In this document: in pieces, positions 1-64,000 of the stretch
Position numbering within the stretch: position 1 is the first letter of the stretch
Layout: every line of letters starts with the position of its first letter
NCBI GenBank assembly: GCA_039881145.1
Contig: JAYKKI010000007.1
Coordinates: forward strand, 44,764,501-44,828,500
Reading direction: 5' to 3'
Source: Druceiella hillmani
Lineage: Eukaryota; Arthropoda; Insecta; Lepidoptera; Hepialidae
DNA length: 64,000 nucleotides
Notes under the pieces: generated by a model
Seen by the model: the letters and a program-made list of their open reading frames with translations, nothing else
Told to the model about the DNA's origin: nothing
Database searches by the model: none
Program-made: the position numbers and the translations under genes

Positions 1-571
1 AATCAAGCTGTAAACTGTCGTTAAAGTTACTGTCTTATGTGTTACCTTATCCTTTAAATTGAACCTAACACTTGTGGATCTACGTACTTAATTTGTGTTT
101 TAAATAGAAAGTAAATAATATAGAAAAAAATTGTGGCCTTTAAAGTTATTTAAAATTATACTGTTATGTCAGAATGTTTAAATTTGAATGCAAGCACATA
201 ACACACATAACTGCAAGCTAATAACTGCTGAACAACAAAGTTTACTTTTACAAACCTTAATATCGTAATTTTATACCACGTACGTATTGAGTATTGTTGA
301 GCCTTATAAACAATAGTCATTCAAATATTATTAAACTCCTTGTTATGGTTTATATAATATAGATAAGTGGCACTTCCGTGGACTTTTAATTAAAAATGTT
401 AATTCTCTACGTACATAATAGTATGAAGATCTAGGTTATATTATTCTAGAATGGTTTTAATTTTTACGTTTTTAAATTTTTAAAGTTATATTAAGGAAAA
501 ACAAGCTTTTTCCAACGCGACGATATCTACTACAACACAAATATTAATCGCATATTCCAAAAAATTCACAA
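1..571. other. AT-rich non-coding sequence
   Basis: No open frame, RNA gene or repeat could be recognised. The sequence is AT-rich with ordinary short homopolymer runs. Confidence 0.6.
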
Positions 572-850
572 TTAAATGAAACTACGAGATGTGGGTGTTC
601 ACAATTAAATGTACGAATTCAAAATTAAATGAAACTACGAGATGTGGGGTGGGCAATTAGACAAGATTGGGATTAAAGCAGCAATTAGCAAATCCTTGCC
701 GATTGCCCACCTGAAGATGTTGTCATACAACTAAACCTAGGTCGTGGTAAAGAATTTAAATAAAGTAGAAATAATACCATAGCATGTAGTTCCATTTAAT
801 TTTGAATAATGAATTTCTATAAACTTAACGCCAAATATATTCAATATTTG
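572..850 (+). mobile_element. degenerate copy of a fold-back repeat family
   Basis: This is the older of two copies of a family seen again at 10538-10818. Shared landmarks are the start motif TTCACAATTAAATGAAAC, the segment CCCACCTGAAGATGTTGT near 706, ACCTAGGT near 735, a GTAGAAATAATAC segment, and an end that reads TTTAATTTTGAATAATGAAT. About 40 bp beyond the palindrome end (803-847, containing TTAACGCCAAATATATTCAA) also match the other copy, so the mobile unit is longer than the palindrome. The left arm has decayed and is partly duplicated: the TTCACAATTAAATG motif occurs near 577 and 600 and in altered form near 620. No transposase is encoded. It could be a MITE or a retrozyme-type element. 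No target duplication could be assigned. Confidence 0.6.
706..748 (+). ncRNA. hammerhead-ribozyme-like core, degenerate
   Basis: The order of elements fits a type I hammerhead. CCAC (707-710) can pair with GTGG (744-747) as stem I. The core CTGAAGA (711-717) fits CUGANGA. GTTGT (719-723) pairs with ACAAC (727-731) as stem II, closed by CAT. A GAAA-like segment reads TAAA (732-735), so G12 is mutated. Stem III would be very short, inside the self-complementary ACCTAGGT. The cleavage triplet would be GTC, ending at 743. One extra T (718) separates the core from stem II. The mutated G12 would be expected to abolish activity in this copy. The same arrangement recurs at 10676-10719. Confidence 0.3.
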
Positions 851-1258
851 CAGAAAAAAATTGTTTTTTACATTTGATACTCGAAGGGAATAAGCAATTT
901 ATATTAATTATTAAATTCAAATAATCGTTACAATATCTTAATGCAAATTATAACGCAAAAACCCGTTAAGTACGATTCGACCTCGCGCTACAAGGGTATC
1001 GTACACAGTTAAACATTTAAAGATGCACAGTATTTCCTTTAAACTATGTAAAAAAAAATTTTTCACCGTATAAAGATATTACCAACTATATCTTTCAGAT
1101 ATGAAGAAACATTTTAAAAAAATAGAACATATAAGCATCCTTATATTTGTGCTTTATAGTTTAAATAAGCTTCTAGAAACTCCATTATTTTCATAATTTT
1201 GGGTTCGGTAGTTTCAAAAATGAGAGGAGGGTATATATTGAGAGGAATACATAATGGA

Positions 1259-1300
<42 letters not shown>

Positions 1301-2125
1301 CAGGGCAAATAATTGTATAACAATTTTATAAATAGCCTTTTCAAACGATATCGCGAAGAAGACCTCAATTTTTTAAAAACCTATTCTTATAAATCCATGT
1401 AAATATCTTTGGGAGTTAACAAATATGGTTTATCACTATATGAAACTTTGATTTTTACATCTAACCGTTTCTGAAAAAATAGTGGTGACTGACAGGCAAA
1501 AAACCAAACACATGAGGGTCGCTAAAAGGAATCCGAATTTTCCTTCTGAAATAGACTGACAAATGTACACACAACACCAATTACACATACCACCAATTAC
1601 AGTACTGTTACACCAATTACAGTACTGTTACAATAATTACATATTTATTAATGTTTATAATTATTGCTACTAAAATGCGCTAAAATATAACTTAAATCAT
1701 GTAAAAATTATGTATGTGGGAGAACAGTCTCTTGGCGGTAAATTGTAGCATTTGAATATTCGAAAAAAATTTGTCGATGTCATAAACCTTTTTTAATCCT
1801 TGCTAAAGTCACATTATTTAACAGTTCGAGACTCGTAACTGTTATTTTTGTAATGTGTAGTTATTTCTACGTCGTTCTTTGTAATTTAATATTGCTCGCA
1901 ATTGGCCAATAACAATTTAAATGAAAAGTAAATGCAATTGAGAGTTTTAATAAAATGTTAGTATCAGACATTTTTTGAGATTTTTCAAAACATAGGATAA
2001 AAATAAAAAAAAAGAGGAATCCATCGCTGTATGACATTTCCTATGTATCTGGTTTTAAGGGAATACCCAGCTACAATGCAAGAGAGAAAATATGTGCAAT
2101 ATGCAAGAGAGAAAAAATAGTGTAT
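851..2125. other. non-coding sequence with microsatellite and small repeats
   Basis: Holds a (TA)n tract at 1261-1297, a tandem duplication of about 20 bp (CACCAATTACAGTACTGTTA) near 1591-1632, and a diverged member of the dispersed repeat with GTTTCTGAAAA and GACTGACAGGCA motifs near 1440-1560. No gene was recognised. The open frame across the TA tract is a low-complexity artefact. Confidence 0.5.
1261..1297. repeat. (TA)n microsatellite
   Basis: Uninterrupted AT dinucleotide repeat of 37 bp. Confidence 0.95.
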
Positions 2126-2622
2126 GCATAAGTTTTTTCCGGTTTAACTAAGAGATGGCGCCAGCGAAAAGTACGCAGCGTATTAATTTGGCACGTACGT
2201 CATTTTGTTCGTCTGACATAAAACTACAAACACACACACAAGTTGAGTCCGCCAAAAACTAGCGTCTTTGTTTTATCGTTCAGTGATCATGTCGAGTTTT
2301 GTGCCTGAAATAAACATTTGCGGCACGCATTGCTTTTCTTATTTAATCAAAAGAAACAGGCTGTTGAAAGTCATCGTTTGCTAGTAGAAACATATGGTGA
2401 ACACGCTCCATCGATTAGAACATGTGAGACATGGTTTCGACAATTTAAAAGTGGTGAGTTTAATGTGAAAGACAGTGAGGGCTATGGTAAATATTAGTGA
2501 ATGAATAAGCGAGATTTTGCTTAACTCATACGCTACAATATAGAATCGAATATACGATTTGTCAAAGAAATATTTATCAAAATTAATCGAACTTGTTTTG
2601 AGAATCTGCAAATATTACGGAC
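2126..2622 (+). pseudogene. mariner transposase relic, N-terminal part
   Basis: The reading starts at ATG 2289 with MSSFVPE. After one frameshift near 2315 it continues as HALLFLFNQKKQAVESHRLL, then VETYGEHAPSIRTCETWFRQ and FKSGEFNVKDSEG. This is the first helix-turn-helix of mariner-family transposases, which binds the element's terminal repeats. The frame ends at a stop near 2500. The 5' leader (from about 2130, with AAGTTTTTTCCGG) may include the left terminal repeat, but no partner was found. The relic is interrupted by a hAT-type insertion at 2623 and seems to resume beyond 3419, where SKVHSNILHEVL in one frame resembles the second helix-turn-helix. The catalytic domain is not recognisable here. 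Confidence 0.75.
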
Positions 2623-3418
2623 TAGGCATGTCGGATATGCCAAAAATTATCGATACATATCGTATCGATATATTTTAAGAATATTGATATCGTTTTCGAT
2701 GTATAGAAAAAGAAATATCGATACATCGGTACGACTTATTGGCGTGTAGTTTAGCTCAATACAGATCTCAGATTACCACATAAATACCAATCAATGAACA
2801 TTTCTTCTAAAAAATCAAGTAATATAAAATCTGAAATTAAATATATGGACAAGGATAATTTTCTTGTTTATTAATCAAATAGGTACTTTGTCTAGGTAAA
2901 TAATGTTTTTTATTCAAATAGATAGTTTAGATAATAATTAATATTAATCAAACAATCACCCAAGCAAACGAATATTTTTCTGACGAAGACAAAATGAAAA
3001 CTCTGTTATTGGTTACATAAGATTAACGGCAGATGCCAATCTCTTCGATGAAACCGAGGACGCAGTAGGTACAAAATATTTTAGAGCTATTTCTGTGAGG
3101 TGCGGGATAAAATGGCGACTATCAAACAAGAACTTTATTGTATTCTCTTTTCTGGGTATTATGGGCTGGTCTAGATATTGTTTCAGTTCGCTAAACATAC
3201 CACTTCTGGTTGAGCTTGAAATCGAATTGTTGCTTGCTGTAGACGACAGAGTTTAGTGTCACCATTGTAAAAAATAACGATTTAGATACGTTGCCGGTAC
3301 TTGATATTTATATCGACATATCGATATATCGAAATATTAAAATAATATCCGATATGCCGATAATATCGACATAGGGAATAAGAAATATCGATACATCGAT
3401 ATTTTTTCTACAAGTCTG
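2623..3418 (-). mobile_element. small internally deleted hAT element nested in a mariner relic
   Basis: The element is about 796 bp. The ends are TAGGCATG on the left and, read inward from the right, CAGACTTG, which resemble hAT termini. Both subterminal regions are rich in ATCGATACATCGATA-type motifs (2645-2745 and 3300-3405), typical of hAT transposase binding sites. Flanking 8-mers are TTACGGAC (2615-2622) and CTACGGGC (3419-3426), matching at 6 of 8 positions with two transition differences, as expected of an aged 8-bp target duplication. Only the dimerisation end of the transposase remains inside. The exact termini are inferred. Confidence 0.6.
3013..3198 (-). pseudogene. hAT transposase C-terminal dimerisation fragment
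   Basis: A 61-residue open frame contains ELKQYLDQPIIPRKEN, then a segment with FDSRHFIPHLTEIALKYF, then ASSVSSKRLASAVNLM. This matches the hAT C-terminal dimerisation domain, including the usual P-S-S-E-R-x-F-S pattern, here S-S-K-R-L-A-S. The Glu is replaced by Lys and the Phe by Leu, so it is not a functional domain. The zinc finger and catalytic part are absent. hAT family membership is clear; the subfamily (ZBED-like) is inferred. Confidence 0.8.
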
Positions 3419-3595
3419 CTACGGGCGCATACAATGAAATAGAGGTACGGAGTTTTTCTTATTTCCAAACAATGATGAAATATAATTTTAGACAAAAGTG
3501 GTAGTATTTCAAAGGTTCATTCGAATATTTTACATGAAGTTTTGTTGAAAAATTATTTTTACCGGATTTGTATGCTTTAAACGGTTTTTTTTTGG
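3419..3595 (+). pseudogene. mariner relic, continuation after the hAT insertion
   Basis: One frame near 3510-3580 reads SKVHSNILHEVLLKNYF, resembling the second helix-turn-helix of mariner transposases (S-K-G-S-x-x-x-I-L-H). It follows directly after the putative target duplication of the hAT element. Identification is weak because the segment is short and mutated. Confidence 0.4.
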
Positions 3596-4639
3596 GTCAG
3601 TTTTGATCAATCGAGTAATAAATGTTTCTTTGACATCACCTCCGAATTCAAAAACCGATATCTCCGCAATAAATATATTTCTGCGAAACTAACCTAATTA
3701 ACTTGCATTTAAGTTATTATGTACTAAGTAATTCCGATTTTTGAACAATTTCACAGGTAAGTATCGTATTACTCCCATTATTATCCTGATTTTATCAATT
3801 TCGTTACAAAATATTAAACGTAACTTAGAAATAAATAAAACGCTTTGAAACCAAATTAAATAGCTACGTTTCATTTAATCAAATAAAAACGGGATTAAAA
3901 CGTTAGCTGAAATAAATTGAAAAAAACTGTTCAAATAATTCAGGCGACTATTCAAAACACCATTAATCGTAGAACGTTGGCTTCATTTCCCCCGACTAGT
4001 TTCCGAAATTCTCCGAAAATTCACATAATTTCACCAATTAAGATGCTTCCAACTTTATCGTCCGAGGTGATTATGTAAACGCCTCCGTGGCTCGTGCTAT
4101 CTTGAAAAGCTCATTGGTAAGCAGAAAGTGGCTCTCTAACAAATCATTTGTTAGCAAATCGACGTGCTACCTTGGAAATGGACTGAAATGAACGAATGAC
4201 GTAATTTTCCCGAACGTTGAGACGACCGACGCTAATGGTCAAAATGTTATTAAATTTTATTGAAGGCACGAAATTCATCTTCACTAGAAATGAAATTAAA
4301 TTATAGTTTTTTTACGCGAAATATTAATGGTTATTTGGTAATTAATTAGTGAATTTTAGTTGAATCTATCTGTCAATTAATATTTTATATATATTTTAAA
4401 TAAACCGAAATAAATTAATTAATTCAATTAGTGAGTTTCACCCAGGCAATTTTATTAAATTTGGTGTTCTTTTAGACAAAATCGCAAATTATATTCATAA
4501 AGGTCTTGTAAAATCGTTAGGCGGTTCCGCGTATTCTTTTCGGACTGTACAATTTTGGGTGAAAGCTTTTCATGAAAGCAAATTTTGTACAGAAGAAAGT
4601 TGAGAGTCGAGGAGGGCCTCACTACTTGGTACATGAACA
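3596..4639. other. non-coding sequence, one less AT-rich patch
   Basis: No gene was recognised. About 3980-4230 is clearly less AT-rich than its surroundings and contains a short palindrome TAACAAATCATTTGTTA near 4138. It could be a conserved non-coding element or a decayed repeat. The short minus-strand frame at 4455-4640 resembles nothing known to me. Confidence 0.4.
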
Positions 4640-4850
4640 CGAAGAGGGCGCTACTGTGAAAAACAACTTACATGAAAGAAGAAACTTGACTATGGCCAAT
4701 ATTTCCCGTGAACATCAGAAACAAGTGTGCTTCGAATATTGACCAAAAAAACTGCATATGCATAAAGTGTTGGGAAAGTGTATACCCTATGTTCTCACGG
4801 AAAGGATTATCGAGGAGCAATATAATGCCCTTTCTCGAAACTTACGCTTA
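4640..4850 (+). pseudogene. mariner-like transposase fragment (second HTH region)
   Basis: Reading across one frameshift gives RRNLTMANIS, then ILTKKLHMHKVLGKCIPYVL and TE. This resembles the stretch between the second helix-turn-helix and the first catalytic Asp of mariner transposases, whose usual form is I-L-T-E-x-L-x-M-H-K-V-x-x-K-W-V-P-x-x-L-T. No catalytic Asp was found downstream. It could belong to the mariner at 2.1-3.6 kb or be a separate insertion. Confidence 0.45.
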
Positions 4851-4942
4851 ATAAGGCAACACCCACACTATCTGCGGGATGGAAATTTGAGAATATAGTT
4901 GACAAAAATAATGCGAGTTTGAATAAAGTGACCTAATATATG

Positions 4943-4981
4943 GATATATATATATACACATATATATATACACATATATAT

Positions 4982-5057
<76 letters not shown>
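4943..5057. repeat. (TA)n microsatellite with CACA interruptions
   Basis: About 115 bp of mostly AT dinucleotides, interrupted by ACACA and AAAT. Long IY-repeat open frames in both orientations are artefacts of this tract. Confidence 0.95.
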
Positions 5058-5061
<4 letters not shown>

Positions 5062-5283
5062 ACATCTCTGTGTATCCCGTAATTACCACCCAAACTTTTA
5101 TTTTGTGATATCAAAGTAACTTAATGATCAAAACTCACAAAAACCAGCCAAGTGTGTGTCATAACATACCCAGGTGTAGTTTCGTAGTTATTTATGTTTT
5201 GAAATTATTCATGAAATAATTTTAATTGAAAGTCCAAAGCAACATTTTTATCAGGTTTTTACAACCGAATTATACTTAATTTT

Positions 5284-5423
5284 GCTTGTTATTTCGCAAA
5301 CAGGACTTAAAAACGAAAGGCGATAAATTAAACCCAAAATTAATTGGGTTCTGTTTTAATATTTTGCTATTTATTAACCCTTAAGGCAACGACTTATCGA
5401 TATATCGACCTTATTAACAATTT
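5284..5423 (+). repeat. 140-bp direct repeat, copy 1
   Basis: It begins GCTTGTTATTTCGC and ends in GACCTTATTAACAATTT. The same sequence recurs 283 bp downstream with a few substitutions. It contains CGATATATCG, a short palindrome. Confidence 0.9.
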
Positions 5424-5566
5424 TATGGTTAACTCTTAATATAAAATTGTTGAGCTTTAGATTTTGTTTATGTTAACTCTTAATATAAAATTAACTATTA
5501 ATATAAAACTCTTAATATAAAATTGTTGAGCTTAAAATTTTTGAGCTTTAGCTTTAGAATTTTAAT
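5424..5566 (+). repeat. spacer of short degenerate repeats
   Basis: Between the two 140-bp copies the motif AACTCTTAATATAAAATTG and the motif TTGAGCTTTAG are each repeated several times. This suggests repeated slippage or unequal exchange at this site. Confidence 0.7.
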
Positions 5567-5706
5567 GCTTGTTATTTCGCAAACAGGACTTAAAAACGAA
5601 AGGCGATAAATGAGACCCAAAATTAATTGGGTGCTGTTTTAATACTTTGCTATTTATTAACCCTTAAGGCAACGACTTATCGATATATCGACCTTATTAA
5701 CAATTT
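5567..5706 (+). repeat. 140-bp direct repeat, copy 2
   Basis: Second copy of 5284-5423 at a constant offset of 283 bp. There are no length differences and only a few substitutions, so the duplication is fairly recent. Confidence 0.9.
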
Positions 5707-6757
5707 AAATTTCTAATGAATATAAACTCAACTTTTCACTTATCCAATAGGGTTTTCAAAAAATTCATGAATGTCTCATTCCTGGTTTCATTTCTCCTTT
5801 ATGAGGACAAATGAAAATAATTTTTCCTTTGTCTTTAGGGTATGTAGTGGTATTATATTCTAAACGTGACTAGATATCTATTTCCTTGGCACTTACTGTA
5901 GTGGTGGTAATTGCGCAGGTGAAGACATTCCACGTTCAATGAAGAACTCGATATATTAAAACTACCGTCAATTATCTTAACTATCACAGAGTTTTATTGA
6001 ATGCCCCTTATGACGTGCTCGAATTTAATTATTTGATCTGTGGATTATCGACAGATTTTCCATTAATAATAGTATTGATGTTCGATGAATATCGACTACT
6101 TACTAGATTGAATCTAAGCTACTGAGAAAATTGGTCGTTCTGTCGATCCCTATTGTCCGTGAAGCTAACATGATTAATTTGCCTCCATGTCCGCTTTGAA
6201 AAACCGAGAAAAACTATTTACATGTTAATTAAGTGGTGACACTTTTATATCGAAATTCAAAAATGTTTGCATGATTTTCCAAAGCAGGGCTAAAACAATT
6301 TTTATGTATTTTTTACTTTTCAATTTTTTATCCTTAGGTGTGTTTTTCTCACATAATATAACGAACTTTATTCTGATCATTGGTTATAAAGGTAGAGTAA
6401 CAATATTCGCAATGACTATCACTGTAATAAACACCCTGTCAAATTATTCGCTATTAAGATCAATTCGATTGCTTTATATAAAAAAATCGAAACATTGATT
6501 AGTCTGTCTATTTATTTCTGTATTTAGATATACATAGTTGAGTACTGTAACCAATATATTTAACCTCTTGAAGCTTAGTAGTAAAACTTTAATACCATAG
6601 ATATATCGTAAATTAGTCGCATTGCACCATTATTAAACTACGTTACTTCGGGAGCTTGCACAGGTATTTAAATTGTGAAAAAAGTAATCCGATGTATATC
6701 CAGCAATCGAATAATGACAAATGGTGAAATAGTAGGAAATATTCTTTCTCCAATAAA
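5707..6757. other. AT-rich non-coding sequence
   Basis: No gene recognised. The 75-codon open frame at 6271-6498 is Ile/Leu/Phe-rich and resembles no known protein. It is best explained by base composition. Confidence 0.45.
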
Positions 6758-6824
6758 TTTAATTAGTCCTGCAAATAGTTAAACGGATGTGATATCCGTT
6801 TAACTATTTGCAGGACTAATTAAA
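6758..6824. repeat. perfect palindrome, 31-bp arms, 5-bp loop
   Basis: Arms 6758-6788 and 6794-6824 are exact reverse complements around GTGAT. No mismatch was found, so the inverted duplication is young. Confidence 0.95.
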
Positions 6825-6896
6825 TGTGATTATCATAAATGATAAATGTGATTATCATAAATGATAAATGTGATTATCATTAACGTGATTATCAAG
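6825..6896 (+). repeat. tandem repeat, 22-bp unit
   Basis: Two full units (6825-6846 and 6847-6868) of a motif built from TGTGATTATCAT plus AAATGATAAA, then two partial units. The unit is itself partly palindromic (TTATCAT-AA-ATGATAA). It abuts the palindrome at 6758-6824. Confidence 0.85.
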
Positions 6897-7440
6897 CATG
6901 GTGGGAAAGGAATGAGAAACTTTCCAGTTTCTTTTTAAATTCTTTTTTTTTATAAATGAAGTCTAACTTGGAAATAAATATTTGACTACTCCAAAATGTT
7001 TACCAAACTTGCTTTTAAATTTGTTGAGGTTTTAAAAGACTAAACCATTTTTTTTTAACTTTTAAGTGCTGTTTCTTTGTTATTCTAATTACATTTTGGG
7101 AAATGTAAATTCTTATTACCCTCGTATATTTCTTATGTGGAATATTTATTTAGGTAAGAAATTGTTTTTGCTTTATTTTATCACGTCATTTAAAATTTAA
7201 TTTAAGTGATGATAAAGTATTAAAGCAAATAGAAATCTATGAACTCGGAAATTTGCATTTCGTTTGATATTTACTCTAGTACCCACGTAGTAGTAGTCTA
7301 GTACCCACGGTCTTGATAAAATCACAAATTAAGGACAAATCATATTTATGGAAACCTATAGTAATACTTTCATTTAATCCTTTGTACCTTATCAAGTGAT
7401 ATAAAAACTGTTCTACAATTTTTAATTTTTGGTGATGACA
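6897..7440. other. AT-rich non-coding sequence
   Basis: No gene or repeat recognised apart from a small duplicated CTAGTACCCACG motif near 7275-7308. Confidence 0.5.
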
Positions 7441-7444
7441 TGCG

Positions 7445-7810
7445 TTAATGTGTATTTTTAAATTGATATTTCAAAAAACGTTGATTGTTACTATCGGCGT
7501 TAATAGCAGACAAGATAAAATTGAAAATTAAATATTTGCGTATAATCTGGTAAAAATTATTTCCGCTTACGGTTTTGTACCTCGAATGGAAAATCGAAAC
7601 CCTTATGAAATCACTCACGTGTCCATCGATCACAGCCATTTTCCATAGAACCTGTTTCGCATAAACACCTTAAATTCGGCGCGATAATAAACCATATTAA
7701 CTCGCACAAACCATAATAGTTAGCACTCAAAAATATTTATATCGGAATTGTTTCAATTTTGTGTATATCGTTTGAAAAGACAAGTTATAACCATCCACGA
7801 TTTTTTTAGT
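7445..7810 (-). mobile_element. dispersed repeat copy (same family as 59356-59760)
   Basis: The plus strand shows, in order, GTACCTCGAATGGAAAA near 7577, a CCCTTATGAAATCACTCAC segment, GTCCATCGATCACAGCCATT, then ACTCGCAC near 7701, CACTCAAAAATATTTA near 7727 and a TCGTTTGAAAAGACAAG segment near 7768 followed by TTATAAC. The same landmarks in the same order occur at 59466-59725, so the two are homologous well beyond the short GTCTGTCTGT core. The 64-codon open frame here comes from the repeat and is not a gene. No transposase or RT is encoded, so the class is unknown. Confidence 0.6.
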
Positions 7811-9146
7811 ACATATTCAGGTATATAATGAACAATCTGTAAAAAACATGTCCTTCCTTCCCTTCTCCCCCCCACCCGCCTCCTTTTTTACGAAACTTCT
7901 GAACATAAAATCAGGAATAATCAAAGTGTTAGAAACCTACGCAAAGATTTCTATCACTATAGCGATGTTTCCGATTTTATAGTTTTTGACACATGTACCA
8001 TAATATATATATCTCACCCTACGTAATTATAATAGTATTTATTTATAGCAGTATGAACATTATGAAGACTGTCAATATTAGTGCTGAAATATAATAAATA
8101 TAATAATTTCACTTTAAACGAAGTGGCTTATATATACACTGATCGAATTGTATACGCTATTATAAAACTCCTAAACTAAACATTACCAATTAATGTTGAC
8201 TAATATGATTAATCCTTGTATAAATATGACAAATTATTTTTAAGATCTACAAAATATTTTTAATAAAAATATAATCTTAGTTCAAATCAATCAATATTAA
8301 GTTTTCTAATTCAATGTTTCGACATTCTCCTTTGGGCCTCTATAACATAGGGTATTTTCCAGAGGGAAACTTTTCTGCATAATGTATCCAGATTTTTCAT
8401 TTTCGTACTTCATAAGTTTTTTTCTATCATTGAACAATAGTTTCATCAGTAACAAATTAACAATGACAATTAGGATCTTGTTAAACCTATATTCATTTTT
8501 CATGATCAATATTATTGTAAGTGATGAATTGTAAACATTATTTAATTTTAATTAGCTTCAATCTTAAAGTATTTAATTTGACTGTAAAATTAATGTAATA
8601 CTTTTGACCTTTCATATTGAGTAGACCGACATTTTCCATTGTCGACAACTTTTAATTTAGGCAAGGATGCTTTTATTCTAATATATGGTTAATAGACGAA
8701 TGTAAGAAATACAGTGGATCTTACAGAGATATAGTTGAAAGAACGTAATATTAGAAGCAAGAAGAACTATGTTTCAGTAAATAAGCGAGCGAAGTATTCC
8801 AAAATCGTTCTGTGTGGCAAGTAATCCTTAATGGTCATGCCGCTGTGGAGTAAGTGTAAACTTATATAAGTGTAAAGAAACTTAAAGACATAAAATAAAG
8901 TTGGCCGTAAGTACCAGCTGGAAGATAAATTTCATAGTTTTTGATTACTTATTTTGTTTACATTTTCAAGGTAAAAAATGATGAAACTAATACCTCGCAA
9001 TCAATTTATCCAAAAATCCACTATCAAATTGAAATTTTGATTTGCTTGTAGCATACGAGTCTAAACTTGATGAAATAACTCGTCGTCAACACGATCCAGT
9101 TTCATTATTTTAATTACATTAAACTGTACATAGCGTACCGTCCAAT
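7811..9146. other. AT-rich non-coding sequence with a C-rich pyrimidine tract
   Basis: A polypyrimidine run (CCTTCCCTTCTCCCCCCCAC, 7853-7887 region) is the only distinct feature. Similar C/T-rich runs recur at about 9803-9825, 19590-19650, 38165-38190 and 43195-43215. No coding sequence recognised. Confidence 0.5.
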
Positions 9147-9204
<58 letters not shown>

Positions 9205-9230
9205 TATGTGCGCGTTTGTGTGTGTGCATA
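9147..9230. repeat. (TA)n then (TG)n microsatellite
   Basis: A TA tract to about 9201 runs into a GT/GC-rich alternating tract. It is a smaller version of the array at 29.9-30.3 kb. Confidence 0.9.
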
Positions 9231-10537
9231 TATCTACAGACATATTTAACATTGTATTAATATTACACAATTTTTAATTAAAATATTTTCTCTCTCTCTC
9301 GCCTAAAATTTGAGCAAAATGCGGGTAGCGACCGCTTTTAGAACGGCATCATTTTGGCCTCAGACTATTTTATCTACTATAAATTGACCTTTTTCTGATA
9401 ATTTCTAGGATATTATAGAAATTACTCAAACATCCCTCTTAGTGTATATAAAGAGTGCGCCTTTCTATCTTATTTGCGATATTCAATTTGCAACTGTGTT
9501 ATGGAAATTTCACGAAAAGAACTTTGAATGCTTTCACTAAATTTGGGGTGAAAACTGAGCAAACCAATACGCAATATAAACGCAACCATAGACGAAGGTA
9601 TGCTCTGGAGTACCACAGCCAAGCATAGTTTCTAAGTATTAAAAAAAAATTAATTTCTAACATATCACGCGCCCAACAATTTCTCACTGCAAGAGAAAAG
9701 AAAAGAAAAGAGCCAACGTATGCATGAAGTTGCACACCTGCCTCTTTTGCCGTTTATGAAAATATTTTTAATTTCGATTCAATTGAATTTCACCTATCGC
9801 ACACCCCCCTCCCCCCCCCCTCTCCTGGCATCCGACTATCATTCGTTTCGCTCGCTGTCTGATTACTTACGTGACAAAAATTTAAAGACGCAATCTGTAA
9901 AAAAAATTACTTAACTTACCTAATTTTACAGTGAAAAGCCTAAAGAAATCCACAAGTGTCAAATTATATCTCTGCAGACACGCTGGTGACAAGTGATATG
10001 TAACAATTCGAATATGGTGGGTTTATTAGTCGCCAATCTGATAATATACATATAAATTGTTAAAAATAAAAAATACACATTTATTTTTTATAATAAAAAA
10101 GTATGATATTGAAAATATTTTAAACTTAAATATAATAAATTTAAAAAAGTATTAACAATTTATTTAACGAATTGCTGAGCCAGGGTTCTGTTCTGAATCT
10201 TGTGCGTTCGACGTGCGTTCACCAAAATATGAATATAAGTTTAAAATATTTTGCATTTTCCTTAAAATCTTCTTTCTTAAGGATATAACCTTTATAAATG
10301 TAAACAATTTCTTACACTTTGTTTTTAATTATGTTCTAACAACATAAATAAATAGACTCATCTAAATAGACTTATCTAAAAAAAACTACAGTTTTTATGC
10401 AAATAAAATGTCAAATTACAAGTATTTTTTTAATCATTTATTTCTTTTTGAAATTTAATTCTATAATAGAAATAATAATGAAATTTAATTCTATAATAAA
10501 GCCATGTCAACTGAAAGAAATTATAACAAGTAATTCG
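9231..10537. other. non-coding sequence
   Basis: Contains a short (TC)n run near 9288-9302, an AAAAG run near 9693-9708 and a C-rich run near 9803-9825. The open frames near 9499-9735 and 9720-9914 are unsupported. Confidence 0.45.
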
Positions 10538-10593
10538 TTCACAATTAAATGAAACAACGTGATGTAGTATTATTTATACTTTCTTTAATTTCT

Positions 10594-10638
10594 TTACCGC
10601 AACCTAGGTTTCGTTGTATTACAACATCTTCAGGTGGG
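10594..10638 (-). ncRNA. hammerhead-like core, left arm (minus strand)
   Basis: On the minus strand the left arm gives CCAC, CTGAAGA (10627-10633), a GTTGT/ACAAC hairpin, GAAA, ACCTAGGT and then TGCGG. Compared with the right arm, stem I has one mismatched pair and the cleavage triplet would be GTT, a poor substrate. It is the mirror copy of the core at 10676-10719. Confidence 0.3.
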
Positions 10639-10675
10639 ATATTAGCAAAGATAATAGATTGAATCTTTGCTAATA

Positions 10676-10719
10676 GCCCACCTGAAGATGTTGTAATACA
10701 ACGAAACCTAGGTAGTGGT
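10676..10719 (+). ncRNA. hammerhead-ribozyme-like core, right arm
   Basis: Elements in order: stem I CCAC (10678-10681) pairs with GTGG (10715-10718). Core CTGAAGA (10682-10688) fits CUGANGA. Stem II GTTGT (10690-10694) pairs with ACAAC (10698-10702), loop AAT. GAAA is at 10703-10706. The predicted cleavage triplet is GTA, ending at 10714. Stem III is only about 2 bp within a single molecule, but ACCTAGGT is self-complementary, so two copies could form the longer helix of a double hammerhead, as described for short-stem-III hammerheads of animal repeats. Oddities are position 7 = A and one unpaired T at 10689. This is a motif match by eye. Activity is not shown. Confidence 0.4.
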
Positions 10720-10818
10720 AAAGAAATTAAAGAAAGTAGAAATAATACTACATCACGTAGTTTCATTTAATTGTGAATAATGAATTTCTACAAAATTAAC
10801 GCCAAATATATTCAATAA

Positions 10819-12842
10819 GTTATTCATTATAAAAATATAATTTGTCTAAAAATTTAAACGTGTGTCATTTTAAATAAAATTAAAAATAATATCTAGATAA
10901 TTAAAAAAGAATTAAACCCTCGAAATATGTTTTAAGTAATAAATTAAATTATAATTGATGTCATGATATAACTTAGAGCAGACATATTGAATTAAAGCTT
11001 CATTTGGCTCATATTTTACAAATAAGGACATAACTTAATTTTGAAAGCAATATTTTCCTATCTGTACAAAGAAGTTAAATAAAATAAAACACATTTTATT
11101 TTACAACAAAATGTATTCCTCTGTTTAGTGGGTAATTTCTATTTATCCATTTTAAAAAACGATAAAAAAATTAATCAACAATTTATTAAAGCTTTTAGAA
11201 AAATTAGTCAATAATTTATATTGAGACATAGTAATAGAGTAGATGAAACCTATCAAATGCTTAATGGAAAACATAAAAATAGAGTTTACAGTACTCTCAT
11301 TCCACAAAAGAAACTTATCGAATCAAAATAACCAAATTATTATTATAATTTATATAATACTGCCACTTAATATTACCTTCAATTTCTTTTCGGGCTTTTT
11401 GTTTTTATACAAAAATTACAAGATAAAAAAGCTCATAATAACCACTTTGAAGTTTAAAATTTCACAAACAAGGCTTGGAAATTAAAAGCGGTCAATCAAA
11501 AACAATAAAACTATTTGACAGAAGTTAGTTTTAATTTCAACAGCGAGACAATTTTCAAGATATTGAGAGAGCATTCGACTGAATTACCGTTGAGAGTATT
11601 CATTATAATTGTAGCAATGATCGATATCATTTACTTGAGGTTGCCAGTTTAGAGTTTGAGCAATAAATAGGCCAAAGTCTTTAAAACTTGCACTTAAATG
11701 TTTGTAAACCATTCTCACCATGCTTTTATATTTCCATGATTGACTCCAAGATGTTTCTTTTATATATTACTTCAATTCATGACTTAACTCTCGCAAAAAT
11801 AATATATAAAAATAATATAAAAAAATAACAAGAACACATAAAATGGTTAGGACCGATTTTATAGAAAAGAGGATCCTTTTGAAGCAAAAAATTACCTTTC
11901 AAGTTATTAAAAATGTACGTAAGTTAATACCGTAAGGACCATCTGGTAAAAATATCATTTGTTCTTTTTCTTTACAAAGTAAGCGCTTTTCGGTGGCACT
12001 ACAACGGTATCACTTCCGAATTTTTTTTACGAAAGTTCCTAAATGGATAAATGAAAAAACTAAATGAAGAAATCCTGGCCCATGTCGGTTTATTTATTTT
12101 AAATTTTAAAAGAGCTTTGTGAGATCCCCTTTTCGTAATTTTTCTATAACTTGTACAGCCAGATCAAACTACCTTGAAAATACCAAGTACAAATACCACC
12201 AAAAAAGGGAAAATAAAATTTAAAAATTCGATTAAACATAATTCATAGCTACATGTTTTTCATCATCTCAAGGCTTTCCATAAAAAGCTATTTATATTTT
12301 AATATGATTATAATAAGGACTGTTATATAAAAAGCATACTTATATTTATGCCAAGTAGTAAAATTTATTATTATTATAAATGTAAATTAAAACACATGAC
12401 CATATTTTAAAGGAATATGGTGGATGAAACGGAAGAGACGGTAATGATTAGAGATCTAAATCGAATAACCTGCACCATAAATTACGTAAATTCGACTAAA
12501 ATCTACACCTATAAAAAACAGGATTAGCCTGTCTTTACATTGAAGACATTTAAAAAAAAAATATTAGTATGCACATAATTAAAATAACGGAACCAAAATT
12601 TAACTTTTTGGAATTTTTGTCTGTTTGCCTGTTGGTTGAACAAGTATCAGTTAAAAACTGTTAACATAATTTAAATGGAGATTTCTGAAAAAAAAAGCAT
12701 ACGGATAAACTTGAAATAAAATTAATTTTTAAGTAATTAAAATTGGTATACTAGATCAGAAGCTATTCGATTTTAACATGTCCAAAAATTAAGTTATATT
12801 GTATTAGTACAATAACAATAAGAAGTACCTAGCTGCTCGATG
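10819..12842. other. AT-rich non-coding sequence
   Basis: No gene recognised. About 12545-12680 contains a decayed dispersed repeat (ATAACGGAACC, then TTTTTGTCTGTTTGCCTGTT) that resembles 19110-19200. The 80-codon frame at 11243-11485 looks like chance. Confidence 0.45.
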
Positions 12843-13548
12843 CGTAGTAATTACACAAATGTATGGCGCACATCAATAGATGGCGCCACGTGTATTTTGA
12901 ATTGCGAAATTAAATTTTCCACCCGTACATATTTCGGCGAAATGACCAAGGGCGGAGGTAAAGTCTGGAAAGGTTGGCGAAGGGCAAAAGCTTTTCAATG
13001 CGGGTTTATAATTTTTCAATGTTGTACATATTCATTATGATATTACTTTGTTTACTCAGTTTGTATACATTTTGAACCTGTTTTCGATAATTATAATTAG
13101 TTTACTTCGGGAGATTCAGTATTAGGCTGTATACATTTGATTGTTACATAGTTTATTGTCCATTCGTGTAATAAAACTTTTGAATTGATTGTACCTTGAA
13201 GGTTTTTTAAAAAAAAATATTAACGAAACAGAATAACGGAATGGAAACATAAAAATATTGTTTGTGAAATATTTGTTCGTTTTGTTGTAAGCCTATTTAC
13301 TTATATGCACATTACGCAAAAATAGTTAAAATTATTTCGTTAAAGATTTTACTGGTGGATTCTGTCGAATCTGGGGTTACTACCCTAGGTTATATTTTAT
13401 CAGAATTAAACAAATAAAATGAAGATATCACAATTTGACGTTTCAGTATAAAGTGTACATAATTGAAAAAAGTTTATTTTCAATCTTACAGTTAACTTAA
13501 TAGTATTTTCCAAAGGACTCGCATGAATGAAGTCACGGGCACAGCTAG
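12843..13548 (+). mobile_element. non-autonomous Helitron-like repeat
   Basis: The right end reads ATGAATGAAGTCACGGGCA then CAGCTAG followed by T (CTAG at 13545-13548). This is the CTRR-type Helitron terminus, and it closely resembles the minus-strand end of the Helitron at 51140. The left part (TAATTACACAAATGTA, then AAATTTTCCACCC and GGCGAAATG) recurs at 30600-30770 and 31160-31290. The middle (GCAAAAATAGTTAAA, then GATTTTACTGGTGGATTCTG) aligns with 31405-31445. No coding capacity is left. It is unclear whether 12843-13548 is one element or two abutting repeats. The Helitron 5' end (TC) was not fixed. Confidence 0.5.
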
Positions 13549-13994
13549 TTATTAAATAGTAACATCAATCACAAGTGACTCGTTCTACGACGGTTACGTA
13601 TATACGTAAATAGTGCCACAAAGACTTCCGTGAACACTTAAGGATTTATCGTATTCTAATTAAAAAAATATTTCTTTTCACCGCATAAATTTAACATAAT
13701 AGACTTTTCACAGGAGTAACAATATTGGGTTTTTCAGTAATCCTGTTTTTCCTAAGTTTTACTTCAAATGTATTTTTGTGAATATTTTTATCAGTATCTC
13801 ATTTATAAAATGTTTGTGCCATTTTGCTTATAATATTGAAAAAAAATATTTTCAAATTTTTACAACTCACTCTCCGAACTGATTTCCCGCATTATACATG
13901 AAATTGAAAGAAGGAAAATGACGTAATTAATTGGGACTTAAAAAAATTTCTGTGTAAATATTTTCGAGTAAGAACTACTTATGTGCAATTTTAC

Positions 13995-13998
<4 letters not shown>
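13549..13998. other. AT-rich non-coding sequence
   Basis: Nothing recognisable. Confidence 0.5.

Positions 13999-14040
<42 letters not shown>
13999..14040. repeat. (TA)n microsatellite
   Basis: 42 bp of TA dinucleotides directly abutting the 5' truncation point of the non-LTR fragment that follows. Confidence 0.95.
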
Positions 14041-14041
<1 letters not shown>

Positions 14042-14380
14042 AAGACGACAGATGGACAAAAAAAATCACTTCTTGGTCAGGTCCTGAAGGAAAACGCTGC
14101 AGAGGGAGACCTTTCGCAAGCTGGGATGAAGATATCAAAAAAATAGCTGGCGCAAAATGGCAACGTATAGCTCAAATCAGAGATAATTGGCAAAAGTTGG
14201 AAGAGGCCTTCACCTGAGAGGGGTTCCTATAAAAAGTGATATAGTTAATTCATAGTAGTTTATATACTTACTTACTATGTAACAGATTTAATATCAAGCT
14301 TTTGTAAACTACCTACAGCAATGTACCTATCTCATTAACGTTATTAGGAAATAAAAGGCTTTATTATTTATTATTATTAT
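14041..14380 (+). pseudogene. 5'-truncated non-LTR retrotransposon, ORF2 C-terminus and 3' tail
   Basis: The frame reads KDDRWTKKITSWSGPEGKRC, then RGRPFASWDEDIKKIAGAKW and QRIAQIRDNWQKLEEAFT before a TGA stop at about 14215. This is the C-terminal tail seen after the reverse transcriptase in many insect non-LTR elements, with the R-G-R-P-x-x-x-W-x-x-D-I and A-x-x-R-x-x-W-K-x-x-E-E-A-F/Y-T motifs. A short 3' UTR follows, ending in AATAAAAGG and a (TTA)n tail at 14361-14379. The sense frame begins exactly where the TA tract stops, so the copy is 5'-truncated. The small part left is intact, so the insertion is not very old. The clade cannot be told from this fragment. Confidence 0.8.
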
Positions 14381-14388
14381 ATATATAT

Positions 14389-14424
<36 letters not shown>
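14379..14424. repeat. (TA)n microsatellite
   Basis: A TA tract with one ACACA interruption, following the (TTA)n tail of the retrotransposon. Confidence 0.95.
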
Positions 14425-14428
<4 letters not shown>

Positions 14429-14619
14429 TGTCGACATAATGCGATAAACAATTAAATACATGCAGATCATTCTTTCTAACTAGCCCGTTCAAACGACGAG
14501 CACTATATGTGGAATTAAAAGAAATTTTATCGATTAAGTAATTTGCATCCCTAATATTTTCAAATCAATATTTTTGTGATTTACCTATTGCAATATGTGA
14601 GGATTAACGTTTTATTACT

Positions 14620-14750
14620 GTGCCAAATTTCAAGTTTCCACATCAAGCGGTTTCTGAAAAGAAACGGCTGTGACGGATATACGGACGGATGGTGAGTGAT
14701 CTTATAAATGTTCCGTTTTTCCTTTTAAGATACGTAATTCTAGAAAATAT
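14620..14750 (+). repeat. dispersed repeat with GACGGA core and 3' hairpin
   Basis: Carries TGCCAAATTTCAAGTTTCCA, GCGGTTTCTGAAAAGAAACG, GGCTGTGACGGATATACGG, then GTGATCTTATAAATGTTCCG and an imperfect inverted match (TACGTAA). It is one of the clearest members of a family scattered through the window (7577, 17388, 28441, 45720, 49905, 55884, 58730, 59466 and 60641 regions). The full family motif in insects is a GGTTCCGT...ACGGAACC hairpin followed by CTAAAAA. No protein is encoded. Confidence 0.65.
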
Positions 14751-15440
14751 GAGCGCGTATTTTTGTATATACCTAAGTAAGTCATCGCTATTTCTGTTTT
14801 ATGAGTGCGTGACCTTCCAAAATGATTTAAGAAAATTCTTATAGATTTAAATGTCATTGATTGGCAAACTTTTAATATTCCTTATAATATTCGTATAGAC
14901 ATGTCACATGTGTTAACGTCTACATTATTATTAAAAATGATTTCGAAAATTGTAAATCTTAGAGAAAACAACTTATGTCAAAATATAATGTGTCACATAT
15001 TAAAATTTTCGTGTATAACCATTGGTGCGTATCACAACTGGTACTTAAAATTTATCAGTGACAACTATTTAAAGCATAGTATTAAACTGGATTTCTTATA
15101 TTTTTACACAAGGATTATTCAGGTATTTCACAAAAGAAATGTGCATAAATATTATAGACATTCATTCTTTTGTGTATTTTTAAGGAAAGGTGCAACAAAC
15201 AACACGTTGCTTCAAAACTTCAGTGAATGCCACGGGAAAACTAGTTAGGTACATAGCCCATTGTTAAATTTTTAATAACCCCATTGGTACAAATTTTTTA
15301 TTTTTGTTTACACTGGCCTAACTTTGTGATTGTTTTAGCTTCTTAGAACATTTTTTATTATTTTCCCATTTTCACAAGATTATTCACCAAGAATTTTACT
15401 TATTCTTAATTTGTGGTTCCTATAGCCAAGAAGTCTCAAA
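14751..15440. other. AT-rich sequence ending in a Helitron-like terminus
   Basis: At 15222-15245 the sequence GTGAATGCCACGGGAAAA plus CTAGT resembles the CTAG terminus at 13545-13548, so a decayed non-autonomous Helitron may end at 15244. The 115-codon open frame at 14901-15248 runs into this terminus and has no recognisable protein similarity, so it is probably not a gene. Confidence 0.4.
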
Positions 15441-15441
15441 G

Positions 15442-16600
15442 ATGAGTAAATTTCTCAAAAATAGTATTGAAACACAATTTGTCATCATTGTTCTACATAA
15501 TGAAAGCAAATCTGAAATAATTACCAACTTTTTTTTTTTACTTAAATTAACGAAGTCTTCTGTTCATCACTCCATTGTACGATACAAGAAAACTGACTGC
15601 AATCAAGATCATCCGCGCTCCGAGAGGCCGAGAGCTGCCACTTCTAGTGAGGACAAATTTATTATTATTACCACCAAGCAGAATAGATGCCTAACAGCTC
15701 CAGAAATTTGCATTGAAGTCAACGAATCTCGATCGAAACCCGTTTCGGTGACTACAGTCAAAAGACGATTACGGGATGCTTAGTTGTTTGGTCGTATTGC
15801 TGTCCGAACACCTAAGCTAAAGCCACAAAACAAGAAGAAACGGATGCAATGGGCCCTTACCCGTCGAGAATGGACAAAATATTTTAAAAAAGTTCTTTGG
15901 AGTAAGGAATCAATATTTGAATTATTTGGTTAAAAAAAAAAGAATTTTCGTTCGATGTAGCGCCGAAGGAAAAATATGCCAGATTGTGTGGTCTCAACCG
16001 TTCAAAACGGTGACGGTTCTATTATGATCTGGAGCTGCTTTTCTGGTTATGAAACTGGAAATTTGTCAAGAATTGAAATAATGTTCTGGACTAAATTTAA
16101 TCAGTAATGAATTAATTTTTCAACAAGATAATGATCCAAAACAGCTCAAGAATATGTAGAGTTTACTTAGAAGAGAAGCAATTGAAAGGTGTGTTGAAAA
16201 ACATGGTATGGCCATATCTCAACCCGATAGAGTCCCGATCTCAACCCGATAGAACGTTTGTGCTCGATCGAAATGTTCATAATCGACTCTCCTCTTCACA
16301 GGTTTTACAAGAAAGCTGTAAAAATATCTCACCAGAGAGAATATATAAATTGATAGCTTGAACGTGAAAATTGATAAAAAAATCTAATTAAATGCAAAGA
16401 GGGATATTTCGATAAAAAATAAGTGAAAAGTTTTCGTTTTAATTATTGGTAATGATGTATATTTTAATGTAATTAATCTTTAAGTTAGTGCATTAATATT
16501 ATAATTAAATCTTTTCTTCGTGTACTTTAAAGATGCTGAGTTTTATTTTATTTATCTATTTTTATTATGGTGACCTCAAACTTTTGACCGACAGGGTATA
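15442..16600 (+). pseudogene. Tc1-family transposase relic
   Basis: Tc1 transposases cut and paste their own element. Readable in order: the N-terminal HTH (ISKSSV-like LTKSSVHHSIVRYKKT), the linker PRSERPRAATSSEDKF, the second HTH segment TAPEICIEVNESRSKPVSVT and TVKRRLRDA, then LFGRIAV. The catalytic parts follow: VLWSKESIFELFG near 15895, where the first Asp is Lys; FQQDNDPKQ near 16121, second Asp kept; and a WPYLNPIES segment near 16207, where a ~20-bp duplication (ATCTCAACCCGATAGA twice) disrupts the region before the catalytic Glu. DRNVHNR and ISPERIYKLIA close the reading. Stops and several frameshifts rule out function. A right terminal repeat is present at 16568-16597. The left one was not found. 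Confidence 0.85.
16568..16597 (-). repeat. Tc1 right terminal inverted repeat
   Basis: Read inward from the end it gives TACCCTGTCGGTCAAAAGTT and then TGAGGTCACC, the usual terminal sequence of this Tc1 subgroup. It is followed by TATA, consistent with a TA target. Confidence 0.75.
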
Positions 16601-16645
16601 TATTAGTTTAGCTAGTAATTTTTTAGGCACAAATTCGGGTCTTTT

Positions 16646-16712
16646 CTAGAAAGATTCTCGAAACTTCTAGAAGATTTCACTGCAGAGTACAAATAGACCA
16701 AAGTACAGTCAG
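16646..16712 (+). promoter_or_regulatory. heat-shock-promoter-like module
   Basis: TTC-TC-GAA-AC-TTC-TA-GAA-GA-TTT at 16657-16679 is a run of five alternating heat shock element units on a 5-bp grid, four of them exact. Another TTC-TA-GAA pair sits just upstream (16646-16653), one base out of phase. A TATA-like TACAAATA (16688-16695) and an initiator TCAGTT (16709-16714) follow, about 23 nt apart. The downstream leader has ATAAAAAC, also present after the similar promoter at 54.8 kb. It lies just in front of the mariner relic at 16748. A promoter function is inferred from motif order only. Confidence 0.45.
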
Positions 16713-16747
16713 TTGACAATAGTCCGCGCCGAAGCTTTAAGTAAATT

Positions 16748-17240
16748 ACATAAAAACGGATTTAAATCGATATCAAATACGGATTCTATTATTTTACGAA
16801 TTTTGTCTGGGACACGATGCAAAGACTGCTACAAATAATATATGTCATACGATGGACGAGTCCACGATGTCTTATGCGACGGCATAGATTTGGTTTAGAA
16901 AGTTCAGGAATACCTGGTGGAATGTCAAGGGTATTATTCATTCGGAGTTGCTCCCAGAGAGATCTACAATTATTGCAGATATTTACTGAGAAAAATTGAA
17001 CCGATTAGCTAACAAATTGTGTAGTTAGCAGAATCGAGTTTAGTTTCTACATAATAATACTAGACCACATGTAAAACGTACTCGTGATAAATTAGAAAAC
17101 CTCGGCTGGGTTCGACTGGGTGGAACATTGCGTCCTCTGATTACCATTTATTCAGAGCTCTAAGTAACCATTTACGCGAAAAAAAATCGACGTTAAAGAA
17201 TACGACCTTGCATAGTCTTAAGTCACCGGAATTTTACAAG
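16748..17240 (+). pseudogene. mariner transposase relic with internal deletion
   Basis: Reading across frames gives RILLFYEFCLGHDAKTATNN and ICHTMDESTMS, then WFRKFRNT: the first helix-turn-helix of a mariner transposase. The next recognisable part is HSELLPE, STIIADIY and KLNRL, so a large block including the second HTH and the first catalytic Asp is deleted. FLHNNTRPHVKRTRDKLENL follows, where HDN has become HNN and the second catalytic Asp is lost. Then comes DYHLFRALSNHLREKKFDVK; the Y-S-P-D-L-A-P motif before it is deleted. Not functional. The preceding 100 bp hold the heat-shock-promoter-like module. Confidence 0.8.
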
Positions 17241-17253
17241 AAAGGCATATTGT

Positions 17254-17258
17254 CACTG

Positions 17259-17292
<34 letters not shown>

Positions 17293-17323
17293 CAGTATAT
17301 ATATACTGCAATATATACTGCAC

Positions 17324-17383
<60 letters not shown>

Positions 17384-17384
17384 A
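17254..17384. repeat. (TA)n array containing ACTGC palindromes
   Basis: TA tracts are punctuated by CACTGCTTATA, TATAAGCAGTATA, ATACTGCAATA and ACTGCACTATA. The first two are inverted relative to each other, so the tract can fold as a long hairpin. Confidence 0.9.
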
Positions 17385-17387
17385 TTT

Positions 17388-17527
17388 ACCATGTGTGCCG
17401 AATTTCAATTTTCCGCGGCAAATAGTGTGAAAAAAAAACGGAGCAATGAGACAAATGCACAGAAGGACACTCGAATAACTTAAGTTTTCGTTTTCTTTTT
17501 ACTTCTAAGGTACAGAAGCTTAAAAAT
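17388..17527 (+). repeat. dispersed repeat copy (GACGGA/hairpin family), diverged
   Basis: GTGCCGAATTTCAATTTTCC, AAAAACGGAGCAATGAGAC, then CTTCTAAGGTACAGAAGCTT followed by AAAAA, in the order seen at 14620-14750. Confidence 0.45.
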
Positions 17528-18051
17528 TAACATTTAAACAAAAAAATAATGAAAACTAAATTTAATTTCCTATTAATAGGGAAATTTTTAATTTCACCAC
17601 ACTCAGAGACACATTATTTTTAAATAGGAGTACTTCTTGAAATTGTGACGCGATACATTTATGAGGTGAATGTGACGAAGCCAAATGTGCTTAATATCGC
17701 CACCCTGTTAACTTTTATATAGCATTCACATTAAAAATGTTTCCCCCATTTTTACTATCAGCCATCAACTTTCAATTGTTTCTTTTAAACTCAAATTTAA
17801 AAATATCGGTTTCACATTTCTGAACAAAATAGTTCAAAATATATGACATCGTAATAAATGGACTGTAATATTAAACGTGTACACTTATATTACATGTATT
17901 TCGAGGTACCCATTCCTAAAAAAACGTATAACACGAAATTTATCTACGTATTCGTGGTTTAATTACAAAAGTATAAAAAATTGTTTTATTAAAAAACTAA
18001 GCTGATGAATGACGGTCAATCCATTTTGGTTTTGCTTAATCCCCGTACAGC
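17528..18051. other. AT-rich non-coding sequence
   Basis: No gene or clear repeat recognised. Confidence 0.5.
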
Positions 18052-18340
18052 AATATACTATCAAATATTGATTTGGTTTTACTTCTCTTTGGTTTTTAAT
18101 TCATAAAGCTTGTAATCACAGTATACACACGATGTTTAGTAGTATTAATGTAAAACGTAATAGGGTAAAACAAGTGTTTTGTTGAATATTGTTTATTTTT
18201 CATAAAATTTTTAGTCAGTGTTTACTATCAAATTGTATGTACTTAATTATTTAGAATAGTATTTAAAATACTTTATAAATATTGAACGCATAATAAAACA
18301 GGAATCGATTTAGTCCTTTGTTTCGATATAATCCGACTGG
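18052..18340 (+). repeat. inverted repeat, left arm (~290 bp)
   Basis: Reverse complement of 19935-20236 with scattered substitutions. Shared landmarks: TACTTCTCTTTGGTTTTTAA, CATAAAGCTTGTAAT, GTAGTATTAATGTAAAACGT, and a segment with TTTACTATCAAATTGT. It could be one arm of a ~2.2-kb fold-back element or an independent copy of a dispersed repeat. Confidence 0.8.
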
Positions 18341-18371
18341 ACGGATCTGAAAAATAGCGCTCACGGGTTCT

Positions 18372-18780
18372 ACAAAACTAGAAATTGTTGAGAACTTCAT
18401 CTATCTGAGTTAGATAATCTCCAACAAAGTGGATGTGATAAAGAAGTGTGACGTCAAATAAACATAGAGAAAAGCACAATAACTCTCTTATACATAAGGT
18501 TATAAGAGAGTTATTGTGCTTTTCTCTATGTTTATTTGACGTCACACTTCTTTATCACATAAACATATCGGGACATACCAAGTCGCCTTTAGTAAAAATG
18601 CTGATCTTATCCATATTTCTGTAGGGTATTGAGCCATATACACTGAAGATCGCAAACCAAAAGAATTGATGCTTTTAAATGTGCTGCTGGAGGACTATGC
18701 TCAACATCTGATTATATTAAAGAGTTCAGAATCAAAACAAAGTCGTTCGCCGGCTTACAATTATATCACCCTAATAATTA
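18372..18780 (+). pseudogene. non-LTR reverse transcriptase relic, C-terminal part
   Basis: Frames give EIVENFIYLS then a stop, SGCDKEV, RRQINIEKSTITL, then (after a palindromic insertion) TKSPLVKMLILSIFL, a stop, GIEPYTLKIANQK and, one frame over, RIDAFKCAAGGL. In insect non-LTR elements this stretch reads V-E-x-F-x-Y-L-G-S, G-G-C-D-K-E-I-x-R-R-I-x-x-A-K-S-A, T-K-x-R-L-x-x-x-L-V-F-P-I-x-L-Y-G-x-E-T-W-T-L, R-I-D-A-F-E-M-W, which lies after the catalytic palm. Stops and a frameshift show it is dead. It is interrupted at 18493 by an inverted copy of its own preceding 60 bp. It lies between the arms of the inverted repeat 18052-18340/19935-20236. Confidence 0.75.
18433..18560. repeat. perfect palindrome, 60-bp arms, 8-bp loop
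   Basis: Arms 18433-18492 and 18501-18560 are exact reverse complements around CATAAGGT. The left arm is in frame with the surrounding RT relic (CDKEV, RRQINIEKSTITL), so the right arm is the inverted duplicate. No substitution has accumulated between the arms. Confidence 0.97.
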
Positions 18781-19934
18781 AGACATCGTTGTCCACATCG
18801 GGTACCAAAACAATTTGTTTGTCCAAAAATGAATTATTATTTTGAAGACTTCCTTAAGCGCACCTGTGCATTTTTTTGGGCAGTGAACCAAACTGAACTC
18901 CCAGGTTTAGGTCGGTGAAGCTGAATTGGATAAACTCGGCTCCCTTGGACATTATCCAAGCGAGTTCCAAATTCAAAAATTATGAAATGTGGTCTTTTGA
19001 ATGTGCACTGCATTATTCGGGTGAACTCGGTTCTCTTTTTTATTTGAGTATAATCTGTACGTTTAATAAAACAGTAACGGGAACAGAAATCTGTACACGA
19101 ATTTTTTTTCCAAAAAAATAATTACATGTTACATAATGATACAGAACTCAAACCAATATTTTTTTGAAATTTTTGTCTATCTGTCTGATTGTTTACTATA
19201 AAATGCATATGTTATTTTTGTTCTTAATATTCGTATTGAACATTTCCGATATACACGATACGGTTATATTGGTTTCCAAAGTTTTTATTTCCACGCTGTA
19301 GTTTTAGAAACACGAAATTTTTTCATATTAATATTTTTTTACTGGATGCTGATTATTGAATACTGCTACATTGACGAAGAAAATAGTTTTAATGAACGTT
19401 ATGTCTGGAATATATTTTAATAAATAAGATACATTACATCGATCATAGGAGGTTACGGAAAAAACAGTATGGTAGTCACAAATAAATCGTGAAAGATATT
19501 ATGTACTAAACTAAAGGACATAGAGAATAGAAAATATTTAAAACTACCTGTGCTCTGAGGTATCATCCACGTAGAATAGAATTACTTAAATTTCTCCCAC
19601 TCTCCCCGAAACCTCCCCCGTCCCTCGGATCACTCAGCGCCCCCACTCCGTTCGCCAAACGACATCGATCGCCAGAGTTGGGGTATATCGGGAGGAATAC
19701 TGGGGGTAGTCAGTTAATAAATAAGCTGATCTCTCTACAACTTAAACCCTTTAAGAAACCTCCCCAACTTCTGCTATATTTTATGTTACTATTCTAAGAA
19801 ATTAGTGCGAACAAAGAAATAAAAAAATTGTTCTGTATTGTGTAAACATTAGTATAGATTTTATTCACAATTTTTTTAGGTTTTTTTTTGTTTAAACAAA
19901 CTTTTTGTTTGTGAAAACTCAAAAATTGTCTCTA
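18781..19934. other. non-coding interior of the inverted repeat
   Basis: Holds a decayed repeat at 19110-19200 (TTTTTGTCTATCTGTCTGATTG) and a C-rich segment at 19590-19690 (CTCCCCGAAACCTCCCCCG), the most GC-rich patch in the neighbourhood. The 68-codon open frame at 18915-19121 has no recognisable similarity. Confidence 0.45.
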
Positions 19935-20236
19935 CCGGTCTAATTATATCAAAACCCAGGACTGAATCGATCCCTGCTTTATTATACGTCCAGTATTTAT
20001 AAAGTATTTTAAATACTATTCTAAATTGTTAAGTACAAACAATTTGATAGTAAACCCTGACTAAACATTTTATGGAAAATAAATATTCATCGAAACACTT
20101 ATTTTACCCTGTTACGTTTTACATTAATGCTACTAAACATTGTGTAAGTACCGCTATTACAAGCTTTATGAATTAAAAACCAAAGAGAAGTAAAAACAAA
20201 TCAATTTTTGATAGTACTTCTGTTTGATAGTATATT
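19935..20236 (-). repeat. inverted repeat, right arm (~300 bp)
   Basis: Reverse complement of 18052-18340. It carries about 17 bp more than the left arm near its outer end, where the TTGATAGTA motif is duplicated (20209-20231). Confidence 0.8.
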
Positions 20237-23200
20237 CAAAAAAATATGGACAAAATACTCAAGCACTAATTTTAAAAAAAACAAAAATCTTAACTGTATG
20301 AAAACAATTGAAAGTAAAGAAGCAAGTTTTGAGAACACTCTCTTTAAGCAATGATTTGCAGACGGGATCCGAGAACCAAACATCGATTTATTGTTATTTG
20401 TTTATTACACGTAACAATAGTGCGAGTGAAACAAGTTTTTTTTTAAATAATTTTAATAGGAATCCAAGTTAGTCATAGAAAAAAATCAGTTGTCGCTGTT
20501 TCGTCACGGAGATCTTAATTTTTATAGAAATTATACCATGATCAACGCTCTTAATATTTAAATGATGTGAAATACTGCAATAACTTCTCATTTAATAATA
20601 TTGTATTCCAACAAATTATAATAAAATTTTACACGTAAATAATATACATCGTAGACCGAAAGACAGGTTATACGTGATAACACTATAATTTACAACAGCA
20701 GAGCGCAGAACATAAAAACTAAAAAAATATGCCCTTCATGAAAAACTGAATATGCTGCCGAAACTAGATATCATATCATACAACAGATGTTTTAATAAAA
20801 AAAATATTTTTGGTGAACATAATGTTCATGCATTTTTATCGCGAAAGTTATGAATATTTATGTGAAAAAAAAACTGTTGCCAAGAAAATGCATTTAGCTA
20901 CGAAAGTTTTTTTTAATAATATATAATATAATTTTAGTAGGTACAAAGGTAATCATTTATCCTTGCGTATATTTAGGCGGTACTTACGTATTACGACCAG
21001 TTGGAAAATTCTAGCAAATGGAGGCTTTACGCATCTGCATGGGGTAACGAAATAGGGGATAGGATAAAATATCTGCTTTAATACCACGCGAGGGGAGTCG
21101 TGGATAAAATCTATTGTAACTTTATCCGACCGACCGGGTCTAGTATCTTTTTTATATGTACTAAATATACTACGTATAAAAAAGGTACTCGGCTTGTAAT
21201 TCACGAATATATACAAAATGTATAGATGACGAACCTTAATGGAACCAACCCAAAAAAATCTTGATTATTAGCAGTACGATTAATAATTGACTTAACATAT
21301 TTCGAAATTCAAGTTTTAAAATTCAGCGACTTAGCGAAAATAAAATAATAAACATTTTATTTAACACTATACTGCCCGATGCAGAGATTTTGATGTCGCG
21401 TGAAAACTATAGGACAAATGCCGGTGGCTCATAGACATGAAAAAAGTTTCATTAATTTGCATGTATCCTCGAAATAACCAAGGATGTTTTACGATCACGT
21501 TTACGTTTGCCAGCGATAAACTATAGGATCTACGCAAGACTCGCTGGTGCCAGAAATCTATCATGCATGGAGTTTAAATTATCAATCTGTAATTATTTTA
21601 TGTTTACTCCGAAATAACCTGAAGACCTAATTTTGAATCGGCGTATACATAAAGTGGCGACTGTGAACACCAAAACTGCAGTGCTGGGTTGGGAGAGCTG
21701 ATCAGCCGAATTTCATCAACTGGGCAGGTTTATACAAAAAGTAAAATCTTTTTTGAAAAATTGTATCTTTTTTCTTCATTGTTGTGCCTTTTTTCTTCAT
21801 TGTTCAGCCCTATTTCTATATTGTATAAGTAAAAATTGTGCACGTTTCTGCCTCAAGATCACTTTATTTATTACTGTACCTATCTTTGATTAATATTCAT
21901 TTCATTTCATTAATTTAATCTACGTTGAAATAATTTACCACATAACACAATTATTACTTTAGAGAAAAATTCGGTACAATCACGAGAGTAAATTCACCTT
22001 AAATTTAATTCATGAATATTAGTGTTCATTATTTCAAAACTATAATAAATAATATTTTAATCCTTTGCTGATTTGCACCGCAGAATATTCCAGACCTTTC
22101 GCTGGGCGTCGATCTACCTGCTAGCGCTCAAATAGAAATTCATTTGCAATCCTGAACAGCATTGAGCGGCATGATTAATCGCTCACTGAGGACTTAGATT
22201 CAATTTATATTTATTATTGTTTATCAAATTCATTATTAATCCCAATTTAACACTGAATACGTAGAGATGATGTATCATTAAATATGGATAAGAAAAATGA
22301 TCAAAGGATTTAATTAATAAACCTATTATTATAAAAGGCCGATTAACTAAATTTAAAGAATGTATATACAAAGTAAAGGTCAACTAAAAAATAAACACAA
22401 AGGCAAAATTAGTAGTAAATTTGAGCAAAAAAATATTTTAATTAAATCAATCGTCGAAGAATATACGGAAGAGGCGAACGTAAACTCAATCAAATACAAT
22501 CCACAACGCATTATGGGCAATACTAACTTAACCTTTAAGGAGTTAGGAAGACATTTCCTGTAGTGTGTTGACCTGTATTCCTTAACTCAGTGGCGCTTCT
22601 TAATAGGCCGATCTTATGCATTATATACTTATACATTACGAGACTCAAATTGTTTTATGCTCTGAGCTAACTTAACGACATAACCTTGAATCAGCGTAAA
22701 CTACCAAGTAATTTATTGTCTTTTATAATCGTCTCTATCAAATTCGTCAGTTTTTTTATTGTTTTTTCTATATTTTTTATTAAGAAATCTTATTTCTTAT
22801 GAGATTTATTAAAAATATGATACAAAAACGTTTAGAAAGACATCTTTTTTGGGTTGTGTTTTGAAATAATTTTTTTGGTTACTTTTTGTTTTTTTTTAAT
22901 TTTTTGCTCTTTCCTGATTGTCAAGCACTGGATTGTTTGTTTATATATTCTTAAAAGTGCCAACTTTTTAAAAATTATGTTCCATTTAGGTAACACCAGG
23001 CTCCCTTTAGTGTCATTCATAAAACTCATTCAAAAATAATTAAATGAAAATTTTTAAATTTATGAAATTCAGTTAATTGGTCACACAGTGAAATTTATTG
23101 GTCAAATTGAAATAAAATTTTATTCATGATTAAATCCTTTCCTACTTAGTGCATTCAAAGATTCTCACTGTGAACGTATTTTCACTGCAGTTAGATTTAT

Positions 23201-25303
23201 TTCTGCTAACGTTATTTGGACTTAAAGAGTTGTTAACTTAATAAAAGTATTCGATTAATGTAATCGAATGTTCTACTTATTTAACTGTCAACATAAATAT
23301 GCATGTCTTGGCAAGGGTAAACCGAGCGCCCGTACTATGACTTCCGTATAAAGGAAATATTATGGACAGTATCAAATATATTCCAGTATCACTAATGTAT
23401 GTTTCTAAATGTATTTTTAAAGTATTCTCCGATCAATTTTAGTACAAAAATGGGTACCTCATAAACAATTAGTAATATTTTTTCGGAAATATCTTAAATT
23501 TTTCGATTAGATTTTTGAATTATTACCAATGTTTTTTTTATTTTGTGATCGTTATGTTTGTAAAATCTTTCTTCCTTTTAACACGTTAACAACCTAAACT
23601 TTTTAAAATGTCTCTGAAATGAATATAATTCTCAACTTTCAAATAACATCTGATTGTCTTTAATGATTATATATAAATTTTTTACCAATTTAATCATCAG
23701 TAATTTAAAGAAAAATATTTTAAATGGTTAAATTTAAGTGAACATGTGACCCATTAACTTTCTAATCGTAATATTTTAGTTTCCAAATTTATGACTGCAG
23801 CCACTACGGATTTATTTTCATATAATAGACAGAGAAACCAGCATTCCTTAAACTTTTATTAATCCTTTAAAAATATTAATATGAAGTTGCCTGGTTTTAT
23901 TCTTATTCTAAAGAATACCTGCGATTAAAAACCAATTTTATATTTAAATTTCCCTCAAAATATTTTAAATTTATATTTTCAATAACGCATCTTACTTCCC
24001 AATGAGTTTTCGGAGGAAGAAATTTCATATTTGTTTAATTTGTCGTTAAAACCTAATTAATGTTTTGACTTAGACCCTTTTGAAGTTGCACAGAAAATTT
24101 GAAAGTGATTAAATAAGTTAAACAACTAAAAAATTATAAATTACTACTGGGAAAAGACGTCAATAAATAAAGAGACGGCAATAAAAGTATTTGTTAAGAA
24201 AGAAATTACTCAGAAACGAGGGATTTCAACACAGCTGCAAATTCAACTAATAAGCGTTTACAATATCAGGCGGTTACCTGAAAACTCACCTGAAATCTAA
24301 ATCTCTGAAAAAAATCATGTGCGTAAATACTTACACAAATACACGGTGAATTGAGTTCAAAATCCAAAATGAATAAGGTAGAAATATTTAATTTACATCA
24401 CGATTTAAATTTATCATTAATATGACTCGGCAGTTTCCAAATCATATACAAGTGACGATCGATCTGTCACTTATTCAGCCACTCTATTTTCTGCTCATAA
24501 TATCAAGCGTTGTGTAACTGATGTAGAATCCCGTAGAAAAGAAAAAGATTTTTCTCAAGTCGAATCACACATTTTTCGATAAAAAATCCACATAAAAACT
24601 CCACATAAAAATAAACCTCAAAATGTTTACGTCGCTTTCATCGTTGAAGTTCATAATGATAGATAGCTATGTATACAATACTACAATATCGACAAATTTC
24701 TAGCCTTGAGTTCAAAAATCTATCAACATGGCTGGAAACTTATTCCAAAAATCTTTTGCTGCGTTGTTATTCAGAAATTGACATCAAGAAATTGGCGTCA
24801 ATATTCTGCACAACGGAGCATGTGTGGTCTTACCTCTAAGTCCGTACATTAGTCTATCACAGCCCTGTAACCTAAAAAGCTGAAATTTCACATAATTATA
24901 AAGTTTGATGATTTGAAACTATTTCGGGGCAAGAAATTATGTCTTACTATTAAATTCTTTCAACGAACACAAACAAAAAAGAACTCAAAGAATAAGCCAC
25001 AAATATTTGACAATTTTTGTAAAAGGGTTTAAAATTATTCAAACGTACTTAAAACTGAGAATATCGACTTTTACTGCAGTCAAGCAAAGCTTTAGTTATT
25101 TAATCAAGTGATATATAAATTCCCTGGTGTAACAATGCCTCATATAAACAATTAAATTGTGAAGGGGGTTCTGTCTCTTTCACACGCTATGTTTTTTCAC
25201 ACGTTATTCTATAGTTGTAGACAAATATTGTGAAAATAAATTAAATTTATGGAATCGCAATATCTTATTCACACTGTTACTTGAAGTTGACCATTTATTA
25301 GTA
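20237..25303. other. long non-coding region
   Basis: About 5 kb without a recognisable gene. Less AT-rich patches lie at about 20980-21130, 21370-21550, 21640-21720 and 22075-22180. The 87-codon minus-strand frame at 20953-21216 and the 65-codon frame at 21367-21564 lie in these patches but match no family I know. They could be decayed repeats or conserved non-coding DNA. The rest is AT-rich with homopolymer runs. Confidence 0.45.
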
Positions 25304-26532
25304 AAGGTGTCCAGTGGCAGATTTCAATGTTTGAAAAATTGTAAAAAAAAACTACACCTCTAATACAAAGTAGGTTTATTTTAACTTTATAACAACAAAT
25401 GCGGATTTCATTTTTTAAAAACCACGTTTTCGAAATGGCGGCCATCGAGTCTGACACACTCTTCGAGTCTAGCACGCATGTTTTCAAAAACGTATTTGCA
25501 GAGCGACTGGAGTATCCTACTGACTTCGGCGGGAATATTTTCTTTAAATTGTGTCACAGTGCTCGGATTTGTTTTGTAAACGGTAAAACGGATTTTAAGT
25601 ATCCCCATAAGAAAAAGTCACATGGGCTTAAATCGGTTGACCTAAGTGGCCACGGTGCGGTACCGTTTCGAGATATGTTTTTTTCTGGAAATAACTGCCG
25701 CACTGCATTCACGGACACATTAGCAGTGTGAGCTGTGGCCCCGTCCTGCTGGAACCATGCATTTTGGTTGAAGGATAGACTATTCTGTAGTTCTACTCTG
25801 AAAGAGTAATTTAACATCTGGGCATATCTCTCCGAATTGTAAAGGCTCTTGATGCAGTTGTCTTGGGTTGTGGACATCCCAGTAACGAAAGTTCTGCTTA
25901 TTCACATATCCTCCAATGTGAAAGTGAGCTTCGTCACTAAAGAATATGTTGCCCATCCGGGTAGCAGTATGAAATCTCAACAACATCACCTCCTCGTAAG
26001 TTGTTCTTAATTCAAAATCAGAATCGTGTAAATCTCGAACAATTTGAATTTTATATGGATGGAACTTGATTTTTTTTTGCATTATTACCTATAAAGTTGA
26101 TTTCGGAATTCCCAATATCGATGAATGTGTACGCAGTGATAAACGGTGGTTTTCAACGACAGAAACCATAACACGCTCGACATTTTCATCCGTGGCTACC
26201 AATGGTGTAGGTCCTGGCCTGGGCCTATTTAATGTTGATCCTGTAGCTCTGAACCTTGCTACCCATGACTGAATGAGGTTGATCGATGGTCCATCACGTA
26301 ATCGACGAATACTGTAACGATTATTAAATCGACGGCGTGTTACAGACAGCGAAAATCCACTCGAAATGTACGCCTCGACGGCAAAAGCGCGGTGCTCTCC
26401 ACTCCACTGTTCCATGGCTACTAAAACATCCGCACCGCTTGCGCTTCTAATGACGCCCCCCTCGCCCCTCTTATGGGTTGCGTTCAGAAACTATGTTTGT
26501 TCAAACTTTGAAATTTGCCACTGGACACCCTG
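25304..26532 (-). mobile_element. nearly complete IS630-Tc1-mariner-group DDE transposon
   Basis: The terminal inverted repeats match in GGTGTCCAGTGGCA followed by ATTTCAA: left 25304-25337 (reads AAGGTGTCC after TA at 25302-25303), right 26498-26532 (ends GGACACCCTG before TA at 26533-26534). The TA dinucleotides fit a TA target duplication. The ~1.23-kb element holds one transposase relic on the minus strand (25407-26415). It is the best preserved transposon in the window, but the transposase has a nonsense codon, an internal deletion and a frameshift. Confidence 0.85.
25407..26415 (-). pseudogene. DDE transposase pseudogene
   Basis: Starts at ATG 26415: MEQWSGEHRAFAVEAYI, the N-terminal HTH and linker, then GIPKSTL and a TAG stop (26089-26091) where the family has Trp. 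The same frame continues MQKKIKFHPYKIQIVRDL and FFSDEAHFHIGGYVNKQNFR (first catalytic Asp). After HNPRQLHQEPL a segment of some 40 residues is deleted and the frame shifts. Then WFQQDGATAHTANVS (second Asp) and WPLRSTDLSPCDFFLWGYLK (third Asp) follow, 36 residues apart by my count. After another shift QFKENIPAEVSR, ENMRARLEECVRLDGRH and ENVVFKK end the protein. This is a full-length reading with all three Asp residues still present, but it is not translatable. The family is very common in insects. I do not assign a subfamily name because the D-D spacing is from manual counting. Confidence 0.9.
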
Positions 26533-26578
26533 TACATGAATTGTGATATGTGTACACAATTCATGTACAGAGTGTCCA
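26522..26578. repeat. near-perfect palindrome at the transposon end
   Basis: Arms 26522-26545 and 26555-26578 are reverse complements with one mismatch in 24, around ATATGTGTA. The left arm spans the last 11 bp of the transposon plus flanking DNA. The right arm therefore looks like an inverted duplicate of the transposon-flank junction, or the terminus of a second related element starting ACAGAGTGTCC. Confidence 0.85.
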
Positions 26579-27671
26579 TTTCATTTTGGTGGGTGTACAT
26601 TTCAGTGTCACGCGTTCTGATTTATGGCCAATTTTCCTTCGGTGTTTCGCCGTAAAATTTAAAACACCATATAACTTTTGATTTCAATAATTTATAAAAA
26701 TGTTGATGTTCCATTTATTGCAGTAATATGGTTAAAAATTACAACGTATCTGATGCACGCTGATATTATGTAGAACTCATTTATATGTAGAAGTGAAAGA
26801 AAGAAAAAAATGTGTAATTGAAACTTTACAAAATCACAAAAATAGTTTTTTTCCACCTTCTATTAAATTATAAATCGGACTATCCCCTTATCTACTAAAT
26901 TATAAGTTACAACACAAATTTCGTTATGACAAAAAATAATGATTGATAAAAAATTTTTATTAAAAAACATAAAAAATTGTTTCTTTTAGTCTTTTTATTC
27001 TTAAATATTTATTAAATTTTTACAGCGTTAGTATATAAGGACTTATTCAAACACTGTACTACGAAACGTTACACGCTTATCAAACGTAACTATCATGCAT
27101 TTTATATGTACGTTCAATTTATTCATGAAAAGTAGAATAACACGCAATTTCAAAAATACTAAAGAAATTTATAATTGCAAATTTTGATACCGAACACTCG
27201 TTTTGCGAGGTTCGACTCACGCATTACCAGTGTTTTTCTGTTTTAATATTTTATTATGAACTCATTAGCATAAAAACTAGTTTTACAAAAATTACTGAAA
27301 CAAATATAACTCTCATTAAGCATGTAACAGCCTATTCAAATACTAGTATTTTGGTGTTTCGTGGGTTCTCCGTAATTATGGTCCTTTTTTAATCCTAATT
27401 TTTATAATGATCCCTTTTTTAATTGTGACCATATTATTTACAAAATGTTTTTGACCGTGCTGTGACATTCGAAGCGAAAAGAATTTGTTATAATACGTGC
27501 GAATCAACGAAACTATCAAACATTAAAAATGTTAATAAAGAAATGCGTGTATGGATGCATTTCTCTAACAATTTTTCACAAACGTAATTTTTTGATCGGA
27601 TCCCTAGTGTTTAGGAAATCCTATTGATAGCAGTGTGGTATCTGAAATTAAGAAAGTTTGTATAAAATAGT

Positions 27672-27711
<40 letters not shown>

Positions 27712-28440
27712 ATACAATTTCGATCAATCGAAATTGTATTATGTCGAAAATGTCATTAACCTCACTACGGTTTCTGAAATTAAATGAATTGGTAATATAA
27801 AAATGTATTGGTATTGGTGGGAAATTTACTAAAAATAAAAATGTCAATAAAAAGTCAGTATAAGAATGCCCGCCGTGAATATTAATTTTTTTTCTAGATA
27901 AACTTAGAATTGATTCGTATTAGTTTGAAAGAAGAATATTTTTCTCACGGACAAATGTGCCGGATTATTGAAAATAGGATCTCCAAATAACCAGTACATT
28001 ATATTCCCACAAAAATACTAAAATGATAATTTTACAAAAAAGCTCGTGCCAGTTAAAAAAACCCTCGCCCTACGAAGATTCCGTCCACGTATAGGCACTT
28101 ATTAACATTTAAATTTACGTAGTATTTCTAATAAATTTACTTACAAATAATAATTTTTCACATATATTACCTGCTTCATCTTTCACTGTAGTAAAAACAA
28201 CCCAATATTAAAAATGTATAATTGGAATTAGAAATGATTGGTTATTAGGTTTTTTCCCTTTACTTGTGCTATAAAACCTCCCATTACGCTTTGAAAGATT
28301 ACAAATCAACTGGAACGCTAAAAATTTATATCAATGAATCAGACAATTATACAAATAAAAGATATATTATTTACTATATCTTTCACAGAGGCATATTTCA
28401 AAAAAATCTAAAATTTCACATAAAATTAAAAATCCTTGAT
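26579..28440. other. AT-rich non-coding sequence
   Basis: Contains the (TA)n tract at 27670-27710 and the palindrome at 27709-27742. No gene recognised. A GCGAGGTTCGACTC segment near 27208 resembles a tRNA T-arm, but nothing upstream folds as the rest of a tRNA. Confidence 0.5.
27670..27742. repeat. (TA)n followed by a 16-bp-arm palindrome
   Basis: A TA tract to about 27710 runs into a perfect palindrome (arms 27709-27724 and 27727-27742, loop CA) containing AATACAATTTCGAT. It could extrude as a hairpin. Confidence 0.85.
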
Positions 28441-28550
28441 TTTTGGAATTGGAAAGAGCTTTGACAGACAGGCGAACGTACGGACGGACAAAAAGGTGAC
28501 CCATAATGATTCCGTTTTTTTTTATTTTAAGGAAACGAAACCTAAAAAAT
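28441..28550 (+). repeat. dispersed repeat copy (GACGGA/hairpin family)
   Basis: GACAGACAGGCGAACGTACG, GACGGAC, GTGACCCATAATGATTCCG, then GGAAACGAAACCTAAAAAA. This is the family order with the 3' hairpin partly kept. Confidence 0.6.
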
Positions 28551-29874
28551 ATTTAAAATATTAAAATATATTTAAAAAAATGATAGAAGAAAATCAAAAA
28601 GGTATAAAAAATAAACCCATTAACAAATATTCGCTATTGACCGACCGAAGTCAAACGCAAAAGCTAATTTATTTCAAAATAAAGTTTATTTGAATGAAAA
28701 CAATTCAGATGTTCTGTACTGTGAAATGGTAAACGTAATAATATAGTACAAGGATTTTTGGAACACTTTGTATAAAATAAACCAATTATTGTAAGTGCAA
28801 GTCAAACTCTTATTGTTCCATGCAGACTTGGGAACATGTGAAATTTATATTTAATTTGTTTATACAAATTAAAAAAAATATTTTGTAGTGAAGCACTTAC
28901 TAAATTCTACAAAACATCAAACTAGTATACAAATAATACTTTGCAAAACACAACACCTAAAGGGTACATATCTCAAAAAGAATTACTATTATTTTTAAAT
29001 ATTTTTTTAAACAAAATTCTTCTTTATTGATACTCCATTTGATGGAGTTCCTAAAAAAAAGTTCATCTCCAAGTACAATGGGTGCGGCAGTAATTAAAAA
29101 AATTAAGAATTATTTTATTATAATATAGAGATATATTAAATTTTTTCCACTATATCTTCGTGTATATTTATTCATTACAATCGATCTTAAACTGAAAAAA
29201 ATGTGACGTATGGACGTGACTAAATTTTAAGGGGTCCATTTTCGCCATTCGTCAGAACAGCTATAAAGAAATAGAAATGTAAATAAAGCTTCCCCAAATT
29301 TCTATTTCACAAAATTATGTCATAAAATTCTAGCATCGCCATTTTTGCACACTAAAAACATAGATGTGGCAGTCCGATAAAACCACAGTGCAAAGTTTCT
29401 CCCACAAATTGAAACCGAAAAGTATAAAGGGTTACTTCTCTCTGCGCGATTATCATCTATTGGTGGAATTTGGCAAAAGTATGCGAATTCTGGTCGAAGT
29501 CAACTTATTAAAATGAAACGACCGGACGACCTTACAGACTTTCAAAGTTTCTGATCATAAGATAGAAATGGGTTAACTTTGCCGACGATTTGACAACAGA
29601 TATTCCTATTTGACTCTAACTCGCCGTTTCTAATTGTATGACATCATTGCCTATCAATAAAAGTACTTAAACCAAAATAGAGTACGTGATTCTTGGTAGA
29701 GGTAGAGGTTCTTGGTCTTTTTTATCAAAAATTTCGGGTTTAAATCTAGATAAGTCTTTTTTTGAGGTATGTAAAATATTTATTTTTAACCGATGTAAAA
29801 AAACAGGTTCTCAATTCCGTTCGCTTTCGCTTATTCAATTACATATATCTTTGACATAGGTGAACTAATTTCTA
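28551..29874. other. AT-rich non-coding sequence
   Basis: No gene recognised. Confidence 0.5.
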
Positions 29875-29901
29875 TTATATATGTATATATATATATATAT
29901 A

Positions 29902-29990
<89 letters not shown>
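29875..29990. repeat. long (TA)n microsatellite
   Basis: About 115 bp of almost uninterrupted TA, with one GCA near 29903. Confidence 0.95.
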
Positions 29991-29991
<1 letters not shown>

Positions 29992-30265
29992 GTGTGTGTG
30001 TATATGTGCGCGTGCGTGTGCATGTGCGGATGCGTGCGGTTGCGTATGTGCTTGTGTGTGTCCGTGCGTGTGCATGAGCGTGCATGAGCGTGCGTGTGCG
30101 TGCCTGAGCGTGCTTGTGAGCGCGTGTGTGCGTGTGCGTATGTGTGTGTGTGCGTGTGTATGCGTGTGTGCACGCGTGGGTGTGTGTGTGCGCGTGCGCG
30201 TGCGTGTACGCGTGCGCGTGTTAGTGCATGTGTGTTTGTATGTGTGTGTATGTGTGTGTGTGTAT
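29991..30265 (+). repeat. GT/GC alternating purine-pyrimidine tract
   Basis: About 275 bp of interleaved TG, CG, TA and CA steps (TGTGTG, GCGCGTGCG, TGCATG), with few breaks in purine-pyrimidine alternation. Together with the TA tract this is ~390 bp. Long Cys/Val- and His/Thr-rich open frames on both strands are artefacts. Such sequence can adopt Z-DNA. Confidence 0.95.
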
Positions 30266-30599
30266 AGAAAGATATTCAATTATAAACTATGCATAACATA
30301 AAACTGTAGAATTGACGTGTCTGGACGTTGAGCATGTTTGCGAAAAAACGATTTAGGGGAACATAATAAAAGTAAAAGAAAACAGAAAAATGGTTTTTGA
30401 AATTATTGTTTGTTTTTTTGAACACGCATCACTTCAAAACTACGGACTCTAATGATGGATTTGAAAAACAGAAGGGTTGACTTAACACAACATTTAGTTA
30501 TTTAATTTTTATTTCATTTGAATTTGTGCGCTCAGTTAGAAGTTATAAGAATTTCATATTTTCAACTTCACATTAACATAATAAAGAAGCACCTAACTA

Positions 30600-30780
30600 T
30601 TCGACGCATAATAATTCGACGCATATTTTCACTCATACATAGATGTATATCTATGTATATAGTATTTCAATGTACTACAACGTATAGCACTACGTATATT
30701 TTAAATAGCGCGATGAAATTTTCCACCCACATAAGCGAAATGGGCATTGTGAGGAATGAGGTACGAGTATGGATTGATAC
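30600..30780 (+). repeat. dispersed repeat, copy B of the 12843 family
   Basis: GCGATGAAATTTTCCACCC, then CATAAGCGAAATGGGC and a GTATATTTTAAATAGC segment in the same order as 12843-12960 and 31160-31290. Confidence 0.6.
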
Positions 30781-31159
30781 GGAGAGGTGCCTCTATGTAA
30801 GCAATCTGAATGCGGCAGATGCATGAGACGAGATGTTGTTGGTCGTCTTCCGGATGTATAATTTTTCTATATTTTATATTATATATTCGATATAATCTTC
30901 GTATCTTGTTCATATGTGTACTCCGTTTCTTAAATTCGTTTAAAATTTCAATCTGTTTTCAATATTTGTAATCTAATTTCATTGTTAGGTTTAATATTAG
31001 GATGTATAAGTTTGGTTGTTAAGTACTTTATTATTTATACATATAATAAAGCAGCAGAATTTACCTTTCAATATATTAAAGTTAATTACGAAGCAATGAT
31101 TTAATAAACAATGACAACGAGGAAGAATCTTGGATAGATTCTCGGATACGTCCCGAATC

Positions 31160-31520
31160 GTATTAATTACACAAATGTACATTGTATCTATATACGTCAA
31201 TATATGACGCTATTTTAAAGCACACAATGAAGTTTTCTACCCAAAAATACATTGGCAAAATGGACGTGGCCTGAGATGACGGAAGGCCTATTCCTTCCTG
31301 CAAAAAATATCTAGGGGAATATAACGAAAGGAATAGAATATAAAAATATTATTTTTTGAATTTCTGTCTTCTGTGGCTTCATTCATTTATTCGCCTATCA
31401 AGCAAAAATAGCTAAGGGGATATCGGAAGTTTTCACTGGTCTATCAAGTTAGGTCTAGGGTAATGTATAAGGTAAGTTTCTTCGCAATCGATCAATTAAA
31501 AAGACGCTGTGGTAATTTAG
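31160..31520 (+). repeat. non-autonomous Helitron-like repeat, copy C
   Basis: TATTAATTACACAAATGTAC, TTTTAAAGCACACAATGAAG and TTTTCTACCC, GGCAAAATGGACGTGGCC match 12843-12990. GCAAAAATAGCTAAGGGGAT and GTTTTCACTGGTCTATC match 13316-13370. It has no recognisable CTAG terminus here and appears truncated. Confidence 0.55.
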
Positions 31521-32912
31521 CATATCAATAATAGAGCACTTAGTTGAAAAAAGTTTTAATTTATAAATATTATAGTATAGTGCGTTAATTGTATGAATCT
31601 TACTGCTGACTTAATGAAAACGTTTAAAGATCCACGCAAACGAAGTTACCAACAGAGCCATAATTTCAAATAAACTTGATATCTAATGATACATTCCGAA
31701 GACTAACAAAAAATTTTACTTACTTACCGCACTTTTTTGGAGAAATCAATTACGGCACTATCTAGACCATCATGTGATGATATCAATGGAAATCTTTAAC
31801 ACAGTACAGCAAGTCAATATGTGATTAAATCGTTTGTTTTTGTTTCTTTTATATTTGGAAAACATTCGTACATTGAGCTTTCAAACACGATTCTCTATGT
31901 TTTCATTAATTAAGAAGACGATATCACAAATTTGAAGTTAAATTGTAATTTATTTAAAATATTTATGAGATGGAAAAACATGCATAAGCATTTAAACATG
32001 GTTTGAATGGCTAAGACAGTTTCAAAACAAATATTTGAGACGAACAAAAACTGTTGAAAATTCTCGGAAAAACACATCTTTTATGTTCCTCGTAATACTA
32101 TAAAGAGTATACTTTTTCTATTTTATTAATAGCACCGTAACAATATTTAATGATGCTATTCTAAACATCGAGATTGTGTTTTTTTAATGTTTTTTTCCGC
32201 TTACGACTTACTTCATTTATTTCAAAACAGTTTTCTGCAAAATGCGCTCAACCTTTGCTAAAATTTATTTACTTGCACGTAATGTCGACAATATTATATC
32301 TCACGGGCAAACAAACCTACTTTCTCGGTCCAGTGACGGACTTTGTCGACGATGGGTCTGTATTACTTTTCGCCCCGTTTGCTTGGTAATCTCTTTGTAG
32401 TTGTTTCGATATAAGGAGCCATTATTATTTAGCATTTATTTTTTTTTAAATAAATAATAACTGTTAAAAATAATTAGTTATTATTTGTTTAATGTAGCAA
32501 TAAATGCCTACGAGAGGCAACAAAATTTTCCTTCTTGCATAAGGTTTATTCAATTGTTTTTCATTGTTATTTGTTTTTCATTTTCATTGTTATTCAATTG
32601 TGTTTATTCAATTGCAATATAGTATTGCTTAAGCAAAATTTTTATAAATAATGAGTGATTTTAAAAAGCTTAGTTTAGATAATAGAGCTAATTAAAAATT
32701 AAACTTGAAAAAATTGGAAATATGTATAAATGATGAGTCTGAAATAAGTAAATTTAAAAAACTTTTATGTATCATGCTTATGTAATATATAATATGGATT
32801 TTGAATAAAAACTGTAAACTTTTTTAAAATATGGCTAAATTATTCCTAAGTGTGTAAACTATTTTCTATTTATTATATTCAGGCTTCTTAATAAATACAA
32901 AAGTATTTACCC
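31521..32912. other. AT-rich non-coding sequence
   Basis: A less AT-rich segment at 32280-32395 (open frame 32174-32389) has no recognisable similarity. The remainder is AT-rich, with a small TTCATTGTTATT repeat near 32560-32610. Confidence 0.45.
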
Positions 32913-33849
32913 AATTCAATTCTACCATGATTGAAAATTATAATTATTTTTAGTGCGAAAAATAATTACCATTTGGCTCTCAAACACTACGCGTTTGACA
33001 ATTACGCTTATTTAATAGGGAATTTTCCGAATTCAATTCTACCATGATTGAAAATTATAATTATTTTTAGTGCGAAAAATAATTACCATTTGGCGTTCAA
33101 ACACCACGCGTTTGACAATTACGCTTATTTAATAGGGAATTTTCCGAATTCAATTCTACCATGATTGAAAATTATAATTATTTTTAGTGCGAAAAATAAT
33201 TACCATTTGGCGCTCAAACACCACGCGTTTGACAATTACGCTTATTTAATAGGGAATTTTCCGAATTCAATTCTACCATGATTGAAAATTATAATTATTT
33301 TTAGTGCGAAAAATAATTACCATTTGGCGCTCAAACACCACGCGTTTGACAATTACGCTTATTTAATAGGGAATTTTCCGAATTCAATTCTACCATGATT
33401 GAAAATTATAATTATTTTTAGTGCGAAAAATAATTACCATTTGGTGCTCAAACACCACGCGTTTGACAATTACGCTTATTTAATAGGGAATTTTCCGAAT
33501 TCAATTTTACCATGATTGAAAATTATAATTATTTTTAGTGCGAAAAATAATTACCATTTGGCGCTCAAACACCACGTGTTTGACAATTACGCTTATTTAA
33601 TAGGGAATTTTCCGAATTCAATTCTACCATGATTGAAAATTATAATTGTATTTAGTGCGAAAAATAATTACCATTTGGCGCTCAAACACCAAGCGTTTGA
33701 CAATTACGCTTATTTAATAGGGAATTTTCCGAATTCAATTCTACCATGATTGAAAATTACAATTACTTTTAGTGCGAAAAATAATTACAATTTGGCGTTC
33801 AAACACCACACGTTTGACAATTACGCTTATTTAAGAGGGAATTTTCCGA
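32913..33849 (+). repeat. satellite array, 8 x 117 bp
   Basis: The motif TCTACCATGATTGAAAATTA (T to C variants in some copies) begins at 32921, 33038, 33155, 33272, 33389, 33506, 33623 and 33740, always 117 bp apart. Each unit also has TTTAGTGCGAAAAATAATTA, GCGCTCAAACACCACGCGTT and ATTTAATAGGGAATTTTCCG. Inner units differ by one or two bases. The first and last are more diverged, as expected when a local array is homogenised by unequal exchange. A short hairpin (TCAAAC...GTTTGA) lies in each unit. No coding potential. Confidence 0.97.
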
Positions 33850-34940
33850 AGGTCATTAGGAGATGATTACTTTGCCTGCAAATCTATTACTTGCTGAAGT
33901 GACTATGCCAAAAGAAAATTAAAATTAAGAAACTTAATTTTTGTTGCCCATTGATTATATGGGAAAAACAGCATTTATTATCAGTGTGTTCTTAATTTTG
34001 TTACTTTGAAATTTCACTATTATTCAATACATTTTAGTGTTGCATTCTGTACAATATAGATAAAAGAACTTAATGTAGCTGTACATCTATCTTTAAGTCC
34101 TTATATTTATTTCATTTGCTTCTATCTACGTGAAGGAGTAGAGAACCGTTTGAATAATATACGCATATACAATAATAATAACATACATATACATACGAGT
34201 ACATACAACTAAGCAAGAGAACTATATGGGTAACTATCAAAAATGGTGAATAATCGCATTTAGCAATGAAAGTAGAGTACAACGTTTTTAATAAATTAAT
34301 TATGCAAACCGGTTAATTAAACAGAAAAAGAGCTGCAGTTCGATTTACATCTGTTAGGTATAAATAATTATATATAATATATAATAAATATTGTATACAT
34401 ATTCTATTTACGAATTAACTTTAATTACCTTGCTAGTTATTAAGTTCACATTATCGCTTTCTTCCAAGAATAACTAATCACCTGTTTCCTGACAATTCTT
34501 CCAAAACAACGGACATTTGTCGAACTTTGCACAGTAAATATAACAAACAGGACCTGAGGAAAACAGAATTCTTCTTCTCAATACAGGTTTTTAAACGAGT
34601 GGTTTTTTACTCTTTCAACTAACAATACACATGTCCATAATAGTTTTCTTCTTTCAGATTTGATGACTGATTTTGTTAGTTTTTGGGGTGCTGGTTACGG
34701 GAAAAAAGCTAATAAAATTCAGACATACAGACAACAATGAATAAATTCTCATAAATAATCAGTTAATTGTAACGTAATTAACTGACATTATTGGAAAAAA
34801 GGGTGGATTTTTAGGTCATTTGCTAAAGATCTCATTTAACTTAAATCATTAGAAGAGGGTTATTGAGGGTAGATCAATAGATTTTTATATAAATAACATC
34901 ATTGTTTTTGCAAAATTAGTACTTCCGTGCAATTAGCAAA
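33850..34940. other. AT-rich non-coding sequence
   Basis: No gene recognised. A stretch of TACATATACATACGAGTACA near 34180-34205 is low complexity. Confidence 0.5.
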
Positions 34941-34946
34941 GCTCTA

Positions 34947-36475
34947 ATGTTTAACCTCCCCGTACAATTTTGTTATATTTGTGGGCAGTTTATGTTGACA
35001 AAACAGCAGCATAACATTACCGAATTCAGAAATAACATTTATAACATGTATTTCGGTGGGTCCCACGTAAAGTTTGTGCCACATGCGTTCGTGAAGTTCG
35101 AAAGTGGTCACAAGGACAGAACAATACCTTTGATTTACAATCGCCTATGTTATGGAAAGAATATCATAATCATCATAAAGACTATTATTTTTGCTGTTGC
35201 AAAACTGCAGGCTACAATTCTAAAACAAAAAAGGACTTGGTATATCCAACCTTGTAATCGGTAGCACTCGCGATGCATCGCTATCCGAACGCTGCACCGC
35301 CATCGCTCCCAAATTTGGAATCAGTGCAAACTAAAGACATGAGCAGTGATGTCGAAGAGGTATCTCAACCTGAAGCTCAATTTGAGCAAAGTGCAAGTGG
35401 AACACAGTTATTTCCACAGTCAGGACTAAACGACTTAACGAGAGATCTATGCCTGCCAGTAGATGCAGCGGAACTACTCTGATCAAGACTATCGAAAAAG
35501 AATATGCTTGGGCCTGGTATCTCATTTTCTTGGTATCGCAACAGAGAAAAGGACTTTGTACTACATTTTTGTGAAGATCGTAATCTAATGTATTGCAAAG
35601 ACATTCCTGGTTTAATGAAAAAGTTTAACATCGAATATTATCTCATTAAAGCGACGTTTGAAAGCAGTCTTTTTGCATAATGGCTATAAGTGCGCTTGAG
35701 TGCCAGTCGGCCATTCTGCACATTGAAAGAATGCTACGACAATTTGAAAAATATGTTGGGTAAAATAAAGTACGTACGACATGGTTTGATGGTTTGTGGA
35801 GATCTTAAAGTTAAAAGTATGCTAGTCGGTCAACAAAGATGACTACACAAAATACCCTTGCTTTCTCTGTGAGTGGGATAGTCGGGACAGAGGACAATAT
35901 TGGACGAAGAAAGAGTGGCCACCAAGAACTGAACTATTTTTGCTACCTCCTTTACACATAAAACTGGGAACGATGAAACAATTTGCGAAGACGCTGAATA
36001 AAGAAGGAGAAGACTTTAAATATCTACACCAATTTTTTCCATCTTTATTTGAAGCTAAAGTGAAATCATTATTTTCGTTGGCTCGGAAATAAGAAAATTG
36101 ATGAAAGACACAACTTTCGATGAATAACTAAGTAAAATTGAATTGGAAACCTGGAAATCTTTTTTAAGAAAATAATGAACAATTTCCTAGAAAACCATAA
36201 AACTAAATATTATGAGTAAAAATTTAGGAAAAATAGGGTGTTCTATGAGCATTAAACTTCACTTCCTTAATTCGGGCTTGGACTATTTTCCAGATAACTT
36301 GGGAGCTGTAAGTGAAGAGCAAGGCAAAAGATTTTACCAGGATTTGAAACAGATAGAACGTCGCTATCAGGAAAGGTAGAATTAAGAGATGATGGCAGAC
36401 TATTGTTAGACGCTAAAGCGAGATGATCCAAGTCGAACTTTTAGGCGAAAATTTCACAATCGGAGCTTTGGTAAA
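34947..36475 (+). pseudogene. relic of a multi-copy arthropod protein family (transposon-like, unnamed)
   Basis: Readable blocks in order, across several frames: FCYICGQFMLTKQQHNITEF (C-x2-C motif), ESVQTKDMSSDVEEVSQPEA, LNDLTRDLCLPVDAAELL, FSWYRNREKDFVLHFCED, YCKDIPGLMKKFNIEY, VPVGHSAHLKECYDNL, LMVCGDLKVKSMLVGQQ, YTKYPCFLCEWDSRDRGQYW, LLPPLHIKLGTMKQFAKTLN, IRKLMKDTTFDE. These blocks match, from memory, a protein repeated many times in insect and cnidarian genomes and usually annotated as uncharacterised; the copy number suggests a mobile element. Motifs C-x-L-C-E-W-D and P-P-L-H-I-K-L-G are typical. There are at least five frame changes and several stops. I cannot name the superfamily or confirm the function. 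Confidence 0.75.
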
Positions 36476-39400
36476 AAAAAACTAGACGTCACAAAAGTAT
36501 TTAATATTTATAATTTATTTATTAACATCATTTAAATTTATTTGTAATATTTTAAAGTCATGTAATTGTTTTTTTAGTGTAACATAAATTTTTTACTTAG
36601 TAAACTTGGCTTTTCTTGTGATTTCATTCATAGGGTTTTTCTAAGGGGAAAATCTAAGTACATATTCGTAATTAGCGCACCAAACTAACCCAATATCAGC
36701 TATCAAATCCAAAAAGGGAAAGTAAAATTAAAATTTGCAGACCTGTGAATTATAGATAAATGCATATGTCCATCAAAAAAAGAATCGACATTTTGACTTC
36801 ACCCATTGCCAGACTATAATTAAACCATAGTTACTACTATTATAATAATGTAGCGGAAACATATTAGTTTATTACAAAATATTTCTATAAAATCTATTTG
36901 CGATCTACAATCTGGAGGCTTCTAAATCTGAAAACATGAATAATATCTTGTGTTTCTTTGTTTAATATAGTTTTGTGAAAAGAACTTCTAAACGGATTTT
37001 TATAAGATTTCAACTTTTGTATATCTTCCAAGGAGTTCGATTTAAAATTTAATATTTTATTACGATTTGTCACCTAAAGGTGGGGACGAGAAAACTATAG
37101 AATTTTTGAGTAATTACGAGAACATTCAACACTTGAATATAAAAAGCGCGCGTCGCGTTCCTCAACGTTAGTCGTAGATTGGACGTTAATAAAAACCCAC
37201 GAGTATCACTGCTCGCTTTATGAATATCAGTTTACATCAACCACTTCTCATCCACAGTGGTAAGATGGTTCAACCAGTTAAGCATATACTGAAAAGAAAA
37301 AGTTGTATATATTTGTCTGCATGACAATAGAGTTGATCCTGACTAGAAACGTCAGGATGTCTTGAGATACCCAGATATCATATTTGTAGACATTACGTAA
37401 TATTTTGGGAACCGAATCGTTCCATATGTGCCACCGAACATATGATGTACGTTAGTATCCAATATAGCAAACAATGCAGTACTGCGAGTACTATCGGCCA
37501 CTGCGTGGGTGCGTAGCAGGGGAGTGGCACTAGGATAAGAATACAGCGTTTGGTACTTATGTGTATTGCCAACTAATATACAAAATATACATTCCATAAC
37601 CGGAAAGTCCATTACGCATGTACTATACTTTAAAAAATTTAAATTAAACAATTTACTTTTAGAAACAAAAAAAACTGCCCAAAAGGGGCAAAGTAAAAAA
37701 CAATCTCTGCTAATAGTACTGAAATTTCTTGAAGAATTCTCAATCTAGATCAGATTATGGATAACAATAAATCGGGGTAAATCGACGTTTGATTGTCACA
37801 CCTCGTCTAAAAGTTATTGCTTAAAGAAACATCCATGGTGTTACAAATCTTGTTTCTTTCTTTTAATTTTTTTAAGCAGTCCACCTTTTTGTTTTCTTTT
37901 CATATTAATTTTTTTAATCCATTGTGTTGGTATACATATTTTTCTGCATATATCAAATCATTTGAACTTACCTTTCTTTATTTTTACGATCATAATTACT
38001 TTGACGTCGCGTTTTCATCTATATTTTTAAAGCTATCACATAATTGTTTTCTGTAAAATCAATAAGCAGAAACTTCAGTAAATAATGAAAATTTATTCTG
38101 GAAAATTTTGATTTTGACTTGCTATTTAATGCATAAAGAAGTTTATACCTCTTATCCAAGATTCACTCCCCCTTCCCTCCCCATCCAGCCTAAACCTTTC
38201 TCGGGCGCATCAGCCTGTTTATTAATAAATCACGTGTGCATACCGGATGCCAGTTTAATTTTAGCGATGTGAGCGGACAGAAATAAGTCGCCAGCGGAAA
38301 AAGACATTTTCGTTGAGACACAAAGGCCTTACTAATAAAGAAAAAAATTATAGATCCACCCTCTGTCTGTCAATGGCCGTGACAGGCGGGACATCGCGTG
38401 GCTGCAGACGAGGTGTGGTGATGATACCGGTATAGATTGAAAACATTTCCGTAGAGACGTATATTTTCCCTTTGGTTATAATAAAATGCAGTTGACGACT
38501 TCTTGTAAAAAGTACTGTTATAATTAGTCACTATAATGCAATTAATGTATAGTATGAATAATATTTTCATTATATTTTTTTCTTTCAGAATGCCAGTACT
38601 TCATCATAAAACACGGCTTTAAAATTTTTCATGATTTTAAAGGAGATACTGGATAAAGGACAATCCTTTACCAGATAACGGTTTTTTTGCGACTGAAAAG
38701 TTCTGAGCGTCTAGTTCTGTATAGTGAAGTTTGAATGTTGCCCATGATAGTCATAAATTAAAAAAGTTTTACCGTTCGACACGGATTACTACTTTTTCTC
38801 TTAAATAATTTTTTTCCTCATTGGTCTTTTCGACTGTAATGTGATGAAGCTTTTACTAATTAACTGAATAATTCAAAAGAAATCAATTTTACTAATTATC
38901 TTTCAGTTTTAGTTACATTGTTTTTTTACAAACGAGGATGTGACATGTAGATAAATGATGATCTTTTATGTGCATAACCATGCCTTGTTTTACGAGTTCC
39001 TCTAATCATTAAACGCTACCTAATAGGTTTGATGGACGCAACTATTTATTTTCTACAATATATATTTAGGACATAATTTATTTACTGAGTGGTTCGTAAT
39101 GTTTAATATTTTAGTAATCTGTTAATTAATGTGGATTTTATTTACACGTACTGAGCAAAGATAGTACTATAAATGATCGTAACTCAATATACGTGCTTGT
39201 GATTTTGACCCATGGTTTCGGTGATGCAAAAATCAGACTTTTTAAGTACCAAAAAATAAATTCTGTTTCAGGATAAAAAGTCTTTATTAATTTTTATGAT
39301 ACACGCTACATGTATTCAATTTAAATTTCACGACGATCGCTTGACAATGAAAGCGAAACCAACAAACATACTTTTACCATACATACTTTTCCTTTTATAA

Positions 39401-40436
39401 TATTAGTTAGTATATCAACAAACATACTTTTCGTTTTATAATATTAATTAGTATATATAACGTACGTTTATTATAATTTTTTTCTATTACGATGAATTGA
39501 CCAATTTTTATAAATGAAGTATTCAAAAATTAACCTCAACCTAACAAATATCATAAATTGTGCGATATTTTAAAAATATTAAGATGTGTTCAGAAAATTT
39601 AATTTAATTAAAATAAAATTATTTCAAATCATGTCGAGGGTGAATTAAAATAAAATCAATTTTTCTTTAAAAATACAACTAATTTTTTTTAAATTGAGAG
39701 TCCAGGTAAAATATAAGCTTTTGGAGAAAGTAATAGCATAGTTCATCAATTAGATTAGCTATTATTGAACGGGTGCAGAATAAATTTTGTTGATTCTGAA
39801 CCTTCTTTTTTGCCAATACCAAAATAGAAAACCTGGATTAAATTTTTAAAACCTGGATTATAAATTCCGACTCATATTTTTTGTTTGAAATAATAAACAA
39901 TTGCAGTTCTAAAGACTTCTTACTATCAAATTGTGGAAGGAGATTTAAAATGTCTTAATTTAATGATTCTTCGAATTGTTTAAAATGGCGATCGCTGTGA
40001 ATATAAATTACATAAATAGGTAACCAGTGCAGTCACGGTAAAGGAGTAGTAACGAGGTCAGATGGTACTAGAATTTAAACAATATGAAATATATGATAGA
40101 ATTTTGTGACTCTCTGTCGTTACATATAATTTTCAAGTATTATCAATTTAGTTAAACATTTCAGCCAAAGGTGAGCTTCTATTTAAACCAGTTTTAAATA
40201 TTTCCAGTTTCTGAACCCAATCAGAAAGTTTACGATAAGCTCTCAAGCGTCATAAAATAAAACTAATTAAACGAGAGTAAATCTCACGTTAGAAGGATTC
40301 TGTATACACTTAGTTTAAGGAAACAATAATTCTATTAAGCCATTTATAAATATTAACATTATTTTTTATCCCATCAATATTCTGCCTGGTATATCTTTCG
40401 GCAACTAAAAAATTCTTTGTTTGCATTGTTCATTAT
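36476..40436. other. long non-coding region with one possible LTR fragment
   Basis: About 37128-37260 has a TATA box (ATATAAAAAGCGCGCG), TCAACGTTAGTCG about 30 bp further, and AATAAAAACC. This order fits an LTR, but no second LTR or pol frame was found. The 99-codon minus-strand frame at 37352-37651 is less AT-rich but unrecognised. A C-rich run lies at 38165-38190. A ~40-bp tandem duplication (ACAAACATACTTTTC, TTTTATAATATTA) lies at 39360-39455. Confidence 0.4.
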
Positions 40437-40455
40437 TTGTAAACCATTTATATAC

Positions 40456-40496
<41 letters not shown>

Positions 40497-40517
40497 TATA
40501 TATAAATGGTTGACAAA

Positions 40518-40560
<43 letters not shown>

Positions 40561-40566
40561 TATGTA
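40437..40566. repeat. (TA)n array flanked by inverted 18-mers
   Basis: TTGTAAACCATTTATATA (40437-40454) and its reverse complement with one mismatch (40499-40516) enclose a TA tract. A second TA tract follows to 40566. Confidence 0.9.
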
Positions 40567-42002
40567 CACTATGTAAAATTAGGACTTTAGAACTTTGGGA
40601 CTTTAATCTGTAATAGTACTACATGAGTAGATTACAATACACCTATTTTTTTTTAATAATACCACTTTCTTTTCGTTATTTAAAAATTGTCATAAATCAT
40701 TAACATGAAAATGCATCAACCTGTATCTTATATTCCAATAAACGTAAGAAATGTGGCAATATTGCATGATTACTCTTCTTAGCGATCGATAGTGAATTTG
40801 ACTTATATAATTATCCCTTTCATTTGCATAATTTTACCGTGAAAAGGATAACCAAAATTAATTTCAAGGCCAACTTTGTTTACATTTCGTAAATCAAAGT
40901 TATTGCCATTTAAAAATCTTTAACGTCCATTCATTATTCCCTCAAATATAAAATTTACAAAAAATATTATCGATTTTTAAAATAAACTTGTCGGAATAAC
41001 TATCAATGCGATATTTTATCATTTGTCGTTTAGACAAATTATTATTCGCTTCTTTTTAATAAAATGATATTAATTTTAATTACTTATTTCAAATTGAATC
41101 TTTATGGATTATTTATTAATTAATATGGCAACCTTCATTTCTTCTGGTTAGAAATTTTTTTTAAAAATTTAGTTTGAAATAACAGTTGTTGATTTAATGC
41201 GATTTTATTTTGTTAAACGATTTGTTACTTGTGATATCGAGTGAGTGAAATTACGAATATGTCGTTTTTTAGAGCTGATGGAACATAGTATTAATATGCC
41301 TAATGTTATTATAAAATGTACATCCAACGTTATCACAAACAATCACCAACATAGTCTTGTTTCGGACAACCAAATCTTGTTACGATCAGTTCAATACAGG
41401 ACGATAACCTGTAATTTCAGTAACATCAGGTGATACTTCCCCAATAATATTGATAAACATGGAACAAAATGTGCTAACTCATTTTAGAAGGAAGCAAAAT
41501 ACGAATACCATACGCATAACGTAGATAATTTAAGGCAAAATTATTGTCATCGGTTGCGAAAGTGCGATACGGGGAAGGCAATTAACACGGACTTAGACTT
41601 GAATCGAAACATAAAATTAAGGTATGTGTTCCAATTTAGGTATGTGTCTTGAAACGGAACATAAAATTTAGGTACGTGTAAACACTAAGGCAAAATTATT
41701 TGTATTTTAATTACTATGTACGCGTGTTTAAAAAACTTGGTTTTTTGAAACGGATAAATGACATTTCATTTTGACACTTGACAGTTTGTAAAGTTTGCAG
41801 TAGACCAACTGATATTTAGTACACGTTGCCAAACTGATATTTAGGTATTTAGTGTAAAGATTATAAGGTGTTAATTTAAGCATAATTATGATTTCATACA
41901 AAATTTAAACTTTAATTATTTTATAAACTAGGCGACTATTTGACGAATTATACATGATTAACGGGACCAGTGTTTGGAGTGACAAAGTTTCCTCCATATA
42001 CA

Positions 42003-42039
<37 letters not shown>

Positions 42040-42227
42040 TTATAGCGATCTTACTTTTGCTTCTTATCCTACTTACGGCTGGATGAAGGCTTATGAATTT
42101 CACACGTTATGTATGTGTGTACTTGAGTATGTTTGTTCCCTCGCACACACTAAACTACTAAATTTATTTCGACAAATGAGATGTTTATAGATTGTCCTAG
42201 AGTAAATAACGTTATGAATTTCATAGG

Positions 42228-42228
<1 letters not shown>

Positions 42229-42269
<41 letters not shown>

Positions 42270-42315
42270 ATATGTATGTATGTATGTATATATGTATGTA
42301 CGTATGTATGTATAT
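42229..42315. repeat. (TA)n / (TATG)n microsatellite
   Basis: A TA tract passes into TATGTATG repeats, with a GTACG interruption. Confidence 0.95.
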
Positions 42316-45300
42316 GAGTATCTTTGTATTTTGAAGTGGTTTAAAAAATTAGGTGCCCTTAGATTCGTTGATCCAGAGAGTGTCCTGAGGTATATAACGT
42401 TATAAATTTCACAGGCTATGTGCGTATGCATTTCGTGTTTTGCAGTTATTTTTTCTATATTCGGGTTTTCGTTTTTCCTCATGTTTATGATAACTTTATA
42501 AAATATAAGTCTAAAATCGTCCACTTTAACATGTTAATAATCAGTGATATTTTACTTGTAAACACCGACAAAACAATAGCAAAATTTCATACATTGGCTA
42601 TTTTGTTCAGAAGACTTTTTCGACATTACATTGTTATAGTACGCAGATCTAAATTACATCTTCGATATCAGTACAGCATGCTGTCCCTTGTTTTAGTATA
42701 GAAAATCGATCGCCGTAAGACGTACTAATTTTACACAATTAAAAACTAACCAGTGTATATTGTCGTATTACTTGTGGGCGGCTGTAAGCGATACTGTACA
42801 CCGACGTGGTTTTGCTTTCCTAAATTGTAACTTTTTATTAAAAAAAAATTAAAATGTATTTTTACTTTACTCAAGAGTTTGTTTTAATGACGCCCTACAC
42901 ATCCGGTTACAAATAAAAATCTACCCTTTTTTATGTACGGTTCCTAAATTAAATTATACATAATTTTAAATGCAATCCAAAATTTCTTTCAGGAATAAAT
43001 CAATACTAATTACTAGTAATTTTGAAATTAATTCCACTTGTGAACTCATAGATAGACGAACTCATAGACAGACGAATGGACGGACAGCGCTGCCACGATA
43101 GCAGGGTTCAATTCAGACCGTTTGGTACCAAATCCTAAAGAATCTAAAGATATAATAAAATAGGAAATAAAAAGGGAAATAGAAGTGTTTACAAGCCACT
43201 CCTCCCCCTCTCCTACAATCTAACACTGCTTCTGTGTCTCTCCTTTATAATATTATAAATTGCGCTCCGCTCATAATTAATTCACTTACCCTTAAGTATT
43301 GAATTACTGCGGACATTTATATCGTTATATTTTCAATATTATTTCATTACGAGTACAACGTGACGGCTCACTTCATTCATAATTGAGTTACTCGAATTTC
43401 CAATGAAAAATAACTAGTCATCGAATATGCATTGCAAAATTGTATTTGAATTTTTTTTTTGTATTAACGTAATATTATATTATAGCAAATGAGATGTGCT
43501 TCGCTCTGCGAATATCATTGGTAACTCGCTTAGCAACATTATTTCAACGATTCTCAGATGGTTTATATATTATAAGAACCACTGAAGCAACGCCAAAAAT
43601 AATAAAGTGTTTAAAAATGATAATAAGTGTATGAGACCCTCGAGAATGGAAATGTGAAAATATATTTGGTTAATACATTGAATGCTATGAGATGGCCCAG
43701 ACCTCAGAAGTGGATTTTCGTGTGGCCAGAATTTCGCTAGCAACATCAGCTATAATTTCAGATAAAATCGCAGATGATCTCATGACTTATAGTGATGCTC
43801 GGTCGAATGGGCTGAGATCGCCAATGACCTCAACTTTACCTCCGTAAAAAAAGCTTATTCTATCTAGGGATATCTCTTCACAGACATATTATAATTTCTC
43901 GTCACAGACATATTATTATACTCAAAGCGTTTAATATCGCGTGAAAACATTTCACTTTGGTATCAAAAATAAAAAATATTCAGAATAGTATTTTGCATGA
44001 AGAAGCCATAAAAAGAAGTCACTTTTTTATTTTTTTATCATATCTATTAGATGTATTTCTATCGTTCATGTGCGTGCGATATATGGGTTGAGTACGTAAC
44101 TATACATTAATTTATCTATACTTGCTCTTCGTGCAGAAAATAATAAGAAATACAAGAAAAATTAAATACAATCACATTGTTGTAGGCATCATATCTAAAA
44201 AAATAAATATCAAAGAAAATGCACCGTACGCATTATTACCAAATTAAAACTTCTGTGTTAGTTTTTTTGCATAATTAAAAATGATTTAAAATGTTATACC
44301 AATATTGCAATATCAGCCTTGTCTTTAAGATATTTACAAACAAAACGATAACGTGTAAATTTTATCATGCACGATAAAGTTCCTTCTTCGAAGAAATTAT
44401 AATCCGATACTTGTGTAAATTAACCCATAGATGGCGTTAGCATAGCGTTACATGTTGATGAAACGCTATGGAATTTCCACTTAGCCTTTTGTCATTTACG
44501 AAAGAAAGATACGTCAAAAAATACAATACTTCATGCTTGTGTAAGAATTGCTTAATATTCTTGTACTTTAATTTTGTTTACTAATGAAACTTTAAACTAA
44601 ATAATTAAGAAAGCTTTATGTTGTCCATCCTTCATTTACATAAGAAAATATCAATATAATTTACAACAATAATATGAAAAGTGTAGATTTTTAAATACAA
44701 GCATATTTTTGGCCTTCTTATATATTTTCTCAATTATGGAAATAAAATATACTTCCATTCCATAGCTACAACATCCTATCGCTGTGAATTTCTATATTTC
44801 TAGGTGTTTAATTGTTTAACAACATCGCAAAATTTGGGTTTGTTGTAGAAACTTGTGTGGTGATGAATTTCAAATCTGAATCATTGTTTTTATTCGACTT
44901 TCAAAAAATTATAGTTTTAATACATTTTTAATGTGTAATATTTATATGTGTAATATAGCAATTATACACACCATCCCTTAGACCGCACATAATTCATCGT
45001 CTATCGTTGTGAATAACAGGTAATTAGCTTCTATACTAACTGAAATAAACAAAAAAATATGTGACAACATCAACTTTACAAATATGTACCTTAGTTTAAC
45101 AAATCAGCGTAAAAAATTATAAAAGCTTTAGTGAATTTTTGTTACATCTGTTCTTCGCAGACAAAACTTAAAATTAATCGATACAATGACAGCAGAAATC
45201 GTCCCAAAGAAGATGTTGTGGTAAAAAGGCTCTTAAAGTTCTTTATTTATATGCTAAGGTATTTTTCTCTTTACACATCAAAATAAAACAAAGTACTATA

Positions 45301-47153
45301 TCACTTTTATGACCCTTAATTTTATGTTATTTAAATTTTTACATTCAAATACTCCAGGTACTTGTGAACATTCTGTTCGTAATATGTATCATTATCATAT
45401 CGTGTCGAGAGCCGGGTCGAAACGTCTGTCGTCCGTTATAAATTTTACAGCTGCGTTCCAGTAAGTTATAAACAAGTAACTGCCGAAGTTTTAGGAATTT
45501 CAACATTAAATTTTGCCTAAATATGCTTAAGATATTAAACTACCAAATATTTTACCAAAAAAAAATATTATGTGGTCCGTAAAACATAATTCCTTCTACA
45601 CTTTACCTCTTAATTTATTACTTTTCCAAAGATATTGCACAATATTTTATTTCAATACAGTCTGTTTTCAATCTTCTTTTGCACTGTAGAACGACTACTT
45701 CCGTTTTCTTTGATAGGCTTTTTAAGGTTCCATAGCCAAGTTACACAAACAGAGCCCTTGTAATTTAATAATTTCTATCTGTCTATCTCTCCGTCCATAT
45801 GTCAGCACATCATACATATTTTAGTTTAGGAAGTGCACCATATATATTTTAGTTTAGTTATAAACTAAAGTATAAGTGAGATTAAATTACACCTTGAGAA
45901 GTTTTTCTTTTCTTTTCAATTGCCTCCCGGAGATGACGTTTTTTTCACCAATACCTTCGAATGAGATGTCATCAAAGCGACCGATTAAAATTGGATTAAA
46001 ATGTCAAGTAATGTTTTTTGATAAAGCTCTACTTAACGACATACGATTTTCTAAAAATATTTAAGGGATGACCTCATTTAATAATATTTAATTATTTATA
46101 ATTATTAATAATGTGTTAAATATTTATAGACAAACAAATATTTTCGTCTGAGCAATATTTTACTTTGTGAAAAATAATATCAATATTTATAAATAGTTTT
46201 ACAAATATGTTTTATCCTAATCTCGATGTTTAGTATGTCTAAAAATGTCTAAAATGGAATGCGTGCAGAGACAGTATTCATACCTTTTAAAATACAAAAA
46301 TCAAAAGAAGTTTTTCATTCTATAGGAAACACTATAGGAAATACTGTAGGAAAATTCATAAGGAGACCAAATAATCACGCTTGTTTCAAGCTTACTCTGA
46401 ACGAGAAAACTAAACAATATCTTAATAAAAATAATGTCAATAAAATTACTACTATATCTCAAGAAAAATCTAAGATCATTATAGTATTTTTAGAAATATT
46501 CATAAAGAATATTCATAAATATTCATAAAGTAAAATATGAGTCCGGCGTCCATAAATAATTCTATTGCAATATCACATCAAAGTGACCTACGCCAAGTCA
46601 ACACAAGCCATCTATATAGTTTGAACGCGCATTACAAACACGTGCGAGAGAGGATTTCATTATTACACCACATGCTGGTGCTGAAATTTAACTCGTTATA
46701 CAAACTTCATTCAATAATGGAATCAATTTACCTTATGACAATAATCCTTTTAACCTCCTATACTTCCATGAACAGTTTTAGATCAGCGGCGTTAACTATG
46801 TATAACATTTCATTGAGTTATTTTAATCTGTGAATTTATATATATTAATAGCTGTCCATCCCGGTTTTTCCTAGCCAAAAAAGGGCCTTTATCGCATTTT
46901 ATTTAAATCACTTCTCTGTGTAATAATTATTACGGTTATTTGTTAACGGCATCCTCAGCGATTTCTTTATTCATCCTATGCTTTAGTTGAGTACAGAACT
47001 GTAACCACGTAAGAAAGTAAGAAGTTACATATTTCAATATTTAAAGATATTCTTCTAGACAACAATAGTAAAATTCATCGTTTTTGTTTAATAAACGAAT
47101 TGCAAAAGTTCCCTTATACTAAACTTTGCAATAATCAGTAAATTCCTTTGTGT

Positions 47154-47223
47154 AAATTCGAATAATTTCAACTAGCTTATCATTAAATAAATTCGAATAA
47201 TTTCAAATAGCTTATCATTAAAT
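47154..47223 (+). repeat. 35-bp tandem duplication
   Basis: Two units starting AAATTCGAATAATTTCAA at 47154 and 47189, differing at one base. Confidence 0.9.
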
Positions 47224-48772
47224 AAGTAGTTTCAGATATTGATGCCATAACAAATTTTATCCTTACTTCTAAGTTGCCAAATAGCAAAAAAGATAAAATT
47301 AAAGTTACGTCATCATCATCATAGTTCTTTAAGTCTAAGAATCGGTGACGCCCCTGGGGATGATTTTAGTCGCGAACTCCATCTAATGGCATAGGTTTTT
47401 TTGAAATGTAATAAAAATATTCTAATGATATTTTTATATGACATTTTCTTCGCAATATATGAGCATCCAATTCATTTTGGAGTGGCATTTTAACCATGTA
47501 TGTCTACAATTCGAGAAAAGAAACGATATAGTGGCCATATAACATACCATCGACGTTTTCTGGTGATAAATGTGTGACACTTGATTACAGTACTTTTATT
47601 TTTTTCATGTGAAGTGGCCTTAGCTTGCATAACGTATCCAACCAAACTCATTTATAATACCTAAATATGGTATAGTGCATTATGTTAAAGCATTTCAATG
47701 ATTCATAAAAACAATACATTCTTTAGTCTTTCAAAAGTCTAATCACATATTCACTCGTAATCTCACAATATAACATCATCGCATTCAATAATATTTACTA
47801 TTTTCTATCGCGTACTACAAATCACAAATGATCAAGCCTGTACTTCGATGTAAATGTAACCGTTTTCTTTCGGAGTAAAATCCACCACATACAATTTTAA
47901 ATAATTAACATTTGTTTGTAATGAATTGGTTTCAGCATTTCGGCTCAACAGGAAGTTTATCATGGACATTAACGATAATGGCTAGAAATTTGTAAATTCA
48001 ATTCCCAACCGACTTGAAAAGTTTTTTCATTTCACTCGTACTTTTTCATACTTGGCTAATGAACAACTAAAAACTGCATTTTATCCTTATCTTAAAAACA
48101 AAAATGCTGCACTTATGTTGAAAAACATGTAACCAGGAGCTCTTATTTCTGCCACTTATGGGGCTGTGAATATACTTAAGTGACCTCATTTTTCCTGCAT
48201 AGTCTTTATAACATTCGTTATAACGACATTTAAAAAATAATATTACAATCAACTTGAATTAAAACTGATAAATGAAAAAGATATAAGAAACCAATTATTT
48301 TTCTTAAGTCTATGAAAGATATGCTGGACAATACATATTTTCATTGTGCAAAATAATATTAATATTTGTAATAAGTTAATATAAATTATGGGTATCATTA
48401 ACTTTTTAAATTTGTATATTTATCAAAGTGTGCACGGAATATACTTCACCGTTTTATACAATTTATTGTCTATAAGTTTATCAAGCGCGTATCATACACC
48501 TATCATGTGACAAGTTACTAAACAGATTTTTATTTAGTTTCCAATTTTGTATAGCTAACGATCTTACAAATTATATACAAAATTGGTATCTATATACATT
48601 ATATAAAATTGGTCGTACATGTCGTAAATTCGTCAATGGTCTAGAACATTGTAGAATTCCCACACTTTTTTTTATACTCCCTCACTTCCCCATTCTCTTA
48701 ATAATTTTCATTTCTTTTAACATTAATAATACATTACAATTTTAAGAACATATTTGAACAAAAAAAAAGAAA

Positions 48773-48776
48773 TATA

Positions 48777-48837
<61 letters not shown>

Positions 48838-48838
48838 C
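48773..48838. repeat. (TA)n microsatellite
   Basis: A TA tract of about 66 bp, with GTA and CATA interruptions. Confidence 0.95.
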
Positions 48839-50095
48839 TATACACTTAGTTTGTGAGATAGTCATGTACAAAATAGAAAACAGTAATAAAAAAGAGAAGT
48901 TTTTTGTCACACATGTTTTTTATATAAAAAAATGTATGAGATATGAATAAATTTACGACTAAAAAAACCAAACGGAATATTTGCTGCTGATTTTTAATAT
49001 AATTCCATAAATTTTTTCTTAAGTTTATAATCCAGGCAAACAAATTCAAAAGAAAATGCTAGTTGTAAATAGATGTACCAACGATATAAAATAGAAATAG
49101 TCCACACTAACTAAATACGGGCAAAAGTATGCAAATAAAGTGAAAATGGAAATGTTATCCGCAAAGACCCTAATTACATGTCTATTGTGTGGGAGTAATT
49201 AAGAAAAAGAAATTAACTGCTCAGAAATAATGAACACGAGGGACGGAAATTACATCGACCACGCGTGAGGAAAATTAGTTTTAGGCTGATGTATCAAGTC
49301 GATTACATCTCTGTGGTAATATGTGTTCTGATGTAGATATTTGGGTGTAACGATCCATTTTGTTACATTCGTGTAATAAAATATACCTGCCTGGGTAGAA
49401 CTCGCAATACGAAAGGTCCCTACGCATTTTGGTATGTATAAACCTTTAAGGGTACATAGTATTTCTATTAAACTATTTACAATTATTAATATTATTTTTC
49501 ATCAAGTAAATTTATTGCCTAATTCATCTTTTACAATCGGAATAATATCGTGGTTCTCTCAAGTTTAGAATCATCTTACAGTTTTCAGATAAACTTTAGA
49601 TAAATTTTCATTATCACTGTTTTCTTCATAATTTTGAATTCAGCAATTTCGGGAACGGGGAAAATATACTTTTATGGACATTTTCACCAATAACTGTGCT
49701 AAATAAAACTCTGAAAATGTTTCGGAATTCCTTATAACTTGCTCTTAAAATTAATTCCATACAATGGATGAACTGAAAACAAATAAGAAACGTCTTTGAC
49801 TGCCTCAAAAATTTCCGTATTTAATTTTAATAAAATTTTGAATATTTCTGAGTGTTAACTACTAAAATACATGCAGGTAAATATTCTTTATTGTTACGCC
49901 AAATTATAAGCTTCTACGTCAAATTGTTTCTGAAAAAAAATATGGACGTTTTTAGCAATATCTCCAAAGCTATCTTAAACAAAATAGTAAAATAAATAGA
50001 TTTGCAATCCTCATAAACTAATATTTCCATAAATGCCGATATACAGGCACCTAAAAAAACATGCAAAATATCTTAAAAAATCATGTATTTTATTT

Positions 50096-50935
50096 CATCA
50101 TCATCAGACTATTCCCGCCATTTTAACCCGGGTTGTCTCAGGGCCTCTTCTGGCACCCCTAACATCCCTCCTCATACAAAAAGGAGGACCTTGGAATAAT
50201 AGTGTCCTGTATCTACAATTTTAGCGCTTTCATCCGACAGGGTTAGAGTTCGTCCCTCCAATGAATCATTTAGGATTTATATTTTATTAAGAACGGGTTT
50301 AGCAAACGCTCTAAATTACTCAAGATTCGATCTATTCTCAACCAAATCTCGGTGACTAAAGATACCAAATTCTGAAGCTCTGCATGATTCTATTTTTCTA
50401 TTAAGACGCATGCCCTCTAACTAAACTCTACGCGCATCATCGTGCTCACTGCAGTGGGACAAAATATAATTAATATCATGCATCTCAAAACCACAGGTAC
50501 AGGGCGAGCTATCTCTATGGGCAAATTTATACAAATTGGCACGGAATGAGCCATATCCCCTCTAAAACTGCGAAGTGTAATAATCGATGACAAGCCTGTT
50601 ATTACGCAACCGTTCGGATACTTCGGGGAAATGTGGTCTAGTCTTTTCCCCCTTTGAATCAGGGGAGGACCACCTAGTTTGCCAATGAGCATCGATGATC
50701 TCCAAAATGTGCCTCTTTCTATGAACTAGGGATTCATCAGCCAAAAACTCAGTGTAACCGACCAGCATCAAAACTCTTATTTCGTGCCAAGACGAAGTTA
50801 GCGGCGCGTTCTGCAATCGTGAGGTCGGCAAGCAAGGGACCCGCCAAAACCGGCAACGCATCCATTGATTGCTCATCGTCAGACTATAACCATTCACTGC
50901 TAGACCTAGGCCTTTTCCAAGGCACACCACCACAC
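50096..50935 (-). pseudogene. non-LTR retrotransposon C-terminus (RT tail and zinc knuckle)
   Basis: Minus-strand reading: RRAHILEI-type HRKRHILEIIDAHWQTRW, then KTRPHFPEVSERLRNN, YYTSQF, a frame change, GYGSFRANLYKFAHRDSSPC and TCGFEMHDINYILSHCSEHD. This is the end of Jockey/R1-like ORF2 proteins: W-Q-x-R-W, L-T-G-H-G-x-F-x-x-Y-L, then the Cys-His knuckle C-x-C-x(7-8)-H-x(4)-C, here with His replaced by Asn at one position. On the minus strand the unit ends in a TGATGATGATG tail (plus-strand CATCATCATCA at 50096-50106), typical of a non-LTR 3' end. It is 5'-truncated near 50935 and has at least one frameshift. Clade is inferred. Confidence 0.75.
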
Positions 50936-51139
50936 ACAGTCCTCAGCTTTCCGCGTCCAACCGCTCCTCAGCTTTCCGCATCCAACCGACTAGTTCATCT
51001 TGCCAAAGGGTGTAACACACTGCGCTTCGAAGTTTGTGGTCTACACTCGAGAACTCGTCTACACCATCTTATTTGTTATTGGTTCTTCAGCAAATATGGA
51101 GTCATTGCATAATGAGTAGTCATTATATTTACAATAATA
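50936..51139. other. short less AT-rich stretch between two elements
   Basis: Contains a 22-bp near-duplication (CCTCAGCTTTCCGC, CATCCAACCG; 50941-50990). It may still be retrotransposon coding sequence, but I could not read a frame. Confidence 0.3.
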
Positions 51140-51329
51140 CTAGCTGCGGTACCCGACTTCACTCATGGAGTTGATATGATATTGTGTTGGAATAAAAGGA
51201 TAAACTTTAAAATATAAGAAGTAAAAAATGTTTATTGAAAATGTATTCCAACTATTTACAGTACTTGTTTATAAACAACATTTTTCATTTTGTTATACGG
51301 AATACATAAGGACACATTTTTCGTATTTC

Positions 51330-54300
51330 CTACTCGAGAGCAAGCTACGTATAGTTAAACGTGAGAAAAGCTGGGATCTTTGATGTTGATGCCGCAATGT
51401 TTTAAAGTTTGTCCTTGCGCTTTGTTAATTGTAAAACTTTAGGCTAATTTGATTGTAAACTGCAGTCTTTTAAATTGGAATGGCAGTAGTTTTCTGGGGA
51501 TAAATACTGTGTGTCCTTGGTCTTTTCCAGCCATAAATTCGGATTCACCTTTGACGATCACCCCTCGATCGTGTCGATCAGTTTGCATATTTTCTCTTCA
51601 CCGGGATTTTTTTTTAATGTTAAAGTTGATTATTGTCGACAATACTACTTAGCTCGACAATACTACTGGTTGTTATTGTCGACAACACTATTTTTAGTTG
51701 CCAAAATTACCTTCTCAAATAGCCACTCTGGACTGGTACAGTTGCGAACAATGTTTGGGTAAATTTGGTCGATGAGTTCGTTCTCAGTAGTGGCTATGTT
51801 GAGTTCAGTGAGGCCGGTCGTATGATCAGTAAGATATGTGCCTTTGCCTATTCGTAGAAGTTTTTGAGGAAAATGTGCTGTTGTTTCATTAGTCGCATTA
51901 TTTATATGTATGGCCAGAGATATTATTTTTCAAGCATGCATTAATTTCGTCTGCTGGTGTTAACTTGGAGAAAACTGGAAGTGTTCGTCGAAAATCTCCT
52001 GAAAGTATGAATAGACTTCCTCCCATCACTTCAGAGTCTCCTCGCAAGTCTTGTAATATTTTATCTATGGTTTCGAGTGATTTTTCAATGTGCCTTTGTG
52101 TATTCGTCCCAGAAGATAATTTTAGTTTGTTTTAGAAGTTCACCCCGTACAGATGCTCTTGAGATTTTATATATTGAACGGTAGTTATAGGGTGGAATGG
52201 GCAGTTTCTTCTCCTTCCATAAATATGTGTTTTCCATGAGTTGTTTAGCATGTGTTTCTGCCAGCAATAAATTTATTAAAAACATTTTCGCGGTTCCGCC
52301 TGGCGTGTCCGAGTAAATACTTTGGCCAGTGTTGTTGTTAACCCGGTACATGATAAGATTGTAATTTTTTTTATTGTCATTAAAAAATGGTTTGTTGTGA
52401 GCAATGTATTGAAGTATTTAATTGGTGTTGTACCTTTTTCCTTTGTAATTTCGAAGTCTAGCACACTGGAAGAATCTTTTCATAATACTGGCATCCCAAA
52501 TTGTATAAAGGTATATTTTTTTGTTCCTAAACATTTATTTTCTAGGCGAATGAGTGCTTCATTTAAATTGTCGTCGTGGAATTTCATAGCCAGTTCTGGA
52601 TGAGATTGTCACTCATACTCTCTTTAAAGAAGTTCCATAGCTGTTTGGGATTCGATGGGTAACTTGTTTTTAATATTATGGCGAATAAGTCTCTGAATTT
52701 TTCAGCTGAGGCTGTGAGTGAGGCTTCTTGTATTAATTTCCAGTGGTTGTCGTTTTCCAGTAGGCCTGAGCGTTGGCATGTTTATTTCTACGTCTGCCAT
52801 AGGTAACCATCAACAGTCTTGAAACTTGTTTATCACCGTATTTCATGTACCAACATATAGAGATAGAAACATTCGGGGTTGTTCAAATGTGCGATGTTTA
52901 CTCGGCCTACTGCGTTAGTTTTCATAATTCCTGGATGATCCTTTACAGGAATTGCGTGTTTTCGTCGTTGAAAGATTTATCTTGTTGTGTTTCACTTATA
53001 ATAGATAAGGATGTCGACATGTAATAATGTTTTCGTGAATGGATCCGTTTGGCACAGTTGGAAAAAAGCTGTTAATGTTGTGTTCTTAGATGGTTTGCTT
53101 GTCATTTTTCCGGGGGTGTCTTTTGTGAAGTAAACTCTCTGTCTATTCTCAAAATGTACTGCTAGGTATTAAATAGTTGGTTAGTGTTCGTGTATGGGAA
53201 AACCAAAAATCCACCACATTGATTTCTTACTGTTTATGTATCTTTCCATTTGGTACATGAGGATCTCATCGTTTCTATTTGGTTGTTGGCTGTCTATGGC
53301 TATTTGAAATACTGCCATGTCATTGCTTTTGTCGCGTCTCGAAGGTGGGTGTATTCTTCTGTGCATAATTTCTTCCGATTCATCTTATATAAGCATCCGT
53401 TCCGCTTCTATTTTTGTATATATATCTACCAGGAATTGTTGGAATACACGGCGATTGTTGAGAATGCGATTGTATATTTCATTGTTCCTAATCGTTAAGC
53501 GGTAAGCATAAAACTCCTTTGAAGTGACTCCTAAAACTCCTTTGTTTGTTTCTTCGTCTGTTTCAGGTCAAATTTTGTTTCACATTAAAATGATATCCGT
53601 CCTCGCCGTGCAAAGATATTAATGGATGTTGGAGTGCATAATATGAACAGTGTGTCTCTGCAATGCGTCGTAGTCCTTCTGTTCTTCGTTGTACAATTAT
53701 GGCACGGCTTGTGTTTTCATTGTCCACAATTACGATGGCGACTTCGTCTATATGAGGTGCATTGAATCGACGTTCGTGTTTTTCATATGGTCTCTTGTCG
53801 GCTCGAATTATAATATTACAGTCATCAGAAATCATTTGGTCTAGTGTTGTTTTGAATATGTGAAGAAATCAATTGTATTCTGTACATCCTGGATTATTTC
53901 CCGTCTCAATCCACTGATATTTGCGCATTATAGATCAATTTCTGTTTCTTCATTTCCGATGAAATATACTTGCAGAAATTTGTAGTCTTCGTTGGATAGT
54001 AGTAGTAATGTTCTCATTTTGTGATAGATTTGTCCTTGGATGGAAAAAACATAATCGATTTCATCTTTGTTAGTGTTCATCAAAGTGACACCGAAAGAAG
54101 TCATTTGGAAGCAGACGTTTTAAGCTTTTATACTTTGAAGAAAGTGTTTTGATTCTGAAATTTCCCCTGGTCAAGTAATTTAGAAATTCCTGCGGAGGTG
54201 CTTCCGTTGATAGTAATGAATTCCATTCATGCAACTGATTCCTGGTGTTTCTCTACTGAATTTGTTTGCATTGCAATATTGGCAGATGTTATCCATTTTT

Positions 54301-54600
54301 CGATTATGGCGTATTTGTGTTTGTTATATTCTTTCGTCGGGTCGTAGTAGAATGCTTCATTTGTTCGGTTGTACTGTTTACTTGTCCTCGTCCGCGCTTC
54401 CCGTATGTTCACTGGTGGCTTGTGTTCGCAGTCTTTTATTATAAGATTGTGTTGTAATTCTTGATTCTTCAATTCATTCATTTTGTTGCTCTTCAGTTTT
54501 TCTGCTTCTCACCATGCTCGTTCGTTAAACGTGCTTCGCGCTCTTCGATTGTTTCGTTTTTTCGCTGTTATTTTTGTTTCCGCCGTTTTGCTTCAGAACT
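51330..54600 (-). pseudogene. Helitron Rep/helicase pseudogene
   Basis: A Helitron protein combines an HUH nuclease (rolling-circle Rep) with a Pif1-like helicase. Minus-strand blocks in order: EARTRTSKQYNRTNEAFYYD and PTKEYNKHKYAIIEKW (54.4 kb); IIRADKRPYEKHERRFNAPH, AETHCSYYALQHPLI, HGEDGYHFNV (53.8-53.6 kb); a SKEFYAYRLTIRNNE-type block; MAVFQIAIDSQQPNRNDEIL, FGFPIHEH (53.3 kb); PSKNTTLTAFFQLCQTDPFT; LFAIILKTSYPSNPKQLWNF; then the helicase: Walker A DTPGGTAKMFL (usual GGTGKT mutated), IIFWDEYTKAH (Walker B), SGDFRRTLPVFSKLTPADEI, and TINKAQGQTLKHCGINI followed by YVACSR. Between EYTHLRDAT-like sequence and MAVFQ some 250 residues are missing, exactly the HUH/Tyr catalytic core. Several stops and frameshifts. 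Not functional. Confidence 0.9.
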
Positions 54601-54797
54601 GGCAAGATCTCCTGCTCTTTTATGTTTGAACAATCTATAAAACATAAATGAAATGAACTTTCATTAAGAAATACACTAAGTACACTTTAAACCCTTTTCA
54701 CATTTTATTTTCGTTTTATTTTATGTCACTGTATCACTTCGATTACTTGCACTTCACTGTTTGTTTTTATTCACTTACTCAACTTTACTGATAAGAA

Positions 54798-54848
54798 ACT
54801 GACGAACTATGGATCTTGCTTCATATACTCCCAACCAATACCCATTGG
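54798..54848 (-). promoter_or_regulatory. core promoter: CCAAT palindrome, TATA-like box, initiator
   Basis: Read on the minus strand: CCAAT/ATTGG palindrome (54835-54848), TATATGA (54827-54821), TCAGT initiator (54802-54798). From the first T of the TATA-like box to the A of the initiator is 27 nt, the spacing of a TATA-Inr promoter. A second TCAGT lies 10 nt downstream. The transcript would start with an A-rich leader (GTGAATAAAAACAAAC, then GTGAAGTGCAAGTAATCG) and run into the Helitron frames. Confidence 0.6.
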
Positions 54849-54873
54849 TCCCCACCCCTCCAAAAAAAGCGTC

Positions 54874-55089
54874 GAATGGTCCACAATGTTCCCGAACATT
54901 CCACAACATTTGAGAGTGTTCTGGAATGTTCCACAACAATCTGGGATGTTCCCGATCGTTCCACACTATTCTCACGAACATTTCACAATATTCCAGAATG
55001 TTTTGGAATGTTCTCAAATGTTGTGGAATGCTATCGAATACTCTCGAATATTCTGAACTATTCTAGAAATTTCTAAATGGCGAAACTTC
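54874..55089 (-). promoter_or_regulatory. heat shock element array (~40 units)
   Basis: Starting at 54874, GAA and TTC triplets alternate every 5 bp: 20 slots to 54971, a 2-bp phase change, then 21 slots from 54976 to 55078. By my count 22 of 41 slots are exact GAA or TTC and most others match 2 of 3; the GAA/TTC alternation is never broken. Perfect three-unit elements (TTCCCGAACATTC at 54889-54901, TTCTGGAATGTTC at 54919-54931) meet the HSF binding consensus. It sits about 45 bp upstream of the TATA-like box, the usual place in hsp promoters. It could also be described as a decayed ~10-bp minisatellite. Confidence 0.7.
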
Positions 55090-55883
55090 TAGCCCTTAAG
55101 TATACCCTTTAGGTAAAAACGGGAATCTTCTTCATGGATGGGGGATAGAGAGCTATCACACCATATAACTCCCTTGATCCTATCGGGACTCGTTTCTGAG
55201 TTTTAACGACACTCACATTGTACACTTACTTTTATAATATATATTGATTATATTGACAATTAATATTATATTTAACCCCTTAACGATTACTTTTGAATAT
55301 TTTGAAATCTTAAGTATTTATACATATGCGATTTAATATGTTTTATGCTCTACATCACATTGAGCACTGCATTCTTTAAGAACTATTGTATGTAACTTGC
55401 TTGACTGCTTTCCTCTACAAACGGACAACTTAGCACCAACCTTTCAATCACCGTACTCCGTTTTTCAAAATGTATTGCCGCCAAATCATATCGAATTCAA
55501 AAGCGCTTTTATATTGATCAACGCCGCTACTTGCTGGTTCCTATATTGAAACATTTTGTATTTCATTGCTAGTAAATTGTAACGGTTCAACCGTTTACAA
55601 ATATTGATGCCACGAATGACGCAAATTCTACCGCAAGATAAGTTTTAAGTCCCATTTTATATCCCTCTATTCGCGTGTTGATACCGGAATTTGTCTTGCA
55701 AATTTCATTTAATTTTTTTATTCCAACAAAGTAACTTTTATTCCCTTAAATTAAAAGCAACGAATTTTGCTCGACGTTGTACTTGAGAATTGTCGCCAAT
55801 AACTCGCTCATTAACATTATTTATAGTTTTCGAACAAATTCAATGTGAAAAAATATTATCGATTATCGCGCTTTTAGGGTATC
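55090..55883. other. AT-rich non-coding sequence
   Basis: No gene recognised. The 5' end of the Helitron may lie in the first 150 bp. Confidence 0.4.
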
Positions 55884-55985
55884 GCACCCGAAGGGTCCGA
55901 CCAGAACCCCTATTTTTTTGACAACCTTGTCCATCTGTTTGTTTTCATAGGCTTCGAAGTTCCAAACACAAAATAAGGACTTGAA
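55884..55985 (-). repeat. dispersed repeat copy (GGTTCCGTACC family)
   Basis: The plus strand reads TTTTAGGGTATCGCACCCGA, AGGGTCCGACCAGAACCCCT, then TTGTCCATCTGTTTG. This fits a repeat widespread in insects that begins TTAGGGTTCCGTACCC and has a GTCCGTCTGTCTGT core. Confidence 0.55.
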
Positions 55986-58900
55986 CGTATATTGGCACCG
56001 AACTAGAAAGAAAATTAAAGCTATATCTTTAATATTTATAAATTCTCCCCTATGTGTAAAAAGGTTAAAAACTTGTTTTTGTAAATTATGTGGAGTGTTG
56101 CTGAAAAAAGCTCTTTTAGTATAGCAAAATTCTGCTCGTAATTTTTTTTAACTGATAAACAAAGATTTGATTTACCATGGAATTTGTCATTAAGCAGAAA
56201 CTTAATTGCATAGAAAACTGTTCTCATTAATATTTGTCGTATGCCATACTTAAACAAAAAAATATAAAAAAATGTCTATGTTTAATAATAGAAAAACTAT
56301 AAGTAATCAAATAGAAGTACGTTGAGAAATGTTTATATTTAATATCAAAGATGTACTAGGCTATATATTTACTTAAATAATATGAATAGTATAAATAATT
56401 TTATAAATACAATATGCATTCTTAAAAGTTTAAATATACGTAAGTGTGTACTGTCCCTAATAATGTGCGTTTACTCGTGCGTAACTTAAAACCCTCTTTG
56501 AAAAATTTATTTAAATGAAGAAAAGGAAAACTGAAACAAAAAAAAACAGAGACTAAATAAGATACATAAAATTTACAATTGAAACGTTACATCATAAAAA
56601 TAGGTTTTAAAATTAATAATAACTGGGATTAGCTATATTTAATTGTGAATATCCTTTTAAAAAATATCTTTAAAACTTTAAACTTAAATTAATAAAAAAA
56701 TATATTTTTCGCCATAATTACCATATTTATGTTCTCTTAAATGAATTGTACTTTAAAAGTGTTCTATTACCATGTGCAACTGGCTTATTTATTCCATTCC
56801 AACGTAAAGAACATTTCAAATATTGCTTTAAAAAAGTAAACTAACGGATGCCTAAGGGAAAATATAATTTCCTTCGCACCAACAAATTTTCACATGTCCA
56901 TCTTTCAATCACCGAATTTTTAGCCGTTGTGTTAACGACAATACGTTGCATCCATGAAGATATTTTTTACTTAAAGAAATGTTTGATCCATAAGTAGTGA
57001 AAATTTTCAAGTTCAAAGTAAAAGATCATCATTTTTTTGCAACAACAATACGATACGAGTAGGAAAAAAATCATTGCACGTTTATTTCAAATACCAGTGC
57101 GATTTATTTGTTCATTAGACATTAACACAAAATTTAAAAAGAAACATATAAATAAATATTTATCAACCCACGCCATTTATTAGACCGTATTTCTTGCCAA
57201 AATCATGACACCTAATCGGAAAAATATAAAGGTAACATAAAATTTACTGGAGCTACAGCAAAGTCGATATTATGTTCAATCATTTCAACATAAAACTTGA
57301 CACATGTAATGAAAATTACATTCTTTATAACAAAATCCGATAACAAAAATTTAAAATCCGAAAATTTTCCAATAATAAAACGAGCCACATTTTAAATGGA
57401 AATTAAAATATTTTTCCGTATAAGTATTTATATACCGTTTCGTTTTCATAGTGTTTCCCTTTTACATCGATTAACTTCATTATAACTTTATTGCGACCGC
57501 AAATACCTTTTTATGGAAACAATATTTACATGTCATAAAATATCCAAGACGTCAAAACCATTATCATTTGCCATTTATCTACAAAACGCAGCCCATATTA
57601 CTGATTTTCCCAAAATGTAAATAATACTATATTTTATTCAGTGACTTATATACGGCAAACCCAGAAGTATATATATTCTTATTTTTATTACCCTATTTAA
57701 GAATCTGGAGAAGCCACAAAAATGTGATAATTTATATTTCTAATACTATTTATACAAAAATATAACAATATATACACATTTCTTCTCGGTATTCTGTTTC
57801 ATCTATAATCTGGAACGTTCTTACAAGCGTACAAAAAGTAATATATTGTAACAAAACAAACATAAATAGTGTCAAAGTGTCATCTGGTGTCAACGTGTAA
57901 ATTCCTAAAAATACTGTATTCACCGATATATTTAATATAAATAGCTCATATCGATTCTAATTATAACCACAAACACCCCTGAACACAAATAAATATATTT
58001 AATACTACTAGCTTCCGTAAATACTTCCCCATATTTAGGTATTTATTTCTTGACAATCCCCTTCCAACTCACAAATTTGCCCAGAGCATGGGACATATGG
58101 AAGTACTAAAAGAACAAATGGTTATAAAATGTAGTACAAGTAATAACGAAAAAGATGGAAAACACATAGCAATTCCAATATCTGCTACTTTGACTACTAT
58201 TTAGTCGTCACCCAGCAATAAAATTCTAAACTCCATTCTAATCAACGGAGCGGAAAGCAAATCCCGGTAACTCGTAACTTTTCTGACAGATTTCAGTGAT
58301 ATGACTGTGGAATATGAGATTATTATCCATTAATTACATCGCGATCCCGTACGGATAACACCCTTTCATGTATAGTTCCGTCGGTAGCTCATAACTGTAC
58401 ACAACTGTGAACACTGAAAAAATTCACAAAGATAATAAATACCTCTTAAACCATCTTACTTAAATTCTATACACAATTTGTTTCCTTATAACATAGTGTT
58501 TATCATCCAATACATCAAATGTACTTTAATCACCCCCTTAAAAATTTCCCCATGAATATCTTTGTACGTTAACTACTGAGTTATCTACGTTTTCAGTTTT
58601 GAACGTTAACTACTAAGTTATCTATGTTTACTACTACTTCGTATCTAGTTTTGAACATTAACTACTGAGTTATCTATGTTTACTACGCCAAACTTCAATT
58701 TTCTGAATAAAACACTTTCCGAGAATAGCATATGGGACAGACAGACAGATCAGGACTTGTATGTGAGGTTAATTTTCTTTCGTTCTGAGGTACAAAACCC
58801 TGAAAAGTATGTCTAAGAATTCTACACACCATTTTGATTTTTGACAATTAGCTATATTATATAATCCCATCAGAAATAGAATAGTATTGCAAATAAATTA

Positions 58901-59355
58901 CAAAAGGCTTAACATGCTATCGGCACAAATTTATGTTTTAAATTACTTCGACAAACATATGTTAAAATTGTTTGCCTTCTGGTTAGAAGCGCAAGTTGGC
59001 GCCTGATAAATATGTCGATGCTAGCAATTTAATTCCGCTGCGGATGAGCGCAACTAGACTGCAATTTTACCACTGCAGTGGAAGAGTTAGCAGACTGCAC
59101 CGGAAATTCGATGTGAAAATGTCGCCAGTTAGCAGATTACCACTACAATAATGAGAATAATCATGTATTAAAATCAACTCAACGTGTAAATATTTGACGT
59201 AGATAAAATTTTCAAACGGAAGATATTTTGCAGAAAGTTTCCAATCTATTTGAATGGCGATCAAACTAGGCGAGTATATCATTTGTATCTCATTTTTATG
59301 CTAAGAAAGCGTTACTACATAAAACAAATCAGTTAAATAATCAAATTATATATTT
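55986..59355. other. long AT-rich non-coding region
   Basis: Contains a GACAGACAGACAGATCAGGA copy of the dispersed repeat at 58735-58810 (ending TGAGGTACAAAACCCTGAAA) and a three-unit repeat at 58566-58690. A less AT-rich patch at 58980-59110 (GCGCAAGTTGGCGCCTG; CACTGCAGTGG) is unrecognised. No gene found. Confidence 0.45.
58566..58690 (+). repeat. three-copy short repeat
   Basis: CGTTAACTACTGAGTTATCT and close variants, with TTTTGAAC preceding the later two, occur near 58567, 58604 and 58659. Confidence 0.8.
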
Positions 59356-59575
59356 AAAGGTTATTGGGAAAAAGCTGTTGGGGAAATGTGGTTTACTCAT
59401 AAAGAAACTGATGTTTTCAAAAATGTCGGGAAAACTCAGCATAAAAATGTATTTGTTTGTTATTTCGTACCTCACAAGAGAAAACGTAGCCCTTATTAAA
59501 TCACTCACATGTCTCTCTGTCTGTCTGTTACAGCCATTTTTTTTTGCAAACCACTTTACGTTATAACTTGAAATT
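59356..59575 (-). repeat. 220-bp repeat, inverted copy 1
   Basis: Reverse complement of 60609-60828 with the same length and only a handful of substitutions. Contains GTACCTCACAAGAG, a CACTCACATGTCTCTCTGTC core and TTACAGCCATT. Homology with the copy at 7445-7810 continues beyond 59575 to about 59725 (CACTCAAAAATATTTGAATC; GTATCGTTCGAAAGGACTAG), so this copy is longer than the partner at 60609. The open frames in both copies are by-products of the repeat. Confidence 0.9.
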
Positions 59576-60504
59576 TTATATAATATTAAACATATTATCT
59601 CGCACTAACACTCAAAAATATTTGAATCTAAATTTTAGGGAGAGCAAATTAACTAATCAATTTTTTTTTAATTCTACATGTAGCGTGAGGTATCGTTCGA
59701 AAGGACTAGTTATAAGGGTCTCAAAAACATTTAGGTATTATATTTTCCGAACATACTCTAACCAAAATTATGAAAAAATAAAGTTTTTAAAAGCTCAGGC
59801 AAAGATTGTAGGAAAACTAAATTATGATTCCACATATCGTAATTTTCAAAATATGCATCATGTTTTAGAGTTTTTGAAAAATATAGTTAAAAGGTATTGT
59901 ATTTACTTTGTAAAAAATCAATATTTGTAATTAATTCAATAGAATTACTATGTATCCTTAAATGTTTATAATTACAATACCTAATTTACAAACATTACGT
60001 CCCAACAGTTATGAAAGCCTCGTAACGCGATTTCTACTCGTTCTTGCCAAATGTTTTTACTCTAAAGAGAGGTGTAACGATAAATGCATCTAGAAACAAA
60101 TGACATAAAATATAATGAACATTAAGCAAATGAAAATAAACAAATTAACCAAATGATACAACAATGAAATAATTTCTAATTTTTTTCTAACGCAATCACG
60201 TAGTAAGTTTATATAAGCAAAATATTTTTATCTTAATATATTTTTAAAATAAGCAATATTAATCAGATTGGCTTGTAATTAAGATACATGATATCTAAAT
60301 GTTCATATTCAAATCTCATTTACGGATAGCAACTAGACAGAAATTAATAAATGATTGCTTCTATATACACTCCTAGTAGATGGGATAGAACAGAATTAAA
60401 AACACCGTTGCAATGTTTAACATTGGCTGCGGACGTTAGTTATATTTAAACTTCCAATTTCAATTTCAATTGAAAATTATACAGGTTGTTTGCTAGTTGA
60501 AAGT
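59576..60504. other. interior between inverted repeat copies
   Basis: The first 150 bp continue the repeat of copy 1. A 128-codon frame (59544-59930) starts inside the repeat and has no recognisable domain. It is rich in Lys, Asn and Tyr and is most likely chance. The remainder is AT-rich. Confidence 0.45.
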
Positions 60505-60846
60505 GGGTTAGAGCTTAAGCCATTTACAACATTTTAAACCATACATGTCTTTGACGAAGATTATTTTTTTGTTGCTATTTTAAGGTTTTCTTATCAAAAA
60601 GTCAATTCAATTTCAAGTTATAACGTAAAGTGGTTTGCGAAAAGAAATGGCTGTAACAGACAGACAGAGAGACATGTGAGTGATTTAATAAGGGCTACGT
60701 TTTTTCTTGTGAGGTACGAAATAACAAACAAATACATTTTTATGCTGAGTTTTCCCGACATTTTTGAAAACATCAGTTTCTTTATGAGTAAACCACATTT
60801 CCCCAACAGCTTTTTCCCAATAACCTTTTGATAGTTAATTCCTAAT
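60505..60846 (+). repeat. older repeat, filled copy (carries the 220-bp insertion)
   Basis: 60505-60608 and 60829-60846 together match the reverse complement of 61346-61478 (TACATGTCTTTGACGAAG, TTGATAGTTAATTCC). The 220-bp unit sits between these two parts and is absent from the other copy. Confidence 0.75.
60609..60828 (+). mobile_element. 220-bp repeat, inverted copy 2, inserted in an older repeat
   Basis: Begins TTTCAAGTTATAACG and ends CCCAATAACCTTT. It is 220 bp, as is copy 1. Its boundaries are fixed by the unfilled site at 61346-61478. Relative to copy 1 and the 7445-7810 copy it lacks the upstream part, which would fit 5' truncation of a retroposon whose 3' end is the CAATAACCTTT side. 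No poly(A) tail or clear target duplication was seen. Confidence 0.75.
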
Positions 60847-60870
60847 AGAGTTCAAGTGAAAGGTGGAATG

Positions 60871-60872
<2 letters not shown>

Positions 60873-60930
<58 letters not shown>
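60873..60930. repeat. (TA)n microsatellite
   Basis: 58 bp of uninterrupted TA. Confidence 0.95.
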
Positions 60931-60931
<1 letters not shown>

Positions 60932-61345
60932 TTGTCTACTTCAATTAAATTCGTATACCCAATGTTTCTGTAATTCCAAGTGTTGGCATAACATATCTAC
61001 TTTGCGGCGAACTTTATTCCGCGCGAGGCGGCCATTGTTCGGCGTGTGGCTTGTACACCTTAATTCTATGAATTGAAGAGATATCCGCACGGTTTATACA
61101 TTAAAAGCAAGAGCACTAGACGAGCATATTTTTAAAATGATTTAAAGGACTAGGGCTATTTTATTTATTTTTTTAAATGCTACAATCAAAACGGTTTTCT
61201 TGATTTGCACAAAATTTGTATAAACTTCAAAAGTCTCTAGTATTTTTTCTGATAACATAGATGCTTGAAATTTATTTCTTTAGATTAGACATGCATTATA
61301 TGCGTAAATAAAAAAATATTTTGACATACCTGCTTCCACTGGGGC
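60931..61345. other. non-coding sequence
   Basis: A small GC-richer patch (CTTTGCGGCGAACTTTATTC, GCGCGAGGCGGCC; about 61000-61050) of unknown origin. No gene recognised. Confidence 0.45.
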
Positions 61346-61478
61346 TGTATTTGGAATTAACTATCAACTTTTGAATTTTTGAAAAGACAGTTTTAAGATA
61401 GGAACAAAAAAAATAATCAGACTTCGTCAAAGACATGTATTACTCAAAATCGTTTAAATGACTTAAGCTATCAGCGCC
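61346..61478 (-). repeat. older repeat, unfilled copy
   Basis: Reverse complement of the flanks of the 220-bp insertion at 60609-60828. It reads continuously through the insertion point (GAATTTTTGAAAAGACAG side joined to GGAATTAACTATCAACTTTT). Confidence 0.75.
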
Positions 61479-64000
61479 TATTACAGAAAAAAATAATTCT
61501 GGCTTTTATGCTATTTGCCATTACGCCACGGTCTAATATACATTTCAAAGCAATAAGCCAACAATTTAAGGTTACATCCAAATAACTACCGATTATCAAA
61601 TTTTTATTTTACTGTTTTTTCCGTCATTAAGGGAAGTCATGCAACCGAAAGACGCAAGCTTTTACTGACATAATGATATCAAATTTAACGTTAATCACGT
61701 ACCGCAATGAATCTTCTTTTATGTACATTAGTTTTTGGAGGTTAATAAGTAAATTACACCACTGGTTAACTTCAAAGTTCCAATTATATTTTAAGCATAT
61801 TTAAATGCAAATCTTAATACAAAAATCTTTAAAGTATGATTACAACTCGCGATACAAAGATCCCGTAAACACTTGCTTATACAAGTTTAAACGTTTAAGA
61901 ATACATCGAGTTTTAGGAAACTATTTACAAAAATTTGCGTCACATTCCAGAATAGATAATTTAGAAATCACATACCAAAAAATCAACAATCGTGCTACTA
62001 TGCCATTTTGGCGTAACACACAAATATTACCCACGCTTATAGCACGATTATTTGAAACAGTCGTGTAACCAAAAAGACATATTTTTTTGAAACTTCTAAA
62101 ACTTTTTGTCTGTTTAAAACTTTTTTCATATTTTAAGTCGTTAGCAAAATATAGTTAAAAAAATTAAAATCGACCGTTATTTTTTTATTTACAACTTTTG
62201 ATACCAGTACAGATACACACAAAAGTATCCGCTTTAAGGAATGGTTTCTAGATAAAACCCTAATGTATCTAAACTGAATATGCATGTGAGTGATAATCTG
62301 GCCACATTATTTACGTATTTACTGTGACGATAGTGTACTTCTATTCGGTTATCAATGTTTAAACGGGCATAACATCCTTCTAAACTTGATACACAGTTTT
62401 CTGTTAATATGGAGTAATAATAAATATTCTATACTTCACCAGAAACTTCCAGCTAACGATGGTTTTAACTCAAGTTATAGTTGTAAGCTATAAACTTCAA
62501 GTCAAAAGGTTTAAATCACAAGCTGAATTATAAATATATATTTGTTTTACACCGATATGCTAAGTTTTATTAGGTTTGACATTGGAATCCACCATTTCAA
62601 GGAAGATGAATTGTAATGAAGTAAAAGGTTTAGAAAGTTAATTCTAAATTAAGCCATTCTCTTTGTTTAAAGTGTTTCTATTAATCCCCTATTTGTTAGG
62701 TATAATGAAGGTAATTTGATCATGTTATCGTCTATTCATTTTTAACTCCACAGTCCAAAGTTAATCTGGGAACTATTTGGAATTCTCAAAAAGCTGAGAC
62801 TTTCCCATGCTTGAAAATCCCTTACTGACACTTTCTCATGCTTGATACTTCCTTCCTTTCTGACTATACTTCTTTCTTTTTGGTATATTAATCTTCAATT
62901 TTCTTGAGATTTGAGGAAAAATTTATAAGTTTTAACTCATTACGTAAGTAATAATTATTGAAATATATTTTTTTCTGTTTGTTTGTACTTAACAATTCAG
63001 AAACTGCTTAGCCAGTTAATACTTCACACAAAACTATGTTTTTTTTGTTCATAACCAAATATGTATTTTTGAGATAATTATTTTATTACCTTCAAATGCT
63101 TGATTCAATATTTTCGAGAAATATATTAATCGACTAATTGATTATTTGCATGAATATTTTTCTTTTTTTCACCTGCATTTCATTTTTTTTAATGTAAATT
63201 TTTTTAGAATGCCGATATTTTTTTCAATTGTGACTCATTTTTAAATTTTTTTTCTTACTTTTGTTTTGAAAACAGAGGCCGAGGACTTATTTTCTCACGG
63301 TTTCGGAAATAGGGGCCATCTACAAGTTCGTTTTTAGCTTAAATATTACTTACGTACCTATTTCCAAAACAATGTTTGAAAAATGAAATCAAGATACGAG
63401 AAAAACCATTTCGTCCCTTTTTTAATATTTTTCTATTTATTAATTGAGATTTCAACTTTAAAAAAAATAAGTCTGCTTTAAAAAAATCATTCTCCTAAGT
63501 TAGAAGTTAAGTAATTGTAGTACTATTTAAAATAAGAGAAACTATTCTGACCGACAGAGAAACGAAAGATTAAAGTTAAAAATCTTGTTGTCTCCCAACA
63601 GAACAAATGCTACCCGAAAAAATACTATTTTATCATCATTTTACCATCTAAAAATTACTAAAAAAGTTTATACTTAAAAAAAAATAACCACACGGGCTAC
63701 ACGTTAAGACAAATTTGGAAAAGTTGTTTTTTGGCCTGTAAATAATAATGTTAAGGAAAAAATAAAAATGAGAAACGGTACATGGATAGCAATTATTTTA
63801 TTGTTAAATTTAAGAAAAATACAAATTTGAACTAATATTTTCATTTGTCAAAAAAGTCGTGAAAAATTATTTTTGAAATACAGCGCCATCTAATTGACTT
63901 ATAATGGAAACTTAAATAGTTTAGTTATAAATTTTTATTTTTTTGCACAAATATAATAATGACACTGCACCAATAGAAAATTTATTAGCAACTAATTTTG
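61479..64000. other. AT-rich non-coding sequence
   Basis: No gene recognised. The open frames at 61805-62068 and 62290-62493 have no known similarity and sit in AT-rich sequence. T-rich runs lie at 63150-63260. An AGATGGCGC motif (minus strand) is at 63883-63891. Confidence 0.45.

Follow-up and report, generated by a model that had tools for sequence, protein, structure and literature searches.

A dead Helitron copy from a family with a 42-slot heat shock element array in its predicted promoter

The 64-kb stretch of Druceiella hillmani DNA analysed here (called the window below) contains a dead copy of a Helitron that belongs to a repetitive, arthropod-type family, which we designated family A. 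The promoter region shared by the copies of this family carries an array of 42 alternating heat shock element (HSE) slots, and we consider it quite probable, on the evidence of the sequence, that this array gave HSF-driven transcription of the Rep-helicase gene on heat.

Results

The Helitron copy in the window

Helitrons begin with TC, end with CTRR and are inserted between A and T, and they encode proteins combining a Rep (HUH) domain with Helitron_like_N and a PIF1-type helicase. The element found in the window has TC and CTAG at its termini and lies between A and T (Table 1). Comparison with 20 full-length copies showed that homology to the window stops between 55243 and 55255 in all 20 of them. 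The 3′-end could be matched in 12 of 21 copies, seven of which terminate in CTAG or CTAA, with T as the next letter in six of these seven. A palindrome of 16–20 bp near the 3′-end, capable of forming a hairpin, has been described as a hallmark of Helitrons (PMC6544945), and folding of the 3′-end of family A gives a possible stem, 17 nt long and containing a single mismatch, 2 nt from the end (−6.7 kcal/mol, calculated for the family sequence only).

The preliminary description of this DNA, made from the sequence without database searches, had assigned Helitron frames to the minus strand, and the protein domain search bore this out: two pieces of a PIF1-like helicase scored above the Pfam cut-off, accompanied by a weak Helitron_like_N match. 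The copy is broken, as its frames are interrupted, TTG replaces the start codon and the TATA box is mutated. A 198-aa piece translated from one copy (L019) had 195 protein relatives at an E-value of 0.001 or better. Among the 120 relatives listed, all those with an organism name were from arthropods (such as Eumeta japonica, Bactrocera, Hypothenemus, Lasioglossum, Macrosteles and spiders), nematodes were absent from the named organisms, and three bore the name "Helitron helicase-like". The nearest named relative in this list is that of E. japonica, which is 76% identical across 67% of the query.

The window is AT-rich (30% GC), and the genome comprises 2.586 Gb. Several other features were noticed in the window, including a tandem array of a 117-bp unit at 32905–33850 (8.1 copies, 97% matches), remnant frames resembling mariner/Tc1-type transposases at 15322–15783 (plus strand) and 25554–26490 (minus strand), which were recognized by eye from the translations, and two near-identical translated frames, each about 80 residues long and lying on opposite strands (59341–59604, minus; 60538–60831, plus), which point to an inverted repeat with a length of about 240 bases.

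Table 1. Coordinates of the Helitron copy and its parts in the window
Feature	Position	Strand	Evidence and remarks
Entire family A copy (4108 bp)	51140..55247	-	Ends TC...CTAG common to other copies; coding broken
Flanking letters, minus-strand reading	A at 55248; T at 51139	-	A, then TC...CTAG, then T
5′ terminal TC	55246..55247	-	TC in 14/21 copies; 13 of those 14 preceded by A
Distal half of HSE array; GAA/TTC alternating in a single register over 20 slots, 12 of them exact	54976..55073	.	Chain score 22
Proximal half of HSE array; 20 slots, 10 of them exact, 2-base shift relative to distal half	54874..54971	.	Chain score 19
CCAAT-box position: CCAATGG in window copy, CCATTGG in family	54842..54848	-	CCATTGG in 18/40 copies
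TATA box position: TATATGAAG in window, TATATAAAG in family	54819..54827	-	Family form exact in 21/40 copies
TCAGT initiator-like motif, predicted start region	54798..54802	-	TCAGTT in 25/40 copies
A-rich leader, predicted 5′-UTR	54634..54800	-	Family leader 168 nt, 0 ATG
Family start-codon position	54631..54633	-	ATG in 28/40 copies; TTG in window copy
Remnant frame, weak Helitron_like_N match	53385..53567	-	Pfam PF14214, E 0.007, below cut-off
PIF1-like helicase remnants, two overlapping frames	51898..52417	-	Pfam PF05970, E 7.4e-7 per piece, above cut-off
Helitron 3′-end, last letters CAGCTAG, possible short stem	51140..51164	-	Family 3′-end matches and fold

Structure of the HSE array

An HSE to which HSF can bind is made up of at least three nGAAn units that alternate with a spacing of 5 bp. 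In the window, GAA and TTC alternate with this spacing over positions 54874–55073, where 22 of 40 slots are exact and the slots are distributed between two registers. The best chain found in 50 Markov-1 sequences of the window's length (64 kb) scored only 8, and 16655–16672 is the only other stretch of the window that reaches a score of at least 8; the alternation over about 40 slots given in the preliminary description was confirmed by the scores of both halves. The majority sequence derived from 40 family A copies has an unbroken chain in a single register, which comprises 42 nGAAn/nTTCn slots over 208 bases and scores 52, against a maximum of 7 in 3000 random sequences with the dinucleotide make-up of the array. 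Twenty-six of its slots are exact and the remaining 16 have two of the three bases, that is, 110 of 126 slot bases match. The best chains of the individual copies score 15–49 in all 40 family A copies aligned, the window included. Since the majority sequence keeps one register, the register break seen in the window is a change of the window copy; register breaks of their own occur in some other family A copies as well. The length of the array, which had been regarded as exceptional, is a feature common to the family.

The logo of the units in the majority array reads R-GAA-Y. Minor letters were found at 16 of the 126 slot positions versus 45 of the 84 flanking positions (Fisher p 4e-10), and the flanking positions vary as A/G and C/T in near half-and-half proportions, while the core positions vary little. 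This pattern is the one to be expected had HSF contacts shaped the units; neither plain duplication nor selection for hairpins would spare the core.

Promoter layout downstream of the array

Read from its 5′-end, the family sequence consists of a terminus of about 174 bases, the 42-slot array, CCATTGG, TATATAAAG, TCAGTT, the leader, and an ATG opening an ORF whose product begins MPKRKRGGD. The TATATAAAG box, conserved exactly in 21/40 copies, lies 41 bases past the array, thus the HSEs adjoin a TATA-like box, and the transcription start itself is predicted. An hsp-type promoter layout on the Helitron, as put forward in the preliminary description, is supported by this order, although its details apply in part to the window copy only. 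TATATGA (extended by AG) and TCAGT are both present in the window, and the distance between them was given as 27 nt, which is correct for the window copy; in the family it is 35 nt in 33/40 copies and 27 nt in 2/40, the window being 8 nt short at this place. The usual distance from a TATA box to the start is about 30 nt, and the start site is uncertain because the family spacing exceeds this value. Similarly, the CCAAT palindrome exists in the window copy, and the family form at this position is CCATTGG. The A-rich leader was confirmed for the whole family: its 168 nt contain no ATG, against 4.4 expected from shuffled sequences, only 1.1% of which have none.

Copies of family A in the genome

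Genome matches with up to three mismatches numbered 545 for the 5′-end, 562 for the core promoter and 580 for the 3′-end, and each reversed control gave 0, which puts the family at some 550 copies. A search with the segment 54480–55300 as query, in which 40 of 1325 candidates were scored, returned 46 match pieces. Apart from the window, 39 long pieces showed 76–81% identity over approximately 670–780 of the 821 query bases; for 20 of the copies 6.5 kb on the coding side was included, and for the other 19 the sequence was limited to the 5′ part; together with the window they make up the set of 40. Since this query contained the array and could have acted as a bait for it, 20 further copies were chosen by an exact 5′-end instead. 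These were hand-picked from 43 listed mismatch-free 5′-end matches outside the aligned set and do not represent a random sample; the array is present in 17 of the 20, whose best chains score at least 11, one (L105) has a piece of score 8 and two (L096 and L102) have none. The preliminary description proposed to look for the joined promoter–Helitron unit elsewhere in the genome; the array was found in 40/40 aligned copies and in 17/20 of those selected by their 5′-end, and the reservation that no other Helitron copy might carry it fell away.

The mean identity of the copies to the family sequence is 0.89–0.92 depending on the region. Between family A copies, the slot bases are no better conserved than the spacers (permutation p 0.41), which suggests that the copies decay neutrally and gives no sign of a present function. 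The copies are old, and at present they look like decaying relics.

Sister family C

HSE arrays were also found at the same place in a second group of elements, family C, which we regard as an older, diverged sister family of A. A search in which 40 of 106 candidates were scored yielded 57 match pieces including the query, the others showing 66–85% identity, and the 5′-end of family C is related to that of family A. HSE chains score 9–26 in all nine family C copies examined (eight chosen for having 5′ pieces, and L078), with a null of at most 6 in 100 trials each. The majority sequence of family C has an HSE chain of 40 and a GGTATATATAGG box, and the strict TATA pattern is present in 2/9 copies. 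When the majority sequence of A was aligned with one C copy, 97/124 slot positions, 37/82 spacer positions, 122/174 positions of the 5′ terminus and 129/218 positions of the promoter and leader were identical. The spacers agree less than the adjoining terminus and are thus more diverged. These values are suggestive, but no proof, of an HSE code kept while the sequence of the array diverged between A and C, because the aligner itself favours slot matches. The location of the array inside the element termini, and its occurrence at the same place in the diverged family C, indicate that the array has long belonged to the Helitron itself.

HSE motifs elsewhere in the genome and in viral contigs

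Five perfect alternating units occur at 413 places in the genome versus 25 for the reversed pattern, and seven perfect units occur at 19 places versus 1. Twenty-four of the 413 five-unit places were examined, of which 4 were program-extracted and 20 were hand-picked toward repeated or overlapping motifs, so the following numbers are not random shares: 4 belong to family A, 6 to a group designated B, 4 to family C (L061 loosely), 5 to a group designated D, and 5 were left unassigned. The group B repeat (L055/L077, L056, L059, L062, L064 and L065) contains a run of about 10 HSE slots. In one member, L077, Helitron coding sequence lies downstream of the 10-slot run and matches family A in two pieces, at 53% and 40% identity; the other members, classed here simply as repeats, have an internal GTTCT-rich repeat. 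Members of group D (L052, L053, L054, L063 and L070), likewise classed as repeats, have perfect five-unit HSEs in a common stretch of about 100–340 bp. Four near-alike stretches of seven perfect units starting with GAAATTTCTTGAAA were seen on contigs C11, C27, C30 and C52, and perhaps represent another repeat family.

In viral contigs, nine stretches with seven perfect units were detected, the longest chain being about 10 slots, and no relatives of Helitron proteins were confirmed among 59 pattern matches in these contigs. HSF DNA-binding domains are encoded in the genome on contigs C1 (E 1e-22) and C8 (E 8e-18).

Discussion

The arrangement described above predicts that family A could bind HSF and be induced by heat. 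Under heat stress, HSF trimers of the host would bind side by side along the array, and the bound HSF would activate transcription of the Helitron Rep-helicase gene. Transcription raised by heat may have led to more transposition while family A was active, and the scattered copies could persist as HSF sites through which genes nearby would respond to heat, some of them perhaps still acting as heat-responsive enhancers.

The preliminary description proposed a different origin for the promoter, namely capture of an hsp70-like promoter and leader, which could have been taken over complete from hsp70 or another hsp gene of the host. For this proposal we compared approximately 1.1 kb upstream of five long open hsp70-family genes of the same genome that start at the first residues of the domain (L072–L076), a comparison covering hsp70 only. 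The hsp70 promoters of L072, L074, L075 and L076 resemble that of the Helitron in having a TATA box near the gene start and short upstream HSE motifs, and CCAAT boxes, identified partly by eye, complete the same order of parts (HSE, CCAAT, TATATAAG) in L075 and L076. Furthermore, local alignment to L074, L075 and L076 scores highest in the 3′ part of both leaders, and equally good alignments were obtained in 17/300, 2/300 and 2/300 shuffles, respectively. However, these leader matches are short and AT-rich (21–54 columns), no leader signal was obtained for L072 and L073 (p 0.17 and 0.20), and blastn across the promoters gave nothing beyond motifs, its best hit (E 0.003) being AT-rich and at non-matching places. 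The HSE chains of the hsp70 genes reach 10 in L075, 8 in L076, 6 in L074 and less than 5 in L072, with none in L073, compared with 52 in family A, and the diverged sister family C has HSE arrays as well. The claim of a captured hsp70-like promoter and leader is therefore not supported by the five upstream regions, where we found no alignable promoter homology, and we abandoned it as an explanation. Since the weak alignments fall in the leaders of both partners, we raised our estimate for capture slightly, but still consider it unlikely; a faint relation of the Helitron and hsp70 leaders may nevertheless exist.

Explanations that separate the array from transcription of the element have also been considered. 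A neutral minisatellite or self-complementary repeat, in which the alternation arose by chance and was kept as a hairpin or cruciform or by replication slippage, would account for the internal repetitiveness of the array (30-bp period in the window), for its imperfect inverted repeats with 52-nt arms of 75% complementarity, and for the lack of extra slot conservation between copies. We find this quite unlikely, since the flanks vary by transitions and the slot bases do not, and since in both Helitron families, A and C, a TATA-like box follows directly after the array. Selection for a hairpin or cruciform was ruled out by the pairing at the 12 best centres, where 76–83% of slot bases but only 19–63% of spacer bases pair, the latter being about half, as for random R/Y spacers. 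It is also conceivable that the array binds HSF for other ends, such as titration of HSF, opening of chromatin for rolling-circle replication, or as an enhancer only for neighbouring host genes. The far greater length of the array than that of the HSEs in hsp70 genes of the same genome, and the persistence of many copies with broken coding, would suit such a role, yet the position of the array in the family sequence, immediately upstream of the TATA box, the ATG-free leader and the start of the ORF, argues against it and makes it highly improbable. A promoter through which HSF controlled the Helitron's own Rep-helicase gene is thus the reading that we prefer.

Helitrons bearing HSEs have been described in Caenorhabditis, namely Helitron1_CE, Helitron2_CE, HelitronY1_CE, Y1A and Y4 (Garrigues et al., 2019, eLife, PMC6927752; Schreiner et al., 2019, PMC6765114). 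Helitron1_CE of C. elegans is induced by heat, and less so under hsf-1 RNAi, and its HSEs coincide with peaks of HSF-1 (PMC6765114, PMC6927752). According to a survey of UCSC metazoan genomes with annotated Helitrons, HSE enrichment was seen in Caenorhabditis Helitrons only, and high-density HSE clusters were absent from the other metazoan genomes scanned (PMC6927752). Family A and the nematode elements are alike in being rolling-circle elements whose HSEs are clustered and overlap, and whose copies spread HSEs through the genome. They differ in that the named protein relatives of family A are arthropod. Family A has a single-register array of 42 slots upstream of a TATA box. HSF-1 binding and heat induction were demonstrated for Helitron1_CE and are predicted for family A. 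A parallel also exists in plants: heat-responsive COPIA elements, among them ONSEN/COPIA78 of Arabidopsis, are activated by heat and have heat-responsive elements in their own cis-regulatory region (PMC5059998), but ONSEN is a plant retrotransposon and family A is a Helitron. Among the papers listed by full-text searches we found no HSE-bearing Helitron from a non-nematode animal, judged by titles and the beginnings of abstracts in a collection with most subscription journals outside its coverage. The term "heat shock" is absent from the main text of a paper on insect Helitrons (PMC6544945); of two other papers, one concerns C. elegans (PMC12062965) and one cites the worm work (PMC13104882).

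As the HSE-bearing Helitrons of that survey are confined to Caenorhabditis and the relatives of family A are arthropod, family A would extend the phenomenon to another phylum. It is an HSE-array Helitron like the known ones, likely from a further phylum, and its single-register array is unusually long. With somewhat less assurance, we lean toward the view that an arthropod Helitron lineage either independently evolved a 42-slot HSE promoter or inherited and kept rebuilding it, that the code survived the turnover of the array between A and C, and that hundreds of HSF sites were seeded in this 2.6-Gb genome. An origin independent of the Caenorhabditis HSE Helitrons is possible. The array of family A offers a natural 42-site substrate for studies of cooperative HSF binding. 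If true, the presence of the same device in a second phylum would suggest that coupling transposition to HSF is a strategy to which rolling-circle elements turn recurrently, and two questions would become testable: does selection on the transposon maintain the HSE arrays, and do such families repeatedly alter how their hosts respond to heat shock?
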